Assembly: GCF_921293095.1 (NCBI RefSeq)
Contig: NC_060251.1
Span: 56,747,585-56,811,584, forward strand
Direction: 5' to 3'
From: Ischnura elegans
Taxonomy: Eukaryota > Arthropoda > Insecta > Odonata > Coenagrionidae
Length of the DNA: 64,000 bases
Shown here: positions 1 to 64,000 of the stretch, in pieces
Layout of the letters: each line of letters begins with the position of its first letter
How positions within the stretch are numbered: the stretch's first letter is position 1
Notes under the pieces: model-generated
Told to the model about the DNA's origin: nothing
The model's database searches: none
The model's input: the letters and a program-made list of their open reading frames with translations, nothing else
Made by a program: the position numbers and the translations under genes

Positions 1-64
1 GATGCCTTGAATTCAAGGCATCCTGCGCAAGCCTAAGACGCGGATGCCTTGAATACAAGGCATC
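1..64. repeat. pair of 22-bp palindromes in direct repeat
   Basis: Positions 1-22 are a perfect 22-bp palindrome (GATGCCTTGAATTCAAGGCATC read as two 11-bp halves). Positions 43-64 repeat it with one central change (GAATAC for GAATTC). The two are separated by 20 bp. The window edge truncates the context, so a longer tandem array upstream is possible. No function assigned. Confidence 0.8.
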
Positions 65-2180
65 GGTCCCGTTGGGTTTCTCGGCCCGCCATCTGCCTCC
101 GTGTCTTCTACTAGACCCTGCAATTGTGCCCAGCGTCTCAGTGTGTCTTCTCCTGTGACTGGATACAAGTCGTTTGCTTGCAGCAGATTTTTTGCCTTCT
201 TTTTATTATAATATATTTATTATAATTTTATTATAATATTTAATATTTTCGTTGTTAATAGTGCACATTTTAATAATTTTGAACTATGTATGATTGTATA
301 CGATTAAAGAAGACATAATATCTGATATTATTGCAAAATATTTTTTCCGCGTGGCGGTGTGTTATGATAAATTTTCTCAGCATTGAGTGTGTTAAAGTTG
401 GTAGATGCATATGCTGTGCAATTTGCAGCATATGTCCTGTTTCCCTGCATATTTGTAACTTATGCTTAACTTTTGGACACCAGTGTAGTTGCATGATTAT
501 TATATTTCCATGTCTCCCTTTGAGGTAGTCACTTTTCTCTCTCCTAAATATGAATACCTTTTTTTTCATTCTTATTGAATTCTTTTTTCCCGACTGTATT
601 ATCTAACAGCAGGATCTGGCTAAAAAGTTTTCAGAATAATTTTTTTCTCAGAACATTTTGCTCATTTATTATCAAAGACAAGGAATTAATCGAAGCAAAG
701 GCCTATTTGCCTCTTAGGTAATCAAGCAAATTAGGATGGGAAGAAAATCTGATAATATGTATTTAGGAGATAAGGATCTTGTCATTGGAAAACAATAGGA
801 CAGAAGGATAACTAAGGAATATGGATTAGGAAAAGGTTATGAAAGTGGAGGGGCTAATGGAAATCCACACAGAGAATATACCTGTGTTTTCTCACTCATG
901 TATTATATTCACAACCAAAGAGGATGCACATGAAATATGCCAGAAGACATAGGGTGACAAATAGATGACAGCTTATAGTCGAGTAGACATTTAAAAACCA
1001 GGTGAAAGACTGCTAAGGGTATAGCAACAGTGAGTACAATTAAGTGACATTGATATGCCACTTATAATTCAGAAAACTGCTGAGAAAGGTGAAGAACAAA
1101 TGGCAAGGAGAAACTAAAGGATATTCTAAATCAGATGGGATTCAGGAAGCAGTGCAGAATAAAGTCAAAGAGGACCTTACCAAGAATTCAGTTGAAGATA
1201 GCTATAAAAGAAGATCTTCTGGGAAGAAAAGCAGTCAAGAAAAATGTCAAAGATCGTAAATGAAGTCCAAGAACTCATTAGTCTTAAGCCCCCAGATTTA
1301 AATTTCTGGTAGTTGCCCTTACCTGCTGGATTTAATTCTAATCTTCCCATCAAATTTTCAATGAACATGCCCGTAAGGGCATGTTAGTCATTTAAAGGTT
1401 AAAGAAAGAATTGGGTTCAAGCATGAGAACCGAAGTGGAGAAACTTGAACATGTTTATGTACAAGAAAATATGGAACAAAATAAGTCGCTAAATGACAAA
1501 AGATAGCGTTGAAGGAGCAATCCCTCATTTTGTGATTTCCTGCTCCCTGCATTTAGTCCGTAACTGTGATTAGTGTGTGCTGGTATCGCTAGGGTCGGTT
1601 CTAGACATTTTTTTATAGCAAGAAAACAACATTCCCCCTCAATACTAACTTGAGAAGTAGTAGGAATTCTCCCTGGATACATTTTAAAATAGATACAAAT
1701 ACTTTAGGAATAAGGTTTGAGACTGAAATGTCAGTGTGAACTTAAAATGGGCTTGCTCTTATATATTGAATGTGATAATTTTAGAGCATAAAAACCAATT
1801 ACACATAAAAATTCAGAGTAAATATCAGGGGCGATCTGGAGTAATTCGGGGCCCTCTGCTAGGGCTCATGTTAGGGCCCTCCTTACAAGGCCCTTCCCCG
1901 AAAATTTTTTTGAAAATTGTATTACCAGAAATTGATTTCGACGCTACTCTGGTTGATGAAAACTAGATAAAATATAATAAAAATAGTACTTTCGAAAGAA
2001 TAAATACTATGAAAAGTGATATTTTCACAGTTATATAATTTGATATTGTGTTATGGATCTATTACCTATTTAGTGAATTTGTTCCTTGAAACTGAACTGA
2101 AATCTAAAAAACCTCTGAAATAACCTTTTCAAGAAAGCATCAGGTTTTTTTTATCCTCTGACACCTTTATTTTACTAATA
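65..2180. other. anonymous AT-rich DNA
   Basis: No convincing gene. An AT-rich low-complexity run with TTATTATAAT units lies at about 200-245. The short ORFs here (at most about 100 codons) lack recognisable domains and have no splice or codon-bias support. Confidence 0.5.
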
Positions 2181-2181
2181 C

Positions 2182-2605
2182 ACGAGGGTTGCCCAGGATT
2201 GTTTTCTCTCTATAAGTGATATATGTTGCAAGCAGCATGCCTTCATTTAATTTCTCACTGCAGAGATGGAAACTGTTGGAAATATTCAAAAACGATTGTG
2301 CTGAGCCTATTGAGTGTCTGCTGTCAATAGGAGTACAGTTAGTCATTAGGCTCAGAGGACAAGGGCATCAGAGGGCAGTTTGGCGGTGCTCCAAGATTTG
2401 CTGGGATCGGATACTTGGACAAGAATAGGAACCAACAGGGCAAACACACCCTTGTTTTGCACTGAAGGAACGGGACAGAGATTATGTGGAAAAATATGGT
2501 GTATAGTTGAGATATCATTCTTCCGTGTATGTAATTCTCATCACATGCGATGAATAAATGTCGAAGAAAACAAATATGGTACAATACTTTCTGGGCAACC
2601 CTCGT
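2182..2605. mobile_element. mariner-like short TIR element
   Basis: A perfect 15-bp terminal inverted repeat (ACGAGGGTTGCCCAG) occupies 2182-2196 and, inverted, 2591-2605. ACGAGGGTTG-type ends are common in mariner-like elements. The 424-bp interior has no intact transposase. A TA lies just left of the element (2179-2180), but the right flank reads AT/TT, so the target duplication is not clean. Best read as a non-autonomous or internally decayed mariner-type copy. Confidence 0.6.
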
Positions 2606-2732
2606 ATTTATATACTCTTTTTATGCTGAGTATGCTATAAATAAATCAACTAATGAAAATGCCGAATTTTATATTTGCAAAAAAAAGCTTTGGTACAACA
2701 AATCTGTGTAATTTTTTATTATGCCATTCATT

Positions 2733-2915
2733 GCCGGCCTCGGTGGCGGCGGGGTAAATTCCTCGCCTGCCAAACCGAAGGTCGCGGGTTCGAGTCCCGC
2801 CTGGGTAAGTTACCCTTATCCAGAGCATGGATGTTTGTGATTGTTAAATGTTATCAACCCCGATGTAAAGGCCGAACAGTGCTGTTTTCGGTGGTGTGTG
2901 AAATAAAGAAATATA
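2733..2915 (+). mobile_element. tRNA-derived SINE, family A, copy 1
   Basis: The tRNA-like head contains an A-box-like stretch (GGTGGCGGCGGGG) and a strong B box (GGGTTCGAGTCCCGC) at about 2786-2800. The body (CCCTTATCC.. GCATGG..) ends in AAATAAAG. A second copy with the same head, body and AATAAA-rich tail is at 45968-46165. Two dispersed copies sharing a non-tRNA body argue for a SINE and not a tRNA gene; no acceptor-stem pairing was identified. Confidence 0.8.
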
Positions 2916-3226
2916 CGCTTCACGATAGGTGCGAGTGTTGTGGGGGCCCCTATGCTCAGGGCCCTCAGCGATCGCCGACAAGGCCAGACCACCCCTGGTA
3001 AACATTTTAGCTTAGGTGCCCCTTTTGGTTGGCACCCTACGTGGCTGCTTACTTTGCTAACTGCTTAAACAGGACCTAAGCATCACCACATATGCCATGT
3101 TGTCTACTGTTTGTTCTCCTTTTATAACTCACTTCCATCTTGCTCTGTATGCGATTATTGCTTCTCCAGCCCTCTGTCCGCACAAATATGTTTTTTGATA
3201 TTGCTTTCATTTGCTAAAGTGGAAGC

Positions 3227-3484
3227 CAGTGGCATAGCAAGGGAGGAGGTCGGGAGGTCCAAACCCTGTCGAAATATAAAAACACAATTTCTTTCCTTCA
3301 TAAAAGAAAACAAAATATTGGAAAAAACATGAATTTGCTAATTATTTCTTTGACAAATGAAGTTTTTTTGATTATGCAAAGTGTTAAAATCAATTTAAAA
3401 CCCTCTACTTAGTGATATCAGTTTTTTTTTAATTTCCACCCTGGTTTTGGACCCCCCTGAACAGAATTCCAGGCTACCCCACTG
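3227..3484. mobile_element. hAT-type MITE, family M1, copy 1
   Basis: Begins CAGTGGCATAGC and ends GGCTACCCCACTG. Flanks GTGGAAGC (3219-3226) and GTGGGAGC (3485-3492) form an 8-bp target duplication with one mismatch, as expected for hAT. The interior (TTCCTTCATAAAAGAAAAC and onward) recurs at 22098, 45146 and 57007. No coding capacity. Confidence 0.85.
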
Positions 3485-3771
3485 GTGGGAGCTGCCTGTG
3501 GGATAGATAAGAACCACCATGTGGAAGAGAGCACAAAATACATTGCCATTGCTAGCGCAAATAAAATTCCTCAGATAGAAAATCAAGATAAATTATATTC
3601 GAATGAGCTTTAATCTGAATTTTATTCAGCAATAAGGGACCTTCAAATGAACCTGATATAAATCTTGAATTTATGATATTTCTGCAGAGCTTATTAAAAT
3701 TGAGGGAAGAAGAAATGAACTCCACTCTACAAAACCATCTTTGACATGAACTAAATTGGAAATTTAACAAA

Positions 3772-4240
3772 GGGCTTCCAAAAGAACATAATCATTCTTA
3801 TTCCCGAGAAGAAGACAGCTGAGAAGTGTTAAGATTTTGAGAATATTAGCTTGGTGACGCATGGGCCAAAAATATTGTCAGGGATCCTTTATAGTTGTTT
3901 CTGCTTTGTGCTTATGCTTTCCAAATTATTCCCCTCTTATTTGGAAATCAGAATATTTTCTGAATCCAGACCAATTTGGATTTAGGAAGAGTAAATGCAA
4001 TGCTTGTAATCCTGAAAGAAATTGGAGTATTATACAATATCTGGAGAATTTTCTACTTGTTTTAAAAACAAGGAAACAATTGTAGCTTTGGTAGAATCTG
4101 GATCAAGCTTGACTATCTTATTTTGGGTTGATTTCCCTTTTGACGTACCCTATGCACTTGCATTTGTATGTTGATGTATTGTGTCCTCTGGGCAAATAAA
4201 GATATAATAACTATTATTATTAATATTATTATTATTTTTC
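3772..4240 (+). pseudogene. decayed LINE reverse transcriptase fragment with ATT-repeat tail
   Basis: Frame-by-frame translation recovers reverse-transcriptase blocks: ILIPEKKTAEKC then DFENISLVTHGPKIL (an in-frame stop between them), QFGFRK at about 3969-3990, and KNKETIVALVE near 4070. These match the early fingers/palm part of non-LTR reverse transcriptases. Several frameshifts and stops are present and the palm YADD region is missing. The fragment ends in GCAAATAAAGATATAATAA followed by ATT repeats, a LINE-like 3' tail, so the RT start was joined to the 3' end by an internal deletion. The clade is not resolved. Confidence 0.65.
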
Positions 4241-4317
4241 CCAAATGTAATGAATAAGTAAATGCAAGAGTGTCTCATTATTCATAACAGTAACGAATTA
4301 TTTTTAAAGTTTTCTAC

Positions 4318-5245
4318 CAGTTAAGGTAGGTTCCCATGGTGTACTTAAGATGCATTCTGGCAGCATCCCCTTCCTTCATTTACTTCCCCCTTCAATTCAC
4401 AATAAGGCCTATCCCCATTCATTCTACCTAAAACCCTATTCTCTTCTTTCCTCTCCCTCATTTACCTAACATTCTACCCTCTAACACCGTTTTCAACATC
4501 CCCTCCCCACTAAGTACTCACTCCATCCATACCTTCTGTCTCCTCAGTATCTCATCTAGAGGCTACCTCTCCTCACCCACCATGTCAAGCACTCTGTCGT
4601 TCCTCCCCCTCTCCATCCACTTCACCTTCTCCATTCTTCCCCACACCCACATCTCTAATGCCTCCAATCTTCTCTCGCCCTTCTTCCTTATAGTGTCCAC
4701 ATTTCCACACCATAAGCAGTGGCGGATACAGATGGGGGGTGCAGGGGGCACCCCCCCCCCCCCTTGCGGGTCCGGCTGTATTGCCGAACATTGCAAAACC
4801 AAAATTGTAACTTTTTTATATCATAAGATGGCATTGTCTTTTACATGTTTATAATCACTTTAAATAAAATTTTCTTATACTTTGCCTGTCCCTTGATCAT
4901 CTCTTATTACGATAAAAGTAAAGACAACTCAAGATATGTTGCGCCCCCCCCCCCCTTGAGTTTTTTCTGTATCCGCCACTGACCATAAGGCACTACACTC
5001 CAGAACACTCTTTACTGAAATTTTCTTTAAACTCTTGTATAATGATCCCCTCATAAATCCTGCTCATGAATGCGTCCTTTACTAATTCAATTCTCTTCCT
5101 GTTGTCCTTGCTGGTGTATCCTTTTCCTTGAATGTGCTGCCCAAATAGTTGAATTGCTTTGCCGCTCAAGTTCTTCTCCTGGTACTTTTATCTTCAGTTT
5201 TCCATTCCTAACTTGTGATGCTTTACACAACCGAATAACAACATG
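4318..5245 (-). pseudogene. APE-type LINE, 3' RT region (LINE family 1)
   Basis: Read on the minus strand, this matches other copies in the window (13.5-14.6, 17.0-17.9, 37.2-38.4 and 39.7-40.4 kb). It carries fragments of the post-RT domain such as RRLEALEMWVWGRMEKVKW and RNDRVLDMVGEER, then the 3' untranslated region. Frameshifts and stops disrupt it. A MITE (4717-4981) interrupts it with a perfect target duplication, so the LINE is older. Known role of the family: target-primed retrotransposition. This copy is dead. Confidence 0.75.
4717..4981. mobile_element. hAT-type MITE, family M2, copy 1
   Basis: Perfect 15-bp terminal inverted repeats, CAGTGGCGGATACAG (4717-4731) and CTGTATCCGCCACTG (4967-4981). 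Flanked by an exact 8-bp duplication ACCATAAG (4709-4716 and 4982-4989). The 265-bp non-coding interior contains C-runs near both ends. A diverged second copy is at 21046-21308. Inserted into a LINE remnant. Confidence 0.92.
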
Positions 5246-5306
5246 AGCTGGATTAGTAGGGATTCCATTGAAAAATTTAATGAAGTGTTTTGTATTACTA
5301 ATTCAG

Positions 5307-6053
5307 GTGGTTATTGGCCCAGACCTGGAAATAACCAATATCGTCACAAGATGGCATGGCTCAACACATGATGCCCGAATATTCAACAACAGCAGGTTAA
5401 AGATGATGAGTGAAATGAGAGAGGTGAAAGGCATTTTGCTTGGGGATAGGGGGTATCCACAGTTGCCCTACTTCTACACACCCCTGACAAATCCAGTAAT
5501 AGCACCAGAAAGATGGTAATTTGATGAATTAGAAAAAAAAGAGAATTTTGATTCATCAGGTAAGTAGTTCAGTACTACTGCCATTAACCTTCTGTTAACT
5601 CCTCACAATGAGGAGATGATTTTGGTCTGTTTCCTCATTATTCAATTCACCAAACTAGGTTTCGGTGCATCATGCCTTATGATAATTCATATATTAATTT
5701 TTATTATGAAGAATAAATCCAATTTCCACCATTAAGCCTGAAATAGAATCTTTTACTCCATTTACCATAGGTACAATGCTGCACATATTGTAACAAGGTA
5801 CATGGTGGAAAGGTGCTTTGGGATATGGAAGAGGTAATTTGCCTGTCTCTCAATGAAATTGAGAACCAAGTTAGACACAAGGTCTAAGATAATCTTGGCT
5901 TGTGCCGTGCCCCATAATGTTGCCAGGCAGTGAAGGGAGGACATCCCTAACATGCCTGAAATCAATGTCCCCATTGCTGCTGTTCATCAGCCTAATCAAA
6001 GAGGAGATGCTGAACGAGTGGCCTTCATCCAACGGTACTTTGGGCAAGACTGA
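5307..6053 (+). pseudogene. PIF/Harbinger (HARBI1-like) transposase fragment, two exons
   Basis: Exon 1 (5307-5515, preceded by an ATTCAG acceptor) encodes the DDE block with WHGSTHDARIFNNS and the aspartate motif GDRGYPQLPY. Exon 2 (5771-6053, after a CATAG acceptor) continues in phase with YNAAHIVTRYMVERCFGIWKR, which holds the third (glutamate) region, and ends RYFGQD-stop. The tryptophan codon is split exactly across the intron, supporting the splice. Two in-frame stops (after GIWKR and after NVARQ) and a missing N-terminal part with the first catalytic Asp make this non-functional. Family role: DNA transposase acting with a Myb/SANT partner. Myb/SANT remnants lie at 7.7 and 12 kb. Confidence 0.88.
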
Positions 6054-6244
6054 TGGACCAGCTACATTGGTACCCCATAAAAAGGTAATTTGTTCTAAGT
6101 GAAATAAATATGTTTTCACTCAAATAACATATTTTTATATCAGCAACTTCTATATAGCCCAAGGATTATATGACATGCCAGCATTAGAATGTTGCTACAA
6201 TGGTAAATGAAGAGCAAACTTAGTGCATGTCCACAGTAATTTTA

Positions 6245-6295
6245 TTTTGTACGACGCGTTTCAGCGACCTTACTTCGCTATCATCAGGTACAAAA
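6245..6295 (-). ncRNA. hammerhead-ribozyme-like motif (left foldback arm)
   Basis: On the minus strand the order is: TTTTGTAC, CTGATGA, T, AGCGA, AGTAAGG, TCGCT, GAAA, CGCG, TC, GTACAAAA. The outer 8-mers pair perfectly (stem I). AGCGA/TCGCT pairs perfectly (stem II). CTGATGA and GAAA are the invariant hammerhead core strings, and GTC precedes stem I at the expected cleavage position. Departures from the canonical form: one extra U between the core and stem II, and a very short stem III (CGCG). Minimal stem III hammerheads are known from Penelope-like retroelements. Activity is untested. Confidence 0.5.
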
Positions 6296-6740
6296 TGCCA
6301 TATTTTCGTCAAGAAGTCATATATATATACAATCATGCAAATGGGAGGGGTATATTTATGAGTCAGCGGAAGTGGGAGAGGGTTTGGGGGGGGGTAAAGG
6401 ATGGGGGAAGGGGGTGGGGAGGTGGTTGGGATACGTAAGGATTTGGGGTTCGGTTGAAGGTTTTGAGAGGGGGGAGGGCTAACAATGGGGAATGACTCAG
6501 GAACTCAATGTCATTCAAAAGATTTTCCTTGCGTTTTTCTCCTCCCGTTGTTAGCCCTCCCCCCTCTCAAAACCTTCAACCGAACCCCAAATCCTTACGT
6601 ATCCCAACCACCTCCCCACCCCCTTCCCCCATCCTTTACCCCCCCCCCCCAAACCCTCTCCCACTTCCGCCGACTCATAAATATACCCCTCCCATTTGCA
6701 TGATTGTATATATATATGACTTCTTGACGAAAATATGGCA

Positions 6741-6791
6741 TTTTGTTCCTGATGATAGCGAAGTAAGGTCGCTGAAACGCGTCGTACCAAA
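6741..6791 (+). ncRNA. hammerhead-ribozyme-like motif (right foldback arm)
   Basis: Plus-strand counterpart of the left-arm motif: CTGATGA at 6749-6755, the same 5-bp stem II, then GAAACGCGTC. Stem I here is TTTTGTTC against GTACCAAA, so pairing is weakened by two changes. The left-arm copy is therefore the better-preserved one. Confidence 0.42.
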
Positions 6792-7224
6792 TAAAATTAC
6801 TGTGGACATGCACTAAGTTTGCTCTTCATTTACCATTGTATCATTATGTTCCACAACATCTCGCCGAACACCGTTGAATACAGAATGTTGCTATTTAATC
6901 ATTACCATAATTGGCGGCATTATGAAAGCTAACTTTATTTAATAACTATATTTTGCATTGGTTAACTGAAATCAATATAAATCAAGACTAACTTTTCATT
7001 CAGTGAGCATATCTTCAAATGTGTTTCAAGCATTGTTCCCCTCTCTAAAATAAACCAAGATTGATGTATGCAGGCATTAACATTTAACATTCCCTCGCAG
7101 TGTAAAACCCTTCCAAGTAATTCTGTTCACCACACAAAGCATTAGCATGCATGCCTGTATTTATGTACTACTAACAATGACAATATAGCAGCATTCAAAT
7201 GACAATGGTAACTAATGGCTATCT

Positions 7225-7370
7225 CAGTTATGGAGTATGTACGTCAAATTTGAACTTTACTGACATGAAGGAAGATTTGAACTAGATTGACAACGTTTAC
7301 CTCGAAACGAAGGAGCTGTGTCAGTGTACATCCAGGAAAACATAAATGATGCATAATGAGACTGCCTATA
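7225..7370. repeat. dispersed direct repeat, copy 1
   Basis: About 130 bp from GAGTATGTACGTCAAATTTG to AATGATGCATAATG matches 9325-9455 in the same orientation (shared GAACTTT..TG.CATGAAGGAAGATT and CAGCTGTGTC..TACATC). The two copies are 2.1 kb apart and flank the Myb remnant and an inverted-repeat element. Nature unknown; possibly non-coding parts of one transposon family. Confidence 0.6.
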
Positions 7371-7689
7371 CTTCAGCATGCTCCCTTCAACTATTAATCC
7401 CAAAACGTAACAAAAACCCAAGGTTTTGTCAAGTTTTTGCTACAAAAAACAAGAATACAAATGCTTATTAAATGGCACTGGATAGGAAATTGATGCAGCA
7501 AAATTATATGTCATCCAAATGCATTATATTAACATTACATTATTACATGTACATCCTTCGAATGGGATTTTACCAAAAAGAAGCACTGCAGCTCTGAAAA
7601 AGCTGGCTGTAATGGATAGAAAACAAAGGTAGTTGGATAAGCTTCATAAGCATAGCATACAGCAAAAAAAAAGAGACTTCACTACAGTA

Positions 7690-7850
7690 AGAATCACCTT
7701 TGTTATGAGCAAAAAAAGAAAAGCTGTATTGGAGTGACAAGAAATCTGGTGCTGTGGCAGACATGGGATGAGGTGCATGGACGAGGGCCAGGAAACAAAG
7801 CAAGTAAGAAGTTGTGGGAAAACATGAGGGCACTTCATACCAAAGGGTGA
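7690..7850 (+). pseudogene. Myb/SANT-like DNA-binding gene fragment
   Basis: Across shifting frames this stretch reads KKRKAVLE, then KSGAVADMG, then SKKLWENMRALHTK. The same series appears in the better copies at 12 kb (RKAVLESKKMDTVS .. KRLWENMKAN) and 61.5 kb (HQEVLESKKTDALS .. RKSWDNLKMR). Stops and frameshifts separate the pieces and no intron is visible between the two halves. In PIF/Harbinger elements such proteins act as the DNA-binding partner of the transposase; the Harbinger transposase fragment lies 1.6 kb upstream. The match is short, so this is a moderate call. Confidence 0.5.
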
Positions 7851-8016
7851 ATAGACAGGAGGAAAAGGTAATGAGTCCCTCCTCGAATGACTCGAGTCCA
7901 GAATTAAAGACAACCTGCACAACTACCCAGCTAATGGCAAGAAGGCAACTCTGAGAAGTAGTGAGGGGTGATGAGACCTACGGCCAAAACTGGGAGGCCT
8001 GAAAATGATGAAGGTG

Positions 8017-8985
8017 CAGGGCCAGATTTACCGTAAGGCAAAATAGGTACATGCCTAGGGGCGTGGCAGTCCAAGGGGTGCCTTCTCCCCTATGAAAAAA
8101 CTGTATAAACCTGTATAAAATTTCTATACATTTTTATGCAATAGGGTAGTTTCCTTCATCAAAGAAAACGAAAGGCATTGATTGCGATTCGTTACCCACC
8201 ATTACTGTATTCATGATATACAAATTATTTCGTTTTAGAAATACCGGTTTAGAGGAATGGCAATGGTCCATTTTTATCCTCATTTGAAAAGGGCCAGATT
8301 AGCACCCATGCGATGCCACTCCACGTGACGTCACAGGGGCCTAGTTTCTACACGAGAAGATAGGAGTTATACATTGTCTGAGGTTACCAATGCATGCATG
8401 AGGCGCAGAGCTCAGGGAAACATGTCTTAATAATCACTTATTAAAATTGGATAAGGTCGGAAAGTTTTCTTCATTTGATAAGGTATTAATAATCCTTATT
8501 TAAGCCAAGCGCTACCAGCCAGCAGGTACTCAGCTACCCACTAGCAGCCTACGTCGTATTAGTGCTAAGCCTCGTCTCAAGGTCACGTCACAGGGCGGCA
8601 GCGAGAACCAGAAATACGTCTCACGGAGAGATTTCCCGGCATTCATACTCACGTGTCGCATTTTGGCGCGCTCGAAAATTTTCACTTTTCATTTAATCGC
8701 GAAAAATAGATATCGTCATTTAAAAATCTAAAAGCGTGAAATACGTACTCCAGGAGTAATAATCTTTCGATTTAGGCAATAAAAAAATAATAGGAAACCA
8801 CCCTATTGTCATGGCGATGCATAAGAATGTATACAAATTTTATACAGATTTATACAATTTTTTCATAGGGGCTGTCACCTCATGCGAGTGGCTATGCCTA
8901 ATCATAAAAATCGGGGAGGGGCAGGGGGCTCAAGTGAGGAGGGGTGCTCAATGGAGAGGTGCAACTTTGGGTAAATCCGACCCTG
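8017..8985. mobile_element. hAT-type TIR element split by a nested element
   Basis: Ends are CAGGGCCAGATTTACCG (8017) and, inverted, CGGATTTACCC.. (to 8985). Extended arms around TATGAAAAAACTGTATAAAC (8090-8140) and its inverted counterpart (8809-8875) make a long imperfect palindrome. Possible target duplication TGAAGGTG/TGGATATG matches at only 5 of 8 positions. The loop of the palindrome is occupied by the element at 8139-8808. Confidence 0.6.
8139..8808. mobile_element. nested TIR element of unknown superfamily
   Basis: Inverted ends CAATAGGGTAGTTTCC (8139-8154) and GGAAACCACCCTATTG (8793-8808) differ at one position. The 670-bp interior contains several CACGTGACGTCA / ACGTGTCG-like CpG-containing stretches and no ORF. 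It sits in the centre of the palindrome of the surrounding element, so it inserted later. Confidence 0.62.
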
Positions 8986-9324
8986 TGGATATGAAGATTG
9001 GCAGTTCGTCAGCGCAGCTGGAGAAACAGACATCAGCATTGACGAGGAGGCTCCTGTGGAGTAGAATAATCACAATAAATGAAAATTCAAAGCTTTCATT
9101 ATCTAAAGAACACCTAACAAATCGTGACATTTTCACAAATCAATCCACTATAGGAATTATGACCTTTGTAGAAGCATATGGAAACCGTATTTCTATTCCT
9201 TTCAGTCAAAAATTGCTATGAAACATAGGAATAGAAGACAACAGGAACCATCTGTAATAGTTAAATATTTATATCCTTCCATTTTCATGGCCATTATTTC
9301 TTGAATTTAGTAACTATTGGCAAT

Positions 9325-9455
9325 CTCAAGTATGTTACATTTGAACTTTGCTGGCATGAAGGAAGATTCTTAACTAGATAGACAATGTGTGCCTACAATT
9401 ACACCAGCTGTGTCTACATACATCTGGTAAGACCTCAATGATGCATATCACATCT
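9325..9455. repeat. dispersed direct repeat, copy 2
   Basis: Second copy of the 7225-7370 repeat, same orientation, roughly 75-80% identical by eye. Confidence 0.58.
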
Positions 9456-9640
9456 CTTATCTTTTACTCATGGTAAATGATCACTTAATAAAATCCATTC
9501 CTGCAATGAAACTTAACAATTCAATTTTTCCCTGGTCATGCCAAAATTCATGGTTATTTGATGGAGGGCTAGAAATAAAGGAGGAAAAATTTTCCTTTAA
9601 AACAACTCCAGTTTTTATTAGAATCCTATAATTACTATCT

Positions 9641-9720
9641 GGGATGGATCCAGGATTTCTTTCTGGGGGGTGGGGGCACAAACAAGGCTGTATCCAGGAT
9701 TTTGTTCTGGGGGGGCATAA
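9641..9720. repeat. hAT-end-like direct repeat
   Basis: GGATCCAGGATTTCTTTCTGG (split by two bases from the next copy) recurs as GTATCCAGGATTTTGTTCTG, each followed by a G-run. Similar ends occur in the M3 MITEs at 21570-21850 and 50296-50500. Probably overlapping termini of two decayed MITEs. Confidence 0.4.
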
Positions 9721-10271
9721 GGATACCCCATAATGCAAAATGAACACAATGATAACGGGACCGTATTAAAAATCCTGAATATTTTTTAAGGCACTGGAAA
9801 AGGTGAACATTGAATGAAATATATGGAAGAGGTAAATAAGGATGTGAAAGAAAGTACGTAGTAAAGATTAGCTGATATGAGAATTGAGTAGAGAGTGTCA
9901 TCAAACCAATATTAGGATTGTTGTCCAGAGATGATGACGATAAACACTTAAAGCCCTTGAGTAAAATAATTTCCACCATATTTTAAGGGGTTTTATTACA
10001 ACAATGTGACTTCCTTTCCAGGGCCTTAGCTAGGGTTAGTGGTCAGGTGGGGCAGACAGGTTGTCAGAAAAGTGAAAACTAAAACTAACTAAAAGTAACT
10101 AAGTTAGCATAACCAGTGCATTTACAGTTGAGGACCTCAAATCTGGAAAGCTTGGGACCAAAGGGTTTCTGGATTTCTGGTCTTCAGCACGTGGAAAAAG
10201 TGGTGCACTTTTTCTTGAGGATTTTAATGCAATGAAACCATAAGCCATGGTCTGTTGTACAACCCCTAGAA

Positions 10272-10635
10272 CAGGGGTTCCCAAACTGGGGGGCGCGCCC
10301 CCCTTGGGAGGTGTGGAGAAATTCCAGGGGTGTGTGACACCCAAATGAAATAAATAAAAAAATTACAAAAATAATTTCCTCATATCTTTGAAATAAAGTC
10401 TTTCTAAGTTTTCATAATTGTTTTTGTAAAGTTTCAATAAAGTTGTAAACTTTATCAAAGAAGGTTACAGGTAATTATATTCGTTTTTCATGTAATACTC
10501 GTTACGAGTACAAGTAATTGTACAAGTAGGAGTTGGTATGTACGGCACCGTGGAAATAGGGTATTGTAAAATGGAAAGCTGATATGTGTAGGGGGGGGGG
10601 GGGGGGCGTGGTACAAAAAAGTTTGGGAACCCCTG
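10272..10635. mobile_element. hAT MITE nested in the pogo-like element
   Basis: Perfect 16-bp inverted ends CAGGGGTTCCCAAACT / AGTTTGGGAACCCCTG and an exact 8-bp duplication CCCTAGAA (10264-10271 and 10636-10643). 364 bp, non-coding, with a G-run near the right end. These ends resemble the widespread CAGGGGTTC class of hAT elements. Confidence 0.93.
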
Positions 10636-10796
10636 CCCTAGAAGAACATTCATTGCCTTAGATGGAATCAAGTACACTACATTGAGGCAAAGGAGGCAAA
10701 AAACTTGCCAAATAAGTCGTCAAATCACGACCATAGCTACCACAGCATAAACTATACGTGTTTAATACTGGATGAGAACGAGCAATAAATACATCT

Positions 10797-11019
10797 GGTC
10801 AGTGCTGATTTTCGGGTTCCTCAGCCGTGTTGGTTGTTTTTGGATGACAACAGTTTCGGGAGCCATCCTGCTCCCGTCTTCAGGTCGAAGGTCGAGAAAA
10901 TCCCCCAAAAACGAGAACTTCTCACCTTCAACCTGAAGACGGGAGCAGGATGGCTCCCGAAACTGTTTTCATCCAAAAACAACCAACGCGGCTGAGGAAC
11001 CCGAAAATCAGCACTGACC
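10797..11019. repeat. foldback with 89-bp arms and hammerhead-like core
   Basis: Arms 10797-10885 and 10931-11019 are almost perfect inverted copies. Each arm, read toward its outer end, contains CTGAAGA, a 6-7-bp stem (CGGGAGC .. GCTCCC) and GAAACTGTT; the left arm continues to GTC. Stem I pairing is not evident, so this motif is less complete than that at 6245. Same core layout as the foldbacks at 6.2, 22.6 and 54.6 kb although the surrounding sequence differs. Confidence 0.85.
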
Positions 11020-11783
11020 ATGAGCAACGCCGCAGAAACCTACGCCAGAATAAATACATCTTTTTCTTCATGCTCCATAGCTTTCGTAGATAGCATTCGC
11101 TAGCAGGCGTTTTGATATTTATCAATACCTTCCTTAGTCGGATTGTAAATCAATGCAAATGCTACTATATTTTGTTAATTAATTAACTTAAAAATGCATT
11201 CAGGCTCTTGTGCTCGATATTTGAGGTATGACGGTATCTCTGCTTAGGTTGTTAGCATATATTTATAGCATGAGCTAACTTCCTGTTCAAGGCTCAGGGA
11301 GTGGTGCCACGAGATGGCAAGTCAAAACAACACATAGGGGAATTTTTAAACGTTCCGGATTTCTGGTTTTCCGGGTTTCTGGATTCCGGATTTGAGGTCC
11401 TCAACTGTGTATTTTTTTTTAGCATAAATCAAAGTAAAACTAATTTGTAACAGTTTTTAGGAACGATAACTATTGAAAAACTCAGGTCGGGCCCAAATTC
11501 TCCTATGTCAGCTGCCCTCTCCCCTAGCTATGGGTCTGTTCCTTTCTTACTTGTGTAATTATGTACAAAAAAAGAGAGATATGATTTTGCCGACTCATTC
11601 CCGTGTACTATGTTGCCTCTGTCTGAACAAACACTATTTGCTTTTCCCCAACATCATGAAGGTCTCATCATGAAGCCATTACTTAAAATTGCTTGTCATG
11701 CATTTTGTTTCACGGGAATTCCCAAATCACAGTCTTGCCAGCCCTTTACTTTTTGGTGAAATGCATGTATGAAAAGAGCACAC

Positions 11784-12346
11784 CTGTTAAATATTCCATT
11801 ACCTTCCACCTCCGGCATCCGATTACTATCCCCTGTGTTGGGTAGTGTGTACTTTATGGCTGGAATGCCCAATTCCAGCTCTGGACTCATGTCCACCGTC
11901 GGAGGGATGTATGGCCCTCCACCCGTTCCCATCCTTTGGCAATTGGCCATGGCCAAATCTCGTTTCCTATTTGCCTTCATGTTTTCCCACAACCTCTTTA
12001 TTTGTTTCCATGAACGCTATTCAGAAAGAGGAAATTTTATTTACAACTTCTATTCACATTTGAATTATAAGACAAAATTGCTTCCTCACTAATTTTTCAA
12101 ATCATGGTATAGTAATGTGATTACCTTCATCACACCATCCTGCCAATTAAATTCTTCTTCCACCTCCTTCCATGCCTTACTCTTTGAAGAGAGACTCACG
12201 GTATCCATTTTCTTAGACTCCAACACTGCTTTCCTTGCAATAACTAAATTTACTATTAACTTCTTGTCCTCCGTAGAAATCCTGCTCCCGACCCCTGTAT
12301 CCAATTTGTTTGCTAACAAAGTTATGTTAAGACATTCGTTATTCAA
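11784..12346 (-). pseudogene. Myb/SANT-like gene, two of three exons
   Basis: Exon 1 (12125-12346) encodes EDKKLIVNLVIARKAVLESK followed by KSKAWKEVEEEFN, the Myb/SANT-like helix region, and ends at AAG|GTAATC. Exon 2 (11784-12016, acceptor AATAG) encodes RSWKQIKRLWENMK, then the basic segment and TGGGP, and ends at CAG|GTGTGC. Both boundaries coincide with those of the intact paralogue at 61551-63412. The third exon (coiled coil) is absent here. No start codon at a homologous position is certain. Family role: DNA-binding partner in PIF/Harbinger elements or a domesticated derivative. Reading frame across both exons is open, so decay is mainly the missing 3' exon. Confidence 0.8.
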
Positions 12347-12429
12347 TTATCGTCCTTAGTTCCTCCCGATGTTCACATCTAGGGGCACATAATGTCACTA
12401 CATTCATCTACGTCATCAATCTAGCCCTA

Positions 12430-12612
12430 AGTACCCCCTACATACATACCCTCTGTCTCCTCTGGATCTCACCTAAAAGCTGACTCTCCTCAACCACCAT
12501 GTCCAGCAAGGCACTCCTCCTCCTATCTGTCCATTTCACCTTCTCCATTCTTCTCCATACATACATCTCGAATGCCTCCAATATTCTTTCGTCCATCTTC
12601 CTTAGTGTCCAA
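12430..12612 (-). pseudogene. LINE family 1, short 3' fragment
   Basis: Minus-strand match to the post-RT region of LINE family 1 (the RLEALEMWVWRRMEKVKW block). It ends abruptly at AGTGTCC, after which unrelated sequence begins. Truncated at both ends. Confidence 0.7.
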
Positions 12613-12619
12613 AAAGACT

Positions 12620-13200
12620 CGCATTTTTCTGTTTTTCAATCCTTTGACTCCTTCTGGGGCTTTTTGCTGTCAGAAGTTGAACCTTTTCTCAGATATATTA
12701 AAGACCTCATGGGCACCTGCCCAGCACATCTCCACTTTTCTGCAATTCCTCTCCACCTCACATCAACCTTGTGTGTTTGTCGTTGTTTACACTCATGGAA
12801 GCAATTCATTCCCTTGATGACCAATTCTCTCTGAATGAGATTATGATATTGAACTCTGATGACATCAAGGGCTCATGAAAAGGGGAGAAAATTGCCATAT
12901 TTTTTGAAACTCCAAAGCTATGAGAGAAATACCTAATAACTTACACTGTAACATATATTTCCTATCCATACACAAAATTCTTTTTATGAACAGTAATATT
13001 GTGTCTAAGTGAATGACCCTTGTTCACCATCTGTTTACCTTATTTTTGGTCATCTATTATTTTTCATAAGATATATTTGGGAACTTCTGTATATCTTTTC
13101 AAAAATTTACTGAGGAAAACATGGTGTACCTCAAAAATATTTGATGATGACATTTCCAAATCTTCTGTTCCTTGCCCTTGGGCCACAACGTTGTCATAGT
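12620..13200. other. no gene seen
   Basis: Anonymous AT-rich sequence between two LINE remnants. No ORF with domain evidence and no clear terminal repeats. Confidence 0.4.
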
Positions 13201-13552
13201 GAAAATGCTTGGGTATTCCTATGATCCCTAGTGCTGCACTGGTGGGATTAATTTGCAATTATGTATTCCCAGTAGGGCCACCCATGCAAGATAGGTCAAA
13301 TGGAGGGAACCAGAGGAAAGGTAGTCCACATGATGGTGTCGTTAAAAGCACTGTTGGAATGGATGTGGGAAACTCTATCAACTATCTCTTCCCTGAAAGC
13401 ATGGAGGACAACCAAATGAGACTCGGAAACTCATTGTATGGGATCTTTCCGCAAGCAGTGGGTGTTGTTCATGGCAGCGAGGTCGGCAAAGTCCTCAAGG
13501 TCATCAACATGAGAAATCCTTGCAGAGACTTATCAATGTCAGCAGCATCAAT

Positions 13553-14616
13553 CAAGAAAGAAGAAAAGAAGAGCAAGAAGATGGAGAAGAAGAAGTCTGC
13601 AATAAATGTAGGGACGTGGAATGTGAGAACAATGATGAGGGTGGGGAAGTTTGAAAATATCAAAAAGGAAATTGAGAAAGGGAGGATAGATATATCAGGA
13701 TAATGAGTGAAGTGGAAGGAGGGTGAGGACTATTGGAGTGATGGGTATAGGGTTATATATGCTGGGGGTGGGGAAAGTCAAGAGGTAGCTTATGTATTAA
13801 ATAGGAAAATGAGTAAGCCTGTGGAAGGTATAGACCAAGTAAGCGACAGGATTCTGATGGTAAAAATTGAAGTGCAATCCATCAGCCTTGTGGTGGTTCA
13901 AGTTTATGTGCCTACAAGTTACCATATGGAGGAAGAAGCAGATTAGGTGTATGAACAGCTCAAGGAAATAATTAGAGAAAATCCAGGTAAGAAAAATCTA
14001 ATAGTGATGGGGGACTGGAACGCCTTGGTCAGGGAAGGGAGGAATGTAAACGAAATAGGAGAATTTGGATTACATAACAACAGGGGAGAGAAAGTAGCAG
14101 AATTAATTGAGTTCATGAATAGGAAGGAGTTTTTGTGATGATTATTACATATATAAGAGATTAAAGAAGAGCTTAGTGTAGAGTCTGATTTGAGTGTTGC
14201 TCTTAAAGGCATGGAAATATGGACTCTTAGGAAGGAGGACGAGAGAAGGCTGGAGGCATTTGAGATGTAGGTGTGGAGAAGAATGGAGGAGGTGAAGTGG
14301 ACAGAGAGGAGAAGGAACGATGTACATGGTGGGTGAGGAGAGGCAGCATCTAGATTAGATACATTGGAGACAGAAGACAAGGCTGGAGCGAGTACTTAGC
14401 AGGGAGGAAATGTTGAAAATTGTGTTAGAGGTTAGAATGTTGAGTAAATGAGGGAGGGGAAGGAAGGGAATTGGTTTATATAGAATGAAAGGGAGTTAAG
14501 TAAGCCTTATTATGAATTGAAGAGGGAATTGCATGAAGGAAGGGAAGGCTGCTTGAATACTTCTTAAGTACTCCATCGAAACCTACTTTAATTGATAGAA
14601 TACTGTAATAATAATC
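13553..14616 (+). pseudogene. LINE family 1 deletion copy: APE endonuclease joined to RT tail
   Basis: The N-terminal part encodes an apurinic-type endonuclease: NVGTWNVRTMMRVGKFENIK at about 13603-13662, KWKEGEDYWSDGYRVIYAGG at about 13710, VVVQVYVPTS, and the MGDWNA metal-binding region (usual MGDFNA) at about 14007. At about 14110-14135 the sequence jumps from the end of the endonuclease to MNRKEFL, which in the 17-kb copy lies far downstream in the RT (MNRKGFMRGL). The RT palm including F-DD is therefore deleted. The rest is the post-RT domain, 3' region and a tail of TAATAATAA. In-frame stops occur at about 13702 and 13944. An upstream in-frame ORF extends to 13209 but is not recognisable. 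Confidence 0.82.
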
Positions 14617-14881
14617 ACTCTTGCGTCAATCATATGAAATCATTTCATCTGTTATTGTTTTAACCTCAATGCTAATGTTAGTTTGGATAGGTTAGGATGA
14701 AGTTCACACCTGACGAAACCACATGGATATGAATTGTTACATAAATACTGAGAATAAACGGGCCATTCCCTTTTGTTTTGCTTCTTTGCACTGAAAGATT
14801 CTTTTAAGAGGGCTCAAAGATATCACCTAGTATTTAACCTGAGATCCTTTGGTCAGTGTCCATAACTATGAATGCTCGAGG

Positions 14882-15468
14882 CAGGGGCAGATATGGGGGG
14901 GGATCATGGAAGTCATTACCCCCAAATTTTATCAAATTTTTAACGAAATTTTATAAGTATATACTTTATATTATATAATTGTTTTTGTATCCTTGCAAAT
15001 GCATGGCTACAAGTCCCAAAATGTGCAGAAGTTTGAGTTGTATTTAGCATAGAGCATAATATCTTTTAAAAAATTTTACAGTTGATGAAGCCCCCCTCTC
15101 CCAGGGGGTATTCCATACTCCTGTAGCGATTGCTATGCTGAATGAAATTCATATGACGTTGCTATAGAGGAGAATTTATATCTCTTCATGATATGGACTG
15201 ATGTGGTAGGCAAGATGGCTTGCTTATTTAATGGCGGCAAACTCTCTCGAATGTTGCTCCGGAACTTCCTCGAACATTCTGGAATTTCTCTGGAAAGAGA
15301 CAGAAAAATTCCAGCCAGCGCCTGGATTTGAACCGGGCCGTCCGATTGGGAGTCGAACACCTGTCCTCAGGTCCCACTCCATGCTGTGGCAGATAACGCA
15401 CCTCACTCCCCTGAGGCTGAGGTCATTCCCCCTCCTCCCCCACAAATTTGATGCTGAATCTGCCCCTG
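14882..15468. mobile_element. hAT-type MITE containing a SINE
   Basis: Ends CAGGGGCAGAT (14882) and ATCTGCCCCTG (to 15468). Flanks GCTCGAGG (14874-14881) and GTTTGAGG (15469-15476) agree at 6 of 8 positions. Interior is AT-rich with a G-run near the left end and a C-run at about 15090. A tRNA-derived SINE (15225-15425) lies inside it. Confidence 0.7.
15225..15425 (-). mobile_element. tRNA-derived SINE, family B
   Basis: On the minus strand the head runs GAGTGAGGTGCGTTATCTGC (A-box side) to GGTTCAAATCCAGGC (B box, about 15325-15340). It is followed by a body rich in GGAATTTTTCTG and TTCCAGAG repeats. The conceptual peptide with PGFEPGRPIGSRTPVLRS is the translation of this tRNA-like region, not a real protein. 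Confidence 0.7.
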
Positions 15469-15476
15469 GTTTGAGG

Positions 15477-16984
15477 TACCCACCCTTTTTGATATAATAC
15501 AAAAATGCAAGTTTGACTAAGCCCATTAACCCTTCAGTTGCAGATGATACTCATGTACGAGGGTACCGGTGACTGCACGAAAAACATGGAAGAATGTTTG
15601 ACCATCTCTTCTTCCCTACTCTCCCTGTCTCCTCTGACCTTAATGGCTCAAGCTCTTCCTTTCGCAAATGAAACAATTGGTAAGTCTTCCATGTTTCCTA
15701 TACTCATTCTTATCTTGCTTGTTAGGGATCGCATTCCATTCCCTTGAAGTACTAGCCTGTCCTTATATTATCCTCTCAATGTGTTCTGGTGACTGGATGT
15801 AAAATGTTAAATGCACAAAAGATTTTCAACCAATATGGGTAAATATCAACCAATTTCCTTGGTGTTTCATGTAAAATTGAACGGATAATTGTGGACTAAA
15901 TTCATTATATATTTTTTTACAATACATATTTTGGCTGATGAAATAATTTCAAATTTCAAATTATACCAAATTTCTCTAATACAACCCTTAGTGGGTGAGG
16001 TCTTCCCTGTGGGCCCTTGGAAAAAGAGGTGGGAGGCGATTAGAAGTGTCATTTACCTGCTCTGCCCTTGCCAGCAGAGAGAAGGCTCTGGCCTCCTCAG
16101 AAAATTTTCTCTTGTAGAGTAGAAGACTTGTGATTTAGCCACCAAAGTTGAAGGGTTGAAATTTGAGAGTTTCACCAATACTCTGTATGAGTAAAATTGT
16201 TTTAGTTTATCAATATACTCATTGGAAAGTAAATATTTATCTTTGAAAATTATTTTATCAAGAATTTTGTAATGAGAGAATTGTGGATGCAGCTCAAATG
16301 AAGATCTTGATTAAGACCAGAGTTGTAATAATCATAAATATAAGCAGAATTTCCAAGCATGTAAACTTTAATTGAAGCAGTTTAATAGTTAAATGAAAAC
16401 GACTAACATGCCTAGCCAGCAAGATACTGTAAATATTGGATTTATTGGTTCTACAAATTCTGAAATATAAGTATTAAACATTAACTGGGGTTTCTAACCA
16501 GAGAAATGGCGGACTCAGGGCCTAAGACAATGAAGCTCCTACTAAGCTTCCTTGTATTGGAGCTTAGCTTAGATGCCACTGTTTCTCATTCATTCCAAGT
16601 TTAAACTCATGTTACTGATACACCAGTCTCAGACCAAATAAAATCTCAAAGGAGAGATAACAAATTTACTCAATATAAAATAGAGAATGAAATCTTTAAA
16701 GAGGAAGGAAGAGTATTGGAATTGTAAAAGTGAATGGCCATTTAGCTTCCATCAAAAACTATCGTGCCCACTTAATCATTAGTAATTATAACGGAGCTAA
16801 TGTTTTCCCAAAGCGATACATTTGATTCTGGCTGAGATTAATGAAAGAATTTAACTGTGGCCAAATTAAGCTCTAATATTGAAGAGGATTTTTCAAAATA
16901 ATGGTTTATTCGCAATGTGGTATTGAGATTTCATCTATATTGTCGTAACTCTGTCCACGTTAAGTAAGGGGGAGCTTGAATGAC
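15477..16984. other. anonymous DNA
   Basis: No gene recognised. Short ORFs at 15538-15747 and 15889-16122 have no domain, no splice support and no repeats elsewhere in the window. Confidence 0.4.
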
Positions 16985-17946
16985 CCAGATCACCTCAGAA
17001 GTGAGGACATTTTTAAATTTAGGAGTGAGGCAAGGATGCCATCTATTTGCAGCTTCTCTTTGACGTGTAAGCTGAGTAGATGGTAAGGGAAGCATGGGAT
17101 GAGTTAGAAGCTAGAGTAAAAGTGGGAGGAATGATGTTCAAATCAGTGAGATTCGTGGATGATCAGGTGTTGATTAGCCAGTCAGCCAGAGGACTTCAGG
17201 CTCTAGTGGATGCGTTATATACGAGCTTTGCGAGGAGTATGAGATGAGGATTAATTGCAAGAAGACCAAGGTTATGCATTTTTGTAAAGCGTCGCCAGCA
17301 AGGAATGTGAGACTTAGATATAGGTGGGTGAGGAAAAACTTGAAGAGGTTGAGCAGTTGAACTATTTAAGCAGCACATTAGAGGAAAACGGATACAGTAG
17401 TAAGGACATCAGGTAGAGAATTGCATTAGTAATGGAGTTGTTCATGAACAGGAAGGGGTTTATGAGAGGCTTGTTAAGTAAGAATTTAGAGAAAAGGTTA
17501 GTGAAGAGTCTGATCTGGAGTGTAGCGCTTTACAGCACAGAAACGTGGACACTTAGGAAGGAGGACGAGAGATGATTGGAGGCATTGGAGATGTGGATGT
17601 GGTGAAAAATGGAGATGGTGTATTGGATGGAGAGGAGGAGGAACGATGAAGTGCTGGACATGGTGGGCAAGGAGAGGCAGCTTTTAAATGAGATATAGGG
17701 GAGACGGAAGGTATAAATGGAGCGAGTACTTTGCAGGGAGAGGATTTGGAAAACAGTGTTAGAGGGTAGAATGGCGGGTAAATAAGGAAGAGGAAGGAAA
17801 AAAAAGGGTTTTTAGATAGAATGAAAGGGAGGAGGCCTTATTTTGAATTGAAAAGGGAAGTACTTGATGGAAGTGGAGGCTCCCAGAATTCTTCTTAAGT
17901 ACTCCATGGAAACCTACTTTAACCAATAGAATACTTTAATAATAAT
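16985..17946 (+). pseudogene. LINE family 1, RT palm to 3' end
   Basis: Carries the RT motif GVRQGCHLFAASL at about 17020, then FKSVRFVDDQVLI (FVDD in place of the usual FADD) at about 17140-17175. Thumb-region pieces INCKKTKVM and YSSKDIR follow in shifted frames, then MNRKGFMRGLLSKN and YSTETWTLRKEDER. Ends with a 3' region and AATAATAATT tail. Multiple stops and frameshifts. This is the copy that shows most clearly what is deleted in the 13.5-kb copy. Confidence 0.82.
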
Positions 17947-18310
17947 TCGATAGTTGCCCAGTGTTCCCTTGAGTGAACAACCTTACAAAAAGTAAATGTA
18001 ATTTTACTGATTACTTTATAAAATCAGTCATTTTTACTTGTAATTGATTGATTTTTTATGAAGTAATTGTAATTGAGCCCAGTCACTTTTAATCAATACT
18101 TTAACCAACACTGCATATTCCTTTGAATGGGTCAGTGTGTATTAGGTAGGCATGAGGTTAAAAAAAATAATGGCCACAAATATTAGCAAGTTGAACAGCA
18201 AATTAGAAAAAAAATTTCAGCTGCAATTGTATCTGAAAAACAGCAGTTGTAGCGAAAATGGCCTTCCTGAAAGTTATAGGGATGAGGTAAATCCCGAAGT
18301 TTGCTCAGAG

Positions 18311-18420
18311 AAAATGGTCTGGTGGTGTAACTGTCAGGAGATCTAGGTTTGAATCCCAGTAAAGTCAAATATTTTTTCATGGAACACTTCATCCTTTGGT
18401 GTATATGATAGGGATGAATT
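18311..18420 (+). mobile_element. tRNA-like SINE head
   Basis: GGTCTGGTGGTGTAACTGTC resembles a pol III A box and GGTTTGAATCCCAG (about 18346-18359) a B box, spaced as in tRNA. The 5' and 3' ends do not form an acceptor stem, and the sequence runs on without CCA or a T-run close by. Probably a SINE head or tRNA-derived repeat; only one copy seen. Confidence 0.5.
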
Positions 18421-18620
18421 TTGGAGAGGGCTATTAACATGTTTTGTATGGCAGTGTTTAAATCTCTCACACCCCTCTGTTCAAGCAGGAATCGAAACTG
18501 AAACACTTGAGCTCACCGCATGAGCTCTTCTCTTTAAAGTGCCAATATTTTCTTAATTTCTTAAAATAATTTATAATGGAATTTTTTGTTTGTACTCAGG
18601 TATGATGTTAGTGATCCTTT

Positions 18621-18639
18621 GTGTGTGTGTGTGTGTGTG
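18621..18639. repeat. GT dinucleotide microsatellite
   Basis: Nine and a half uninterrupted GT units. Confidence 0.95.
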
Positions 18640-18964
18640 CGTTAAAGTAGCAACTTTGAAAACATGGCTTTATTGAAACAAAAAATATATGAAGACATTC
18701 TAAAAGTGCATAACTTATGCAAAATTATATTAATAATGATAGTTGTCCATTACATATGAATAATCATATTTAGGCTAAATAAATTACTGCTAAAGATGTT
18801 TTCCAGTATCTTCAGTGGCATTCTTGATTAGATGATCTCCCAAGTCTGAAGATGCATAATGGAATCCCGGTGAAACTTTTGTCACCGTATGACAAACAAC
18901 TTAGCGAAAACCCAAAAGAAAGAGATTACTAAGAGTCTAATTGTGGCACTCAAAAATCCAGGAA

Positions 18965-19150
18965 GGTAGATGGATGAAGAAGGAGGATGAGATTGGGTAG
19001 AAGGCTTTTATTACAATGGAGAGGTAAAATATGAGGGATGTTCTAAACATGTTGGATGAAGAGAGGAAACTTTAGCATGAGATAAGGAGGGTGCAGAGAG
19101 CTTGGATTGATAGAATAACTAGAGTTTATTTCAAATATCTATGCAACTGA
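18965..19150 (+). pseudogene. LINE post-RT fragment
   Basis: Across frames it reads NMLDEERKL, then RRVQRAWIDRITRVYFKY. This is the C-terminal HILRRDG-like region that follows the RT in many arthropod LINEs. No flanking repeat boundaries identified. Confidence 0.55.
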
Positions 19151-19499
19151 GAGGCAGGCCCAAGTTGTTTAGGGGGATGAGGGCAAAGGGCCCGTGACTT
19201 CTGAAAACAAACCAAAATGTGATAAGTGGGGCCTAGACTCCATGATATTCAGTCGCTATCAAACCTCCGTGGTGTTGGCTCCGTAAGTAAGTTAGATGTA
19301 TTGCCAAGTGGGAAGAGGGTTTTTTGAGACAGTTTTTTGTTTCCAGTCACTGGCATTATCCTTTTGAGAAAACACGGCAATCCTTACCTCTCCCTATCCC
19401 CCTATCCCTAGTGTCGCAGATCCCTCCTACTAGAGTGATGCCTCTTGAAACATTCCAAAATTGCATGACTGGGCAAGTCACAAATACATAATATCATCA

Positions 19500-20370
19500 T
19501 TAGTCAACAGTCCTAAGGTTGGTTTGATGCAGTTCTCTCTCCTATGCACCAACCTTTTCATAGTGACATATTTCTTCTTTTTTAAATCCTTTATTACCTG
19601 TTATATGTAACTCATTCAGGGCCGTCCCGTGCCCTTCTTCCCTTCCACTTGTCCTTCAACAATTGTCTTCAACAGGCCATCATGCCTCAAGATGTGGCCA
19701 ACTAAGTCTTCTAATCTAAGTCCCGTCTTCTGCTTAAGATTTTTAGGAGGCTTCTATTTTCTCCCACTCTTCTCAGCAGGGTTGATTGATTTAAATCACT
19801 TTGATTTAAATCATGATTTAAATCACGATTTAATTCACTTGATTTTTATTTTAAAAAATCAGGTGATTTAAATCATAATGTGATCTATATGTTTGATTTT
19901 TAAAGAGTCAAGGAAAGGAAGCTATAAGTGTATAATTTTGATTTTTAATTTGATACCATTGGCATTTCCATAGTTCTCTCCCCTGATTGACTAAATGTTG
20001 TATTAAGTTTAGAGTATGTTGCCTCTTATTGTTTCTGCAAACGATCATTCTCAAATATGCTGCCCAAATAGTTAGTTTTGCAAATAACTGAATTTTTGAT
20101 GAATGGAGAATCATAAAAATCTCATTTAAATCAATAAAATCCGATTTATATCAATAAAATCCGATTTAAATAAAAAAAATCAACAAAAATGATTTTTTGG
20201 AAAAAATCATGATTTTTATCAACCCTGCTTCTCAGTACTACTTCGTTACTTACACGGTCAATCTATTTTATCTTCATCATTCTTCGGCAGCACCACATTC
20301 CAAATGCTTCCACCCTTGACTTCTCTACTGCTGTCAACTTCCAAGCCTCGCTTTCATAGAGAAACATGCA
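19500..20370 (-). pseudogene. LINE family 2, 3' region, interrupted by a hAT MITE
   Basis: Minus-strand translation of the two flanks reads CFSMKARLGS.., RVSNEVVLR and VGENRSLLK, then KTGLRLEDLVGHILRHDGLL and VEGKKGTGRP. This is the standard C-terminal segment of CR1/RTE-like non-LTR retrotransposon polyproteins. It differs from LINE family 1 in sequence. Split by the hAT MITE at 19777-20227, whose exact target duplication lets the LINE be rejoined conceptually. Confidence 0.72.
19777..20227. mobile_element. hAT MITE with TGATTTAAATCA subterminal repeats
   Basis: Ends CAGGGTTGATTGATTTAAAT and (inverted) GATTTTTATCAACCCTG. Exact 8-bp duplication CTTCTCAG (19769-19776 and 20228-20235). Both subterminal zones are dense in GATTTAAATCA / ATAAAATCCGATTTA units, a layout known for the CAGGGTTGAT hAT class, where such repeats are presumed transposase-binding sites. 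451 bp, non-coding. Confidence 0.93.
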
Positions 20371-20879
20371 TGTATGGTAATTTATTACTGCTTATTTGCA
20401 TTAGGTTCCCTGCAAACGTACCTTTACCAGTTCATAAATACTAATGTTGGGATCCAAATAAAGAAAATAAAATTTTTAAATTAGTAAATGAACATTTTGG
20501 CAAATGAAGTACCTATTCACTCACTCAGAGCTTAAATCTGAATGTTTGAAAAGATAATTGAAGGTAGAGCTCTCCCTATATTCTTGGTCCATTCAGATGA
20601 ATGCAGCCTTCAGTTATTGTTGAAATGGATATTTTTATATCTAATCTGTTGATAGATATTGATTCCTTCGGAAACGGTTTTATTTTACTCAAATTGAAAT
20701 GTATTATTAATTTTATTCCATGATTATATCCATGAGAAAATATATTTTTGTCAAATAAAGTATTCACTCACTCAGAGATTAAATCTGATGGTTTGGTGGG
20801 ATAATTGAGGGGAGAGCTCACCAAAACTAAAACATGGGCATGTAAGTTTTACCCATTCGAGGTAGGGGACCTGTTCCAT

Positions 20880-21005
20880 TCCCTGAAACATGTTGTGCTT
20901 CAAGTTTTTTTTTTTGTTTGCGGTTGACTGATTGCCTCCCCCTAGCTTTGAACCCGGTACTCTTCTGCCGTCAGCCAAGCACTCCACCCATTAGGTTACC
21001 ACCTG
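20880..21005 (-). mobile_element. tRNA-derived SINE, family D
   Basis: On the minus strand, GGTGGTAACCTAATGGGTGG (A-box region, about 20985-21004) and GGGTTCAAAGCTAGG (B box, about 20944-20958) are followed by a body ending in a run of A. Classical SINE layout; single copy in the window. Confidence 0.62.
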
Positions 21006-21045
21006 CTCCTAGATAAAATATAAATAATGAAAAAATTTGTGAAAC

Positions 21046-21308
21046 CGGTGGCTGATACAGGTGGGGGTCACAAGGGGCACGTGCCCCCCTTGCGGGCCCA
21101 CCCCTATTACCAAACATTGCAGAACCACAATTATAACTTTTTTATATCTTAAGATGGCATTTTCTTGTAGATGTAAGTAATAAATTCACTTAAAATTTTC
21201 GCAAAATCTGTATGTGACTTGATTATTTTTTATTACAATATAAGTAAAGGTAACTCAAGATATCTTTTGCACCCCCCTCTCTAGTTTTTTTTTCTGTATC
21301 CGCTACTG
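21046..21308. mobile_element. hAT-type MITE, family M2, copy 2
   Basis: Diverged copy of 4717-4981 with ends CGGTGGCTGATACAG and CTGTATCCGCTACTG. Flanks TGTGAAAC (21038-21045) and GGTGAAAC (21309-21316) agree at 7 of 8 positions. Shared interior: CAAACATTGCA..ACCA.AATT.TAACTT. Confidence 0.86.
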
Positions 21309-21569
21309 GGTGAAACATAAAAACACCAATTTCTTGGAAGTCGCCCATTATGATAAAACTCTTGAGGAGATCATTATGCATGTTCGAGGAAAAGCTGAGG
21401 GATGAGAATACCAAACTTGAATCACATGGTCATTTTTTCCATCGCTTTTGATGGACAGCTTATGCGGTTGCTCCAGTCGTGGTGGTAAAAAATGACCGTT
21501 TCTATCAATCATTTGCAGCGATGGCTCGAGGGATAGAAATCCCATCCTTTTGTCCATCATTCAACTCGA

Positions 21570-21850
21570 TGGTGGATTTAGGAGGGGGGCACGGGGGAAC
21601 GTGCCCCCCCCCCCCCCCAGACGCTTAAGGGATAGACGAGATTTTTAATACAAAATACTAATAAATTTTATATTTTAATATAAAAGTTATAAATATTCAC
21701 TTACTAATAACTTTGATATTAAAATCAAGAGTATATTTCTGACAGTAATTCTTGCCTGTAGTTTTTAATCTCAGTATGAGAAGATCGTTGTCTGCCAGAC
21801 TCTGGTACCCCCTTCCTCCCAGAAAAAAAATCCTGGATTCGCCCTTGCTC
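21570..21850. mobile_element. hAT-like MITE, family M3, copy 1
   Basis: Left end GGTGGATTTAGGAGGGGGGC and inverted right end ..AATCCTGGATTCGCCC pair imperfectly; a C-run adjoins the left end. Interior segment TTTTTAATCTCAGTATGAG and AAGATCGTTGTCTGCCAGAC recurs at 50405-50450. No clear target duplication. Confidence 0.6.
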
Positions 21851-21854
21851 GGCA

Positions 21855-22097
21855 CGTCCCTTTTTCCGTTGCTGAAGCCATGGCTGGTATCGTCCTTCAG
21901 CCAATCAGAACGATCGGCCGATGACAGCGATTGTAACGCCGTGCTTGGCTTTTAATTGAACGACAGATTTAAAGACGGAAAGTGACGGAATATGCGTTGG
22001 AAAAGGAACAGTGGAAAAAGGGACGGCAAGAAAATGATGGGTCTAGCGATCATTTATTTGGTCCCTGAAAACCTATCGTTGGAGCTATAACTCAGAG
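21855..22097. repeat. dispersed repeat family R4, copy 1
   Basis: Contains CCAATCAGAACGATCGG and GGAAAAAGGGACGGCAAG, then GCGATCATTTATTTGGTCCC and TGAAAACCT. The same series is at 23590-24105 (partly inverted) and 53738-53850. Probably parts of one DNA transposon family; ends not defined. Confidence 0.5.
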
Positions 22098-22391
22098 CAG
22101 TGGCGTAGCGAGGGATGGAGGTCCTGGGGGTCCAAACCCCCTATTCCCTAAATATGAGAACACTATTACTTTGCTTCATAAAAGAAAACGAAATATTGAA
22201 AAATCATGAATATACAAAATATTTCTTCGACAAATGAAGTTTTTTTCGATTATGAGTTAAAATGAGTTTAAAACCCTCTGCTTACTAAAGAAAAGTAACC
22301 CTGTACCCTGGTAGTAGTACCCTGTTTCTCAAAAATCCCCCCCCCCCCTCATTTTTGACCCCCCCGGACTAAATTCCTATCTATGCCACTG
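22098..22391. mobile_element. hAT-type MITE, family M1, copy 2
   Basis: Ends CAGTGGCGTAGCGAG and TATCTATGCCACTG. Flanks ACTCAGAG and GTTCAGAG agree at 6 of 8 positions. Inserted into repeat R4. C-run near the right end. Confidence 0.85.
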
Positions 22392-22585
22392 GTTCAGAGG
22401 GACGGAAAAAATGATCCAGTGATTCAGGCAGAGGGCTTAAAATTGAAGGGCTTTTATATATATATATATAGGAAGGCAAGTAGCCACAAATTTGCTTCGG
22501 GGAGGGCTAGGGTGGCATGCGGGCTACCTATGCTGATAATTGGTAATAGTAAATCCGCAAGTAGGCTTCCGCGGAGATTATAACA

Positions 22586-22776
22586 GTAGGCAGCGATTCT
22601 TCCGGGTTTCCTTCCACGTTTATTTATTTTCTGGACAATATTTCGCCAACTTTCCAGTTGGCTTCCTCAGGTCCGTCAGGTCTTCAGTGGTTCTGAGAAA
22701 GCTAACGGGAATGTGGCGAAATATTGTCCAGAAAATAGATAAACGCGGAAGGAAATCCGGAAGAATCGCAGCCTAC
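22586..22776. repeat. foldback with hammerhead-like core
   Basis: Arms 22586-22651 and 22713-22776 are imperfect inverted copies (GTAGGC.GCGATTCTTCCGG outward). On the minus strand the left side reads CTGAGGA, A, GCCAAC, TGGAAA, GTTGGC, GAAA, TATTGTC: core strings plus a perfect 6-bp stem II. The plus-strand right side reads CTGAGAA .. GGCGAAATATTGTC, a degraded version. Stem I pairing is not evident. Confidence 0.78.
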
Positions 22777-23193
22777 GGCATAATAAATCTATCTATTTAA
22801 TTAAATAAGCTATAGATGCATATTTCTTTACTGCTGAAATGGCCGTAATCATAATGGATTGGTCTGTATCGGGATTTAATCTCGAAATTTGCCCGACTTT
22901 TGGACATTTTTAAAAAACTTTTGGGTTCTGATAGCATTCATTAATGCTCAATAGTTTTGAAAAAAAAATCTTTGTGCTTGACTCGATTGATAAATCCCCT
23001 CATGTTCGAATTAAAGATATTCTTAAGGAATCCTCTTCCATAAAATTTCTGAAGAGATTTCTCAAAAAATTTTCTCTTTTCAAATTTAGACCAACTTGCA
23101 TTCAACCGATATGCATTTTTTTGCGTTGCGGCTAGAGTAAGGTTGTTGGGTTCTTGTTCGGAGTATAGGTGTCCCTATGCTAGTTGTCTCCTG

Positions 23194-23505
23194 CAGGGGC
23201 GCAGCTAGGAATTAAGGCTAGGGGGGGGGGGGGTTTCAGGCGCAACTAATACTAGAGGGTCTGGGGGTACGTCATACCTGCCAGGGGTAAGCGGGAGGAG
23301 CGACGGCCCACCGCCAGAAAAAATTAAGATAAATCGTTCAAAATTGTGAGTTTTACGGCCTTCTTAGGGATATTTTATTAATCCTTACACTATTATATAA
23401 GTAATATTAATCCCATTAAATAAAGTAGATTAAAATTAAAAAATTGTCTGAGCTCTGGGGAGGGGGTTTATCCCCCAAACCCCCCTTCCCCTCGCTGCGC
23501 CACTG
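23194..23505. mobile_element. hAT-type MITE, family M4, copy 1
   Basis: Ends CAGGGGCGCAGCTAGGAATT and CTCGCTGCGCCACTG. Exact 8-bp duplication GTCTCCTG (23186-23193 and 23506-23513). A second copy in the opposite orientation is at 49389-49685. Non-coding, 312 bp. Confidence 0.93.
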
Positions 23506-23589
23506 GTCTCCTGAGCGGATGTATCGCGGGCAGTCGCTATAAAGCCTAGATCACAGGATCATTCTTCCTGCCTCTCTGAGAGGAAGCTC

Positions 23590-24105
23590 CAGAGGTTTTT
23601 GTGGGACCAAATTAATGATTGCTCGAGGCATCATTTTCTGAATCACATTGTCATTCCCACCGTCCCTTATTCCATTTCTTATTCCATCACTTTCCGTATA
23701 TCGACGGCTTAATTTCTAACGACACGTAACTCAGACTTTGGCCGGTCTGAGTTAATACTGCTAATAAAAAATAAAATTTAAGCAAAAAAAACAACTCTTT
23801 TTTTGAAAATATATGCTCCTTTTTCAATTTTATGCATTTTAGGTTTTTAATTTCAATTAAAATTACGTACAATTAAAAAAATAAATCGTTTTTCTCTCTC
23901 CTGAAAAGTTGCTATTTTTCAGATACGTGTTGTTAAAACTTAGTCATCGATATATATAATTGCCATTCAAATAAAACCCAATAGTGGGGTTATAAATGCT
24001 GTTAGCGGTAGAGCGCTCTGATTGGCTGAAAGACGGTGCCAGGGATGGTTTCAGCTACGGAATAAGGGACGTACCGCCAGATGGAAAAAGGAATGGGATT
24101 TCCTA
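23590..24105. repeat. dispersed repeat family R4, copy 2, split by MITE M5
   Basis: GGGACCAAATTAATGATTGC and CATTCCCACCGTCCCTTATT match the inverse of 53745-53850. The right part (GATTGGCTGAAAGACGGTGC .. GGAATAAGGGACGT) matches the inverse of 21860-21910. The M5 MITE (23699-23952) lies in the middle. Confidence 0.5.
23699..23952. mobile_element. TA-flanked MITE, family M5, copy 1
   Basis: About 36-bp imperfect inverted ends (TATCGACGGCTTAATTTCTA inward; right end inverted TATCGATGACTAAGTTTTAA) with TA on both sides. Conserved interior TTTGGCCGGTCTGA and AATAAATCGTTTTTCTCTC. Copy 2 at 52205-52463. TA duplication suggests a Tc1/mariner-type origin. Confidence 0.78.
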
Positions 24106-24109
24106 GAAG

Positions 24110-26038
24110 AATTTTGAAGTAGAAAGCAGCAGGATTATAATTATATCTATTGATAATTATGTCATTTGCTAACTTTTACTCTGGGTACTTGTAACAATAA
24201 CTAATCAAATATAACACACAAAATTTACAAAGAAACAAAATTCAAATAATGATAATCCTTGACAGCGAAAAAATTACAGTTTGTTTATTAGTCATATGCG
24301 TAGTATTTCTCCTTGTATTCGGTTCAGTATTTTAGTGCTCAATGTCCATAAATTAATGAAATTTTAATTTTGCTCACAATTTGAATGTAAGCCCATCATC
24401 ATCTTGAAGGCTGAAGCCTAGTTAGCTTATAGGAAAATCCGGCTCAAAATATTTCTCAGTAGATTATGTTGTAAGGGAGAAAGAAAAATTATGATATTCG
24501 ACAAAGAATAATTGACCGCGGAGTTGAAGGAATGAAATATTCACTGGCTTCATAGCGAAATGGAAATTTATCCCTTTTGGAAAGAGTGGAAGAAAGTTCA
24601 ATGCCAGATAATAAATAAGACTCGAGGGATACATAAACATGGCTAGTGCCTGACAACCGTGGAACCGAATTAGGCAATGGTGATAAAGACAAGGCTCTAA
24701 AGTTCCTTGAGAGTGTATCTTATGCTCACAAGGACATAAAAATATTTTTCCATAGACCTTCGAAGACGTTCTACCTTTTAACTTTATAATACCCATAAAA
24801 TTTAATTAAATTTAAAGTATGGCAGGAAGTATTTATTTCTATGTCGTCCTTGATCGTGGCGAATGTAAATACAGACTTCCGATCATTATACATCTCAAAG
24901 CTCCAACTTATCTTCCCCCATCGAATTGAATGAATGTTTGAGTCAATTATCCGAGAAGTTGTTCATTTTAGAAATGATGCTTGAGTTTCTTTCGATTTTT
25001 ACTGCGGTTAAGTGTTGCTCGTGGGATAATTTTAACAATTACTGTTATCAATCTGGTAAGCAATGCCGTATTGATGGATTCCTTTATTCGTAAAATGAAG
25101 CTATTTGGTTCATTTCCCCCCAATATTGCATCTTTTTACGAGAATTTATAATCGCAGCAGTAAAAAAATAATATATTTTCTTATATCGGAAAGTGTTTGT
25201 TAGGGACATCTGTGGACAAATTCCAATTTCTTAAAATGAGTTATTCTTTTTCTTGTGTAGTCATCGTGGAAGCAAATCTATTTATCTAAACCCATGTTAC
25301 TTCTGCTGTAGTAAAAGTCGGAAGTAACCTATAAATACGTGTATGATGAAACACTTACGTTTTTACGGCACATAGTGTCAGCTACCACATGCAATACGCC
25401 GGCAGCAATTTTCGAAATTTGTGGTTTATGTGGATAAAACAAAACATGTTGGTCTTTCACTTAGAATAATTTCATCCATTATTCTTGCTGCGGATTATCA
25501 GCGCCTGCGAGCTTTGAATGAGCTCCCTTAATCTAGCGCTACGATTCGTTTTTCGTATAGCCAGTTCGCTACTTATGTCAAAAATAATAATTTTATTGTG
25601 TTTATTCTGTTTTTATGGCAGTAATACGAATCATCATTGGTGAATAAATTTATAGAAATTAATGCTTGATTATTTTGATACAAAATATCTTCATTTGTAA
25701 AATATATTTTCCTCACAATTTATTTTTACTAATCTTGTCTTTTACTGTATCAATATCATCGGTCTGCATTCCTACGCGTTTGCCGCAATTCTTCACCAAT
25801 ATATCTAGTCAGATAATATTTTCACTTTCTAATATTTTCATAGTCTTCTCTTGGCATCGTTATTCATCTTCTCCTCTTATACATTTCGTCTGAGGTCTTC
25901 TGTCTGTGCACGTGTCCTTCGACGATTTTAAGCCACCATGTCTCATGATGCGACCGATTCAATTGTTTCGTTTTCTACCGAAGGTTTTTGAAAAAGCTTC
26001 TCTTACCTCAGTACCTGTCACTATTCCTTTTCTAATAT
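24110..26038. other. anonymous AT-rich DNA
   Basis: About 1.9 kb without recognisable coding sequence, terminal repeats or matches elsewhere in the window. Confidence 0.45.
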
Positions 26039-26144
26039 TCATGATTCCTGATATGGTATGGTATTTGGAGGAGGCGACCGACAGTTGAGGCCCTTTGCCC
26101 CATGAGGGAATGGTAGGTAAGGAGGGGTGGAGAGAAACCCGGCG

Positions 26145-26183
26145 CACAGTGGGCTGAAATCGAAAAAAGCTGGCCAAAAATTA
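26145..26183 (+). repeat. Transib left terminal repeat, RSS-like
   Basis: Heptamer CACAGTG (26145-26151), a 22-bp spacer, then CCAAAAATT (26174-26182), which agrees with the V(D)J nonamer ACAAAAACC at 6 of 9 positions. With a 23-bp spacer the block reads CAAAAATTA. The 37 bp 26145-26181 are identical to the inverted right end. Confidence 0.85.
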
Positions 26184-27596
26184 TTTTTTTCACTTTTTAA
26201 TTCGGAAAAAACTATTATATTTTCAAATTATAGAATGATCAGTGGCCAAATTACTGAAATAATTTTTTTCATAACTAATTTTTTTAAAGCAGGAGACGTC
26301 TTTAAATTATATGAAAAATGATCTCAAAATTTTTTCCCCATTTTTTGAAAAAATCGACTGAAGTTTTTTGCTACTGTTGCGTTATGTTTTAAAATGTCTA
26401 AATTTAAATCATTGCATAATAAAAACTAACATTTTAGGAATCCGTTTTAGAGAAAGTTTTTATTATAGCGTTAATTTTTATTACTTTTATTTAAACAATT
26501 TAATTGTCCTATTTTTCACGTATTTTTAACATAATGTAGAGAAAAACTTGATGTTTTTCACTTAGCTTCACGAAATGTTTAGCACCACATTATAAAATAA
26601 AGTGTCAAATTTAGTTATCAATTGAAAAATCCTGCCCCAATTTGCCACCCCGCCTCTCCTATCAAGTTATGTGCGTGAATGTCCAACCGCTCGACGTGGT
26701 GGTTAAATGCGAACATTAGTTCAGACTTAGCTGTAGTCGAGGATAATTCGTTCAAAGTGAGACGAAATTACAATTATCTACACTTACATACACTGCATAC
26801 ATTTATCATACCATATTAGTCTAATTGTTCCAATTTTTCCAAGGGCACATTGCGATGCCTTTCATAAGACATGAAATAGACTTAACGATTACGCCGGCAA
26901 GTCAGATTCTTGTCTCGGGAAGCGGGCGGCTGCAAAGCATTATATATTAATTCTTATAAAACCCAATACTATGCACTATGCACTCGCATATTTTGCTCTC
27001 CACGCCATCTTAGGCCGTTTATAACTCCCATCAGCTCAAACAGTGGAAAGGGCACACGTGTGGCGGAGCGCCGCCGTGGCGGGTACTACCCTGCCGACCG
27101 CGTTAATCCCTATTGTACCCGAAACCACCAATGTGTTATGATTCCTATTTAGCGTTAAAGAAGTTCTGTACTCGGTTCATAACTGTCCCTTTATAGAAAT
27201 GCCGCTTATTGCTTTATTGCCTCGGTGTATGAAGGGGTTTTTGCACTGTTGAGGATCGCTTCCCTTCGACATCCGTGCAAACGTTTTCTACGAAGTAGCT
27301 CGCACGGGGTTTTCCACAAATGCTTCTTTCCAATTGGTTGAAAAATATTCCGTTTCAAGAAGTTAGTTTTTCTTCTTGAGTGCGAAAGGATCTCAGGGCT
27401 TGTGTTACGGAAGCGAAGAACCAGAGTTTATTTTTCCCTATATCGTGACATTTCAGCGTTGAGGCCGAACTATCACTAATGAAGGAGATCTCAGAACGAT
27501 AAAAAGGTATATTTTCCAAGTAAAATATCTCAGTGATCGTGTGTATTTTTCAGGGAATTATGCTCTAATTTCGTTTTCCTTGTCCCGTGATTTAGA

Positions 27597-27854
27597 TTGT
27601 TGATATTTTGGATGAGAGGAAACGGAGCGCATGAAAGTAACCCGCAAAGAATACATGATGTTATTGTTAATGGAAGTGAAAATTCGCTGTCGTCGAAACG
27701 TAAATTGGCCCTTCAATATCTTCATGATGAGTTAAACTTGGGGAAAGACGAGAAGACAAAGGAAATGTTGAACAAAGTCATGAATAAATACTTTTCAATA
27801 GGTATATCCAGAAATGGGAAGAATGCAAGAGAACCAGTGCCAGTTTTGAAGTAA
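27597..27854 (+). other. unassigned 85-codon ORF inside the Transib element
   Basis: Opens with MLIFWMRGNGAHESN and has a charged, helix-prone middle (KRKLALQYLHDELNLGKDEK). It lies upstream of the recognisable transposase tail, on the same strand, and could be residual N-terminal transposase or unrelated sequence. No catalytic motif seen. Confidence 0.35.
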
Positions 27855-27929
27855 AATTTCGATGTTGGTTAGGGAAGGATATAGGTACTGCTCCCTACAG
27901 ATATGAATAAATCTCTTCTTGAGACTCTT

Positions 27930-28614
27930 TGTTCAAGCATACTCAAGGCACGACTAATGATGGGAACACTGCCCGACGTTTTTTTCTGATCCTAAGCTAA
28001 TATCGGTATATTTACCATCAGAAACTCATATTATAAAGATTTTTATTTATTAATGCCAAAATTTGTTATGAATATTTAGAATTTTTTTGGAAGAAGGATT
28101 TTGGTGAGGACTTCTTTTCCTTCTCAAATACGGATTAACGAGGATCTTATCTCGAGGTTTGCCTCAATTTTAAAAGCTCTGACATCTGGACTTGAGATAG
28201 ATTACGCCAATTTCAGCGTATACTGCTCAGAAACTGCATCCCTTTTTGTGGATTTGTATCCGTGGTTATGTACGCCCGCGCCGCCCACGGTGCACAAATT
28301 GATGTTTCATGGAGCATAAATTGCCAAGGCAGCAGTGCCTCCAATTGGCCAACTTTCGGAGGAAGCTTTGGAGTCTCGCCACAAAGATATCAGAAGATTC
28401 CGAGCGCACCACACGCGAAAATGTTTCGCGCTTAACTGAAATGGGAGATATTTTCCGAAGGCTCCTAATTACTTCGGATCCTCTAATATCCAATAGTTAT
28501 GTATGTATAAATGATAAAAGAAATGTTTTAAAGGATATACGAAACTTACTTGTATTGGAGGAGCCAACTTCTGATGAGGACAGTGACAGCGGGGAATCCG
28601 ATGAAAACTGGTAG
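27930..28614 (+). pseudogene. Transib transposase C-terminal region (RAG1-core-like), broken
   Basis: Three frames must be combined. NDGNTARRFF (27956-27985) corresponds to NGNFARKL of RAG1. After about 110 bp of unmatched sequence, INEDLISRFASILKALTSG (from 28125) leads to LYPWL and TVHKLMFHGA (ends 28316), then an in-frame TAA at 28317-28319. Reading on, IGQLSEEALESRHKDIRRFR (28344-28403) aligns with the RAG1 GAWASEGNESGNK..FRRFR segment; the SEE at 28356-28364 sits where RAG1 has its catalytic Glu962. A +1 shift near 28420 restores SRLTEMGDIFRRLLITSDPL and an acidic tail ending ESDENW at 28611. The regions with the two catalytic Asp are not visible. Family role: RAG1-related DDE transposase acting on RSS-like ends. 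Confidence 0.88.
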
Positions 28615-29092
28615 CGGGCTGGTTTTATCCCTTATGTAAACTTATGTTTCATATATTTATGTTAATTTATTATGGTTCATAAATAATTTCATGTGGTATT
28701 GTAGTTCATGGTTTAAATTGTTTGCTAAATGATTTCTCTTGGGTGTTCTCGCATACAAAATGTAGACGCAAAGTTAATTGACTAAATCATTAATAATGTT
28801 TAAAAATATAATTTTATGCATTTACTATGAAATTTTTTTTTTAAATTTCTAAATTTAATCAAAAACTACTTATTTTTTTATTCCTAACTATTAATTTCAA
28901 TTAAATGTTCCCTCTCTATTGAAGCGATCCAAAAAGTCGATTTTTGGTTATTTTCCGTCTCTGCGAATTTGTTTTTAAAAAACTCCCCGGATCAATTTTT
29001 CGGCAAAATGTCTTTATATTCATGTTATATAGCCTAAAAAAGATTAGTAGGAAAAATTTCATCAAGCTAATTATAAAAATATGGAAGATATG

Positions 29093-29129
29093 ATTTTTGG
29101 CCAGCTTTTTTCGATTTCAGCCCACTGTG
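29093..29129 (-). repeat. Transib right terminal repeat, RSS-like
   Basis: Read on the minus strand: CACAGTG, a 22-bp spacer, then CCAAAAATC, which agrees with the V(D)J nonamer ACAAAAACC at 7 of 9 positions. Both ends have the same spacer length, as in described Transib elements and unlike the 12/23 pair of vertebrate RSSs. Confidence 0.87.
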
Positions 29130-29359
29130 CGGCGTCGGCATCAGCCTACTCCTAACGAAAGGCGCCAAGGGGACCACGGCTTAACGTCCCAGTAGACGGA
29201 CCGAGTGATGTGCTTGAAATGTCCTCCACACAACATTCAAGCAGGGATCGGGCAGTCTCTGAAAATTCTCAGCCATCGCCGGGATTTGAACCCGAGCCCA
29301 CGGTGAGGGTAGCCAACACTCTAGCCACTACACCAACCCGATCCCCCATCATGATTCCT

Positions 29360-30520
29360 CTGGTGCACTGCATTTCGAATGCTTTGACCTTCGATAAATT
29401 AGCTATTAGCGTTGAAAAAGGGAAGGGTCTGCTTGGAGTTTTATGGGGTCACCAACTACCCACTGCCTTTGATTACAAAAATGCCATCGCTGGCAATGGA
29501 TTGGCACTTTGAAATCCAATACTCTTTGTAATCGTTTGGAATATTTTGACGAGTGTGACCTATTGATTGGTGACAGTGATGGATCAGTGTACACGCATTG
29601 CAGAAGTTGAAAATTGACAGCATGGCTGGTGATCCGTTCTAAGTCAATTCTTGAATAATTATCTGCACGGCGATTGAGTGAAAAGCAATGGCAGAGAATT
29701 AAGGCAATCTTGGGATTGTATTTTTACTTCTCTACTTGCCAAGTCATGATTAACTCTGAGTACACAAATGTCGAAAGAAGCTTGAAAAGAGGGACAGAGA
29801 AAAAGTGTATTGGGCATTTCCATGAAAATGTCAACTATTTCTCTATAATTAAAGTTTAGGCTGGAAATATTTTATATTGATAAATCGACAGCTAAGTGGT
29901 TGAATTTTATGAAATCAGTATTTGAAACATTATTCATAGCCTTATTAAAAGTTTTCAAATTATACTTCGATTCGTGGAGTTTTGAAGATGTTTGAAATAA
30001 TTACCCTTAAGAGGTTGACCTGGTAGTAATTCCGTCACATATTAATGTTGGACATATTTAGAAGGTATTTCGATAATTAATTTTGTTTCTGTATATGAAA
30101 ATAACCTTCATAAATGTTTTTGATCATGCACAGTTAGAAGTTTGGCATTTTTTTGTATTTTACAATTTTATCGATATATCATATTGCATAGTTTTCTCTA
30201 AAGGTAATTTCGTCTCAAATGAAATGGCCCTATCATAAAACTGGCGAATTTTTTATATTTAGGCGTTAAACCTCAGATGAAGAAGAATTTATGATTATAT
30301 TGGCTCATTTAACTAGTGAAAAAATCGTGATTACGAGGATTGAATAGATAAACTGCTGAAAATCCTGGCGAAGTTTTTCTAGTGTTTTTTATGCATGCTA
30401 TTCCAATGATTACACGGGATACCTTAATATAGTCTGGCCAGGAGTATGAGTTTAAATTAAAAGGAGAAGGGGTTGGCAGTTTCCCATTATTTGCTAACTT
30501 GAGACAACCTCTATGATGTT
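29360..30520. other. anonymous DNA
   Basis: No gene or repeat recognised. Confidence 0.4.
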
Positions 30521-30534
30521 ATGTCGGTTGCATA

Positions 30535-30775
30535 CATTGGCAATAATTACAGTAACGGTTAGAGTAATGCCTTGTAGACAGTGAAGATTTTTGGGTTTCA
30601 CACCGAGTAAGGTCATCCAATCTCCTTCCGACGTTTCGATGTGAAACTCGCCCATCGTACCCAGGGATTTTGGATTCCAATGAATCCTGTGTGAAACCTG
30701 AGAAATCTTCACCGTTCATTGTTTGCCGGGAAAAAGTAGACATTACATCAATGCCTTGTAGAGTTTGCACGCAGC
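30535..30775. repeat. inverted repeat with GAAACGTCGG-type motif
   Basis: AATGCCTTGTAGACAGTGAAG and GGTTTCACAC (from 30568) recur inverted at 30685-30765 (GTGTGAAACC..AAATCTTCAC; AATGCCTTGTAGAG). The minus strand of the loop carries CACATCGAAACGTCGG, the same GAAACGTCGG string found in the 44.9- and 45.1-kb repeats. Arms are interrupted and diverged. Confidence 0.5.
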
Positions 30776-32130
30776 TATATCAATTGAGTATGCACCATTT
30801 GCATGTGTTACTCGGTATCTGTTAATATTTCGGTTCAATGATAATGAAATCTTAGTTTAATAAAGGAAAGGTCAGAAGATGTTGGTAGTAGGAGTGAGTA
30901 ATGATGAATCTCTTTAAGGGAAAGCGATATGTAGAAAAGTGAATAATAATCAAATACATCAGTATGGTCATACGAAAAAAATATAATTAGCTTGAGGAAT
31001 TAACTATTTTGAAAATTTCCGAAATCCAATTTTTTCCCCCTGCTTTCTGAGCAAACCCGCCACCTGGTAGGCCGACATTATAATTGCGTTCAGCTGGTAA
31101 CTGGCGAAGCAGAACTAACAGTAAATAAACTAAACTAATTTAGTAAATGTACCGAATATTGCCACAAAAAGTGGAAAGAAAAGCAAACAGAAATCTCCAT
31201 AAAACCCTTAAAATATTCTCCAATAGCAACTGGAATAGCAACAATGACTTGTAATGAAAATAATGCAAAGTAAAAATATTTTTTATAAAAAAGACGTTTA
31301 ATCGCGAACTAAAAAGAATACAATAAAATATTTGTTCATTCAATTTTTAAATGAATTTTGATGTGAAAAATTGTTATGATGACTCTATCATTCTCCATCC
31401 TTTAAATGATCGCAGCGCCGTCATCGGATTTTGGTGGCCATTTTTTGAACTGATCTCCACATTCTATTTTAAATTATGAATTATAATCGAGATAAAGTTA
31501 TATTGATAATTAAAGTAATAGAATGTTGCATTGTCATCTGGTTCTGCGTGATCCTGATTATAATTTTAGCTTGATAGATAATCGGAAAGTGGGTTAAAAT
31601 TGCAAGATTTGACCCGGAAAAGATGATAAGAAACAAAGCGAGTTTATAAAAACGTTATAAAATACCGCCGAGCGAGGCTGATGCATCCTCTTATATATGC
31701 ATTTGGGACCCTCCTTACTGGGACCACTTTTGACTGTATCTTTCCTCTTGAAATCCTCTTGAAACCCGTCGTGCATGATACCACTTTCACGGGCACTTCT
31801 CGCCAACATTTATTTTGACCATGGCATCTGTTTTAGGAACGCCGACGCCCGTGGATGTCTCTTGGAGCTACGTTCCGACCGATTTCGGGACAAAAACGCG
31901 TAACTCCTTGCTCGCCATTCTCGTTATGCAATTCCATCGTTCCAGTTTTCCAAGACCATTGTTGTTTTTGGCGGTTAAGTCACGGGTGGTGCGCACGTAT
32001 CGTGGTTCTTTTTGTATTATTTTGCCGTCTCAAAAGAAAAAGAAACGTTTCCAGTGTCTTGGGTGAAGGTCAGAATGGGTATTAGGTACATTTTTTCTAT
32101 TGCGCGTTTCTTCTTTTAAGACCGCCATAG

Positions 32131-32232
32131 TTGGAACCAAGGGGACTTCATCATTGGAGGCACAAGAATATGGCGGTTAAGCGTTTTTATCTGTTGCCGT
32201 TTCGGGAGAGTTTAACTCCGCAGCGCCATTAG
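32131..32232. repeat. ~95-bp direct repeat, copy 1
   Basis: AACCAAGGGGAC.. GGAGGCACAAGAATATGGCG .. TGTTGCCGTTTCG .. CGCAGCGCCAT recurs in the same orientation at 32478-32575. CpG content is higher than in the surroundings. Not recognised as a known repeat. Confidence 0.65.
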
Positions 32233-32477
32233 CCAGTATTAAGTGGTATATTACATTTGGAACTACTTAACAATTCCAACCAAAGTTAGTGAGTCAAAAT
32301 CGGCCGGTGACTATTGACGCTGTGTTAATATGTATGCGTACGTAAACTGTTGCGTACAAGTCAGCAGCGTTCCTTTGTTGCAAGTTGTGAAACATAATAA
32401 ATAACATCGGAGGTGTTGAAATGAAATGCTTTTCTACACACGAAAAGGTATATTTATGCCTTCCATAATGCCAACCA

Positions 32478-32575
32478 CACAACCATGGGGACACCATAAG
32501 GAGGCCCAAGAACATGGCGGTGATGCGTTGTATTTGTTGCCGTTTCGCGCGCATTTTATTCGGTGGCGCCATGCC
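32478..32575. repeat. ~95-bp direct repeat, copy 2
   Basis: AACCATGGGGAC.. GGAGGCCCAAGAACATGGCG .. TGTTGCCGTTTCG .. GGTGGCGCCAT; about 80% identical to 32131-32232. Confidence 0.65.
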
Positions 32576-32659
32576 ACTCGGTAGCGCTATCTCGTTCAGT
32601 GTGACTCTCGCCATTCGCCATTCGCCATTGTGGACGTGGTCTTTTTAGTTGACAGTCGT

Positions 32660-35600
32660 CTTGCATGCGTTAAATTTGTGGTTTACATGATTAATTGGAG
32701 CAGCTAGGTATCACTGCCTTTGAATTTCCTCGTGAAAATTAGAAATCGATGACTGGTAGCGCCGCGAGTGGCGATTTTGAAACCTGATGTAATGCACGCG
32801 GAGAGACTATATTTCTAGCGGCGTTCTTGAGAATCCTGTAGTGTAATATCAGTGGATGGAACGAAAGTTCGCAAACGTGCAGTAGATCGGGTTGCTTTTC
32901 TTCTTCTTCTTCGAGAAGGCAATGGCCTGAAAGAAGTGGACCACACGACCTCGACTTGGATCAATCGCTGCGGTGGTTAAGGAATTCAATCATCGATTCA
33001 GCCGATAATTGCGCGGCGTCAACGTCCTAATAAAAGAGTCGCAAACCGTGATTTGGATAGCGTTGAATGATTATCTGTGTTGCGCAACATTGTTTTTTTT
33101 CTCACTTCGAATACATTTTCATGAAGCCGCGGTGACGGAATTAATTATTTCAGCCATGTGTACCGTATAGTGATAAGGTCTTGGTATACATCCAGTGGGT
33201 TGGTAGTTCATAAATTAACATTGGACTGGGTGTTTAGATATGGGTTTGGTGCATATTTCTCCAGAGTAAAGGCGTTTATTTACGATTGAATGGGAATAGC
33301 GCAAATCATTTTTATTGAAAGTTTGATTACGCCTCCTGATCACATATTGACTTTTGTCAGACCTGTATGGCCAAGTAAATGAGGATATTTAATGGTAAAT
33401 AAATAATTAAGTTGAGAATTATTAATATTAAGTTGTATTATTAATCACTAATCAATAATTAAGGAATGAATCATGCCAGGCATGAATAGTATTTATTGAT
33501 GTGGCCCGGGTAAATATCCCCATGATAGAGTTTTATAAATGAATCTTTGCGAGGTTTTTCCTCCATTATCTTGGTATATATACCCAGAATGAAAATAACT
33601 AATCACCACTAAGGAGAATAGATCTAATCAACTTATAAATTATGATTTAGGTGTTTCTTGTGATCGCACATGGGCCATGATCAGATTTTAATAAGTCATT
33701 AAGAGGATAGCTTGTGGTAAAGAATTAGTTTGATGAATAATTCATTTTATTATTAATTTCGCCTGTATCCTAATTTATCAGAAGCTATATCATTCTTCTT
33801 TTACTTGGTAGCTTCAATAACAGTTCCTCAAAGGGAAGTTCAGGACATCCTCTGCTAAATAGATATTTTTAGACCTTAGTCTCGGCTTCTTGTTGAGAGA
33901 GTTAAGTTTAAAATACGTATTCTCCACGTCTAAAGCACTAATAAGTGGGATAAACCTGAAATTATTCAGCACTTAATCACTGACATATTGTAAATATAAA
34001 AAATATGTTGGGATAAAGTGACGTTACGACCTATTAGAAAACAACAATCGAAGGAATGATGAATGTTATAAACCTTTCCGAAGGAAACCTTTTCTACATA
34101 ACATTATGTACTACTAGTACTACCTGAAGAATTTATTTAAGAGAGCGAATAAGAGATAAATGCTTTTATTACTTACTGTTGATTCGGTATTCAAAATCAC
34201 ATCTCCAAATCTTAGCATGAATGTCTTATTCAAGATCCTCTGCCTCGACGTCTATTGTTGATGGTCGTCTACGATGTGTTTTGTCATTTTTTCTCAAATT
34301 TCGCGTCCAAATCTTCTTAAGTAGCCCTAAATTAGGAGGGTAGTTTTAATTTGAGCGCCTCTCTTATATTTTGTTTTGAAATATACAGTATCGATATAAC
34401 TGGAACGTAATATCAGGAGACGGAGGATTAAAAATCGTCGACCGTAAATGAAATTAAGTTCAACGGAAGATGAATGAAAACTACATGATAGAAAGCTAAT
34501 TTTAGATGTTAATTATCAATTAAAAGTGATGAAGGTTTAATGAATCGATAGAAGTATGTATTTTTGGGCACAACTTGGAATTATACATTTTATGAATATT
34601 TTAATGTGTTCATGATAAATGATATGAAGTTATAACGAAAATATTGGTAATTGTAACTCATTGATATGGGAAAAACGTGTTTAAATGGGTTTGAATATTC
34701 ATGGAAGTAACGGAACGCTACTTTCTAGTCCATTTCATACAATTAACTCGAAAAATCTCTTATATGATCGTAGGTGTGATGAAAATGGTAGCTAATGGTG
34801 TCAATTCAATTCATCAGCAACCGCCATCAGGGCTGATGGAGCGAGAAGTTTTCCAAGAATCGATTTTCAGTGCGAAAAACTTCTCGGGGCTAGACTGAAT
34901 TCTCCCAACTGAAGCTATGTTTTGAAGGCAAGGGTGACCTAAATAATATGGAAGATTGTTATATTTTTCCTTTCCTTTCCCGTGGCTTTTCATCTCCATC
35001 TACAACCTTCCAATAAGATTACGATTATTGATACATTTGAATCATTCCTTCAAGGATATTGGCTGTCGTTTTCTAAAGTTCAATGCTGGGTCGTAACATT
35101 GGTCCCATTGTCGATTTCCAGTTGTTTCCAGCACGAATACGAGTCCAGGTCGATGCTATCTCATGAATACGACACACTCAAGGGTCCTGCTTCCTCGAAA
35201 GGGAGATAAATGTTAACAGGTTGTGATGAATTCATGTGGATATTGAGCAGAAAACAAAGGTTATGCTTACCAAAGAATGCTACCTTTTTTACCCGTTCTC
35301 TTTATTACCATAAAAAAATTCATTTCATCTCAATCTTTTTCTATGTAAGAGCGTCTTAAGTAGGATGAAATGAAGGCTTCAAAATCCATTCTCCAATTCT
35401 TTTCTTCGTATATTTAAAACGAAATGAATATCATTAAAACTGTGCTTATTGCATGATCAATTCTGTGGAACTATAGTCTGGAATATTTACGGGAACCTAT
35501 CGTCATCATTATTGACATAAAGTTGCCTAAAGGTAGAGCTCTTTCATGACAAATTTGCATTTTTATACGTAAATTATCTTTGTTTTCTTTTTGCTTTTTA

Positions 35601-36900
35601 GTAGGTTTTGTTTATCATTTCTCTTTTGCTATTTTCATTGTTGATTTTTGTAGTTAATGTTGTTTTTTGTTATGAAATAGAAATTATATAGTGATGGCAA
35701 CCATTGTCTTCTCTAAAAGAAATAAAGGTAAAGGGATTACAATTTGGAGTGAGACGAAATGAAACAGGAGAAACTTTGATATTTTATTCCTCTTCTTGTT
35801 TGCCATGCAATGGAATGACAAAGTTCTCTCTTTCGTTCCTATTGATTGAAATAGTTTGCGCACCAGCTTAAAAAAAACTCTCCGTTGTACCGTATAGTAT
35901 TAATAGAAGAGTATCATATCTCATATCCAGGTGTCAGTCCCACATTACAGGAAAAGTTTGCAACCGAGTAAATGTAATGCGATATTTTTTTGGGAACAGA
36001 GATATGAGAGGTTTCACTCACTTACTCAGGAACGTACGTTCATTCAGTTACAAAAAGTCTTTTGGCATTAATTCTATTTGTTACATTGACTTTATTGGGT
36101 GTTCGAAAACATTACCTGCACAAGTTTACTTTGCTTTTGTATCGATGATTACTAAAAAGTAACAGCAGGTACAATTTTATTGAAACGATATTTTTTCGTT
36201 TAAATAACGTTTAGCGGTCGAAAAATTATCTAAAAAAATTAATGCACAGCTGCATAATATAAAGTCAGAAGGAAAAATCATCTCACTTATACTTTTTATT
36301 CATTTAAATAGGATTCCTACCAAGTTCCACAGTAAAGTAGAAATTTTACTTTTTTCTCTTGTTATGGTACCCATACTCAGATTTTGATTCAGAATTAACA
36401 GTGTTGTAAATTAGGAGAAACGGTAGCAGAATCGATAAAAAGTATCTAAGCTGTAATACAGTTACTTTTTAAATAATGACATCATTCACGGGTGCCCTTA
36501 TAATTTTTAATGGGAACTGATGAGAGTTATTCAACAACTTTTTTAAATGCACGAGAATTTATAGAACGGAGTATTTAAAGTTATAAATTGTGACGGACTG
36601 CTTTTTATTGAGAAAGAATGAATGCAGAATTCCTTTTCTAGGGCTAACTCACACGACGGGAATATATCTTTTTGGATGTCCCAAGACTAAATATGGGATA
36701 TGATCGCGGGAGCATTCGATTTGTAGCCAAACACTCAATCCGCTAGCTTACCACGCTCCACCTCAACGAAACTACGTTATAGCCATTGTTGAAAATCTTA
36801 CGCGACCTCACCTTCTTTAGCCTGAGCAACTTGGTATAGCGATAAAGAAAATATACGATTACTTTCATGGAGCAACAAGTTTTCGCTAAACTTTTGAGAC
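32660..36900. other. anonymous mostly AT-rich DNA
   Basis: More than 4 kb with no supported gene or repeat. A possible tRNA-like fragment on the minus strand at 36690-36760 (GGTAAGCTAGCGGATTG) lacks a good B box. Confidence 0.4.
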
Positions 36901-36902
36901 TG

Positions 36903-37160
36903 TGGGGATTAGGTGGCTAGAGTGTTGACTCACCATTCCGTGTGGTCGGGTTCGCATCCTGACGGTAGCAGAGAATTATCAAAGACTGCCTGATCCTTGT
37001 TTGTTTGTTGCGTGAAGGACACTTCAAGCTCAACACTCCGTCCGTCGGTTGGGACGTTAAGTCGTGGTCCCCTTGGTGCCTTTCGTTAAGAGAGGGCTTA
37101 TGCCTCAAAAATTGTATCGGCATCGTTAAGTTTATCTCTACCCATCCGTCCCCATCTTTT
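36903..37160 (+). mobile_element. tRNA-derived SINE, family C, copy 2
   Basis: GGTGGCTAGAGTGTTGACTC (A box) and GGTCGGGTTCGCATCCTGAC (B box) are followed by the body GGGACGTTAAGTCGTGGTCC and CCTTGGTGCCTTTCG shared with the copy at 26050-29348. Inverted with respect to that copy. No clean target duplication found. Confidence 0.82.
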
Positions 37161-37244
37161 CCTCGTGTCACAAATCACCTGTCTGTCGCCAAATTGATAT
37201 TATTACTGAAGAATTATACCGATTAAGTTAGGTTTGCATGGAGT

Positions 37245-38385
37245 ATTTTAGAAGTAATCTGGCAGTGACCCCTCCCTTCATGGACTTCTCTTTTCAATTC
37301 ACAATAATTCCTACTCCATTTCATTCTATCTAAAAATTCTATTCTCTTCCTTTCTCGCCCTCGTTTAATCAACATTCTACCTACAAACGCTGTTTTCAAC
37401 ATCCCCTCACCACTAAGCAGTGGCGCCGACTCCATGGGGCCTGAGGGGGCCCGAGCCCCCTCAAAAATTCGTTATGGGTGTGAGGTAAAAATGTGTCAGG
37501 CTTGTCGATTTTCCCTTGAGTGTCCAGATATCGAGATTCGAGTTATCAGGGTTCTAATGTTGATCATATGACTCTTCTGAAATGCTTAAAAAACTTAAAA
37601 GTCACTACTTATAACATTTCCCGGGGCAAGATCCCCGGTTTGGGTCCCCCAACATTTTTTGTAAGTCGGCGTCCCTGCCGCAAAGTACTTCCTTCCCCCA
37701 CACCTTCTGTCTCCTTAGTACCTCATCATGGAACCCTCTCTTCTCACCCACCATCTCCAGCACTTCGTCGTTCCTCCTCCTCTCCTTTAGCTTCACCTTC
37801 TCCATTTTTCGCTACACCCACATCTTGAATTCCTCAAGTTTTCTCTCGTCCTCCTTCCTTAGTGTCCACGTTTCCTCACCGTAAAGCGCTCCAGATCAGA
37901 CTCTTCACTAACCTTTTCTTTAAACCCTACCATAATGATCCTGTAATAAGTTCCTTCGTGTTCATGAACGCCTCCTTTGCTAATGTTATTCTCTTCCTGA
38001 TGTCCTTACTACTGTATCCATTTTCCTCTAATGTTCTGCCAAAATAGTCGAATTGCTCTTACCTGCTCAAGTTTTTCTTCACCTATTTTTGTACCGAGTC
38101 TCTTCTTACTGAGTATATTCTTAGCTTGCGATGCGTTACAAAACCGAATATCTTGGTCCTCTTGTGATTAGTTCTCATGCTTTACTCATAGGAGCGCTTC
38201 TATAACGGATCCACTAAAGCCTGCAGCCCCCTCGGTGACTGGCTAGTCATGATCTACCTGATCTGGCTAGTATGGCTACCTGATCATCTGTGAACTTCAC
38301 TAATTTTAACATCATTCCCCCCCTATTACTCCAGCTTTCAATTCATTCCACCAATATGTTACCGTCTCCTCAGCGTATAGATGAA
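37245..38385 (-). pseudogene. LINE family 1, RT palm to 3' end, interrupted by a MITE
   Basis: On the minus strand: LYAEETVTYWWNELKAGV near 38380, KFTDDQVAI (the F-DD RT active-site box, FTDD) at about 38270-38300, then YSSKDIR, KKRLVKSLI-like and RRRNDEVLEMVGEKR blocks in shifted frames down to the 3' end near 37245. Frameshifts throughout. The MITE at 37418-37677 splits the 3' region and its target duplication restores the LINE sequence seen at 4500. Confidence 0.82.
37418..37677. mobile_element. hAT-type MITE inside LINE family 1
   Basis: Ends CAGTGGCGCCGACT and (inverted) CAGGGACGCCGACT. Flanks CCACTAAG (37410-37417) and CCGCAAAG (37678-37685) agree at 6 of 8 positions. Comparison with the uninterrupted LINE near 4509 (CCCACTAAGTACTC) confirms the insertion point. 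260 bp, non-coding. Confidence 0.88.
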
Positions 38386-38559
38386 ATTGTAGGATGAATT
38401 TCTCTACTTGCTCAACTTCTTCCCCACCTTCTTTTATCGTGCCTTCTCTTAATACCACCATACTTATGAGATTGCTATATATTAGGAGAAAATATTACCT
38501 GAAATGTAATATCCTTGCCGGTGAATCGGTTTATTTTATTATGAATGAGGTACTTATCG

Positions 38560-38850
38560 CATTTTCTGGTGGGAAAGGCGCGAGAGGGGGAGGAGGGAGT
38601 GAGGGAATGAGATATGTGGAGAGATGAGAATTGGGTGAAGGAGATCGCGCCGTCACCGCTGAGCGGAGTGCGCCCGCGTTATTGCCCGCCGAAAAAGATC
38701 CGGGAATAAAAAATAATATTCGGCGTCTTTTTCGGCCGCCTTCTCCTCCTCTTGCAATCACTCTGGAGGAAAAGATCATTTCGCGTTGGACGCGAAAACG
38801 ATTTACTTAGAGTTAGTAAACGGGTCCATCGGTCCACCAGACTCGCCTAC
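38560..38850. other. CpG-rich unique segment
   Basis: A G-rich run (38575-38640) is followed by CGCGCCGTCACCGCTGAGCG, GCCCGCGTTATTGCCCGCCG and further CpG-dense sequence, unlike the AT-rich surroundings. No ORF or repeat match; could be regulatory. Confidence 0.35.
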
Positions 38851-39743
38851 GGTGTGGCGGCACGCTAACGATTAAATTGGCGCGTGTTCCTATGAATTAA
38901 TGAAGACATTAAACCTTCTTAAAATTCCTTACACAGTAATTCAACTCTAGGGATGGCTAAGGTAGGTGAGGATGTAAATCGCCCCAGACTAAGACGCAGG
39001 CGGCGATCGGGAACATTCAGAGTCATGGGACCAATTCCTTCCATTGGGGTACCTTAAACGACAAGTATAATTCTCGTTGATTGTTTGTGCAAAATTTTTC
39101 TTTTTTTGACTCATTTGAAAACTTTGGCTATCATCTTGAAGGTTCTCAGGGCACTAAGAGAGGGTCTTCGCCGGCTACTCAGGCATTAAAATAATTGCAT
39201 CCGAAATAAAAATAAAATAAAATAAACGAGCAAAAACACGCTTTTCCTAGAACAGTATAAAGCGTTCCATTAATTAAAAAAAATGAGTTTTTCATCGTCC
39301 GTAGAATAAAGCGTAGGCTTATTTTATCTTTCCTTATTTTATCTTTTTCGCTTCATTTCTCGGGAGCGGCAGATCATATTGCCAAACTAGGAGCGAGTCG
39401 AGGTTAGGTAGACCATCAGTAAACCGCGTGTGAACGAGGAATATTTTTTTGGCTGTCAGTCAATGGAGCGTAATTTGCAAGGGGAAATTTTGGAGGCCTA
39501 GCTTTAGCGTGTTATGGTGGTGCTATGGTGGTGTAACGTGCAAATTGGTGGACTGTTAATTCAGTTTCATTTCCGAAGTTTGAATTGCCCATTCATTTCT
39601 CTTTCCTTTTATTATTCCAGTTTTCATTCAAATTGCGAGGTGGAGATCTATTTGTTTAAATCGCAAACGAGGTTATAATGGAACGAATTGTATCATATTT
39701 TTTTATTTGAGCTTATAATTTGGACTTATTAATCATAAAAAGT

Positions 39744-40412
39744 CCAAGGGTATGAGGTTTTGTAAAGCATCGCGAGCTAGGAATGTGAGACTCGGTAATA
39801 GTTGGTGGGGATAAACTTGAGCAGGTAGAGCGATTGATCTATTTGGGACACATATTATAGGAAAACGGATACAGTAGTAAGGACATCAGGAAGAACATTG
39901 CGTTTGCAAGGGAGGCGTGCTTGAACAGGAAGGAAGGAGCTTATCAGAGGATCTCTACGTAGAAGTTTAAAGAAAAGGTTAGTGAAGAGTGGTGTGTAAC
40001 GCTTTCCGGTGCGGAAACTTGGACACCCAGGGAGAAGGACCGGAGAAGGCTGCAGGTGTTCAAAATGTAGGCGTGGAGAGAAATGCAGAAGTTAAAGTGA
40101 ACTGAGAGGAAGGGGAACGACGAAGTGCTGGACATGGTTGGTGTGGAGAGGCAGCTTCTAGGTGGGATGCGAAGGAAACTGGTGCGGATGGAGGGAGTAC
40201 TTAGCAGGGTGGGGATGTTGAAAACGGTATTAGAGGGTAGAATGTTAGGTAAACGAGCTAGAGGAAGGCAATGAATACGAATTTTAGATAGAATAAAAGG
40301 GAGCAGGTCTTATTATGATTTTAATAGGGAGGTTCATGAAGGAATAAGAGGCTGCCAGAATGTTTCATTGACAGTGCTCCTACCTTAATTGGTAGAATAC
40401 TTTCATAATAAT
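39744..40412 (+). pseudogene. LINE family 1, 3' portion
   Basis: From RFCKASRARNVRLG through ENGYSSKDIRKNIAFAREAC, RRSLKKRLVKSGV and RRLQVFKM to the 3' region ending in ATAATAATT. Several stops and frameshifts. Same family as the 4.3-, 13.5-, 17.0- and 37.2-kb copies. Confidence 0.8.
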
Positions 40413-40419
40413 TTGGATC

Positions 40420-42574
40420 TTCCTAATGTGCTTATGCTTCAAATTCACTCGATTTTCAATATTTGAACTGAAAATAAATGTTGGTGACATTTATAAGACT
40501 CTCTCTGGACTAAAAAATATATCTTCTTGTTGTATTACGCGTGGAGATAAGTGTCACTCTCCTTCATTGCAGCATTGGTCTTCTATAGGTCAGGGTCGAG
40601 ATATGTTTTCAAGGTTTACTATATTATGAATACCATTGTATACTGCGTCCTTTAACCTTGGCAGAGTTTTTTGAGCGCTATCCAACGATCTTACAGTAAA
40701 TATTGGAGATAGGAAACGTTTTCAAAATACAAGCATGGAAGAACGATGTTGAGCTCCCATAAAAAACAGTGAGGGGACATCTAAGGTCAATGTCTCTCTT
40801 TCCAGTCTTTTCTTCCATTACCTCACCACAGTCGAATGCTAAAGGTTACAGCTGGTGTCGCTGTCAGACAGATGTTGAAGAAGTGGGTGTGTCTACCACA
40901 CAAAATTTTAGACTTTCGAGTCAGCTGAATTCCTCGGAGATTTCACATAACGGACTGTTATACAATATGTGGACCCTCTTCTTGTCCCATTATTTTGCGG
41001 TTACGGCCTCGTCCTGTACGTAATTTAATTCACATAGCCTTGTAAATATACCTACTCCTCGACTCTGGATCACGGCCAGATTCTGAACGTAGGAAGGACG
41101 AATAATTCAGTAACTTTATCGCAAATGGCCAAAACGCACGCCAACGTGAAGGTAGCTGAGTCATAAATGAGGTGGAAACCTACTCTAAAACGATTTCTCA
41201 ATAGCATATACCTACCCCGAAATTATCTGGTGAATGGGGATGTTACTGATCGTTTTATGCCTCTTATTGCTAATAGATTATTATCTTAAGAAAATATCCG
41301 TTTTTTTCCTGTGCGAAATAACTTAGGTCAGTTCCAATGCTTGATTCTTCGCAGTTAATTAAATTGCCCTGTTTTCAGATTGTGGGAAAATTTCAAACTG
41401 ATTGCAAATCAAATTTATGTAACTTATTCAATGCGGAATTTAACCAAGCTAAATCAAGTGATTATAAGGATCTGGTATAGCTGAAATAACTCCTCCGATA
41501 CATCATCATAAAGGAACTAAATGGAAATAAGTTTGACCTGTTATGGTTACTGATTGAGGAAATCATAGATGTCAAAGTAGTTTGAATTGTCACCACTGTT
41601 TTGTTTCATATTTTTTTTCTTTCTATATTTAGCGTGGACACTAATAAATGCATCTTATGGTAGGTTTTCTTTTAAGTCTTACTTTTATTTTCGTTCGGAC
41701 AAATTTATTAGAAAAACGCTATGTTTTACTCTGCATTTTTACGACCTGCACCTTTTAATTGACCTCTTTAATTTTCTGAAAACCAAAACTTGTCTTCTTG
41801 CCTTTAGAAGTAATTTCCTTCTCCTCTTCTTTAGTAAATGAATTCTCTCTTTACCACCACAACTAATGCATGAAATAACGTGTAAACTGGAGTTGTTTGA
41901 GAAGAAAATCTTTGCAATTTACATGCGGACATTTAGGATACATTTGGGAAAATTGAAATCATAATAAATTCGCTTAGTCTTTGTTATCGTGTCGGAGATT
42001 CGTATCCCCATTGGAAAAACTCATTGATTTCAAGTAGCGTCAAGATTTATGCTTCGTTTCCTCTTCAACGACCTTATGTCATAATATAGCTTTGTTTTGG
42101 CTATGTATTGTCCGTTGACTTATAAATATGGTCATGGTGTCTCGGTCAGTCGTTTGGCTTCTGAACGAGGAAACGTTCTTGTGGATGCCAGCGTGTTGTG
42201 CGGGACGCATATTGCGTGCTGGAAACTTCGGCACCGGTATGACGGTTTGGCAGACAGTTCTCAAGGCCTTTCCACGAGAAATGAAATGAATTGAGTCTTA
42301 TAGCCGGTAAACAGGTATTAGAAAGGCTAATATATCTTGTCTATCAGATTATCGAGCAAGGCAAGTGATTTCGAGTGTTATTTATTGGTGGTGTATCGTG
42401 CATGAGTCAAAGGACTCGTGACCACTTAGATGACTCTATCATGCGACCCCGAATGGTTCTTGATGCTTTTGTTTCAATGAGTACAAAGCTGTAGCTATAA
42501 AATTTTAATCTTCTGTTCACATTGTTCGTGAATGTGCGATACCAGGTCCTCAACTCTCTAATATTCTAAGAGGT
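40420..42574. other. anonymous DNA
   Basis: No supported gene or repeat; short ORFs at 40769-41023, 41587-41841 and 42097-42294 have no recognisable domain. Confidence 0.4.
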
Positions 42575-42840
42575 CAGTGGCGTCACTAGGATTATGCTTT
42601 GGGGGGGAAGGGAAGGCCTGGGGTGGTGACCTCCGCCCCCAATGCAACGGGGGGTCCGGGAAAATAAAAAAATGAAGTCCCTGGAAATACATTTTACATT
42701 ATTTTGGCTCTAAAAATTTAACTTCAAGCAGATGCGGTTATTGAATGTCAAAACTAGGCAATAGTTTTAAATATTTTTTTTAATTTCTTGAGGTTTTGGG
42801 GGGAATCTATACCCTCTTACCCCCCATAGTTACGCCACTG
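42575..42840. mobile_element. hAT-like MITE
   Basis: Ends CAGTGGCGTCACTAGGATTA and (inverted) CAGTGGCGTAACTATGG, with G- and C-runs just inside. No convincing target duplication. Interior unrelated to M1, M2 and M4. Confidence 0.72.
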
Positions 42841-43315
42841 CTAGGGGCAATACTAATTTGTCCGGGGTTAGTTATTTGGGTTATGGCAGTAAATTGTTGT
42901 TCAAAAATAGAGATAAATTTGATTCATAGAATAATATGGAGAAATGTACAACCTTGAATCGGATTTAGATGCCGGATCTCAATCCTCTGTTTTTTTTGCA
43001 TAAGGTAATCGGCGTGTGTCTTGGGTTACCCATATTAATTGTGAAAATTAGTTGTAATTGTTAGTTTATGGTTCGTTAATTTTGGATCTTGGATGCCTTA
43101 AAATCATTTCCAGCTCTTGAGTTTGAATGAAGCCTGTAGATTATATTTAAAAGATATTTTGTATTTGGGCGAACACAGTGTTGGAAAGCTAAGGAAAAGT
43201 CAAGGAATTTCATTGAGTCTGGAAACTCGTCTTTCTTTATTCGACACTTGGGCATCGTATTCCCTAGATGTCTTTCACATGGCGGTGTGTATCAGCTTAA
43301 ACTAAATTTATTTAA

Positions 43316-44712
43316 CCCTTAATTGATCGCGTCCGGCCATATTGACCCGACCGGATTTTCTTAGATGAATTTTAAAATAAAATAATGCCGTTCGAAATTG
43401 AAATTTTTTCTAGCCTATTATTTCTTGCAATTCTACCGCTGAGTGAAGTTGAATTTTCAAAGTATTGCTTCCTTTCGCTGCAACCGACTTTTTGACCCGA
43501 CGCGATCGTGAGAATATCAGAATTTTTCCGCCGTTGAACAAACCCTTTATTCTGTTTTAGTCTCATATTGGCCTATTTTATTTAGGAGGCTGATTTCTTC
43601 AAATGTTGTAAAGCTGAACACATTTCCCTATTTCTATAAAATTCATGTTTCTATGCATGTTCTCTAAATAAATATTGATACCGTTTTCTATGCATCGGCC
43701 ATAGTTAATGTAATTTTTAGTGTGTATCTAACTGCAAATTTAACAATAAAAGTGTATAAACATTATGCGAACAACTTACTTAGTGAGTAGCAGTAAAATG
43801 ACACCAATATATTGATAAAATGTTTTGTAAATCGTAATAAACTCAACTCGGGTCACAATGAATCCACGCGACCAGTAACGTAAGTTTTGGGGTGCAACCA
43901 ATTATGGGCTGATGGGCTTAGTTAATTTTTGAGGTAACTTATTTATTTAAATAACGCTTCACACTCAGAAGTAGAGTCAATTTAAAGTGATAATTAAAAA
44001 AAACATGTAATGCGAAAAAATATAAGAACAAAATTAAAGAATCTTAAAAGGAAGGAGGATAGAGGAAAAAAAATAATTTGCAGATGAGACACAGTTTGTA
44101 CGGTAAAACTGTTGCGTGATAAATGAAATGGATCGATGGGGTGGATAAGTGAATTTAGTTGAGGGGAGAGGCGATACAAAGGTGAGTGCTTGGTGAAAAA
44201 ATCGTGGGAATAGGCGGTAGGGAGGCGAGCGGGTGCATGGAGATTATATTCTAAAATTCAAGAGAGAAAGGAATTAAGGGCAGTCTCTGTCAGTCAATAA
44301 ATATTTCAGTTCATTTAGACATATTTTTATTTCGTTTAACCACTTCCACTTCGATTAATTTTCTGAATATCGTGCTCCTATTCTCTATTTATTTTCTCTG
44401 TGGTTCTCTTTTAAATGATAGGTAATGAAATGATGTTTTGTAATCAACGGAGAACCGTGAAGTAAAATGTGATTGTTAAAGATGGAGAAAACAGCTATCG
44501 CTACTCGTATAAAATCATTTTAATCCTACCGATGCATCACGTTTCATGAAATATGAATCATTCATGTACACTATGAAAGCTTTAAAAATAATTATATTGC
44601 TATTCTAAATAATGCTAAAATTATGAAAAACCGATGACGAGATACAATCGTCATTGAGCGGTTTGGCATCGAAAGTCTATGACGAGCGAGACTCGTCATT
44701 AGAGCGCAAGGG
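43316..44712. mobile_element. piggyBac-like TTAA element, non-autonomous
   Basis: TTAA at 43312-43315 and 44713-44716 bracket ends CCCTTAATTGATCGCG and (inverted) CCCTTGCGCTCTAATG. TTAA duplication plus CCCT/CCCTT ends are the piggyBac signature. Near the right end, short hairpins TGACGAG..CTCGTCA repeat (44634-44700). 1,397 bp with no transposase ORF; a repeat related to 51200-51400 is inside. Confidence 0.7.
44100..44295. repeat. dispersed repeat shared with 51235-51395
   Basis: GGGGAGAGGCGATACAAAGG, GAGCGGGTG and ATATTCTAAAATTCAAGAGA match AGGAGAGGCGATATAAAGG, GAGCGGGTG and ATATTCTAAAATTCAACAGA in the 51-kb copy, same orientation. Probably LINE-associated non-coding or antisense sequence. 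Confidence 0.55.
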
Positions 44713-45014
44713 TTAAAGGATGAATGTACCATAGAATAAGCTGCCAAGTAGTGTGGAACATTGCGATAATAATCTGGAAAAGTCTTTTAAAAAATAAAAA
44801 TGGCTTTTTGCATTAAACGATTTGAAATTGGACACTTCAGGCAGTAACACGCTATAAGAATGGAGACAAGTCGCTTTCCGAAACGTCGGCCGAGGGAAAA
44901 GTCGAGAGAGTAACATGCCTTGAGAGTGGAAGACAAGTCGTTTTCCGAAACTTCGGCCAATGCGACTAAATTGACCTGGTGTAGAGCCCGAGAAGAATCT
45001 CAGAATACCTTTTT

Positions 45015-45720
45015 ACAATGTTTATTGATGGTGACTGATGTTAACTGATGTTACCATCAATAAACATTGAACACAACCCTGGAGATGGTTTATAAATAAA
45101 CCTAAACGTCGGAAAAATTTACATTTCAATTTTAAACATACACTCCAGTGGCGCAGCGAAGGGGGAGGTCTGGGGGTCCGGACCCCCCGCCCCCAAATAT
45201 GAAAACATAATTTATTTCCTTCATAAAAGAAAACAAAATATAGAAAAAACATGAATTTACTTATGATTTCTTAGGCATATGAAGTTGTTTCGATTATGAA
45301 AAGTGTTATAAATAGCTTAAAACCCTCTTGTTAGTACCCTTTTTTTTAATTTTCACTCTGGTTTTGGACCACTCACCCCGCCCCCGAACGAATTTCCTGG
45401 CTACCCTACTGCTACACTCCAAGATTCAAATTTTTATATTAATATAAATAATATTTTTTTCTAAAATATAATATTTTTTCGAAGTGGGTTATTCTTAATA
45501 TTACCATTTGACAAATTCCGAAATTCTCAATGCATACTCCAAATCGGATGATAACGAAAATTCTGCGTAAACCTAATCTATAATGTTTACTGGAACTTAT
45601 TTAAAAAAAGATTGATGATAGTTTATATATACCTACATAGACCGAAACGTCTGCAAAACTTGCACTTCAATTTTAAGACCTACAATCCAAGATCAAAATG
45701 TTTTGTATTTATTTTGCTTA
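45015..45720 (+). repeat. tandem direct repeat with hammerhead-like motif, split by MITE M1
   Basis: AAACCTAAACGTCGGAAAAA, ACATTTCAATTTTAAACATA (45098-45140) and AGACCGAAACGTCTGCAAAA, GCACTTCAATTTTAAGACCT (45646-45685) are direct copies; subtracting the MITE leaves a period of about 270 bp. The first unit has CTGGAGA, TG, GTTTAT, AATAAAC, CTAAACGTC, a degraded form of the CTGANGA/stem/GAAA layout. A related, inverted and better-preserved unit is at 48735-48835. A short palindrome around ATCAATAAACATTG lies at 45020-45066. Confidence 0.65.
45146..45411. mobile_element. hAT-type MITE, family M1, copy 3
   Basis: Ends CAGTGGCGCAGCGAAGG and TGGCTACCCTACTG. Flanks ATACACTC and CTACACTC agree at 6 of 8 positions, the last six continuously. 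Interior TTTCCTTCATAAAAGAAAAC as in the other copies. Confidence 0.87.
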
Positions 45721-45795
45721 GAGGGTAAGTCTGTCTTGGTTGATGTTCTCGCGGGTGATTGCAGCTGTTGATGATGTCTTTTCGGGTGCGCCCCG

Positions 45796-46275
45796 CGTAT
45801 TTATTCGGTTTAGCTACCTAACGTTTCGTGGCCGTTGCGGGTCACTATTTCTGAGTGAATAAGGATAGTTTTTCCGTTGAGGGTATTTATAAGGGTTCAT
45901 GAACCCTTCTCTAAAGTTATACAAAATTAAATAACAACTCCTAATCCTACTCCTTCCCTGCATGAACCGTCTTCGGTGGCGGCGGGGTAAAGTCCTCGCA
46001 TGCCGAACATGAGGTCGCGGGTTCGAGTCCCGGCTGGATAAGTTTCCCTTATCCCGGGCATGGTTCTTGTACGTTTAATAGTCAAATGTGTTGAATACCC
46101 CGATATAAAATGGCCTATGAGAGCTGTATTCGGTGGTTTGGGAATAAAATAAAATAAATAGAATAAAAACCCTTACACTCCACGGGAAAACTATCATTAT
46201 TCCCCTAAGAAAATATGACCAGCAACGGCCACGAAGTGTCAGCCAACTAAATTGAATAAATACGCGAGACACACG
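45796..46275. repeat. foldback whose loop holds SINE family A
   Basis: CGCGTATTTATTCGGTTTAG, CTTCGTGGCCGTTG-type sequence and AGTTTTTCCGT (45796-45890) recur inverted at 46180-46275 (CGCGTATTTATTCAATTTAG on the minus strand). The SINE at 45968-46165 sits between the arms. Confidence 0.7.
45968..46165 (+). mobile_element. tRNA-derived SINE, family A, copy 2
   Basis: Head CTTCGGTGGCGGCGGGGTAA with B box GGGTTCGAGTCCCGG (about 46018-46032), body CCCTTATCCCGGGCATGG, and tail AATAAAATAAAATAAAT. About 80% identical to 2733-2915. Confidence 0.82.
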
Positions 46276-46299
46276 CAAATGATATAATATCACCGATGG

Positions 46300-48730
46300 G
46301 GTAATTCTTGGTTTAAATATTTGGCCAATAACGAATATTCTGATGCGTATTCCTAATTGTACTTATAGGAACGCGATTAGATGAATGACAAGCGTCGTGT
46401 TGTTCACATCCACGATTATATTTTTTTCTTACCGCAGTGTGACGGGTGACAGGATGACGGAGGGCATGTGTTCACAGGAGGAGTGGCCGGAGATGAATGA
46501 CTCTTGTCAGTTTCTGGGAAGCATAAGGTCTTCGGGTATACGGCAGTAGTCGTGACGAAGGCGCCATTCTGCGGAGCGGGGAACGACTCGAGAGGAATAC
46601 AGAGCGGCCACGAGATACGAATCTGGTTATGATTCGCAATTGTTTCTCGCGAATGACGCAGATCAAGGATGGCGAAGGAGTTTTGCCGGTCTCGTGTACG
46701 TGGGAGGTGAATTAGGTTGAAATGGACGGCTCAAGGGGCTTCTGGCGGCCGGAATAAAGAACGATCTCGCCATTCGTCAAGGATTTTTTTGGCGTATTTT
46801 GCCTTGGAAGTTATCTGTATGCATGGCTGGATTTAGGCGATATGAGGCCCTGCTAAACAAAACTAAAATAAACGCAAAAACAATATTGAATATACTGCTA
46901 AAATTTGAAGTGATTCTTCAGTGGGTTTTTATCCAAAATATTCTTTCGGCAAAATTTCGCTTTTGGTGACTCAACGCCGTATCATCGTAAAGTGGTAGCC
47001 ATATTAACTTCGTATAAAGACTGTCCGGACATGTATGGCACCACGGTCTTCGCTTGCAATCTTAGGGATTATCGTGAGCACCATGTTAATGGCATATGGG
47101 TATTACCCTCGGCGTTGCATCAAGCGGCATACTCTCCCAACCCATCGTGTAGAAATCTTTCGTCGTATTATTTTCGTTCTTAAATAACTTTCGGATAAAT
47201 AAATTTCAGCGACTTTAAAATTACAGAATTCAGCTGCCTTTTTTGATCGTAGGTTGCTAAAAATACATCCCCACCAAAAAATGAATGTAGAGAAAGCTCA
47301 TAGTGAGGGGAAACATAGTTACGTATTTTTCTCCCTATTCCACCTCTGGAATTCCCGACATGGGAAAAACCTCTACGCCTCTTGAATTTATGTACACATT
47401 GTTTATTTGTGTACTTTCTTATGTAATCATTCGTCTAATTTTGCGATTGAAGTCTAGTGTATTTGCAGTAATCTTTGTGATCAGGTATTCTGGTTCTCGA
47501 ACAACAACGAAAAGAGCATCAATTTTTTTCGTGAATCCGTAATTTCTGATTTATTTCCAAAAGTATGAAAATAATCGTGAATATCTCAAATTAATAACGT
47601 TCATACAATTTTCTTTCCGGAAACACAGTTGATGTTGCCTCAAATAATCTCTTTTTTACTACACCTCCAAAAGAACTCGCTGTGCAAAATAAATCATTGC
47701 CTTAACGGTATGTGGCAACTTTTTGCGCTGTAATATGAACATTTTAAAATATTTTGGAGGGTTAAAGGAGGGTCTAATAGTTGAGGGGAGTTGCCATTGA
47801 AGATAACAATTCATTAAGGGTCTCCCATCGGTCCCACCTTTCCTAAGGTGGAGGATGAAGGATACTTTTTAAGTTTGTAACCATTCATCGATATCACATT
47901 TTGGTTCCCCATTGAATGTTCCGAGCATCGAACCTTATCTGATACGGAGCAAATATGAACGATTTTTTTTCTTCTGCACACTATGGCTAAAATTTAAATG
48001 GTAAAAATACAGATTACGATTGACCTTTGATTGGTCTAACAGGCTGATATCGACGATGCTGTTTGCAATGCCTATTTCGAGCGTAATGCCCATACGTTAA
48101 TTCAATTTTTACTTCCAACACATTCAAAACTCCCAAAGATGGAGCGGTTGCAGGATTGTAATATAGTCAATTTAGAAGTATTTCATTTGCAAAACTTTTC
48201 CATTATAATTTTTAAGTTGGAGATTTCATTGGTGATCTCAGCATTTGGAATCTGCTCAGCGTCAAACCAATCTTCAAATTGCTTATTAAAGTGAGAATGA
48301 TGAAGCCACCCTGGCCGTTTAACCGTGCGGCTAAATTTTCAATGACAAAATGACAGATCACGTGACATGCGAGAGATAAGTTTACTTACATCACCTTTTT
48401 CGCTCGCGAGAGGAGAGGTATTAGGATGTCAATAAGGTCTTACGCCCTCAGAGTTTCAACCCGAGGGTTAAAATGGATAAGTGAGGTTTAAGCTCTATCC
48501 AGAGCCACAGGCTTGAGAAATCACTCATAGAATAGGGGAGCCAAATCCTGAACCGTAACGAATTTCTAAGATTATCGTTTGGGGATCATAGATCACTCCC
48601 ACAGTATTCTAAGAATTTTTGAGCATTTTAAAACGGAACGAACGGGCTTATTTTATGCGATTATTTTTCATTTCCTTTTCCTGACCTTTTATTCAATAAG
48701 GACTTTTGGATCTTTGAGTGTAGGCCTTAA
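46300..48730. other. anonymous DNA
   Basis: No supported gene. 46440-46740 is relatively GC/CpG-rich (CGGAGCGGGGAACGACTCG). No repeat matches elsewhere in the window. Confidence 0.4.
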
Positions 48731-48734
48731 AACT

Positions 48735-48835
48735 GAAATGCAAGTTTTGCCAACTTTTCAGTTTATTCATAAACCATCTTCAGGGCTTTTTGCAATGTTT
48801 ATCGATGGTAACTGATGCTAACTGATGTGGATACT
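48735..48835 (-). repeat. hammerhead-like repeat unit
   Basis: On the minus strand: CTGAAGA, TG, GTTTAT, G, AATAAAC, T, GAAA, AGTTGGC, followed by AAAACTTGCATTTCAGTTTT. That tail matches the 45.1- and 45.65-kb units. GTTTAT/ATAAAC forms a perfect stem II. The other side carries AATGTTTATCGATGGTAACT, shared with 45020. Confidence 0.6.
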
Positions 48836-49082
48836 TAAAGGGTTGGAGAGTTCTCCTTAGAACTCCACTTAAAGGGCGTACCAAGGATCAAAATTAGACG
48901 GGGAAAAAAAAATTTTGATTAAAAATTTCGTTTTGAACTTAATTTACTTTTGCTTCAAGGGAGGTGGGCAGCTACAAATTTTACGTGAGAAATCAATATG
49001 CAAGATAGGGGAGCTAATTTATTTTCCATGGGCCATCGCACACTTATAAGATTATTGTTTGAGGATCTACGAAAGATTCAGC

Positions 49083-49155
49083 CGGGATTTGAGCCTGGGA
49101 CACCTCAAACAGTAGCCATATGCTCTGTCCACAAGGCTAACACGCTCTCATAATA
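49083..49155 (-). mobile_element. tRNA-like SINE head or tRNA pseudogene
   Basis: Minus strand: GAGCGTGTTAGCCTTGTGGA (A-box side) and GGCTCAAATCCCGGC (B box, about 49086-49100). About 72 nt, tRNA-sized, but no matching acceptor stem. Confidence 0.55.
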
Positions 49156-49254
49156 CGATATTTATTAATTTAATAATTTAAAAAATGCCAATATGGCCTT
49201 TAAATTGAATATAAATATTATAATCTGAAGGTTGAACAAATTGAAACTATGAAC

Positions 49255-49936
49255 AAATGAAAAAAGGATAAAACTTAAATATTCAGGAGAAAATTACGAA
49301 GAAGCTTTACGAAGCTGCCTCTTAAATGATCCGAAGGGCGCTGCGAGATCCAAATAACGGTAGATAGACGAAAGGGTGTTGAACAAGGCAGTGGAGCAGC
49401 GAGGGGGAATATACCCTATAGAACCCTATATATATAACCCTACCCCCAGAGCTCAGATAAATTTTTAAATTTAATCCATTTTACTTAATTGAATAAAAAT
49501 TGCTTATATAATAGTTTAGGGAGTAATAAAATATCCATCAGAAAGCCGTAAAACTCACCATTTTGAACCATTTATCTTAGAAATTTTGTGGGGAAGGGCC
49601 CCCGCACCTCCCGCTTATCCTCCAGACCTCCCAGTATTAGTTGCGCGCAAACCTCCCCTAGGCTTAATTCCTAGCCGCGCCCCTGGCACAAAGTATGAAA
49701 TCTGTAAAAGAAATTTATCCCTGGGAGAGAGATTGACGGAATTTAGGTTTGTGTAGTAGGTGGCTGTTTTGAAAGGCGCGGGTGGAAATGAGAAATGAAA
49801 ATAATGAGAGTATTTATGAGGATCGATACTTACCACTTAAGGCAGTTTAGATGAAATAAATACCATAATATCAGGGAAAAGGGGGCGGTAAACTGATCTT
49901 TGCCTCCCCTGACAAAACACCAAGTTCCAGTCCTCG
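49255..49936 (-). pseudogene. LINE family 3 C-terminal region, interrupted by hAT MITE M4
   Basis: Minus-strand segments PDIMVFISSKLP, SIDPHKYSHYFHFSFPPAPF, ATYYTNLNSVNLSPRDKF and, beyond the MITE, DLAAPFGSFKRQLRK. This is the C-terminal tail seen after the RT of CR1/Jockey-like elements (also at 49940-50310, 51440-51700 and 52015-52204). Frameshifts present; the MITE (49389-49685) lies between the FVP and NTL segments. Confidence 0.7.
49389..49685. mobile_element. hAT-type MITE, family M4, copy 2
   Basis: Ends CAGTGGAGCAGCGAGGGG and CCTAGCCGCGCCCCTG; inverted relative to copy 1 at 23194. Flanks GAACAAGG (49381-49388) and GCACAAAG (49686-49693) agree at 6 of 8. Interrupts LINE family 3 at the same point where the 51.6-kb copy is uninterrupted (CCTTGTTCAACACC). 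Confidence 0.86.
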
Positions 49937-49939
49937 TTT

Positions 49940-50310
49940 CCTCTGGAGTGAATACGATCGGGGGTCATTTTCGAAACTGCCTCTTGAATGAGCTGAAGGG
50001 TGCTTAGAAATCCATCTAAGGGTAGGAAGACGAAATGGTGACAAAAAGGTGGGAAATCTGTAAAAAAGTGGTCTGTGGGATCTCGAGAAAGACAGAATTT
50101 AGGTTGGTGTTGTAGTTGGCTATAACGAAAGACGTGGGAGGGAATGTGAAGTGAAAAAATAGGGAGTAATTTAGAGGATCGGTACTTACCATTTAAGTCA
50201 GTGTAAATGAAAGAAAGATCGTAAATATTCCTACGGGTGGAAAGTGAGGCCAATGGTAGGGCAGACAGATTGTGCATGCAGTACCTCATAGTCAGATTTA
50301 GGGGCACTGG
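49940..50310 (-). pseudogene. LINE family 3 C-terminal region, second copy
   Basis: Open on the minus strand: LSALPLASLSTRRNIYDLSF, IYTDLNGKYRSSKLLPIFSL, SQLQHQPKFCLSRD, and LDGFLSTLQLIQEAVSK. Matches the adjacent 49255-49936 copy. The RT active site is not present. Confidence 0.72.
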
Positions 50311-50500
50311 GCACTTTGGGTATTACGGAGCCTCAATAATTTAATTTCATTTTGATTATATTCATGTAAAATAAAGGGAATATTTCATACAGTAATAGTT
50401 GTATGTTGTTTTTAATCTCAAGCATGAGAAGATCGTTTGCCTGTCAAACTCTTGTGCCTCCCACCCCCTAGAAAAAAATCCTGGGTCCGATTCTGCAGAA
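50296..50500. mobile_element. hAT-like MITE, family M3, copy 2
   Basis: TTTTTAATCTCAAGCATGAG and AAGATCGTTTGCCTGTCAAA with a right end AAAAAAATCCTGGGTCC match the copy at 21570-21850. Left end GATTTAGGGGCAC. No target duplication identified. Confidence 0.58.
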
Positions 50501-50509
50501 CATATATGT

Positions 50510-50930
50510 AATGCGGAGGAAGAGTTCTCCAGTTTCCATCCAAGGGTTTTTCAGTACCGAAGTTCGCCGGAAAAACCTCAGATCCTTCATGTAAGTAATG
50601 TAGTAGCCATTTGCATTTTCCATAATGTTATTGACTTTGAAGGGGATGAGGGGTGTTGACCTCAGTATCTTGCTGTTGCGCAGCTGCCTTGAGCGCTTTT
50701 GTACTGTATATTCAGTGTGTAGGGGGTCCCGGTTTAGTTCCATGGCCGGTCGCCCAGGGTGCGCTCGAGTACGAAGGCGACAGTCGGGGCGTGAACGGCG
50801 TCCTTCCTCGCATTGTCCTTTCGGCTCCGATACGATCACTGGTCGGGGCAGAGCAACTGTGTCGCGCGGCAATGCCCCAAATATCTCGGGTCCGTAAAAA
50901 TCACCCCCGCGATAGGGAGTCTCTCCCGCT
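50510..50930. other. GC-rich segment upstream of LINE family 3 fragment
   Basis: Locally GC-rich (CCATGGCCGGTCGCCCAGG, GTGCGCTCGAGTACG) with overlapping ORFs on both strands, including a 134-codon minus-strand frame. No domain recognised in any frame; composition alone explains the open frames. Confidence 0.35.
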
Positions 50931-50944
50931 GGAAACCAGGGCTG

Positions 50945-51700
50945 GAACTTGGTGTTTTGTCAGGGGGGGGGGCAAATATCAGTTTACCGTCCCCCTTTCC
51001 CTGATATTATGATCTTTATTTCATTTAATTTATGCATTTTATTTAAGTAATTTTCACATACAGCCGCGACGCCAATTTAAGGTGAAATTTTAACAATGAC
51101 ATGATTTAGACACAATACAATAACAAAATAAAAACAAGCAAAGAATTAATCAGTAGGGAAAGTATAACATTCACTTGGCAGACGTATGGGACAGAGATTG
51201 TGCGGTGAATTGTTTGCAAGACAGGTAAAAAGGATCTATGGAAGGAGGGAGCGAATTTAGAAGGGAGGAGAGGCGATATAAAGGTGAGCGCTTGGTCAGG
51301 GAGATTCTGGGAATAGGAAGGTGGAGTAGGGAGAGCGAGCGGGTGGAACGAGTCAATATTCTAAAATTCAACAGAGAGAGGAGTTCAGGGCAGTCAAAAG
51401 TCGAGTTAAAGATATTGTGTAGAAAGTTGAAGTACGTTTTAACACTGCCTTAAATGGTAAGTACCGATCCTCAGAAATACTTCCATTATTTTTACTCCAC
51501 ATTCCTGCTTGAGCCTTTCGTAATAACCACCTGCTACAATAACCTAAATTCCGTCTATCTCTCTGCAAGAGATCACTTTTTTTACAGATTCCATACCTTG
51601 TTCAACACCATATCGTCTACCTACCGTTCTGTGGACCTCTCAGCGCCCTTTGGATCATTCAAGAGGCAGCTTCGTAAAGCCATTTTCTCCTGAATTTTAT
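50945..51700 (+). pseudogene. LINE family 3 C-terminal region, third copy, interrupted
   Basis: CTGGAACTTGGTGTTTTGTC and CCCTGATATTATGATCTTTA (50945-51030) match 49848-49936 inverted. After an insertion that includes the 51235-51395 repeat, the LINE resumes at 51440 with STDPQKYFHYFYSTF, ITCYNNLNSVYLSARD and FGSFKRQLRKAIFS. Faces the opposite way to the two copies at 49-50 kb. Confidence 0.65.
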
Positions 51701-52014
51701 GTTTTATCCTCTTTTCAATTTTTTTAAATAATTTCACCCTCCCTCCCCATTCTCCACCCATAAATTTTAATGCCTCAGTAAGCTATTTGTGGGATGCGAT
51801 AGTTGAAATGACACATCGTATGCACGCTATTAAGAAGTTTTGTTTATGAAAAACACTTTTTTTAATAACACTTATATTAACATACGTGTACATACCAATG
51901 CACACAGCAAACTTACATTGAAAAACTGCAATAGAATTATAATTAAAATAAATAGATAGAAACAACGAAACATGATTAAATTAATGTATATGTCTGCCAT
52001 ATCTTTGGTCCCAC

Positions 52015-52204
52015 TTTTCATCTTTATTTCATTTAGGCTGCATTAAATGTTGAGTACCGATCCTCTCAAATACTCCCATTCTTTTCACTCCACATACTCA
52101 CTTGCGCCTCTCGCAATAGCCACCTACTGCACCAACCTATATTTCATATTTCTCTCTCCTAGGGATCACTTTTATTGCAGACTTCCTACAAAAGTGCTAC
52201 TACA
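52015..52204 (+). pseudogene. LINE family 3 C-terminal fragment, fourth copy
   Basis: TTTATTTCATTTAGGCTGC, GAGTACCGATCCTCTCAAAT and TCTCTCTCCTAGGGATCAC match the other family-3 copies. Truncated where MITE M5 begins. Confidence 0.6.
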
Positions 52205-52463
52205 CATCGATGGCTAAGTTCTAACAACAAGTATCTCAAAATTTGGCCGGTCTGACACGGGTATCTTAAACAAAGTGTAATTTTATTAAAAAATAAAATT
52301 CAAGCAAAAGCAACTCTCTTTGGCAAATGTGTGCTTCTTTTTTCGTTTTATGAATTTTTGGTCTTTAATTTTATCGTACAATCAGAAAAAAATAATCGTT
52401 TTTTTGCTCTCCTGGAAAGTTTCTATTTTTGAGATACGTGTTGTTATAACTTAGCCATCGATA
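52205..52463. mobile_element. MITE family M5, copy 2
   Basis: Inverted ends CATCGATGGCTAAGTTCTAA and (right, inverted) TATCGATGGCTAAGTTATAA, extending about 36 bp inward to ..GTATCTCAAA. Copy 1 is at 23699-23952. The TA flank is clear only on the right. Confidence 0.8.
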
Positions 52464-52599
52464 TATTGATACACTGCAATACACTTATTTTTTTGCATCG
52501 TAACTCAATTGCAACTACGCAAAAATTTGAAATTCACTTTTCAAATTTTGCCGCCCCCACCCCACTCTGTCCCGCCCTAGTTCCGGCCCTGCCGGAAAC

Positions 52600-53737
52600 A
52601 CATGATTCCGGTCCGACAGGACTTGTAATTTCCAGCATCCGTTGCATGAGCGATGGGGTTGAGGGAAGGTAACGTCATACTCCTCACGGCCAGCCGTTTG
52701 ATTGATCTCCTCGCCGTCCTTCGCATTTTGTATTGGCTTAGAAAATGTGCCACGATCCACTATTTATCACCTCTTTGTAATTACCTTTCTCTTTGACACT
52801 GGAAAGGGACAAAGAAAAAAATGCGAGCTAAAACGATCGAACCAGTTTCACTTTATGCCCTTCAAGAAATGAAATAAATGCTGCGGTGTTTTGGTCCATT
52901 GCAACTAGGGGCCATCAACCTCGAGTGATTATCGGTTCGGTCCCCATTTTCATTTGTTTCCGCCTTGAAACTTTTACTTTTCATTTTCACTCTTTAAGGG
53001 AGATTTATCATTCATATAAAATGCTATGAAATGAGCCTGTCGTGAGTTTTCTCCATTTTAGATCGATGGTGGATTATTTTGTCCATGAAATACGAGGCAA
53101 ATTAAGCCTTGGTCTAACTTAGAAGGCACATAGTAACGTTAATCAGTATATTTCTATGTGATAAAATATCAATGTAATTTCTAGTGAATTGGAAGGGCCA
53201 GCAGTAGAAGCATGATATATTCCAGTTACTTAATTATTGGATTTTTTTCGACGTTATCAAGTAGATAAGAAACAGTTTTTTCTCTCCATGTAAAAATATC
53301 GTATCATTTTTTTATCCTAATACACGTGCTGCGTTAAAATATCAAACGTTAGATACAATTGAAATTCTTTCTCAGAATGCTCTTGAAATATTAAATCACC
53401 GAATACTTTTAAGATTGTTTTAAATATAATTGTTCTATGGTCTATTGCTCACGCATAACCTGTCGCAGATTAAGTAGAGACTTAGTTACTAACTAAAGAA
53501 AATACTTTCTCCGAACAAAAGCATCGTTAACAGTTAACTTTTTTGCCCTAATAAAATCCGCTACGTCAAAATACTATCAACCGTTGGGTAAAATTGAAAT
53601 ATTATTATTAAATATTGTACAAATTAATGATAAGTACTGAGGGCAGTAAAGATATAGTAACAGAATAGGTATGAAATGCAAATATTGTATTCTAGAGCCA
53701 CGCTTGGATTTTAATGGAATGACTGTTGTAAGTGCAG
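52600..53737. other. anonymous DNA
   Basis: No gene or repeat recognised. A single hAT-like end (CCTAGTTCCGGCCCTG) lies just before, at 52576-52591, without a convincing partner. Confidence 0.4.
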
Positions 53738-53850
53738 AAAAGCGATGGAAAAAGGGACGGTGGGAATGACCGTGTGATTCAGAAAAAGATGGCTCGAGCG
53801 ATCACTCTTTTGGTCCCTGAAAACCTAGGTATCATAGTGAGGGACGGGAA
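53738..53850. repeat. dispersed repeat family R4, copy 3
   Basis: GGAAAAAGGGACGGTGGGAA, GACCGTGTGATTCAG and TTTTGGTCCCTGAAAACCT match 21985-22070 and (inverted) 23600-23675. Confidence 0.55.
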
Positions 53851-53956
53851 AATGAATGTGTGATTAACCCTTACATGCCTCAGATCCAATTTTTACCCTC
53901 CCCACTACTCCCCATGAATGTTTCTTTACCCTACCCCTAACTGAAACCTATATAGG

Positions 53957-54445
53957 GAAACCCGGGGCGGAACGGGGTAAGCGATTTTTAAGTGCGAAAA
54001 AAAGCTGGAATAACTATAACTAGTCCAGATTGGTGTTGCTTAACTTATAAGTAACATCAGTCTTGACTAGATAAAGTTATTGGCGCAGCACCTTTTTTCG
54101 CACGTTAAGAAATCGCTTACCCATGGGCATACCCAGAATCAAAACTGGGGGGGCAAAACTAGCTGTGGCCGTTCAAGTTGTAACTTTTTGTACAGAAAAG
54201 GTAATGAAATATTTATTAGAGTTTATAATTATTTGCTTGAAAAAATAATGATTTTTAATTTTGGTTCCATGTCTTATACTAATATCATTTTTCTTCAAAA
54301 GGTAAATTCGTTCATAACTATTGTTTTGAACTAAATTTATTTTCGCTTCTAGGGGTACAGTTGCCCTCTTGTCCCCCGCTGGATACGCCTGTGCGCTTTA
54401 ACCCCCGTTCCGCGCGGTTACCCAGTTCCGCCCCTGGTTCCCCTA
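53957..54445. mobile_element. TIR element with internal hairpin, host to a nested MITE
   Basis: Ends GGGGCGGAACGGGGTAA and (inverted) GGGGCGGAACTGGGTAA. The left half is a long hairpin: AAGCGATTTTTAAGTGCG (53979) against CGCACGTTAAGAAATCGCTT (54100-54119). The element at 54122-54393 has inserted into it. Confidence 0.65.
54122..54393. mobile_element. hAT-like MITE nested in the 53957 element
   Basis: Ends CATGGGCATACCCAGAATC and (inverted) CACAGGCGTATCCAGCGG with a G-run just inside the left end. Flanks CGCTTACC (54114-54121) and CGCTTTAA (54394-54401) agree at 6 of 8 positions. Confidence 0.68.
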
Positions 54446-54631
54446 TACTTGTACTTTGTCGGTGATCGACACCTTGATAATTATGGCTAACCGATGAAAC
54501 CTGGGTTGCTTTATTTTAAATGATAAATGCGATGCAATTATGTGTCATTTTTTATTTTATCAACATTGTATAGTTTTTTATGTTGAAAGGAAGATTTTAT
54601 ATTGATATATCGAGATTTTAATTGTACTTTT

Positions 54632-54771
54632 ATGAGTCTCGGCTTTCGGGCGTTCCTCCGCGTTGAGTGGTCCATAGGTGACGACAGTTTCTCCAGCCAT
54701 TCTGCTGGCGTCTTCAGGTCAGAAGTGGCGATGCATAAAATTTGCCCGAACGCCCGAAAGCCGAGACTCGT
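54632..54771. repeat. foldback with hammerhead-like core
   Basis: Inverted arms GAGTCTCGGCTTTCGGGCG (54634) and CGCCCGAAAGCCGAGACTC (to 54769). Between them the minus strand reads CTGAAGA, CG, CCAGC, AGAATG, GCTGG, A, GAAACTGTCGTC, i.e. core strings, a 5-bp stem II and a GTC. Flanking sequence is unrelated to the other foldbacks. Confidence 0.75.
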
Positions 54772-55064
54772 ATGGAGAAACGCCGCTAAAACCTCAGATG
54801 TAACTTAATTGTACTTTTCTTTGCTCTCACGTTTCCATTTGGGTTGGCTGCTACTCATTGAGGTAACCAGTAAGTTTCTCCTGTGTTTATGTCACCCTGA
54901 ACTTGAATTTAGGTACCTAAGAAGACGAATCACTCCCTCAACCGATCGTATTTTGCCGCATGTCGCGACGAGTTACTTGTTTAAACCTATAAAGTCATAT
55001 TGAAATTTTCAGGGTAACGTGGGCAAAATTTGGCCTTATCTAAAATGAAAAAACAATATTTCTG

Positions 55065-55320
55065 TATCTCGGAGGTACAAGACGCTTATGTCCGTTTTCC
55101 TAATTTTTCAGGAGGGCAGTTTTAAGATTAAAAAAAAATTTAATCAGTAATTACTCGAGAGTTTAGGTTACTATACCAATAATATTGTGGCATGAAAATG
55201 TTGTAAACTTGTTTCATAATCTTCTGGTAGTTACTGGTTTAATTTTTTTTGTTTTAATTTTTAAATTGCTCTCCTGAAAAATTAGGAAAACGGACACAGT
55301 GTCCTTTACCTCCGAGGTAT
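55065..55320. mobile_element. MITE with ~52-bp inverted ends
   Basis: TATCTCGGAGGTACAAGACG and TGTCCGTTTTCCTAATTTTT (from 55065) recur inverted to 55320 with a few changes (AAAATTAGGAAAACGGACAC). 256 bp, AT-rich non-coding centre. Superfamily unknown. Confidence 0.82.
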
Positions 55321-55323
55321 AGA

Positions 55324-55800
55324 TTAATACTTGAGGAAACATATTTGAGGTACAGGATACCTTCTGTTTACACGGTCGAAGCGGAGGTGATGGATCAAAC
55401 GAGACGAAAAGGAGCCGAAGGAGAGGCTAGGCATCGAAATGAGGTCGGGCTGCAACTGCGCCATGGCGTGCTCTAATAGCCTTGCATCGGCGGGCGTTGA
55501 TTGGTTGACGGACTGCGGATCAAGACGTGGCGCAGAATAGAACAGCGGTGGGGCGGGAGGCGGTGGGCGGACGCACTGCTCAAGGATCGAAAAGCATGTT
55601 ACGTGCTTAGACCAATGCACGCCATGGATTGGAAAGCCAACATGTATTGGTATATCGAGTAAATCAATGAATGCCTTGTGGTGGAAATACGAATATTGCA
55701 AAAGAGGATCCTCAAGTCGGCCTCTAAACGTGCTGTCAACCACCGCGAATTTAAATGGGTTTGCAGAAGCCGCCACTCGCGTCGCTGACAGACAAATTTA
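55324..55800 (-). other. orphan GC-rich ORF, possible exon
   Basis: A 150-codon open frame with no ATG; the frame continues upstream of the GTG at 55776 (ICLSATR before VAASANPF). It has protein-like composition: FAVVDSTFRGRLEDPLLQYS, HVGFPIHGVHWSKHVTC and a proline run RPPPPAPP. GC content is clearly above the flanks. It abuts the MITE at 55320, which may have truncated it. No domain recognised. Could be a coding exon, an old transposon fragment or chance. Confidence 0.3.
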
Positions 55801-56998
55801 TCCGAGTTTCACGGGGATATAAGGTATAATTAGGGGTGTTAACTGAAATTTATATACATTATGATGTGATCTATCAAATTCTTAACTTTTCAATGTCATT
55901 CCTTGCAATTACAAACAATATTACGCAAAATATTGGAAAAAAATCGGATCGCATTGCACTTATCACCGCGCCGCTGACATTTTCGATAGGATTTCTTCCA
56001 CCATTTTATGAAATATAATCGTCTTTTTAGAATAAAATACACTCCTGCGTAAAATGTAATTCATGCTACCTGCGTTGGTAATTTTTCGCTTATATATATA
56101 TTTGAAACGTTACTCAATTCAGCGGATGATTTCATCTCCTATCATCTTGATATCATTACCCTTGTCCTTAAATACCATTTTCTCCTTAGTACCGTATATT
56201 CATAAATTTGATTTCTGCCAGGGAAATTACCCAATATTCATGGATAGCATGATGTAATGATATTTATTATATTGTAGGTATTATGGTAACATTTGAATAT
56301 GCTTGAATCAATATCAATAGTATCAAATGTATATTTTTGATAGTTCCTATGATTGGATGAATTTAATGAAGAATTTTACTTTACTTAACTTTTTTGACCA
56401 ATTTTTCGGAAAATGAAACAGAAATTTGCAGTCTTATAATTAAGGATGGAGTACCTTTGTATAAAACTGCCGTATTGCTTTCGATAATGATAAAATTTGT
56501 TTATTGGCTCACTGGAATGCTGTTTTACGCCAAAAATTCTTATTTTAACTGCTGCGTTTAATGTTCATTGCGTTTAATATCGTGCTTTTGAAAACGTAAA
56601 CTTTATCGATGCCTTTAGAGATTAGCGTATATCTATTTATTTTCATTCATAAACCTGTCTTCTGTTTTTGTACATTTATTGATTCTGATATGATTCTAAT
56701 TGTGAATTTTAATGCAAATATTTGTGGAAAATAAAGGGAGAATATAGTTTAAACAGCATAATTCGACCTCTCTGCATCATTATCTGCATCTTTACATAAC
56801 CATTATTGAATTTTTATAAGTTTTGTTGCACTCAGTTCCGTTTCTAAAAGGAACCAAATAATTGTCCACTGTTGCTTGCTATCATTATACACACTTATTA
56901 AAGGCAATTACAGTCGTTATAAATCATTTCCCGCAGTCTTCAAGATAACAGCTGAAATGCCATAAGGCCACGAGGCTATAAAGGCAATATTATTTTTT
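55801..56998. other. anonymous AT-rich DNA
   Basis: No gene or repeat recognised. Confidence 0.4.
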
Positions 56999-57006
56999 AT
57001 GTGCAT

Positions 57007-57260
57007 CAGTGGCGTAGCCAGAAGGGAAGTCCGAGGGGGGGGTCCGAAATTAAAAACACAATTGCTCTGCATCATAAAAGAAAACAAAATATTGAAAAAT
57101 CATGAATTTACCAAAGATTTCTTTAACAAATGAAGTTTTATTGATTGTGAAAAGTGTTAAAATTAGTTATAAACCCTCTACTTAGTTCCATGTTTTTAAA
57201 AAATTTTACCCCTGATTTTGAACCCTCCCCCCGAACGAAATTCCTGGCTACCCCACAGAA
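57007..57260. mobile_element. hAT-type MITE, family M1, copy 4
   Basis: Starts CAGTGGCGTAGCCAG; right end TTCCTGGCTACCCCAC is followed by a slightly damaged terminus (AGAA). Flanks ATGTGCAT (56999-57006) and TTGTGCAT (57261-57268) agree at 7 of 8 positions. Confidence 0.84.
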
Positions 57261-57659
57261 TTGTGCATTTTTCTTTGTCGTGTATTGATATCAGTCATCT
57301 TTTTGCTCTCCTCCAGAACTTCAATCCTTACCCAGACGGCACAGAACCCTCCGTATCTAATTCGTATGTACATAGTACCCATTGACTAAGGGGATACTAT
57401 GCCGCTTCGTCGCTTTTCGTCAATGGATAATTTCTGTTCGCGGCCTGTCGACGAAGCGCGTACGCAGCATGTGAATGTCCGCTACTAAGCACGTACGATT
57501 GGATACGAAGCGCGCAGGAACACGGCACTCAGGCTAATCTCAATCGATTAGGTCGACATTAGATATATCGTAACTCGCACGATCGAAAAATGTATCGAAC
57601 GCAACACAATCGATAGCTACCGACCGTAGCGAGAACCTTGATACGAATCATTATGAATT

Positions 57660-57803
57660 GTAAGTTCTCAATAGGTAAATAACACCATATCATGAATTCT
57701 AATTACCATGAAAGACTCACGACCGACAAAGTTTTGTCGGTTGTGAGTTTTTCATGGTAATTAGAATTCATGATATAGTATTATTTACCCATTGAGAACT
57801 TAC
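57660..57803. repeat. 144-bp near-perfect hairpin
   Basis: Arms GTAAGTTCTCAATAGGTAAA (from 57660) and TTTACCCATTGAGAACTTAC (to 57803) pair along about 70 bp each with only a few mismatches; apex CCGACAAAGTTTTGTCGG. Located about 330 bp inside the THAP transposon. Could be a transposon-internal structure or an independent snapback MITE. Confidence 0.92.
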
Positions 57804-58584
57804 AAAACTTACTCGGCCACTTAAATAACTCTGCGAAAAATGAGATTCTCATGGCTAATTCACGCACCCCCAGCATCCAGCATTGTTAAGTGGCTCGTAC
57901 TTACTTGGAAACCTTGAGATGTTAATGAGAGTAAATTCTTATTAATTTTGACACTAAATAAGACATCACATAGCCCACGAGCATTAAAAAGCTTACCCTA
58001 AAGCCTGACGAAATAAAATTTTTAAATAAAAATAGCCGATGAAACAGGATTGCTGATACATCTGCTATTAGTATGATCGAATTCATCAAAATGCAAGCAA
58101 AAATTAACGTATAGTTCAGTCTCAGCTACTAAAACTTACCCATATCAGGCGCTAAAGTATTTGAAAAATTATTTGGGATGAGTAAAAGTCCCTAGGTCAC
58201 TGCAGTAAATGTATCACCCTATTAAAAATATGAAAGTCCTGCCAAATCACCAGCATAAACACTTGTAAAATAAAACATGTTATCTCTTAGATCACACCTC
58301 CGATTTTATACTTACTTTGCATGAAGTCACCACCGCAAGAAATTTTAAAGAGGCAGGAAAGAAAAAACCCACAGCAATACAATACATATATTATGTATTT
58401 TCTATTGTCAACCACAATAATATTTCCAATTTTCTCTTCTATCCCACATCTAATTTAGCGAAACAATTACTCTTATTCTCTTTCGAATAGAAAATTATTT
58501 AAAAGAGGACTGGTCGATACATACAAACTATCGTCAATACTTTCTCCGATGAACGTCATCTATCACTGCACCAACTTGCACAAA

Positions 58585-59353
58585 TCAAATCCACATCCAC
58601 AAATATGTCACTTCTGCCACAATGTCTGTCTTCTTGGCGACAGGTAACAGTGAAGCAATGGTACCTTCCTCCAATCTGGGCACCTCCAATTCAGCAAGAA
58701 TTTTCTCCTCGTCTTCTCGTCCAAGGCCACAGATTATTTTCTGATATCACAAGGTGCGATGTGAAGCTCAGACACCTAAAATTAATAAATAATAAAATAC
58801 CATGTAACTTATTAGGTCAAATCATTTCCAATTTTTGGTATTTCTGCATGAGAAATCAAATTACTAGGCTCGTAAATATAGTAAATATTTTTATGCCTGA
58901 TATTTTTATTGTTTTAAACTATAGCATAAGATAATTTGAAATGATGAAAGCCGACGTGTAATACACCATAGGGCAAGCTAAGAAGCAATATTCGAACCTA
59001 TAAACTTGGCAGCTTATTCCTAGTTTCTCCTTTAACCACACGTTTACCGAATGAATTAATACAAAAAAGACAACTAAAATGCAAGAATTTTCAAAAGAAT
59101 TGCTGCTACAATATTTTGAATCACCATTTTTAGTACTGAATAGTACTATAGTACTTCAGTACTGAATAGTTCGGGATGTTGATGCATCAACATCCCGAAG
59201 CCACTTCTAACTTAAAATTACATCCAAATAATTACAGCGAGAAAGAGTACATACCTCACAGCTTTTCGTAGGGGTGAAATGTTTTCTTCTTATCGCCCAA
59301 ATGCACTTCTTCTTCAACTCAGGATCTTTTGGAAAGCTAAAACCTTGAACCAT
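58585..59353 (-). pseudogene. THAP-domain protein fragment, two exons
   Basis: Exon 1 (59255-59353): MVQGFSFPKDPELKKKCIWA then IRRKHFTPTKSCE, ending at GAG|GTATGT. Exon 2 (58585-58775, acceptor TTTTAG) continues VSELHIAPCDIRK (the usual C-x-x-H second zinc pair, with the Cys changed to Ser), hits a stop, and after a one-base shift reads LEVPRLEEGTIASLLP, the AVPSL-type end of a THAP domain. Upstream of exon 1, in another frame, CVYC (59382-59393) is the expected first zinc pair. Thus the zinc-coordinating THAP fold is recognisable but broken by two frameshifts and a Cys change. Family role: DNA binding, often transposase-linked. No catalytic domain was found. Confidence 0.8.
59170..59199. repeat. 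perfect 30-bp palindrome
   Basis: TTCGGGATGTTGATG followed by its exact inverse CATCAACATCCCGAA, with no spacer. It lies in the presumed intron/5' flank of the THAP fragment; preceded by TACTGAATAGTACTATAGTA, itself repeat-rich. Confidence 0.95.
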
Positions 59354-59849
59354 GTCCCGGAGTTTCCATTACGTCATCCCGACAATAAACACACCAAAGG
59401 CATTTTTAACAAAAATAACTCACAAACACGTTTCTGAAGCCCAGTGAATGAAATTAAAGAATAAGGGAAACTTCACTATTACCAGACACTCTATTTTTCA
59501 CAAACTTAACCACAAAAATCCCTGAAATGTGGTAAGACGTTACGTAAACGACGCGATCTCCAACGCCTTGTGCTAGCTTGTGAAGACATGTGATCTTTCT
59601 AGGAGGATATGGCACGATGGCACCAGATGGCACCACCCGCGAAAGAAAATAGTCCCAGACCGAATACAGTTTTATCGATGAGATACAATTTTATCGATGC
59701 ATATGAATTTGCCAGTCCTCTTGCATCTTTTTTCGTCATTAAAGGAAATAAAGAAACAAAACCTTCTAAGTAACTTCCTAAGCGCGATTTTTGTATCTTG
59801 ATTGTCCACCCTCGTATTTAGGTACGAAAACTTCCTGTGCCGTCTGGGT

Positions 59850-61303
59850 ATAAATAAATTGTAGCAGTGCTCCCTGTAGACTAAATCAAAAATCGTTGCT
59901 CAAAGGCTTGGCCCGTGAAATCTGTTGAATTAAGTCAATGTAGAGGGCACTAAAACTTCCATTTCTCCTTGATTACTTCTAAATATCGTGCGAATTGGAA
60001 TATATCGAATGGCATTTCCGGATTGTGAAGTGAAGAGAAGGTATTCAAGGACAACATAAAAAGCAGTTAGATGCAGTAAGGTTGATCCAAAGGTTCAGTT
60101 CAAGGATGAGAGTATAATCGCCGAGGTAAAGGGCGAGCTAATGAGGCAACGGATATCAACCTGCCGGAGATTGTCTATGATTAGCAGCTAATAAAAAAGT
60201 GAAAGAAGCTTAATGTGCATAATAATATTAAAAGCCGGTAGTCGCTATTCTGCGTAGGAAGGGGGGGGGGGGGGCACATTCACACGGGTTTAGGTTTTTT
60301 GATTTTTTAATGTTTTCCCAAATATAATTTTAAAAAAAGCTGTCCAAATTACCAATCTGTATCTTGCCCACCTTTTGCTGTGTTCAGTTATTTTCATATA
60401 TAAACAGCAGCCCCGGAAAAAAAATTTGTGAGCCCAAGTCATGTGTGTAAACTTTTCTCGTGTGTCGGTACATGGGGTACGTTTACCCATCTTAATTATT
60501 TGGGGGTGGAGTATGAAACAGGTAAATAGTCTTGCACATCAGTTGTAATTAATTCAAGTAAAGTATTTGTAATTTTTGATTTCCTTATTCAATCCGATAA
60601 TTATGAGTAAAAAATTACTAACTTGATTGAAAAATTGGCATCTTCTCTTCAAACTATGACGCTTTTGAGCATGCCGTCAAAGGGATTGGAAAGAGGACCG
60701 AACCGACAGGTCGGAAAGGCCCGACTTCCTGTCTGTTTATACAAGGGGAACTGGATCCTTAGTTACAAGACTGCAAATTTCTGTTTCATTTTCCGACCCG
60801 TCGGTTCGGCCCTTTTTCCGACCTGTGGGTTCGGGCCCAACAGGAAACAGCTTTAAAATAGTTGCAAGTTTGATATGCTGTACTTCACGGATTTGAACTA
60901 GTGACCAGTATGTTACGTGACCTTGTCTCCTCTACGTACACATCTAAACCCCATGTATAAATTAGAGGAGAAATGCCCTCCACTCATTACATATCATATG
61001 GCATAAATGGTATAAAATTTTGAAGCCAAATTTGCTTATTTTTAAGGAAATATGCTACGTATATTTTATTTTAAGAGAAAAGGGTGTGATTTTTCTGCGA
61101 AAAACAAGGTTTTCCGGAAAATACGTCGTGCAAAATAAAATAAATCGAATGAATTAGAAACTTCGATCATTGAGCCATCCGATTGTGGAAAAGTGCTACG
61201 ATCTTTTATTTATTTAAATATGTTTATATAATATTATCTCAGCCTTTTATTGTGAGTGAAAGCAAAGATAGGATGTGCATAATTAAACCACCATCTTAAA
61301 CTC
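59850..61303. other. anonymous DNA with a G-run and CCGACC repeats
   Basis: 14 consecutive G at 60261-60274. At 60688-60710 CCGAACCGACAGGTCGGAAA is inverted at 60798-60818 (TTTCCGACCCGTCGGTTCGG), and a further copy TTCCGACCTGTGGGTTCGGG follows at 60824-60835 and onward. No gene recognised. Confidence 0.5.
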
Positions 61304-61550
61304 TAAGGGCCGTATTTTTAAACGAATCTCTTTCTCTTACTCTTCGCCGGAGTGGGGAGAGTTAGAGATGTATCTCCACCTACTATTCGCAGTCAAGAAC
61401 GTTCCTACAACGAAAGCAATCTCTTCCTCTTCGAAGTAGTGAGTGTTGAGCTGCTCGCTGAAATTCTCATATCTACGTCACGCGTCCTTGACGTTTCGTG
61501 TGACGTTTGCTGCCCACAGTTCATTGCGCGAAACAAAAACAGACAGAAAT

Positions 61551-63412
61551 ATGGAGGACCGACGTATGGTTCGGCTCACAAGGGAAGAGACGAAGTTGTT
61601 GGTTGACATCATAGTTAAGCATCAGGAGGTTTTGGAGAGCAAGAAGACGGATGCATTATCAAATGCGAAGAAGGCGAAAGCCTGGTTGGATGTGCAGGAA
61701 GAATTTAATTCTAATGAATTTGTGCGGAAGGTAAGTAACTTTGGAAGTATGATGGTTATGAATGTATTGTGCGATTGTAGGAAAGGTTCTGCATAACTCG
61801 TATAACTCTGTTCAGAAGAAGGACTTTTTTGAACGCTACTTAAGTTCCTGGATCATTCATTGGCTTCGGGGTTTAGAATCGGTTGATAAAACTTTGAAGT
61901 TTGTTTTCCATTCTTTGCTGGAATCCTTAAGTGCATTTTGGTAGTAGATTGCAAAAAACCTTTGTGATTAAGTCGCTGTCAGAGATTTTACTTGTAACGT
62001 ATTTCCCTTCATTAGCAATGCAAGATGAAATATGATTCACGCCATGCAATACAAATAAATGTTACTTTCCAACGCCGAGACCAAAAGCTTCACAATAATA
62101 ATTCCATGTTATGGAATGCTATTGGAATTATTGTTGTGAGCTTTTGGTATCGGCGTGGTAGCGGTAATGATTACAACTACTCCACAATGGTGGCGGAGTA
62201 GTTGTAATTGTTAAAGTAAGTAATTTTTTAATAAACGTAGCATCATAAATTGTGGCTGTATTGATGGATATTGATTTTTAGTTTGTCCAGTAATTTATTT
62301 TGTGTCGTAAACCTCAATGTTAGCGATAATTTCTCGCCATTATAGCGCACCGCCAAGCAATTGAGGAAGAGTTGGGATAACCTGAAGATGAGAAAGAGGA
62401 AAGAGCTGGCTGATGAAAGGCAGGAGAGGATGAGGACTGGTGGCGGACCTATGCCGTCCACCAGCAGGGAAGATTTGCCACCAGAGATGGAAATTGCCAT
62501 GTCGTCCATCTCCTACTCACCACCGAATGCTGGAGACTGCGATGCATTGCCGGTCCCCAGCGTTTCCACGGTGGGTAGGGTTGGGACCTCGGAGTGTTTG
62601 CTTCCTCCCAACGTTTCTGAGATATCAGGCAAGTTGATTGAAAATAAGGATTATGTACCTATCATTAATGAAGGGAATTCCATAGTGTCACACTGAGATT
62701 AACAACAATCAAAAAAGTATCACATATAACATCTGCCAGCCAAAAATTAGTAGTGGTGTACAGTATCATGATTTTCCATGAAAGAATAACACTTCTTTAA
62801 AGAGAAATTTTACTGTATCGTACTAGCCTTTGTGTATTATGTTCTTATTTTCCTGCGACTTATGGAAGTTGTTATTGGATATCAAATATAATCAAGTTTA
62901 AGTTGAGTTTCTTGATACCATTTCCAGGAATGTTAACTATCTCATGTTTTTCATTAATCAATGGTGTATTTTATGATGTTTCCTCAGATTGTGACGAAAG
63001 ACCGGTAGAGGAAGCATACACTCCGAGGATTCAAGGTGCAGGGACCTCTTCCAGTTCGAAAAGGGCACGATTTACCAGGGAAGCGGCCATTGAGAAGGAG
63101 ATGGAAGCTAGGCTGGAGCACATGGCATCTTATAATGAAAAGGAGGATGCCATCCAGCGGATCCGGAAGAGAGAAGCAGAGATTGCATGCGCAATCAAGG
63201 AACAGGAGCTAGCCAACGCCAAGGCTGCTGGAAAGACCATCCAGATGGAGGAGGAATTTAAGAGGCGTATCTTAAGTATACAGCTTCAAACGGAGGAGGC
63301 GAAGCGGAAGCGTGTGGTACTTGTTATGATATATTACTATGCTGAAGATGAAACAAGTTTAGTAACAGCCAAATACATGAGTAGAATCTTAAATGTGAAC
63401 GTGAGGCAATAA
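61551..63412 (+). CDS. Myb/SANT-like DNA-binding coiled-coil protein, three exons
   Basis: Exons 61551-61730, 62346-62628 and 62988-63412 join without a stop into 295 codons. Exon 1 (MEDRRMVRLTREETKLLVD) and exon 2 (RTAKQLRKSWDNLKMRKRKE) form the Myb/SANT-like helix bundle with its conserved aromatics, followed by a basic stretch and TGGGP. Exon 3 gives a low-complexity linker, a KRARF nuclear-localisation-like patch and a long coiled coil (about residues 190-265) rich in E, K and A. Splice sites: AAG|GTAAGT..TATAG; then TCAG|GCAAGT..CCTCAG, a GC-AG intron that preserves phase. The paralogue at 12 kb has GT at that second donor, supporting the model. The start ATG (AGAAATATGG) is the first in frame. 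Likely a nuclear DNA-binding partner of a Harbinger transposase, or a domesticated copy. The 3' end after KRKR is less certain. Confidence 0.85.
62072..62208. repeat. two hairpins in intron 1 of the Myb/SANT gene
   Basis: ACGCCGAGACCAAAAGCTTC (62072) pairs with GAGCTTTTGGTATCGGCGT (to 62156), about 36 bp per arm. A second hairpin ATTACAACTACTCC (62170) / GGAGTAGTTGTAAT (to 62208) follows. Probably a snapback MITE within the intron. Confidence 0.8.
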
Positions 63413-64000
63413 TCATTCCTATTGTGAGTTCATAATGCATCAGTGTTCATTCCAAAATTTTTAATACACCTCTTGATGAATAAAATTTCTGCAAATAGCT
63501 AACTTACAATAAGCATAGCATTCCTTTTAATTTCTAGGACATTCCATTGTTCTTTATCTTGTTGATTGATGATGTGCTTGGAATAGTGATAAATGAAACA
63601 TCTACAGCATGAAATAATATCTCTACCAGTGGCAGACTGCTTTTGGAGGGAATACCTCCAGTTCTTCATGAACACATTTCTGTTTCCACTCATTCCATTT
63701 GCCCGTTATTGAAGTTTTTTATTATCCCCCATTAAAAGATTAAATTCATTAAGGTATGAAGTACTTCCTTTAATTTGGTTTTATTTAAAATTTCACTGAA
63801 GTGTGTATTGACAGGAATTGACAATGAAGCTTAAGGTACTTTCTCATTGGTTCTTGAATAATGCATGTCATGGTCACACATCTTTTTTATTTTTTGATTT
63901 CTCTATTTTCTCTTAATAGCTTTTAATTATAGGACTGGCATGTCTTTATTTTTCAATAACTTTAAAATACTGGAAAATTAAAAAGTTATTTCTTACTGGA
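63413..64000. other. 3' flank of the Myb/SANT gene
   Basis: AT-rich; a candidate polyadenylation signal GAATAAAATT lies at 63479-63488. No transposase coding sequence recognised before the window ends. Confidence 0.4.

Follow-up and report, generated by a model that had tools for sequence, protein, structure and literature searches.

Transib ends with the CACAGTG heptamer in a non-autonomous relic and related families of Ischnura elegans

CACAGTG is the seven-base cutting signal used by vertebrates to assemble antibody genes. The origin of the three-part V(D)J recombination signal (RSS: heptamer, spacer, nonamer) is an open question, and the available part of PMC8289069 calls it difficult to determine, citing among other reasons Hztransib ends without nonamer likeness. 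An element with this exact heptamer at both ends lies at positions 26145-29129 of a 64,000-nucleotide stretch of the Ischnura elegans genome (C6:56747585-56811584; hereafter the window), where the first-pass annotation had read it as a Transib element and a useful data point on the origin of V(D)J signals. What the element is, and what it can say about that origin, are the questions addressed here.

RSS-identical Transib heptamers, 20-22 bp spacers, CGNCG targets and a Transib nonamer-binding domain (NBD) are already in print (published sources are cited below for those parts of their text that were available). As far as our searches go, what is new here is the comparison of ten families, together with the counts and the symmetry that are reported; all of it is computational and comes from one genome. 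The literature search covered open-access papers; it found no paper with both Transib and Ischnura, three with Transib and CACAGTG and, for Transib with Odonata, a single MITE survey in the available part of which Transib is the smallest superfamily.

Anatomy and insertion site of the element

We hold with high confidence that 26145-29129 is a dead, internally deleted, non-autonomous Transib copy, as regards its identity, its anatomy and its non-autonomous state. The element is 2985 bp long and its family is called family A. Its 37-base terminal inverted repeats (TIRs), CACAGTGGGCTGAAATCGAAAAAAGCTGGCCAAAAAT, both open with CACAGTG, and CGGCG stands on either side as a target-site duplication (TSD), just as had been annotated. 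The features are as follows.

26140..26144, no strand: left TSD CGGCG, the same as 29130-29134; empty site elsewhere in the genome
26145..26181, plus strand: left TIR, 37 bp, identical at 37/37 bases to the reverse complement of 29093-29129
26145..26151, plus strand: left heptamer CACAGTG
26174..26182, plus strand: left A-rich block CCAAAAATT, 22 bp past the heptamer, 6/9 to the RSS nonamer
29092..29100, minus strand: right A-rich block CCAAAAATC, 22 bp past the right heptamer, 7/9 to the RSS nonamer
29093..29129, minus strand: right TIR, 37 bp, matching the left TIR
29123..29129, minus strand: right heptamer CACAGTG
29130..29134, no strand: right TSD CGGCG, the same as the left; empty site

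The 22-bp spacer and the right block at 7/9, scored here against the nonamer reference ACAAAAACC, agree with the earlier reading, and the spacers of the element are 22/22, that is, not 12/23 asymmetric. CACAGTG alone is not unusual in the window (four occurrences against 3.71 expected), so the weight rests on the 37-bp inverted repeat and the TSD, which, together with an empty site, rule out a chance heptamer.

That empty site was found by searching the I. elegans genome (1.72 Gb, 110 contigs) with the two flanks fused around a single CGGCG. The search scored 40 places of 1897 candidates and returned 41 rows; of these, 40 span the junction, with 89-91% identity, and 29 cover all 160 bases; within the window itself the junction pattern was absent. 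Because the joined flanks match a host repeat through the junction, it is demonstrated that the element inserted into a copy of this repeat, duplicating CGGCG. The host repeat is of high copy number genome-wide and recurs in the window at 81% (29137-29328; 36913-37104 on the minus strand). Over a 31-base part, the repeat and 15305-15334 agree at 90%; the latter overlaps a tRNA-Gly prediction at 15313-15390, so the repeat may be a tRNA-derived SINE.

CACAGTG as a private change of the window copy is ruled out by the right ends of other copies. A search with the left-end sequence (40 scored of 830 candidates, all at ≥97%) provided 39 copies that were read besides the window copy. Since all 40 left heptamers (40/40) were fetched by left-end sequence, only right ends are a fair count; they were located in 32 of the 40 copies (window copy included), the eight without a right end inside the stretch read being left out, and 28 of these 32 start with CACAGTG, while the remaining four look truncated or altered. 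A fairer sample, 10 copies picked by internal sequence (40 scored of 458 candidates), had right ends in nine copies and left ends in one; seven of the nine right ends carry CACAGTG, and in two of the nine the A-block reads TTAAAA. Counts from scored candidates are lower bounds here and below; one further genome search scored 150 of 1680. The GC-rich 5-bp duplication noted for the window copy recurs in the family, with matching TSDs in 24 of 32 copies and the consensus CGNCG. The 32 full copies fall into three groups that are ~9-12% apart in their inner sequence, yet their 37-bp ends are nearly unchanged; the nearest to the window copy among the copies read (L034) is 2.7% away. As a pattern count, 1995 family-A-like ends occur genome-wide at ≤3 mismatches against none in a reversed control.

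Transposase remnant and related transposases

Translation of 28080-28319 matches the HzTransib chain (PDB 6pqn) at E=2.6e-10, the sole PDB sequence to score E≤1, and a sister copy (L051) matches the same chain at E=2.7e-23. Relative to the full-length Monomorium Transib used as the protein reference (P0004, 676 aa), the window copy retains residues 490-506, 503-611 and 606-675, spread over three frames and interrupted by one stop.

27591..27851, plus strand: open stretch, possible N-terminal transposase remnant (weak, not established)
27935..27985, plus strand: transposase remnant KHTQGTTNDGNTARRFF, aligning with P0004 490-506
28092..28421, plus strand: transposase remnant, C-terminal catalytic region, P0004 503-611 at 53%, one in-frame stop
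28371..28373, plus strand: codon GAG, its Glu aligned with catalytic E436 of HzTransib (residue number from the available part of PMC6941560)
28402..28608, plus strand: transposase remnant, C-terminal tail in a shifted frame, aligning with P0004 606-675

The decayed coding tail proposed by the first-pass annotation is thus present, and for its Transib identity, which a RAG1/Transib match in 27.9-28.6 kb was to check, the HzTransib match is clear. Curated Pfam models gave no Transib or RAG1 domain in five window pieces and none in P0001, P0004 and P0005; among four more homologs, P0023 matched RAG1 at 0.005, below the cut-off of the model, and the other three gave nothing. The window copy has no intact transposase frame: its frames are broken, and the region with both catalytic Asp (WGFDG and MADGK in P0004) was not found in it at E≤0.01, so that of D-D-E only E survives. 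As for 27591-27851, a weak candidate for an N-terminal remnant, the best PDB match (E=0.21) is to an unrelated protein, and in comparisons with five Transib N-termini P0014 scored above 298 of 300 shuffles, the other four being unremarkable; sister copy L034 aligns with the N-terminus of P0003/P0006 at E=0.003.

Ends that begin with CAC would also suit a different terminal-repeat superfamily such as CACTA/EnSpm or hAT. We consider this extremely improbable, given the 5-bp CGNCG duplications and HzTransib as the sole PDB protein match; CACTA or hAT membership is ruled out on the TSD and the protein match only.

The majority consensus of the 32 family A copies also has a broken frame; the family thus seems to have multiplied as a passenger. 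Possible helper transposases are present in the genome, the window copy's own catalytic core being lost. Searching the genome with P0004 gave 83 matches (66 scored of 5878 candidates), and at least eight run stop-free from residue ≤108 to ≥656, in frames of 585-714 aa measured from stop to stop; in E2 (C5:134508827) a Met lies 682 codons from the end, and E4 has no Met near the start. Element E4 (3264 bp) has a single 691-aa frame, its other frames of ≥80 aa spanning 84-119 aa. This related element, as distinct from the window copy, accordingly has a single transposase gene with no RAG2, and a RAG2L in E4 is ruled out, the longest minus-strand frame being 119 aa.

Ends were sought in 22 transposase-bearing loci (E1-E6, L088-L103) and located in 18, all but L088, L089, L097 and L101. 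The heptamer at these 18 is CACAGTG in 16 and CACATAG in two copies of family E1. In five families, the sequences of 14 independent copies coincide as far as the CAC edge and diverge past it. Within the stretches read, no left end could be located for E1, E2, E3 or E6, and for E6, a family with a 23-bp spacer, 24 right-end matches (≤2 mismatches) had no facing partner near the loci read. Family E1 (L076, L093) keeps a spaced ACAAAA block beside its CACATAG heptamer. Two further Transib matches, at G000:C10:105131066 and C7:24642683, are split into several pieces, as if with introns, and no end was found within ~900 bp downstream.

Heptamer, spacer and A-block across the genome

In this one insect, the exact heptamer CACAGTG is the consensus in nine of ten Transib TIR families, and an A-block at a fixed distance is present in all ten beyond a drifting spacer: CA[AT]AA starts at offset 30 or 31 (five families each, one TIR per family), and 20,000 shuffles never placed it at those offsets in more than three families. 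Families A and B, the latter a second non-autonomous family, are 86% alike even in the spacer, so the ten are not ten independent tests; several ends were chosen with the expected motif in mind, and all signal counts are computational.

The pattern CGNCG-CACAGTGG-N22/23-CAAAA occurs 4362 times genome-wide against 2 in the reversed control, and the same pattern with any CACNNNGG 4738 times against 13, which sets the share of CACAGTG at 92%. The CACAATG form is minor (90, control 0), so the heptamer annotated in the window is the consensus state. With a gap of 11 or 12 bases the pattern was found 28 times (control 0), which against 4362 rules out 12-type ends as a common partner. One of the 28 short-gap hits, at C1:14346780, is an end that was also counted as a 22-spacer hit.

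Of the 22/23 pattern hits, the first 100 places on the list have a spacer of 22 bp in 89 cases and of 23 bp in 11. These places include 31 convergent TSD-matched pairs, 22/22 in 29 and 23/23 in two, drawn from a pattern restricted to 22-23 spacers. With spacers equal at both ends, the signal as read from these sequences is symmetric and 23-RSS-like, with no 12-type partner seen. The information content is 1.5-2 bits in the heptamer, GG and CAAAA columns and 0.3-1.0 in the left spacer columns (without small-sample correction). Left and right spacers of three pairs are identical at 10/23, 15/23 and 16/24 bases with their length unchanged; since spacers differ at fixed length and the block is kept, the heptamer, the distance and the A-block look constrained while the spacer drifts.

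CAAAA could, however, be conserved for another cause, such as contacts of a dimerisation/DNA-binding domain, DNA bending or common descent of the ten TIR families, its likeness to the nonamer being partly coincidental. The conserved bases are GG.CAAAA, and over nine bases the match to ACAAAAACC is only 4-7/9 in 11 ends; families A and B do not count as independent, and Hztransib TIRs have little or no nonamer likeness according to the available text of PMC8289069. Against this, spacers in pairs involving E1, E2 or E6 are 26-57% alike but the first six bases of the block 67-100% alike, and the left and right spacers of one element can differ where the spacing does not. An NBD-like fold, modelled below and reported for Transibs in what was available of PMC9435367, also argues against it, and we judge this reading possible though distinctly the less probable.

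A second alternative concerns the heptamer, which may be a lineage-specific Ischnura state derived from other CAC-type heptamers and uninformative about the V(D)J ancestor. One genome was examined, family E1 has CACATAG, and the ProtoRAG heptamer is CACTATG, with changes tolerated at positions 4-6 (PMC8289069, available part). However, CACAGTG is common to nine of the ten TIR families and to 4362 of the 4738 CACNNNGG ends, and the transposases of E2, E4 and E6 share 38-41% identity with one another, no closer than to an ant Transib. On balance, we put this alternative just short of an even chance.

Proposed two-part recognition and comparison with known systems

A transposase fragment models like the RAG1 NBD in a predicted structure (79 of 120 listed homologs used as input, 660 found). 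The 6pqn chain aligns from P0004 residue 179 on, so the Ischnura NBD-like stretch has no counterpart in 6pqn. We lean slightly towards a reading of the signal in two parts, by the catalytic core and the NBD. In such a mechanism, a related Transib transposase would have acted on the window copy in trans, its catalytic core reading the CACAGTG heptamer at each end and its N-terminal RAG1-NBD-like domain reading the CAAAA block that lies 22-23 bp interior to the heptamer. The enzyme would then pair both ends, cut at the CAC edge via a flank hairpin, as published for HzTransib (hairpin on the flank; PMC6941560, available part), and insert the element at CGNCG with a 5-bp stagger.

Hztransib (Helicoverpa zea, PDB 6pqn and relatives) shares the Transib superfamily and aligns in the C-terminal catalytic region; the available part of PMC1852546 gives it TIRs, a 5-bp TSD and one deduced protein. 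Its reported TSD is GCTCG, in contrast to the CGNCG found here, and the window copy is a dead element that has lost internal sequence; a CGNCG target is on record for Transib (PMC4735498; PMC5704228; both in part). Transibs of Drosophila and Anopheles, known to us second-hand through the available part of PMC8355894, have RSS-like heptamers, some of them identical, with symmetric 20-22 bp spacers and a nonamer-like block. Some are said there to be 12/23 asymmetric, whereas the 31 TSD-matched pairs of Ischnura are symmetric and the 11/12-base gap is rare. The available text of PMC8355894 and PMC6941560 describes some Transib heptamers and nonamers as identical to those of the RSS. The exact heptamer singled out by the first-pass annotation is therefore a consensus state but not an unprecedented one.

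The V(D)J RSS shares with the Ischnura ends the heptamer, a spacer of 22 or 23 bp in Ischnura and an A-rich block in the nonamer position; unlike the RSS, the Ischnura signal is a transposon end, matches the nonamer at 4-7/9 and has no 12-type partner in sight. RAGL/ProtoRAG elements likewise have CAC heptamer-like ends, a 5-bp TSD and a RAG1-like enzyme (PMC7204232, available part), but the related Ischnura element E4 has no second long frame.

On its own, the window copy is an unremarkable non-autonomous relic; it is the surrounding genome that gives the finding its weight. Autonomous Transibs usually occur at one or a few copies per genome (PMC4411706, available part), in contrast to the 4362 exact ends counted here (non-autonomous included) and the at least eight transposase matches whose frames run uninterrupted for 585-714 aa. 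So many exact ends together with uninterrupted frames make the Ischnura genome a good place to probe two-part recognition by an NBD-bearing Transib. Tentatively, and with slightly more doubt than belief, we propose that Ischnura harbours a natural collection of many Transib families, uninterrupted frames being present in some, and that nearly all of them would use CACAGTG, an equal 22/23 spacer and GG.CAAAA, read in two parts with a RAG1-type NBD. If this is true, the bipartite 23-type signal would be of long standing in Transibs, and the novelty of V(D)J recombination would be the 12-type partner.

Family B has the ends CACAGTGGTCCCAAATCGAAAAAAGCTGGCCAAAA and the TSDs CGGCG, CGTCG and CGACG in the three copies read (L072, G000:C6:59229000; L073, C1:109383200; L074, C11:94463100). 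A search for it scored 150 matches of 4059 candidates, many at 97-99% identity, a young non-autonomous burst. Its copies contain a 159-aa open frame with the C-terminal catalytic-Glu part, 97-99% identical over many copies. At one locus (L049, G000:C2:2738200-2742700), a family B right end adjoins family A sequence that reaches the family A right end, as though a B element had inserted into a copy of A, an arrangement that may help to order the ages of the two families.
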